Assembly: GCA_016215705.1 (NCBI GenBank)
Contig: JACRIR010000001.1
Location: forward strand, 1-17,711
DNA length: 17,711 nucleotides
Origin: Candidatus Poribacteria bacterium
GTDB taxonomy: Bacteria; Abyssobacteria; SURF-5
Direction of reading: 5' to 3'
Every line of letters begins with the position of its first letter. Within the stretch, counting starts at the first letter, position 1. Below, piece after piece: positions 1 through 17,711 of the stretch. The notes under the pieces were generated by a model. The model worked only from the letters and a program-made list of their open reading frames with translations. It was not told the origin of the DNA and ran no database searches. The translations under genes were made by a program, and so were the position numbers.

Positions 1-3
1 ACG

Positions 4-117
4 TTCCCCCCTTTGCAAAGGGGGGAAGGGGGGATTTAAGACTCTTGTTTTCCAAGGATTTCTGCGACTTCCTAAATCCCCCTTTGTCCCCCTTTTTCAA
101 AGGGGGAGCATTGCAAC
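4..117. repeat. Imperfect inverted repeat (CCCCCTTTG-type)
   Basis: The left arm (about 6-38) reads CCCCCTTTGCAAAGGGGG and continues into AAGGGGGGATTTA. The right arm (about 73-117) begins TAAATCCCCCTTTG and ends CAAAGGGGG. The reverse complement of one arm matches the other with a few mismatches, and about 35 nt separate them. Each arm also has its own small CCCCCTTTG/CAAAGGGGG hairpin. No coding frame crosses it convincingly. It resembles non-autonomous dispersed repeats (MITE/REP-like) found between genes in environmental genomes, but no target duplication is evident and no second copy occurs in this window. Confidence 0.7.
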
Positions 118-224
118 ATTATTTAGGAGGCGCTCTACTAGGGGGAAGTGGTTAGGCCGTTTGTGTGATTTGTTTGAACGTGTTCAAGATGGGCAGTGTT
201 CAAAGGATAATAAGGAGTGCTGTA

Positions 225-3200
225 ATGGCGGCAGAGCAGCGAAATTTAGGCGAAATCCTGGTGGCTGAGGGTGTCTTGTCGCAGGAAGAACTTGAGGAAG
301 CGCTTGAAAAATCGCGGATACGCAATCTTTCTCTGGAAGAGACGCTCTTCAAGCTGGGCTATATCACGCGCGACAAGCTCGGGAATTTGCTGGCCCGGGC
401 CTACAATTGCGATTTCATCGATCTCCATTCACGCGCAGTCAGCGACGATGCCCTTCGTGCGCTCCCGGCGGAGAAAGCGTTGAAGCTGCATGCGCTGCCT
501 TACGCCCTCGAGGGTGAAACGCTTACGGTCGCAGTGGCTGCTCCCCTCGAAGGCCACTCTCTCACCGAAATTGTGGCGGACATCGAGCGAACCACGGGCA
601 AGAAGGTTCGCGCTTCTTTCTGCAATCCCGAGTTTCTGAAAGAACTGCTTCTCAGGCACTACAAGGGGATGGAGCCCGTGCCGGCCGACTCACCTGCACA
701 AGATGAATTCGCGTTTATCATCAAGTCGATAAAGTCGGAAGAACCGGGCGGACTGCGCGCGCAAATCGAGGAATTGAATGATATTGGCCAGACGGCTCTG
801 ATAGCGGCTCGCTCACATCCCTTCAGCCGGGCGGTGGCAAGCGCCATCGAGGAAGCAAGGGTCAAACTGGCGGATGCGAAGAAGTACGCCGAATCGGGAT
901 TCGACGAAGAAGCATTGGAGATGGCGCGCCGGGCTATCACGATGCTCAATGAGGCGTCGGACAAGGCCGACGGAGTCGAGAGGGATTGGGAGAAACTGGT
1001 GCAGCAAGTGAAGAGTCTTCGCGGCAGGATCAACGTGCTCGAGGAAGACGGCGCAGCCGAATACGCTCCCGCGGATTTCAAGCGGCTCGCCGAGATTCGC
1101 GATGAGCTTATGCGCTGCGTCACCGACCGCAACGTCGACAAGCTGCGCTTTCTCATGGAGCAGGCCGCTGTTATTGCCGAAAAAGTGGGACTGCAAGCGC
1201 CCGACAGAAACCGCGGCCGCGAGCAAGTCATCACCAGCCTTGCGAAGGTCAGAGAGGTCATTGCCCGGGCCCGAAAGGCGGGAGCGAAGGACCATGCGCA
1301 AGACGTCATAAAACAGGCATATGAGTTTCTCGACAAGGCCGAGACACACGCGCGTCATGCGCAGTGGGATGAAGTCCGCGAGTGTCTGACGTCCGCCGAA
1401 TCGAAAGCGCTCGAGGCGGAGCGTATCGCTCTTGCCGCAGAGGAAGAGAAGAAGCGGTTGACCGTCAGGCTGCGCGAAGCCGTGCGGATCGCAATCGCTG
1501 AAATGGAAGCGGCGATGGCGCGTCGTTATGCGCGAGAGGTGATAGACGACCTTATGCGGGTCAGAGACGCAATAAATGAGGCGAAGGCATGTTTTGACAC
1601 TTGCGAGTTCGAGAAAGGAATAGGGTTGGCCGAGACCGCCGCCGCCACCATCAAGAATGAAATCATCATACGGGCCGAGGAGGCGGAACACGCATGGAGC
1701 GAGTTGTTTCAGCGGGCGGACGCTGTCTCCGCCCGGATAAGGTCGGTAGATATGTCGATTGCACTGAGGGTGGCCGCCGATAAGGTCGAGACTCTCTTTC
1801 AGAGTGAACGCGGCATGATCGCTGCGCTGTGCGAGGGGAATCGTGAAAAGCTGGCTGATTCCGTTTCGGTGTGTGAAAACATGGTTGCGGAAATCCTCGG
1901 CATTGTTGTCACAGCCCGCGACGGATTGCAGCAGGCCGAAGCCGCGATAGCAGCGGCAGGCGACTTGCTCATAGTGGCCAAATCCGGCGGCGTGGATGAA
2001 AGAGTTGCGCCGGCCTTCCGGGAGGCTGAGAACCTGATGAAGGACGCGCAGGACTTCCTCGCGAGGGGGGACATCGATACTGCGGTTGCGCGCGCCGGCG
2101 CTGCCCGCGCGAAACTCCAGTCGGAAGTTATCGAAAGCCAGGAATTCGAGCGGCAGCAATGGCTTGCTTTGGTGTCGCGCTCGACTGACCTTTTGCGGCG
2201 GGTCGACGAAGCGTTGTCCTCCGATGCAATGCGCTATTGTCCCGAACTTGTCCGTTCGCTCAGGCTGGGAACCTCGGAAATACTCGAGACAATGGTGGCC
2301 CGCAACCCGGAAAAATTGAGCGCATGCGTCGATTCCGCGGAGGGCAAGATGGCCGTTCTCGCTTCCGAAATCAATGCTGCCAAAGCAGAGCGCTACCGGG
2401 ATGTGAACCAACAACTGGCCGAGATAGAGAAGGCCGTTGAGACGGCAGTGCAGAGATGCTCCGGGAATTATTCACCCGATATGCTGGAGAGCGCATACCT
2501 GGACTTAAGCCGATTGAAACAGCAAATCGCGGGCGGACCGGACTCGCTCGATGCGATTGTTGAAGGGAATCTTGCGCGTGATCTGGCGGTGGCCCGGACA
2601 AAGGTGTGGCAGGTCGAGTTCCTGAGAGAACGATTCGAGGCTGAGCAGCGTGAAAACCTCAACCATCTCCGCGAGAAAATGGAGTCAGCCCGTGAAGCAG
2701 TCGATGCCTGTGTTCGGCTCGATTTTGTGGGAGATGATTCGCCTTCCGTGGCGGCTGCGCGCTCGCTGCTCGAGCAGGCCGAGAATCTGCTCATAGAGGG
2801 GGACATCGACCGGAGTTTTGAGATCGTCAGGCAGTGCCATGCCGCTGCCGAGAAGATTTCTCTCGAAGCGGGGGAGAGGGAGCGCCGATGGAATTCGTTG
2901 GTTCGCTCGAGCGCTTCGGAAGACTCGGCGCATGTGCGAATCCTTGCTGATTCCGTGGCTGCGAAGATCGCCGGTGAGGAATGCAAAGCGCTTTCAGAAA
3001 TGGTCTCACGCACCGGCTCGATAATAGACAGCAGGAACCTCGATGCCCTTGCGAAACACGCCGAACAACTCGAGCGGCTGGCGCAGGCCGTGGCCGACAA
3101 AGGAAAAACCCGGAGGGAGGAGTCCCTCCGCCGGATTGAAGAGAGGACGCGCGAGGTAAATGAAGAAATTCGGCTGGCCCTGACGCTGAAGGCCGAAGTC

Positions 3201-3494
3201 GCGTGTCCGGACGTTATGAACGCGGCGCAGGCATACCTCGGAATAGCCCGGTCATACGCATCCACGGATGAGTTTGACCGCGCTGACGCGGCTCTCAGCG
3301 ATGCGCGGACAAAAGCGCGCGATGCCGGTACTCTTGCTCGGGCCGCAATGGAAAGATCGAGCATCCTTGCGCTCGATTACATGCGAATCGCCTCGGCGCA
3401 CGTCGCGCAGCAGCGTCCCGAGGCCGCCAAAGAAGCCCTTGAAAGGGGTATTGCGCTCGCCGAACTCGCCCGCATATCTTCACGCAAGGAATAA
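225..3494 (+). CDS. MshEN/T2SSE_N-like domain protein with long alpha-helical repeat region
   Basis: The start at 225 is chosen because AAGGAG at 212-217 sits 7 nt upstream; the frame stays open to 165, but that start lacks a ribosome site. The product is 1089 residues. Residues about 1-146 (LGEILVAEGVLSQEELEEAL, later LFKLGYITRDKL) resemble the N-terminal domain of type II secretion/type IV pilus ATPases (GspE/PilB/MshE), which in some members binds cyclic di-GMP. No Walker A/B ATPase domain follows. From about residue 200 to the end the protein is almost wholly helical, rich in Ala, Glu and Arg. It has alternating units: helical hairpins ending in motifs such as LLIEGDIDRS or FLARGDIDTA, and units opening with a Trp (about residues 255, 491, 646, 889; for example ERDWEKL, ERRWNSL). 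No signal peptide or membrane segment is visible. It is probably a cytoplasmic scaffold or regulator; the function is not known. Confidence 0.85.
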   Translation: MAAEQRNLGEILVAEGVLSQEELEEALEKSRIRNLSLEETLFKLGYITRDKLGNLLARAYNCDFIDLHSRAVSDDALRALPAEKALKLHALPYALEGETLTVAVAAPLEGHSLTEIVADIERTTGKKVRASFCNPEFLKELLLRHYKGMEPVPADSPAQDEFAFIIKSIKSEEPGGLRAQIEELNDIGQTALIAARSHPFSRAVASAIEEARVKLADAKKYAESGFDEEALEMARRAITMLNEASDKADGVERDWEKLVQQVKSLRGRINVLEEDGAAEYAPADFKRLAEIRDELMRCVTDRNVDKLRFLMEQAAVIAEKVGLQAPDRNRGREQVITSLAKVREVIARARKAGAKDHAQDVIKQAYEFLDKAETHARHAQWDEVRECLTSAESKALEAERIALAAEEEKKRLTVRLREAVRIAIAEMEAAMARRYAREVIDDLMRVRDAINEAKACFDTCEFEKGIGLAETAAATIKNEIIIRAEEAEHAWSELFQRADAVSARIRSVDMSIALRVAADKVETLFQSERGMIAALCEGNREKLADSVSVCENMVAEILGIVVTARDGLQQAEAAIAAAGDLLIVAKSGGVDERVAPAFREAENLMKDAQDFLARGDIDTAVARAGAARAKLQSEVIESQEFERQQWLALVSRSTDLLRRVDEALSSDAMRYCPELVRSLRLGTSEILETMVARNPEKLSACVDSAEGKMAVLASEINAAKAERYRDVNQQLAEIEKAVETAVQRCSGNYSPDMLESAYLDLSRLKQQIAGGPDSLDAIVEGNLARDLAVARTKVWQVEFLRERFEAEQRENLNHLREKMESAREAVDACVRLDFVGDDSPSVAAARSLLEQAENLLIEGDIDRSFEIVRQCHAAAEKISLEAGERERRWNSLVRSSASEDSAHVRILADSVAAKIAGEECKALSEMVSRTGSIIDSRNLDALAKHAEQLERLAQAVADKGKTRREESLRRIEERTREVNEEIRLALTLKAEVACPDVMNAAQAYLGIARSYASTDEFDRADAALSDARTKARDAGTLARAAMERSSILALDYMRIASAHVAQQRPEAAKEALERGIALAELARISSRKE

Positions 3495-3498
3495 GACA

Positions 3499-3900
3499 AT
3501 GAACCACGGAGGGCACGGAGCGCTTCAAGAATGCGATGAAAGGTTGGTGGATACCGTTATCACCGCAGCCATCAGAGTCCACCAGGAACTGGGTCCGGGT
3601 CTGATGGAATCTATCTATGAGTTAGCATTAATAGAAGAGTTGGCGGACGCTGGCGTTGAGGCCAAGAGACAAGTCGAGATTCCCGTACGATATCGTGGGA
3701 AGCCATTGGGAGTGGGTTTCCGGGCAGATATCGTTGTCGAGAATTCGCTGTTGATCGAAGTAAAGTCTGTAAGCGAGCTCACCGACGTTCATACGGCGCA
3801 GATCATGACTTATCTCAAGCTGCTTCGATTTAAGAGGGGTTTTCTCATCAACTTCAATAAGAAGCTTCTCAAGAACGGTCTAAAGCGCATTTCGATTTAA
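3499..3900 (+). CDS. GxxExxY family protein (PD-(D/E)XK nuclease-like)
   Basis: A 133-residue protein whose ATG lies 4 nt after the stop of the preceding gene. The motif GPGLMESIYELAL matches the GxxExxY family signature. Further on, FRADIVVENSLLIEVKSV (about residues 74-91) has the D...(I/E)xK arrangement of PD-(D/E)XK nuclease folds, and TAQIMTYLKLL is also typical. The family is widespread in environmental bacteria with no proven role. The first residues (MNHGGHG) are encoded by a CCACGGAG-type dispersed repeat, so the true start could be internal; no good ribosome site is seen, and translation may be coupled to the upstream stop. The same repeat in inverse orientation follows the stop codon. 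Confidence 0.88.
   Translation: MNHGGHGALQECDERLVDTVITAAIRVHQELGPGLMESIYELALIEELADAGVEAKRQVEIPVRYRGKPLGVGFRADIVVENSLLIEVKSVSELTDVHTAQIMTYLKLLRFKRGFLINFNKKLLKNGLKRISI
3502..3521 (+). repeat. CCACGGAG-type repeat, left copy flanking the GxxExxY gene
   Basis: The stretch reads AACCACGGAGGGCACGGAGC and lies inside the first codons of the GxxExxY gene. An inverted copy lies directly after that gene at 3901-3926. Related copies occur at 12176-12206 and, in part, at 9517-9532. Confidence 0.75.
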
Positions 3901-3930
3901 GCTCCGTGCTCTCCGTGCTCTCCGTGGTTT
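3901..3930 (-). repeat. CCACGGAG-type repeat, right inverted copy flanking the GxxExxY gene
   Basis: GCTCCGTGCTCTCCGTGCTC followed by TCCGTGG. On the minus strand this reads as three CACGGAG units, the inverse of the copy at 3502-3521. It begins at the first base after the TAA of the GxxExxY gene, and its end touches the stop codon of the convergent DUF169 gene. The paired arms could also form a hairpin between convergent genes. Confidence 0.75.
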
Positions 3931-4697
3931 TAAGAATCTTCTTCTTCTTCTCTCTCGAGTCGGCGCAAGACTTTCTTCCATGATTCCGTGACCAGGAAGC
4001 TCTCGTCCATGTCGCCAACCATTCGGGTGAACTTGTCCATAGGCGCCGCGAATGAAAGAGAATTCTCCTTTACAAATGGCCGGGCCGAGACGTCGAACAT
4101 GCCTATGACTGCCCTTGGGTTTTCTGTTTTTCGCTCGGCGAGCGGATAGCTGATTATGGAGCCGCAGCCGGAGCAGAACGGAGCAATGACTGCCTGTGGT
4201 TCGAGGCTTGCGAAATTGGCGAGCGTGAAAAGGCCCGAGATCACATCGGGCGGCGCAAAGAAGACCACCACCTGCGGGTCATCGTTTTCGTCGATTTGGT
4301 CCCACCGCTTGAACACGATGTATTTGCCCTCTGCCGGTGGAACGGGCGTACTCTTCACATATTGCTCGACAAGCTCAGGCGTCTTCTTGTAGCGCTCGCC
4401 TTCCAACTCTCCGGGAATTCCGCATGAGAGGAAATATTTGAAGTCGGGCCAATCGGCGGCGGGGAAACCCGAATATTTGCGCCCACCGAAACACCCGAAC
4501 GTCTCCTCCGTGAATGCCAGAGTCTGTCCCTTCCGCACAACTGCAAGCTGGCCGATCATACACACGTGCGCGTTCACCGGCCGAAGGCACTCCGCATATC
4601 GGTCGTCATCCGAACAATAGAAAACAAACGGCAAATCCGCGCCATTGAAATACTTTGTCCACTTTTCCAAAAAGGCTTTTCCAAGAGACTTATCCAT
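3930..4697 (-). CDS. DUF169 family protein
   Basis: 255 residues starting MDKSLGKAFLEKW. This ATG is preferred because AAAGGA lies 8 nt upstream; the frame remains open well beyond, but that stretch is repeat-derived and overlaps the divergent arsR. Hallmarks of DUF169 (COG2043) are TFGCFGGRKYSGF (about residues 66-78), a C-G-I-P stretch near 92-95 and the Cys cluster CSGCGSII (175-182), followed by SARPFVKENSLSF. The family is found in anaerobes and archaea and has no established activity. The conserved cysteines suggest metal or cofactor binding, but this is inference. The protein has no signal peptide and ends in an acidic run (EREEEEDS). It diverges from the arsR at 4963, suggesting shared control, though the visible operator lies nearer the regulator. 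Confidence 0.85.
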   Translation of the reverse strand: MDKSLGKAFLEKWTKYFNGADLPFVFYCSDDDRYAECLRPVNAHVCMIGQLAVVRKGQTLAFTEETFGCFGGRKYSGFPAADWPDFKYFLSCGIPGELEGERYKKTPELVEQYVKSTPVPPAEGKYIVFKRWDQIDENDDPQVVVFFAPPDVISGLFTLANFASLEPQAVIAPFCSGCGSIISYPLAERKTENPRAVIGMFDVSARPFVKENSLSFAAPMDKFTRMVGDMDESFLVTESWKKVLRRLEREEEEDS

Positions 4698-4737
4698 GAC
4701 AACTTTCCTTTCCATGCGAGCGCCGAAATGGCGCCTT

Positions 4738-4769
4738 CCGTCATCCTGAGCAATAGCGAAGAATCTCAT
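4738..4769. repeat. GTCATCCTGAG-type dispersed repeat
   Basis: CCGTCATCCTGAGCAATAGC followed by GAAGAATCTCAT resembles a short repeat scattered through many environmental bacterial genomes. It lies between the divergent DUF169 and arsR genes. It creates an artificial extension of the DUF169 frame (translated as RFFAIAQDDG), which argues against a start upstream of 4697. Confidence 0.6.
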
Positions 4770-4903
4770 TTTTTCCGAGGCTGTTTGCTCCTGCTCGGAG
4801 ATGCAACGCAGCGTGTTTCCTTGCGTTCCGCAATCATATCGGGTTTCCCTTGTCAAATCAAGATTCAATGGCCGGTGTACGATACAAAAGTTGAAGGGAG
4901 GAC

Positions 4904-4932
4904 TTGACAAGCGGCAAAATGTCGTATATAAT
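4904..4932 (+). promoter_or_regulatory. Consensus sigma-70 type promoter of arsR
   Basis: TTGACA at 4904-4909 and TATAAT at 4927-4932 are both perfect hexamers separated by 17 nt. The start of transcription would be near 4939, inside the palindrome at 4931-4950, which fits repression by an ArsR protein bound over the -10 element and start site. Confidence 0.9.
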
Positions 4933-4950
4933 TTAAGTAAATGCTTAAAT
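4931..4950. promoter_or_regulatory. ArsR operator: perfect 7-6-7 palindrome
   Basis: ATTTAAG-TAAATG-CTTAAAT: perfect 7-nt arms with a 6-nt spacer, overlapping the last two bases of the -10 box and ending directly before the GGAGG ribosome site. ArsR/SmtB regulators typically bind such AT-rich imperfect or perfect palindromes and are released by metal or thiol chemistry. It is probably autoregulatory. Confidence 0.85.
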
Positions 4951-4962
4951 GGAGGCGACAAC

Positions 4963-5379
4963 GTGGGCCGAAAAGAAGCTGAATTATTCAAAGTGCTCGG
5001 AGTCGAATCGCGCATCAAGATCATAGAGCTCTTGAGAGAAAAAGGCCCTATGGGCGTGAATAAACTGGCAAAGGCATTGGACATAACGCCCGCCGCTGTC
5101 TCGCAACATCTGAAGACGCTCAGGCTTGCCGGATTGGTAAGAAGCGAGCGAAAGGGATATTGGATTCCGTACGAGATAGATCACGATGCGCTTGAACGTT
5201 GTCAGAAAACCCTCTCTAAGGTTTGTACCTGCGGATGCCAGGGAAGCGGGCACATCCGTAAACCTGAGCTCGGAGGCCAGAGTGACAGCCTTGTGCTTCT
5301 GAGAAAATATGAACGCGAGCTCCAAAATGAACTCGAAGCAGTCCGCACTCGGATTCATAAACTAGAAGAGAAGGAGTGA
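4963..5379 (+). CDS. ArsR/SmtB-family transcriptional regulator with C-terminal CxCxC motif
   Basis: 138 residues from a GTG start, with GGAGG at 4951-4955, 7 nt upstream. The winged helix-turn-helix occupies about residues 8-75, with recognition-helix region ITPAAVSQHLKTLRLAGLV and wing RSERKGYWIPYEI. Beyond it lie C80 and a C88-T-C90-G-C92 cluster, then a charged helical tail (ELQNELEAVRTRIHKLEEKE) likely to be a coiled coil. The usual ArsR ELCVCDL metal motif in the third helix is absent, so any metal or redox sensing would use the C-terminal cysteines. It is likely autorepressed through 4931-4950. A second operator-like site lies just downstream, before a small CxCxC peptide gene, a probable target. 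Ligand unknown. Confidence 0.9.
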   Translation: MGRKEAELFKVLGVESRIKIIELLREKGPMGVNKLAKALDITPAAVSQHLKTLRLAGLVRSERKGYWIPYEIDHDALERCQKTLSKVCTCGCQGSGHIRKPELGGQSDSLVLLRKYERELQNELEAVRTRIHKLEEKE

Positions 5380-5395
5380 TTTTTTTTCCGCAAAT

Positions 5396-5415
5396 TATTT
5401 AGTATTTGCTTAACT
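5396..5415. promoter_or_regulatory. Second, degenerate ArsR operator-like site
   Basis: TATTTAG-TATTTG-CTTAACT lies in the gap between arsR and the mini-peptide gene. Its right half keeps the CTTAA core of the 4931-4950 palindrome, the spacer is again 6 nt, and the left half is weaker. It may let the same regulator control the peptide gene separately. The match is partial and could be chance in an AT-rich gap. Confidence 0.4.
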
Positions 5416-5794
5416 ACATAACAGTAACTAAGCTATGCGCACACATGAAGCCGGTCTGTGAGACCGGCGTCAAACCGAAAGGAGGTGATATAGATGGCCG
5501 AGAGGAAGGGTAAAGGCTGCGGATGTGGCTGTATGTCGTCCGCGAAACAGAGCGACAAAGCTCCGAAGCCTGAGAAGAAGCAATAGAAGCGTCGTTCGGG
5601 CTCAGGCCGTGACCCCGGCGGGAGAAGCGCGCTCTCCCGCTTCGGTCATCGGCGCCGGCAATCAATCCACGATGCGCCTGACCGGCAATCGGAAAACCCT
5701 CCTCGTTCATGGGCTCAAGGGCAACATGGAGTGGGTCACGGCTCGTTGTTGTCTTGCACAGTTCCTGAATGCGTTTAGTCCAGGTTGCGGTCAT
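5414..5794 (-). CDS. Doubtful small gene after nifS
   Basis: The ATG at 5794 lies 11 nt after the nifS stop and has GAGGAG 7 nt upstream, a good site that suggests a further gene in the unit. The frame (MTATWTKRIQELCKTTTSRD and onwards, 126 residues) matches no family I recognise. Its second half runs antisense through the mini-peptide, its ribosome site and the hairpin at 5450-5468, where it looks like an opposite-strand shadow. It may be a degraded remnant whose first 60-70 codons once belonged to a real gene. Confidence 0.2.
   Translation of the reverse strand: MTATWTKRIQELCKTTTSRDPLHVALEPMNEEGFPIAGQAHRGLIAGADDRSGRARFSRRGHGLSPNDASIASSQASELCRSVSRTTYSHIRSLYPSSRPSISPPFGLTPVSQTGFMCAHSLVTVM
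5450..5468 (+). promoter_or_regulatory. Strong hairpin ahead of the mini-peptide ribosome site
   Basis: GCCGGTCT-GTG-AGACCGGC forms a perfect 8-bp stem with a 3-nt loop, ending 10 nt before AAGGAGGTGAT. No T-run follows, so it is not a standard terminator. It could stabilise a processed transcript or tune translation of the peptide. Confidence 0.55.
5494..5586 (+). CDS. 30-residue Cys-motif peptide (CGCGC)
   Basis: The peptide is MAERKGKGCGCGCMSSAKQS followed by DKAPKPEKKQ. It was found by reading the gap after arsR. Evidence that it is translated is an exceptionally strong ribosome site (AAGGAGGTGAT at 5478-5488, 5 nt before the ATG). Three cysteines at positions 9, 11 and 13 make a C-x-C-x-C motif inside a basic, Lys-rich, otherwise hydrophilic peptide with no signal sequence or membrane segment. 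The regulator immediately upstream has the same C-x-C-x-C spacing (CTCGC). A metal-binding or metallothionein-like role, or a precursor for modification, is possible; I do not recognise the family. No maturase gene is adjacent. Confidence 0.7.
   Translation: MAERKGKGCGCGCMSSAKQSDKAPKPEKKQ
5618..5640. terminator. GC-rich hairpin between convergent genes
   Basis: GCGGGAGA-AGCGCGC-TCTCCCGC is an 8-bp perfect stem with a 7-nt loop, lying between the plus-strand mini-peptide and the minus-strand nifS unit. No T-run is present on either strand, so its function as a terminator is uncertain. Confidence 0.4.
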
Positions 5795-5805
5795 TCTCAT
5801 TCTCC

Positions 5806-6945
5806 TCATCTTTTGCTGCGCATCTCCGTGACCCTAACGGCGATCACCTCGGACGCACGAGAGATATCGTTTTCGGTAGTGTAACGCCCGATACTGAGTC
5901 TCACTGCGCCCAGGGCTAGTTCGCGCGGCACTCCCATTGCCGTAAGGACGTCTGATGGCTCTTTGCGATCGGCATGGCACGCGGAGCCGGTGGATGCAGC
6001 CAACTCCGGGAGGGACGCAAGCAGCATGGAACTGTCGATTTCCTCGAAACTGATATTCAGGGTGTTCGGAAGTCTCTCAGTCGGATGGCCGTTAAGTTTT
6101 ACGCGTCCGGGCTTGGATTCCAGCGCCGAAAGCAGCTTATTCCGAAGAGCAGTCAACCTCTGCAGGTTCGAGTCAAGCTCCTCTCCTGCAAGTTTTGCAG
6201 CCTTACCCAAGCCGGCAATTAACGCGACGTTCTCCGTTCCGGCTCTGAATCCTCGCTCTTGGCCGCCTCCATGGATAAGCGGCTCAAGCTTGGTCCCACG
6301 CCGGACGTGAAGCGCCCCGACTCCCTTGGGCGCATAGAACTTGTGCCCGGCCACTGTGAGCATGTCCACGCCCAGGTCATTCACATCCACTGGAATCTTT
6401 CCGGCCGACTGTGCCGCGTCAGTATGGAAACATATTCCCTTATCCCGGGCAATATTGCCAATCTCTCTTATGGGCTGAATCGATCCGGTCTCGTTGTTTG
6501 CATGCATCACGGAAATCAAGATGGTTCGTTCGGTTATAGCGTCGCGCACTTCGTCCGGGCTCACTCGGCCGAACTCGTCCACACTCAGATATGTGACCTC
6601 GAAACCCTTGCTTTCAAGAAATTTGCAAGCAAGTGTCACAGCCGGGTGCTCGACGGAGGACGTTATAATGTGATTTCCACGATTGACCAGCGCCCCTGCG
6701 ATTCCCTTAATGGCCAAATTGTCAGACTCGCTGCCGCAGCCGGTGAATACGATCTCATCCGGCCGGCAACCGAGCAGAGCGCTTAGTCGCTCACGCGCCA
6801 GCGTGACTGCCTGCCCGGGGTTCCGGCCATAGGCGTGCGCGCTGGACGGGTTGCCGAAGTCCTCCCTGAAACAAGGAAGCATTTCTTCAAGCACTTCTAC
6901 ACGGATGGGGGTGGTTGCGTTATAGTCCAGATAGATAACATTCAT
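5806..6945 (-). CDS. Cysteine desulfurase, NifS/IscS type
   Basis: 379 residues from the ATG with GGAGGAG 6 nt upstream. This class V PLP enzyme takes sulfur (or, in some homologues, selenium) from cysteine as a persulfide on an active-site Cys. Visible signatures are LDYNATTP at the N-terminus, SSVEHPA with H100 (stacks on PLP), D176 and Q179 in HTDAAQSAGK, the PLP lysine K202 in AGHKFYAPKG, and the catalytic Cys 323 in STGSACHADRKEPSDVL. All catalytic residues are present, so it should be active. No nifU/iscU scaffold is adjacent, so its acceptor is unclear; molybdenum cofactor or thiolation chemistry is plausible from the moaE upstream. A second in-frame ATG at 7023 also has a good ribosome site and would add 26 residues. 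Confidence 0.93.
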   Translation of the reverse strand: MNVIYLDYNATTPIRVEVLEEMLPCFREDFGNPSSAHAYGRNPGQAVTLARERLSALLGCRPDEIVFTGCGSESDNLAIKGIAGALVNRGNHIITSSVEHPAVTLACKFLESKGFEVTYLSVDEFGRVSPDEVRDAITERTILISVMHANNETGSIQPIREIGNIARDKGICFHTDAAQSAGKIPVDVNDLGVDMLTVAGHKFYAPKGVGALHVRRGTKLEPLIHGGGQERGFRAGTENVALIAGLGKAAKLAGEELDSNLQRLTALRNKLLSALESKPGRVKLNGHPTERLPNTLNISFEEIDSSMLLASLPELAASTGSACHADRKEPSDVLTAMGVPRELALGAVRLSIGRYTTENDISRASEVIAVRVTEMRSKR

Positions 6946-7047
6946 GGCGCACTCCTCCCGATTGACTGCTTCATATCGATCAGTGTTCTCGTCGAACATG
7001 TTGATGTCGCCAGGATTGCTCATGTCTGCTCCTTCGCACCGGTGGCA

Positions 7048-7088
7048 AAGAATCGGCGACACAATGTCGCATCGTGTCCCCGATTCTT
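7048..7088. repeat. Long hairpin between chrA and nifS
   Basis: AAGAATCGG-C-GACAC, an 11-nt loop, then GTGTC-C-CCGATTCTT gives 14 paired bases around one C-C mismatch. The AATCGGGGACAC arm resembles REP-like repeats seen near IS200/RAYT elements, but no transposase is present. It may also shield or process the nifS message. Confidence 0.6.
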
Positions 7089-7121
7089 ACTGAAACATGA
7101 AGCGCGAACTCGACACGTTGT

Positions 7122-8318
7122 TCACAGGACTGCAACGGAAACAAGCGCGCCAAACAGGACAACCCATAGAATGTCGACCTTCAGGCGGAGTGCGGTGAAG
7201 GCCATCCCTGATAGAACGACGGCTGGGAAGGTCCATGAAACTGCCCGGGCGAAATGCAGAGTCACCGCAAGCAGTAGGCCGACAAATGACACCAGTATCC
7301 CTCGCAGGGCGCGCCGGAAAAGAAGGGAATTCTGCAGGCGATCAAAATACGGAATCGCCGCTGTAACCATAAAGAAGGATGGAGAGAATATGCCGATCGT
7401 CCCGATTATGGCGCCGGTGATTCCTCTTATCTGATATCCTACGAAAGTTGCCGTAATAACGATCGGCCCGGGCGTTACCTGTCCCAACGCAATGCCGTCC
7501 ATAAAAGTCTTGCCGTCCATCCAATGCCGTGCATCGACGACTTCGTGATACATGAGCGGCACGGACGCGAAACCTCCGCCGAATGCAAAGAGGTCAACCT
7601 TCATCATGACTGTCGCGAGCCTGAATAAGCCGTGGTTCACGAAGGACAACGCAGCAACTCCAATCACAACGGCGAGAGCGAATACAATTGGGAAACGCGA
7701 TGGTTTGTCGGTGTCCTCGTGGATTTTGGGACTGTGTGCGCTCAGAATTTTGTCCATATCCTTCCCATAGAGCAGCAACCCAAGCGCCGCTGCCGCGAGG
7801 ACTGCAACAATGGGGCTGCCATGACTTCCCAGAAAAACCGCCGCGCCGGCAGCCAGAAGAGAGTCCTGAATGTTCTTGATCGAACTGCGGCCGAAATTCA
7901 AAGTTGCGTTGGCGATCATAGCCACTACAATCACATGGAGTCCATGAAACGCTGAGATGACGGGACCAAAGTCACGGGTCTTCTGATAGAGCGCAGAAAG
8001 AATGACCATCAAGATGAAGGCGGAAAGTCCAAAGCCGACAAAAGCAGCGAGAGCGCCCAAAGGGCCGGCCGCGCGAAATCCAGCATAGGCTGCGGTCTGC
8101 ATGGCAGTCGCGCCGGGTATGGCTTGGCACAAAGCGACGCCGTCCGCAAACGACTCGTCGGAAAGCCACTGCCTCTTCTTGACCGCCAGTTCGCGAATAT
8201 ACGCCACCATCGTCGGTCCGCCGAACGAGGTGAGCCCAAGACGCAAGAAAGCCATGAAAATCTGGACAGGGAAGATTCTCGCTCTGCCTTCCGGGAGACA
8301 TCGGTCATTGCGGATCAT
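7122..8318 (-). CDS. chrA: ChrA-family chromate transporter, two-domain
   Basis: 398 residues, the usual size of long-chain CHR-family (ChrA) proteins with two homologous halves. The first half carries FLRLGLTSFGGPTMVAYIRE (about residues 24-43) and LCQAIPGATAMQTAAYAG. The second carries VDLFAFGGGFASVPLMYHEV and GIALGQVTPGPIVITATFVG. The remainder is rich in hydrophobic segments, about ten membrane spans. Known ChrA proteins export chromate, but many homologues have no proven substrate and may carry other oxyanions such as sulfate. It starts 22 nt after the MOT1-like gene, so co-transcription is likely. A weak GAAGGGA ribosome site precedes the ATG by 7 nt. Confidence 0.92.
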   Translation of the reverse strand: MIRNDRCLPEGRARIFPVQIFMAFLRLGLTSFGGPTMVAYIRELAVKKRQWLSDESFADGVALCQAIPGATAMQTAAYAGFRAAGPLGALAAFVGFGLSAFILMVILSALYQKTRDFGPVISAFHGLHVIVVAMIANATLNFGRSSIKNIQDSLLAAGAAVFLGSHGSPIVAVLAAAALGLLLYGKDMDKILSAHSPKIHEDTDKPSRFPIVFALAVVIGVAALSFVNHGLFRLATVMMKVDLFAFGGGFASVPLMYHEVVDARHWMDGKTFMDGIALGQVTPGPIVITATFVGYQIRGITGAIIGTIGIFSPSFFMVTAAIPYFDRLQNSLLFRRALRGILVSFVGLLLAVTLHFARAVSWTFPAVVLSGMAFTALRLKVDILWVVLFGALVSVAVL

Positions 8319-8340
8319 ATAGTAATCCCTTCGATCCGCA

Positions 8341-9513
8341 TCAAAGTCTTACCCAACTCCTCTGCAGCAGTTGATAGAGGATGATGCCCGCCAGAAACGC
8401 GACGCCCATGTTCCACATGGCGAGGCCCGCGACCACAAGCATTACGTAAACATCCTCCTTCTTGCTTCCGATGTCTCTTACCGTTATGGCGAGTTCGGTT
8501 CCCGCGAAGAAGAGAATGACGCCCAACATGGCCTTCGGGAACGCCTGGAAAAGAACACCTATCGAATTGCTGAAGAATAGGGCCAGCGCCAGCATAATGG
8601 CCCCGAGCATCACCAGCGAGCCGCCTGTGCGAGCGCCGAAGCGAACGTGGCCGGCCATTCCGCCGGCGCCATGGCACATCGGGATGCCGCCGAACGGCGC
8701 CGAAGCCATGTTCATCAGACCCTGTGACACGGCCATCATGCGATCAGTCACCGGCCGATCAGGAAAAAGCTCGTTGTTCTCAGCCCGAATAGCGATTACT
8801 GCATTGCCGATTGTGAGCGGAATTTGCGGAATGGCCAAAATGAGCGCGCCTTGGATGAACTCTTTCCATGTCGTTCGCGCCAACGTGAATTCCGGCATCC
8901 GGAAATCCGGTCGAATTCCTGAAAGCTCTTGCGCAAGAGTCGGGTCTAGAACGAAAGCTGCCGCCGCGCCTACAATCAGCAGCGCGAACATGGCAGGGAA
9001 TTTGGGATACGTGAGGAAGAAATATGTAACGAACAGCCCGATGATGGCGAGCCACCAAGTTGCGCGCATCATCCGGACGCCTTCCGTGATGAACAAAAGG
9101 CCAAGGCCGAGCACGATGCCCCGAATAATCGGTTTGGCGGCCAGTCTCGTAACCAGATTGACTATTTTCGAGGAGCCTGCCAGAAACCAGAAAATCCCCG
9201 TAAACAGGCCCGCTCCGCATATCATGCCGGGGCTGATGGCGCCGCCGGAAGCGATGGCCGCCCCGCCGATGGCTTTCATCGGCTGGACAGGTATCGGGGT
9301 CTTGTAGTAAAGGCCGACCACGATCAAAGAGGCCCCAAACATGAACAAAATGCCTAGAGGATCAATCTTCATGACAGCAATGTATCCGACCACGAAGGGG
9401 ATCAGTGTACCTAAATCACCAAACGCGCCTGCCAACTCGACGTGATCGTATTTGTTCTTCCCCAGCCGCCAGCGCTGTGTCCAGTGAACGTCCGTCGCCT
9501 GTTCAGTAGTCAT
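8341..9513 (-). CDS. MOT1-like molybdate/sulfate transporter
   Basis: 390 residues starting MTTEQATDVHWTQRW; GGAG lies 6 nt upstream. An ATG at 9588 is in frame but has no ribosome site. The protein has the two MOT1/SulP-like signatures: ELAGAFGDLGTLIPFV (about residues 26-41) with PIPVQPMKAIGGAAIASG, and in the second half FGGIPMCHGAGGMAGHVRFG. About ten hydrophobic membrane segments surround them. The MFS_MOT1 family takes up molybdate in plants and algae; bacterial members are usually annotated as putative sulfate/molybdate transporters. Its position after moaE supports molybdate (or tungstate) as substrate, while the downstream chrA and nifS leave sulfate open. Confidence 0.88.
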   Translation of the reverse strand: MTTEQATDVHWTQRWRLGKNKYDHVELAGAFGDLGTLIPFVVGYIAVMKIDPLGILFMFGASLIVVGLYYKTPIPVQPMKAIGGAAIASGGAISPGMICGAGLFTGIFWFLAGSSKIVNLVTRLAAKPIIRGIVLGLGLLFITEGVRMMRATWWLAIIGLFVTYFFLTYPKFPAMFALLIVGAAAAFVLDPTLAQELSGIRPDFRMPEFTLARTTWKEFIQGALILAIPQIPLTIGNAVIAIRAENNELFPDRPVTDRMMAVSQGLMNMASAPFGGIPMCHGAGGMAGHVRFGARTGGSLVMLGAIMLALALFFSNSIGVLFQAFPKAMLGVILFFAGTELAITVRDIGSKKEDVYVMLVVAGLAMWNMGVAFLAGIILYQLLQRSWVRL

Positions 9514-9670
9514 GTCGCGCTCCGTGGTTGATGCCTCATACAATGCGTTCACTTCTCCCAAAATGATCTTCTTTTCCTGCTTCTTCAAGAAATCTGCGAA
9601 AATCAGTACAGATCAGTGGCTCATTTCCTTTTCTTCCTGGTGTTGCTTCGTGCGCCTTCGTGGATGTCCC

Positions 9671-10051
9671 CTAATTCTCGAACAACTCTTCTTTCTTCAC
9701 ATTCTTAAGCTTCTTGAACCGTTCTACCGCTTCGCTGCACGCTCCGAATGCGGTGTCTCTATCAGGTGATGAAACGGCAGCCGCTAATATGATATCGCCG
9801 ATGGAGAGCGCGCCGACCCTGCGAATGAGCAGCACATCTACCAGGGTCCACTTCTCGCGTAGCGCCGTCTCAATCGAGCGTATCTCCTCTTTAAGGTCGG
9901 CTTGAGGGGTGAAACGAATCCCCCTCGTGCGCTTACCCTGCGTCACCGGCTTCACCACGCCGAAATGAACCACTACCGAACCTGCGCCTTCATGCGATAT
10001 TCGCTCATATACGGCGCGCGGGTCGATTGGTTCATCAGTCAATTCGATCAT
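9671..10051 (-). CDS. moaE: Molybdopterin synthase catalytic subunit MoaE
   Basis: 126 residues. MoaE, with the small thiocarboxylated subunit MoaD, converts precursor Z (cPMP) to molybdopterin in the cytoplasm. Matching signatures are GAGSVVVHFGVV near residue 22, the basic GKRTRG turn, the helix EEIRSIETALREKW, then VLLIRRVGALSIGDIILAAAV, and the C-terminal LKNVKKEELFE carrying the lysines needed for catalysis. The length is slightly short for the family (about 140-150) but complete. Its ATG overlaps the TGA of the preceding arsR (ATGA), so the two are translationally coupled. No moaD or other moa genes are in the window. Confidence 0.92.
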   Translation of the reverse strand: MIELTDEPIDPRAVYERISHEGAGSVVVHFGVVKPVTQGKRTRGIRFTPQADLKEEIRSIETALREKWTLVDVLLIRRVGALSIGDIILAAAVSSPDRDTAFGACSEAVERFKKLKNVKKEELFEN

Positions 10052-10527
10052 CGTTTCCTCCGTTGCTTCGCGCAGGCGTGCTCTTTTCCGTCACGATGGC
10101 ATTTCTTGATTTGTTCCGGCGAGCATTTCCCAGACGTCTTGGTTTTCAGTTCATCGGGTTTCTGGCACTTGCTCTTGTTGTCGCACATCGATAGATTCTT
10201 CCTTTCCTTGCCGGATGAGCGCCCGGGCGAATACGCTTTCTCGGCGTCCGTTTCGATAAACCACTCAACTGCCTCTTTCCATTGAGCGAAAGCTTCCTCG
10301 TTCAGGCGGTAGTGGACGAAGTAGCCTCGTCTCTCCGGTGTCACAAGGTCCGCTTCCCTGAGGACGCGCAAGTGTTGTGACACGGCCCCCTGGCTGATGC
10401 CAAGCCGGTCCGAGAGCGCGCCCACGCACAGCGTGTGCCTCTTCAGCACATAGACCATACGGACACGTGTTTTGGCGGAAAGGGCTTTGAAAACGCGGGA
10501 CAGTTCTTCGATTTCGATATTGTTCAT
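10048..10527 (-). CDS. ArsR-family regulator with Cys-rich C-terminal tail
   Basis: 159 residues. The winged helix-turn-helix covers about 6-92: HTLCVGALSDRLGISQGAVS with recognition helix AVSQHLRVLREADLV and wing ERRGYFVHYRL. A linker is followed by a tail with cysteines at 115, 121, 135, 143 and 152 (MCDNKSKCQKPDEL, then CSPEQIKKCH and HAC), a small Cys/His module that looks like an appended metal-binding domain. The stop overlaps the start of moaE. No Shine-Dalgarno is visible upstream of the ATG, so initiation may be weak or atypical. Probably autoregulated at 10537-10558 and, through the overlap, controlling moaE; a molybdenum, tungsten or thiol-metal ligand is inference. Confidence 0.9.
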   Translation of the reverse strand: MNNIEIEELSRVFKALSAKTRVRMVYVLKRHTLCVGALSDRLGISQGAVSQHLRVLREADLVTPERRGYFVHYRLNEEAFAQWKEAVEWFIETDAEKAYSPGRSSGKERKNLSMCDNKSKCQKPDELKTKTSGKCSPEQIKKCHRDGKEHACAKQRRKR

Positions 10528-10536
10528 TGGGGTGAT

Positions 10537-10558
10537 TGTATTAGCAAACTCTAATACA
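10537..10558. promoter_or_regulatory. ArsR operator: perfect 8-6-8 palindrome
   Basis: TGTATTAG-CAAACT-CTAATACA, perfect 8-nt arms and a 6-nt spacer, 9 nt upstream of the arsR ATG. The spacing equals that of the 4931-4950 operator, but the half-site is GTATTAG rather than ATTTAAG, suggesting distinct specificity. Confidence 0.85.
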
Positions 10559-10585
10559 GTACTACAAGGCTCTATCGCTTGTCAA
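10556..10585 (-). promoter_or_regulatory. Probable promoter of the arsR-moaE unit
   Basis: On the minus strand a perfect TTGACA (10580-10585) is followed by a poor -10 match (TACTGT, 10556-10561) after 18 nt. The -10 region abuts the palindrome, so a bound repressor would block it. Confidence 0.5.
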
Positions 10586-10670
10586 GCATAAACATCTCTC
10601 CTCTTTTCCATCATTCATCACTCGTCATTCCGGCTTAGACCCGTTGCCATGGTTAAAATGTCAGAGACGT

Positions 10671-10699
10671 TTGACTTTTCCTCGCGGCAACCCTAAAAT
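10671..10699 (+). promoter_or_regulatory. Promoter of the crcB operon
   Basis: TTGACT (10671-10676) and TAAAAT (10694-10699) are 17 nt apart. Transcription would start near 10706, just before the fluoride aptamer at about 10708. The rest of the 10528-10877 gap, apart from the arsR operator/promoter and riboswitch, shows nothing I can name. Confidence 0.75.
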
Positions 10700-10707
10700 A
10701 AGAGTCC

Positions 10708-10828
10708 AAGGGGATGGAGTCCCCCCCCATAACCGCCTGACTCGGCTGATGACTCCTACCGCGTAACACCCCATCGAAATCGGCATGAATAGAAATGCCG
10801 GCTTCAAGGAACGCAGTGGGAGTTTTTT
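10708..10828 (+). ncRNA. Fluoride riboswitch (crcB motif) with terminator platform
   Basis: The aptamer (about 10708-10763) shows the conserved crcB-motif elements in order: GGGGATGGAGTCCCC, then ATAACCGCC, then GGCTGATGACTCCTACC. Downstream, CGCAGTGGGAGT (10812-10823) can pair with ACTCCTACCGCG (10752-10763; one mismatch, one wobble) and is followed by TTTTTT (10823-10828), giving an intrinsic terminator whose 5' arm uses the aptamer's own conserved 3' strand. A small hairpin (CGGCAT at 10781-10786, ATGCCG at 10795-10800) lies in its loop. Fluoride binding should hold the aptamer, prevent the terminator and switch crcB on. The crcB gene directly downstream confirms the assignment. Confidence 0.95.
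10752..10828 (+). terminator. Riboswitch-controlled intrinsic terminator
   Basis: Arms 10752-10763 and 10812-10823, with a T-run at 10823-10828. The 5' arm overlaps the ACTCCTAC core of the fluoride aptamer, making the two structures mutually exclusive. Confidence 0.85.
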
Positions 10829-10877
10829 GTTGTCTTCGCGTCAGACGACGTGCTGAGAAATTCAGAGGAGATCATAG

Positions 10878-11252
10878 ATGCTTCAAAAGCTGTTGTGGCT
10901 CACGTTAGCGGGAGCGCTGGGAACATTGGCTCGATATGGCATTGCTGGAACAGTTCAACGAGGGCTCGGGGGTGAGTTCCCATGGGGGACATTGGCTGTA
11001 AACCTTGCAGGGTGTTTTCTTGCCGGCATATTCTTGTCGCTGGCGGAAGGCAGACTGATCGGCGGGGAGGCGCGGACCATCATCTTCATTGGATTCATGG
11101 GAGCATTTACCACGTTTTCCGCGTTTGTGTTGGAGACGAGCGAACTGCTTCAAGATACGCAATGGGCATGGGCCATGGGAAACATCATGCTGCAGAATGC
11201 GTGCGGAATTGTCATCTTCTTCGTTGGGCTTATTCTTGGCCGCCTGGTGTAA
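10878..11252 (+). CDS. crcB: Fluoride exporter CrcB/Fluc
   Basis: 124 residues, typical of single-domain Fluc channels, which act as antiparallel homodimers in the inner membrane and let fluoride leave the cell. GAGGAG lies 7 nt before the ATG. Diagnostic segments are GALGTLARYGIAG (12-24), WGTLAVNLAGCF with N42, and GFMGAFTTFSAF (72-83) with the two pore phenylalanines F80 and F83. Four hydrophobic spans are visible. Controlled by the fluoride riboswitch immediately upstream. A second crcB is not needed if it homodimerises. Next gene, DUF190, starts 13 nt later. Confidence 0.97.
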   Translation: MLQKLLWLTLAGALGTLARYGIAGTVQRGLGGEFPWGTLAVNLAGCFLAGIFLSLAEGRLIGGEARTIIFIGFMGAFTTFSAFVLETSELLQDTQWAWAMGNIMLQNACGIVIFFVGLILGRLV

Positions 11253-11265
11253 CAGGAGGGTATCC

Positions 11266-11619
11266 ATGAAACTGCCTTCAGAAGCCGAGCTTCTTAGAAT
11301 TTTTATTGGCGAGACCGACAAGCATGGCGGACGGCCTCTTTACGAAGTCATCGTTGAATCGGCCCGCAAGCGGGGAATGGCGGGAGCAACCGTGTTGCGC
11401 GGGCTGTTGAGTTTTGGCGCCAACAGCAGAATCCACACTGCCAAGATACTGAGGCTTTCCGAGGATTTGCCTGTTGTCATCGAGATTGTCGATAAACCGG
11501 AGAGAATCGCAGAATTCCTGCCTGAACTGGATGAGATGATCGAAGAGGGATTGATCACACTGGAGAAGGTGCAAGTGATAGCTTATCGTCACAATCCAGG
11601 TGCGAGGCCGGCGGGGTAG
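11266..11619 (+). CDS. DUF190 domain protein (PII-like fold)
   Basis: 117 residues; AGGAGG 6 nt upstream of the ATG. The sequence ELLRIFIGETDKHGGRPLYE, then GMAGATVLRGLLSFGANSRI, then LPVVIEIVDKPERI and MIEEGLITLEKVQVI is characteristic of DUF190 (COG1993), a family with a predicted PII-like ferredoxin fold often encoded beside crcB. It is cytoplasmic, with no membrane segment or signal. A regulatory or accessory role in fluoride export is inferred only from this recurrent linkage. Confidence 0.95.
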   Translation: MKLPSEAELLRIFIGETDKHGGRPLYEVIVESARKRGMAGATVLRGLLSFGANSRIHTAKILRLSEDLPVVIEIVDKPERIAEFLPELDEMIEEGLITLEKVQVIAYRHNPGARPAG

Positions 11620-11645
11620 GGAAGGGCATCTAGAGAGGAGGAGAC

Positions 11646-12101
11646 ATGGAAAAAGAAGCAATCGAAAAACAGGTTCGTGAAAGTGTGAGCACAATGATGC
11701 ATCGGGGGTTCAACTGAGCGCAATCGGTACTCGGCTCCTGGCAGGAGCTGCTCGGCTCAAGAGATGATCTCGTACTCAGGTGCGCCACCGGTTTCGGCGG
11801 CGGGATAGGGGGGCGCGGTTCCATCTGCGGAGTCATTTCGGGAAGCGTCATGGTGATCGGCCTGAAACACGGTCGCGGCAGGGAAGACGATATGAGCGCG
11901 GCCATGAACACGTATCTGCGATGCAGCCGACTGCTCGAGTGGTTCAATGAGGAGTTCGGTTCAGAGATGTGTTCGAGCCTTACCGGCGGCGTCGATTTTA
12001 GTGATTCGGAGCAACTCGCGAAGTGGTATCAATCCGGCCACGAGAAATGCGTCGAGATGGCAGGAAAGACAGCAGCCAAACTGGCGGAGTTGCTGGAATA
12101 A
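11646..12101 (+). CDS. C_GCAxxG_C_C family protein, probable selenoprotein (UGA at codon 24)
   Basis: The frame runs 151 residues from an ATG with GAGGAGGAG just upstream, interrupted only by TGA at 11715-11717 (codon 24). The context is RGFN-U-AQSVLGSW; this family normally has N-C-A-Q-(A/S)-V-L there, so UGA stands exactly at the first conserved cysteine. Downstream the frame is intact and canonical: LRCATGFGGGIGG (44-56), SICGVISGSVMVIGLKHG (59-76) and later FGSEMC (104-109). A hairpin fitting a bacterial SECIS follows the UGA (11732-11750). Read-through as selenocysteine is thus more likely than a pseudogene. Proteins of this family are thought to be redox or metal-cofactor proteins of anaerobes, without a settled function. 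It is the third gene behind the fluoride riboswitch. selA/selB/selC/selD are not in the window. Confidence 0.85.
11732..11750 (+). promoter_or_regulatory. Putative bacterial SECIS element
   Basis: CGGCTCCT-GGC-AGGAGCTG folds into an 8-bp stem (one G-U) with a GGC triloop. The loop begins 22 nt after the UGA. Known bacterial SECIS elements place a small loop starting with G about 16-37 nt after the UGA, so position, loop and leading G residues all agree. Confidence 0.75.
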
Positions 12102-12171
12102 GGGGAGAAACGGAGAGAAGGAGAAACGGGGACCGAAGACGAAAGGAGCAAGACTAGAGACAAAAGGAAAA

Positions 12172-12206
12172 CAAAACCACAGAGATGCAACCACGGAGAG
12201 CACGGG
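12172..12206 (+). repeat. CCACAGAG/CCACGGAG-type repeat copies
   Basis: AAAACCACAGAGATG followed by CAACCACGGAGAGCACGGGG in the gap after the selenoprotein gene. It is the same repeat type that flanks the GxxExxY gene at 3502 and 3901. The stretch before it (12102-12171) is purine-rich and low in complexity (GGAGAAACGGAG-type units), with no gene seen. Confidence 0.65.
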
Positions 12207-12229
12207 GAGAGGGGGAAAAGAAACAAGAA

Positions 12230-12249
12230 GGGCGCAGGATGCTGCGCCC
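12230..12249 (+). terminator. Strong GC hairpin, possible terminator
   Basis: GGGCGCAG-GATG-CTGCGCCC, perfect 8-bp stem with a 4-nt loop, in the gap between the convergent crcB operon and ahcY. There is no clean T-run after it on either strand. Confidence 0.5.
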
Positions 12250-12310
12250 CTCCAATCTGCCTTTATCCGTGTCTAAGCGGGGACTCTCTTTCAGTGTGTG
12301 TTTTTCTGTT

Positions 12311-12342
12311 CAATCCAAAATCCGCAATCCAAAATCCAAAAT
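12311..12342. repeat. AATCCAAAATCC-type repeat
   Basis: CAATCCAAAATCCGCAATCC followed by AAAATCCAAAAT: a short direct-repeat stretch of a kind scattered between genes in many environmental bacteria. Non-coding. Confidence 0.6.
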
Positions 12343-12352
12343 AAAGCGAACT

Positions 12353-12369
12353 CCACGCGCTTCGCGTGG
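12353..12369 (-). terminator. Hairpin abutting the ahcY stop codon
   Basis: CCACGCG-CTT-CGCGTGG, perfect 7-bp stem with a triloop, starting at the base after the ahcY TAG. A short TTCGCTTTATTTTGGATTTT stretch follows on the minus strand, so it may end the metK-ahcY transcript. Confidence 0.55.
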
Positions 12370-13650
12370 CTACGTTCCCATTTCCCACGACGCCAAGTAC
12401 TTCTCCTGCTCGGGCGTAAGAACGTCGATTTCTATTCCCATCGATTTCAGTTTCAGGCGCGCAACCCACTCGTCGATTTCGCGCGGCACGTCGTACACTT
12501 TCGCCTTGAGTTTCTTTTTGTTCTTGACGACGTATTCGGTCGTGAGGGCTTGTACGGCGAAGCTCATGTCCATGACCGACGCAGGGTGTCCCTCGGCTGC
12601 GGCCAGGTTGACTAATCGACCCTCGGCCAGCAAGTTGATGGCTCTCCCGTCGGCGAGCACGTATTCATCCACGTTTCTGCGAACGCCCTTGTTTATCTTG
12701 ACGGCGATGCTCTCCAGGTCGGCTATGCTCACCTCAACGTTGAAATGGCCCGAATTGCAGACGAGCGCGCCGTTCTTCATTACCGCGAAATGCTCCTTGC
12801 GGATGCATGATGTATCGCCGGTGACCGTGCAGAATACGTCTCCGACGCGAGCGGCCTCGCCCATCGGCATTACGAGGAAACCGTCCATCGTCGCCTCGAG
12901 CGCGCGAAGCGGGTCTACTTCGGTCACAATCACGATTGCGCCCATGCCGCGCGCGCGTGTCGCTACGCCGCGCCCGCACCATCCATAACCCGCGACAACA
13001 AACTTCTTGCCTGCCAGAAGAACATCGGTGGCGCGCACAATGCCGTCGATTGTCGATTGGCCGGTGCCGTACCGGTTGTCGAACAGGTGTTTGGTGTCGG
13101 CGTCGTTCACTGCGATTACGGGGAACTTCAAGGCGCCGTCTTTGTCCATCGCCCTCAATCTAATGACGCCCGTCGTGGTTTCCTCCATGCTTCCCATGAC
13201 GCCGGGAATGAGCTGCTTGTAATCGGCGTGGATGCACGAGACGAGGTCGGCGCCGTCATCCATCGTTATCTGCGGCTTGTGCTCGATCGCGGATTTGATA
13301 TGCGAGTAATACGTGTCGCGGTCTTCGCCCCTGATCGCGAACGTCGGAAGGCCGAACTCGTAGGAGAGGGCCGCTGCGACGTCGTCCTGTGTGGACAATG
13401 GATTCGAGGCGCACAGCACCAGGTCGGCGCCGCCTGCCTTCAGTGTGCGCGCAAGGTTAGCGGTTTCGGCCGTGATATGGAGGCAGGCCGACATCCGGAG
13501 CCCCTTGAGAGGTAGTTCTTTCTGGAATCGTTCGCGCACGAGTTGCAGCACGGGCATGTCTCGGTTTGCCCATTCGATGCGTCTCAGGCCTTCTGCGGCA
13601 AGCTTCGGATTCTTAACGTCGCCGACTTTTTCCTTGTCTCTCTTGCTCAA
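12370..13650 (-). CDS. ahcY: Adenosylhomocysteinase (SAH hydrolase)
   Basis: 426 residues from a TTG start at 13650, chosen because GGAGG lies 7 nt upstream and the TTG overlaps the metK stop (TTGA). It hydrolyses S-adenosylhomocysteine to adenosine and homocysteine using bound NAD. Signatures are [17 protein letters not shown] (54-70), [25 protein letters not shown] (131-139), [29 protein letters not shown], and the NAD-binding [11 protein letters not shown] (220-230). It is the short form without the roughly 40-residue insert and without the KPDHYRY tail of eukaryotic/proteobacterial enzymes, as in Thermotoga and archaea. With metK it covers SAM synthesis and SAH removal. Confidence 0.95.
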
Positions 13651-14825
13651 GCCCTTACCTCCTTCAGCAGGTCTTTCACCAGTGTTCTCTCTTCCCATTT
13701 GAATCCCTGGTCTTCGCGCCCGAAATGGCCGTAGTTCGTGGTTCTTCTGAATATAGGCTTACGTAGATCAAGCCTCTCGATTATCGCGGCCGGTCGCAGG
13801 TCAACCAGCTTCACGATTGCGTCGGATATTGCATCATCGTCCGCCTTGCCGGTTCCGAATGTGTTTACGAGAACCGAGACCGGTTGAGCAACTCCAATAG
13901 CGTACGCCAATTGGACTTCACACATGTAGGCAAGGTCGGCGGCCACGATGTTCTTGGCGATGTAGCGCGCCCTGTATGCGGCCGAACGATCCACTTTGCT
14001 CGGGTCCTTTCCCGAGAATGCGCCGCCGCCGTGGGAGGCGTAACCGCCGTAAGTGTCCACGATGATTTTGCGTCCAGTGAGTCCGCAGTCGCCATGAGGT
14101 CCGCCTATGACGAATCTGCCGGTGGGATTGATGTGGTATCTTATGTTTGATTCGTCGAAAATCTCAGGCGGTATGACGGGTTTTACAACGAGCTCGATCA
14201 CCTTCTCCCGTATTTCTTCCTGGGTCATGTCATCGCTGTGCTGGCACGAGACGACGACAGTATCGACGCGGACAGGCTTCAAAGAATCATATTCCACCGT
14301 TACCTGCGATTTCCCGTCGGGCCGGAGGAACGAAAGCTCGCCGCTCTTTCGAACTTCGGAAAGCCGGCGAGTGATTCTGTGCGAGAGCGCAATCGGAGTG
14401 GGCATCAGCTCGGTCGTGTCCTTGCAGGCAAAACCGAACATCATTCCCTGGTCTCCGGCTCCTTGTTCGTGTTCCTTGGTGGCGGTGACGCCCATGGAGA
14501 TGTCGGGCGATTGCTTTTTCAGCGAAACGATTATTCCGCAACTGTTGGCGTCAAACCCGTAACTCGCATCCACGTAACCGATGCTCTGGATGATCCCACG
14601 CACAACATCAACGATATCCACCTGCGCTTTGCTTGTGATCTCACCTGCGACGAGCGCGAGCCCGGTGGTTACGAGACACTCGCAGGCCACCCGCGAGAAC
14701 GGGTCCTGCTCGATCATCGCGTCGAGCACGCCGTCGGACATCTGATCGCAGATTTTGTCCGGATGTCCCTCGGTAACCGACTCCGAGGTAAAGAGATGAC
14801 GACCCTTGCGTATTTTTCGTTTCAC
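13647..14825 (-). CDS. metK: S-adenosylmethionine synthetase
   Basis: 392 residues from a GTG start with AAGGAG 7 nt upstream; upstream codons in the same frame run into the terminator hairpin and are not coding. The enzyme makes SAM from methionine and ATP, with Mg and K ions. Family motifs are present: [17 protein letters not shown] near the N-terminus, [16 protein letters not shown], and [19 protein letters not shown]. The length is standard. The stop overlaps the ahcY start by 4 nt, coupling the two activated-methyl-cycle genes. No SAM riboswitch is recognisable in the 132-nt leader, which instead contains the terminator after rplA. Confidence 0.97.
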
Positions 14826-14871
14826 AGTCTTTCTCCTTGGTTGAAAGAAGACACCGCTGCGCCGAGTGAAC

Positions 14872-14931
14872 AAAAAGCCCCTGCATCTTTCCACACCGGG
14901 CGTGACTCGCCCGTCTGATGGATGCAGGAGC
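14872..14931 (-). terminator. Nested intrinsic terminator between rplA and metK
   Basis: On the minus strand GCTCCTGCATC (14921-14931) pairs with GATGCAGGGGC (14877-14887) over 11 bp (one G-U), followed by TTTTT (14872-14876). Inside the loop a second hairpin CGGGCG-AGTCA-CGCCCG (14897-14913) is seen. The T-run orientation fits termination of the L11-L1 transcript, or attenuation of read-through into metK. Confidence 0.75.
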
Positions 14932-14957
14932 TTGTGGTCATTGAGTGATAGCAGACC

Positions 14958-15668
14958 CTAACGCTTGAACTGGTTTGCCAGTAGATTGCAGTCGAGCCGG
15001 ATGCCGGGCCCCATTGTCGAAGACAACGTGGCCGAGCGGAAATACTGCCCCTTGGCGGCCGCAGGTTTTGCCCTTGTAAGAGCATCGAAAACGGCGACGG
15101 CATTCTCATATATCTGGTCGTCGCTGAACGACGCTTTTGCGATAGGCACATGGATGTCCGCAGTCTTGTCCATCCTGAATTCTATCTTGCCGGCCTTAAT
15201 TTCCTTCACGGCCTTCGCAACTTCGAATGTCACCGTGCCCGATTTCGGCGACGGCATCAGGCCGCGCGGCCCGAGGATTTTTCCGAGTTTGCCGACGACA
15301 CCCATCATGTCGGGTGTGGCGATAGCGACGTCGAAATCAAACCAGCCGCCTTTGATTTTTTCCGCCATGTCTTCCGCGCCAATGAAGTCTGCGCCCGCTT
15401 CTTGCGCCTCGCTCACTTTCTCGCCCTTCGTAAAAACGAGAACGCGCACCTTCTTGCCCGTTCCGTGCGGAAGGGCTACGGTTCCGCGGACCATCTGGTC
15501 GGCCTGTTTCGGATCGACGCCAAGCTTCAGCGAGAGCTCGATGGTCTCATCGAATTTGGCCTTCGCAGTCTTTTTCGCGGATACAGCCGCCTCGCGCAGA
15601 TCGTATGATTTAGTCACATCGACCTCGGCCAGAGCGGCTGCCATTCTCTTGCTCACGTGTTTGCCCAT
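14958..15668 (-). CDS. rplA: 50S ribosomal protein L1
   Basis: 236 residues, the standard length. L1 forms the mobile stalk of the large subunit near the E site and often represses its own operon. Signatures are [77 protein letters not shown] and the C-terminal [10 protein letters not shown]. It follows rplK by 35 nt in the usual order. Unusually, a terminator and metK follow instead of rplJ-rplL. Confidence 0.98.
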
Positions 15669-15703
15669 AATCCTCTCATTCCTCCTGAAACGAACGCCAA
15701 GCT

Positions 15704-16129
15704 CTAGCCGGCGATTTCGATGCCCATACTGCGCGCAGTGCCTTCGACCATACTCATTGCCGCCTCGATGCTGGCGGCGTTGAGGTCCGGCATTTTGGTA
15801 GTGGCTATCTCGCGGACCTGGTCTCTTGTGATCGTGCCCACCTTCTGACGATTAGGCTCGCCGGAGGCTTTCGCTATCTTCGCCGCCTTCTTGAGAAGAA
15901 TGGCCGCCGGCGGCGTTTTTGTTATATACGTGAAAGACCTGTCCTCGAAGACAGTGATTACCACGGGTATGATGAGGCCCTGTTTGTCTTTCGTTCTTTC
16001 GTTGAACGACTTGCAAAATTCCATGATGTTGACCCCGTGCTGGCCGAGCGCCGGACCGACCGGGGGGGCCGGGTTAGCTTGTCCACCCGGCACGTGCAAT
16101 TTCACAATAGCTTTTACTTTCTTTGCCAT
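15704..16129 (-). CDS. rplK: 50S ribosomal protein L11
   Basis: 141 residues. L11 with its rRNA partner forms the GTPase-associated centre. Characteristic stretches are [55 protein letters not shown] and the C-terminal [20 protein letters not shown]. The full-length protein starts at the ATG 22 nt after the nusG stop. Confidence 0.98.
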
Positions 16130-16151
16130 CTTCTGGGAACTCCTTCGGGAT

Positions 16152-17018
16152 TTATGCCTTTTCGACTTGCCAGAACTCGAGTTCGACTGACGTCAAACGT
16201 TCAAATATCTCGACCATCACCTTCAGCTTGCCGCGTTCAGGATTCACTTCGTCGACATAGCCCATGAAGTTTGTAAACGGCCCTTCTATGATCTTTACTT
16301 TCTCTTCTTTCTCAAAACTGACCTTCGGCTTCGGCTTCTTCTTCTCGCCGCGCATCTGCTGGAATATCGATTCGATCTCGTCGGGCTCGAGTGACGAAGG
16401 CATCTTGCCGGACCCGATGAAACCGGTGACCCCGGCGGTTGTGCGGATGAGTTGCCACGTCCTGTGGGTCAGTTTCATTTCCACAAGAACGTAACCCGGG
16501 AATATCTTGCGGCTTGTGATTCGTTTCTTTCCGCCCTTCACCTCGGCGACTTCCTCGGAAGGCACGATTATCTGGCTCACGAGTTCCTCGAGGTGTTCCT
16601 GTTTTACCCGCGCATCGAGGCTCTGTCTCACCTTGTTTTCATGTCCCGAGTGCGCATGGATGACATACCACTTCTTTTGGGCTGTCTGCTCGTCGGGCAG
16701 AGTCGTCAATTCGCCTGCGCGCGCTCTGGCGACACGCGTTTTCTTGGCAGCGGCTTCTTCCTCTGCTTTGGCGGCGGAGGCAACCGCGACCTCAACCGGC
16801 TGTTCTTCAGTGGCGGATGCCTCGTCGGCAGCCGCTTCGGGCTCCGAAGGCTCGGGCGACGGATGTTCCGCTTCAACGGGCGCGGTTTCTCCGGTTTTGT
16901 CCTCGCCTTTTGTATCTTCTCCGGCGGGGGTGTCGTAAGAGGTATCCGCCTCGTTCTGGTGAGCGGAGTCCCCTTGTTCCTGCCCCTGTGTTTGTTTTTC
17001 TTCGTTTTCTTGTATCAT
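16152..17018 (-). CDS. nusG: Transcription termination/antitermination factor NusG with acidic N-terminal extension
   Basis: 288 residues starting [15 protein letters not shown], against about 170-190 for most NusG. The NGN domain begins at about 115 ([20 protein letters not shown]) and includes [12 protein letters not shown] and VTGFIGSG; the KOW domain is the C-terminal part ([20 protein letters not shown] to the end). Residues 1-114 are low-complexity, rich in Glu, Ala, Pro and Thr, and end in a basic patch ([11 protein letters not shown]); probably disordered. NusG binds RNA polymerase and links it to Rho or ribosomes. The start at 17018 has only a poor ribosome site, but the extension continues in frame without a better start closer to the NGN domain. 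It lies 20 nt after secE. Confidence 0.95.
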
Positions 17019-17038
17019 GACGTTAGTTCTGCGCTCTT

Positions 17039-17227
17039 TCAAAGGCCGAGCACGCGAGTGACGACCGTGTAGAGTATCCAGTCCACGATTCCCAGGAATA
17101 CAGTTGTAATGCCGACGAGCACGAGCACCACGCCGGTGGAACCCGCAAGGTCCTTCCGTGTGGGCCAAGCCACCTTCACCAGTTCAGCCTTCACTGTTTT
17201 TACGTAATCGACAATTTTCTGATACAT
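17039..17227 (-). CDS. secE: Preprotein translocase subunit SecE
   Basis: 62 residues, the short single-span form found in most bacteria. AELVKVAWPTRKDLAGST (about 14-31) is the conserved amphipathic SecE motif and is followed by one membrane span (GVVLVLVGITTVFLGIVDWI). SecE clamps SecY in the inner-membrane translocon. The ATG at 17227 has GGAGGA a few bases upstream; the frame's extension through the tRNA is not coding. Lies between tRNA-Trp and nusG as usual. Confidence 0.96.
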   Translation of the reverse strand: MYQKIVDYVKTVKAELVKVAWPTRKDLAGSTGVVLVLVGITTVFLGIVDWILYTVVTRVLGL

Positions 17228-17264
17228 CACTCCTCCGTGACATTTACGGTGGCAATCCAAAAAT

Positions 17265-17341
17265 TGGCAGGCCTGGAGGGACTCGAACCCCCAACATCCG
17301 GTTTTGGAGACCGGCGCTCTAGCCATTAGAGCTACAGGCCT
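17265..17341 (-). tRNA. trnW: tRNA-Trp (CCA)
   Basis: Cloverleaf on the minus strand: acceptor arms AGGCCTG/CAGGCCT, D stem GCTC/GAGC, anticodon stem CCGGT/ACCGG around CTCCAAA (anticodon CCA, complement at 17305-17307), T arm GGGGG-TTCGAGT-CCCTC, discriminator G and an encoded CCA tail (17265-17267). It sits between rpmG and secE, the common bacterial arrangement. Confidence 0.97.
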
Positions 17342-17395
17342 GCACTCGATAGCTTCAGCGGCTCCGCGCAAGAGCCGGATTCCTATCTGGCTATC

Positions 17396-17545
17396 TTACT
17401 TTGTCTCTTTATGCGGAGTGTGCGCCTGGCAGAACTTGCAGTACTTGCGCAGTTCCAGTTTCTCCGTGTGCTTCTTCTTGTCTTTGGTCGTCGTATAATT
17501 GCGCTGTTTGCATTCAGTGCATGCTATCGTGATTATTTCTCGCAT
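17396..17545 (-). CDS. rpmG: 50S ribosomal protein L33
   Basis: 49 residues beginning [20 protein letters not shown] and ending with AHTPHKETK. Cysteines 9, 12, 36 and 39 form two CxxC pairs, so this is the zinc-binding (C+) form. [20 protein letters not shown] is the family core. It lies 27 nt after tuf and about 55 nt before tRNA-Trp in the same direction. Confidence 0.95.
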
Positions 17546-17572
17546 TTGCCTGGTCTACCTTTGCACATATGC

Positions 17573-17711
17573 CTATTCGATGACTTCGGTTACGACGCCC
17601 GAGCCGACGGTGCGACCGCCTTCGCGGATAGCGAACCGAAGCTCTTTTTCCATCGCAATAGGCGTCAGCAGTTCCACATTGATCAACACGTTGTCGCCGG
17701 GCATCACCATC
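17573..17711 (-). CDS. tuf: Elongation factor Tu, 3' end (partial)
   Basis: Only the last 45 full codons lie in the window: [20 protein letters not shown], then [20 protein letters not shown] and TEVIE. This is the C-terminal barrel domain of EF-Tu, the GTPase that delivers aminoacyl-tRNA. The gene continues beyond the right edge and is the first member of the tuf-rpmG-trnW-secE-nusG-rplK-rplA run. Confidence 0.97.

Follow-up and report, generated by a model that had tools for sequence, protein, structure and literature searches.

The gene at positions 11646-12101 of the window (the whole stretch of DNA that was analyzed, 17,711 nt) carries a UGA at codon 24 which very probably encodes selenocysteine (Sec). 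We infer Sec insertion itself from four lines of evidence: the Sec machinery of the genome, the conservation of the TGA, the alternation of Cys and Sec among homologs, and the conservation of a SECIS-like hairpin. The selenoprotein reading is thus strongly supported. The protein is ordinary in kind, and its placement behind a fluoride riboswitch is local to the Abyssobacteria lineage. For the account as a whole, that is, a UGA-24 selenoprotein of a known family with a local operon placement and without a dedicated fluoride function, we estimate a probability of roughly 0.85. The features of the locus are listed in Table 1.

Table 1. Features of the fluoride riboswitch locus and the adjoining selenoprotein gene (window coordinates).
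Feature	Positions	Strand	Evidence
Fluoride riboswitch aptamer (RF01734)	10701-10765	+	cmscan 54 bits, gathering threshold 34; the only one in the genome
Probable intrinsic terminator, overlapping the 3' end of the aptamer (transcriptional ON switch)	10745-10832	+	-31 kcal/mol, z -3.5, followed by T6
crcB / Fluc fluoride exporter	10878-11252	+	PF02537, E 2.7e-25; TIGR00494, 84.8 bits (cut-off 80.45)
DUF190 protein (COG1993)	11266-11619	+	PF02641, E 6.9e-43
Predicted Sec-containing C_GCAxxG_C_C protein, 151 aa	11646-12101	+	PF09719, TIGR01909; orthologs with the same TGA; dN much lower than dS upstream and downstream of it
UGA codon 24, very probably read as Sec	11715-11717	+	Aligns with an invariant Cys/Sec position (44/44 homologs)
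SECIS-like hairpin, 8 pairs, GGC loop	11732-11750	+	Folding, resampling, compensatory change in one ortholog

A very probable selenoprotein of the C_GCAxxG_C_C family

The sequence-only reading had placed an in-frame TGA exactly at a conserved Cys of an otherwise intact gene, and this was confirmed by the translation and by the homologs. The TGA is the only in-frame stop; the rest of the frame is open and canonical, an RBS-like GAGGAGGAG is located upstream of the ATG, and the context of the TGA in translation is GFN-U-AQSVLG. Standard gene calling would truncate the gene at this codon. The product matches PF09719 (C_GCAxxG_C_C) with 95.8 bits (cut-off 27, E 2.5e-27) and TIGR01909 with 78.5 bits (cut-off 47.4). 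Position 24 is occupied by Cys or Sec in all aligned homologs. Invariant Cys residues are also found at C61 and C109 (44/44 each) and at C135 (42/42 homologs reaching that position), so that U24, C61, C109, and C135 represent the four conserved Cys positions of the family. Its CGxxxG motif is present at C61 as CGVISG.

The family descriptions (PF09719 / TIGR01909) give redox activity as putative. Sec24 would replace the first of the four invariant Cys (24, 61, 109, 135) and, because of this position, most likely provides the attacking selenolate in a redox center of the thiol/selenol type. An AlphaFold2 model computed from the single sequence was of low quality (pLDDT 59), and the search of solved structures gave no match.

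Conservation of the TGA and of the SECIS-like hairpin

The phylum sample comprised three genomes, the source genome (G000) and its relatives G001 and G002. The orthologs from G001 and G002 (78% and 76% protein identity across the pair) have the TGA at the same codon, which is thus common to three genera. Downstream of the TGA, dN is 0.13-0.17 and dS is 1.5-1.9, with synonymous sites near saturation; for the 23 codons upstream, dN is 0.25-0.32 and dS about 1 or more. Since the TGA has been kept through near-saturated synonymous divergence, we consider it functional. The disrupted homologs which the sequence-only reading had named as evidence against itself did not turn up: the frame is intact and the TGA is retained in both relatives.

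The proposed alternation between Cys and Sec at codon 24 was also observed, both forms being found among the aligned homologs. Outside the phylum, Sec is encoded at this site in L080, L094, and L095, whose three genomes belong to other lineages. It is also found in domain 1 of a two-domain paralog which is present in 3/3 Abyssobacteria. In the source genome, this C_GCAxxG_C_C paralog (L021 / L030, G000:C269:34684-35619, minus strand) has a TGA in domain 1 and Cys in domain 2, and its orthologs in G001 and G002 likewise carry a TGA.

The hairpin has the sequence CGGCTCCT-GGC-AGGAGCTG. A distance of 22 nt after the TGA had been reported for the start of the stem; this fits the GGC loop, which lies at nt 23, but not the stem, which begins 15 nt past the TGA. 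All three orthologs have a stem of 8-9 pairs with a GGC loop from nt 23. When synonymous codons were resampled, an equally good hairpin was obtained in 5% of the trials for the gene itself, and in 1.8% and 0.9% for the orthologs. At these frequencies, the hairpin in a single sequence is modest evidence only. In G001, codons 31 and 33 both differ synonymously, and the pair adjacent to the one that closes the loop is thereby U-A rather than C-G; as this is a single compensatory event, the support from covariation is limited. Across codons 29-36, which span the hairpin, there is zero synonymous difference between the gene of the source genome and its G002 ortholog, compared to an overall 0.69 per site for this pair. 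Hairpin scores are higher for Sec forms than for Cys forms (p 1.5e-4 for all sequences, 0.011 for five independent cases). The folding energy of the 61-nt segment is not exceptional relative to shuffled sequences (z -0.3 to -0.9), and paralog L021 has no hairpin with a G in the loop. Overall, the stem-loop is conserved in all three orthologs, with one compensatory pair; a lack of conservation, which the sequence-only reading had also named as evidence against itself, was not seen. In one Cys form (L103, G116:C6, minus strand; codon TGC), a strong hairpin (TTCTGCC-GTG-GGCAGAA) is found where a SECIS element would lie, and this gene may be a former Sec gene.

Selenocysteine machinery and alternative readings of the TGA

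The source genome (5.47 Mb, 270 contigs, 92% complete) was searched for selA, selB, selC, and selD, as the sequence-only reading had proposed, and all four were found. SelB (371.5 bits, cut-off 242) is encoded on the same contig as SelA (580 bits), and tRNA-Sec was detected with 68 bits and called by ARAGORN as tRNA-SeC(tca). A second tRNA-Sec-like match on contig C42 proved to be a tRNA-Leu and was rejected. The selD gene (391 bits) has an in-frame TGA of its own. Because this applies to all three Abyssobacteria selD genes (L039, L040, L041), SelD is probably a selenoprotein itself in this lineage. With this machinery, UGA 24 would be decoded by SelB and tRNA-Sec, aided by the hairpin with its loop from nt 23.

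Two other readings of the TGA were considered. It might be a disabling mutation that leaves a pseudogene or two short ORFs, and one TGA in an otherwise intact gene would be a simple mutation; there is also an ATG at 11850 in the part following the TGA. However, the same TGA persists in three genera despite near-saturated synonymous divergence, dN is much lower than dS both before and after it, and the genome has a complete Sec machinery. Given that the relatives share the TGA and that the coding sequence on either side is under purifying selection, we reject the pseudogene reading as highly improbable. Alternatively, a changed genetic code or a suppressor might cause the TGA to be read as Trp or Cys, with which this gene, taken alone, would be compatible. 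Against this, the position is that of an invariant Cys, not a Trp, the genome has a tRNA-Sec with a UCA anticodon, and the other long genes of the window do not need TGA read-through, so that such recoding has hardly any probability either.

The fluoride riboswitch locus in the source genome and in relatives

According to the sequence-only reading, a fluoride switch is followed by crcB, DUF190, and, in third place, the selenoprotein gene. The aptamer match and the gene order confirm this, with the selenoprotein gene on the same strand and downstream of aptamer and terminator. The intergenic gaps are 13 nt (crcB-DUF190) and 26 nt (DUF190-selenoprotein gene), no terminator was found in the latter, and a weak promoter-like match inside crcB (11209-11236) is at about chance level. 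Judging from this anatomy, the selenoprotein gene is probably cotranscribed with crcB and DUF190 in the source genome, and fluoride, by preventing termination, would increase its mRNA. The minus-strand run at 5806-10527 codes for a NifS-like desulfurase, a chromate transporter, a MOT1-type molybdate transporter, MoaE, and an ArsR-type regulator and has the appearance of an oxyanion/molybdenum cluster.

All three genomes contain a single fluoride switch each, and the arrangement of the source genome is not conserved in G001 and G002. There, the switch precedes an antiporter which is absent from G000 and which we take by eye to be of the CPA type; crcB and DUF190 were sought in both genomes and are absent. 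The selenoprotein gene is followed in both by a gene which we recognize as presumably MscS-type and which lacks a close homolog in G000. In G002, the switch is 1.9 kb upstream of the ortholog on the other strand. Because the two units are divergent, this switch cannot control the selenoprotein gene; most of the gap is taken up by a group II intron (L051, 8936-10456), located between the switch-antiporter unit and the selenoprotein gene. In G001, switch and selenoprotein gene are on different contigs. A survey of 386 genomes yielded 66 with the C_GCAxxG_C_C family, 80 with a fluoride switch match, and 22 with both; the switch search used stricter filters, which weak switches may escape, and distances were compared by hand. 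Family and switch are within 5 kb of each other in 2/22 genomes, only G000 and G002, and in 0/19 genomes from other lineages. In G116 and G253 they are 13-15 kb apart, and an operon was rejected.

These data bear on the claim that the Sec protein is linked to the fluoride response, of which the operon anatomy stands, in one genome; crcB-DUF190 is missing in the relatives and there is no co-location outside the lineage. The selenoprotein could be a functional part of the fluoride response, for example in the repair of redox or metal damage that fluoride causes, with selection for the linkage. In favor of this, the source genome has a single fluoride-switch operon, with this gene in third position, and the G002 ortholog lies close to the only switch there, beside a non-homologous antiporter; we estimate, after the fact, that chance adjacency within 2 kb has a probability of about 1 in 1000 in G002. 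Because adjacency recurs with two unrelated exporters, a functional link is possible. However, the separate contigs in G001, the divergent units in G002, the absence of co-location in other lineages, and the MscS-type gene as the conserved neighbor of the orthologs argue against it, and shared ancestry of the locus accounts for the linkage equally well. We thus consider such a function unlikely. The more specific version, in which the selenoprotein is induced by fluoride, aids fluoride tolerance, and was kept beside the unit while the exporter was exchanged (antiporter versus crcB), is similarly doubtful. If a fluoride link were true, selenium-dependent redox chemistry would become part of an ion-stress response; induction and tolerance together would be the first link between a selenoprotein and fluoride. 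The most economical reading is a fluoride cassette adjoining an older selenoprotein gene: most likely, a unit of fluoride switch, crcB, and DUF190 became positioned in front of this gene, and the placement would then be no mark of a dedicated fluoride function.

Relationship to known systems

As the sequence-only reading had stated, Sec members of the family were known before: a table in a 2022 review (PMC9312934) catalogs them and cites the ocean survey of Zhang and Gladyshev (2008). The gene adds a well-supported selenoprotein for a little-studied deep-subsurface lineage, Candidatus Abyssobacteria, whose 2018 genome paper (PMC6121073) has no match for "selen". In a literature set poor in subscription journals, no paper was found that combines "fluoride riboswitch" and "selenoprotein". 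The operon placement behind a fluoride switch is new and was found in one genome.

The protein shares its length, the four invariant Cys, and the CGxxxG motif with the C-GCAxxG-C-C family (seleno)proteins (TIGR01909 / PF09719) and differs in the placement of its gene behind a fluoride switch and crcB-DUF190. There is weak similarity to the HUGP/GUXX-star fusion selenoprotein (NF045501), for which membership was rejected (59.9 bits, far below the cut-off of 325). According to a review of fluoride biology (PMC11139923), switch-associated genes code for exporters, Na+/H+ antiporters, enolase, and phosphatases, and those in switch operons include crcB, CLC-F, and pyrophosphatase. With these operons, the locus described here has the aptamer, the terminator, and crcB as the first gene in common, whereas here the last gene is that of the predicted selenoprotein.
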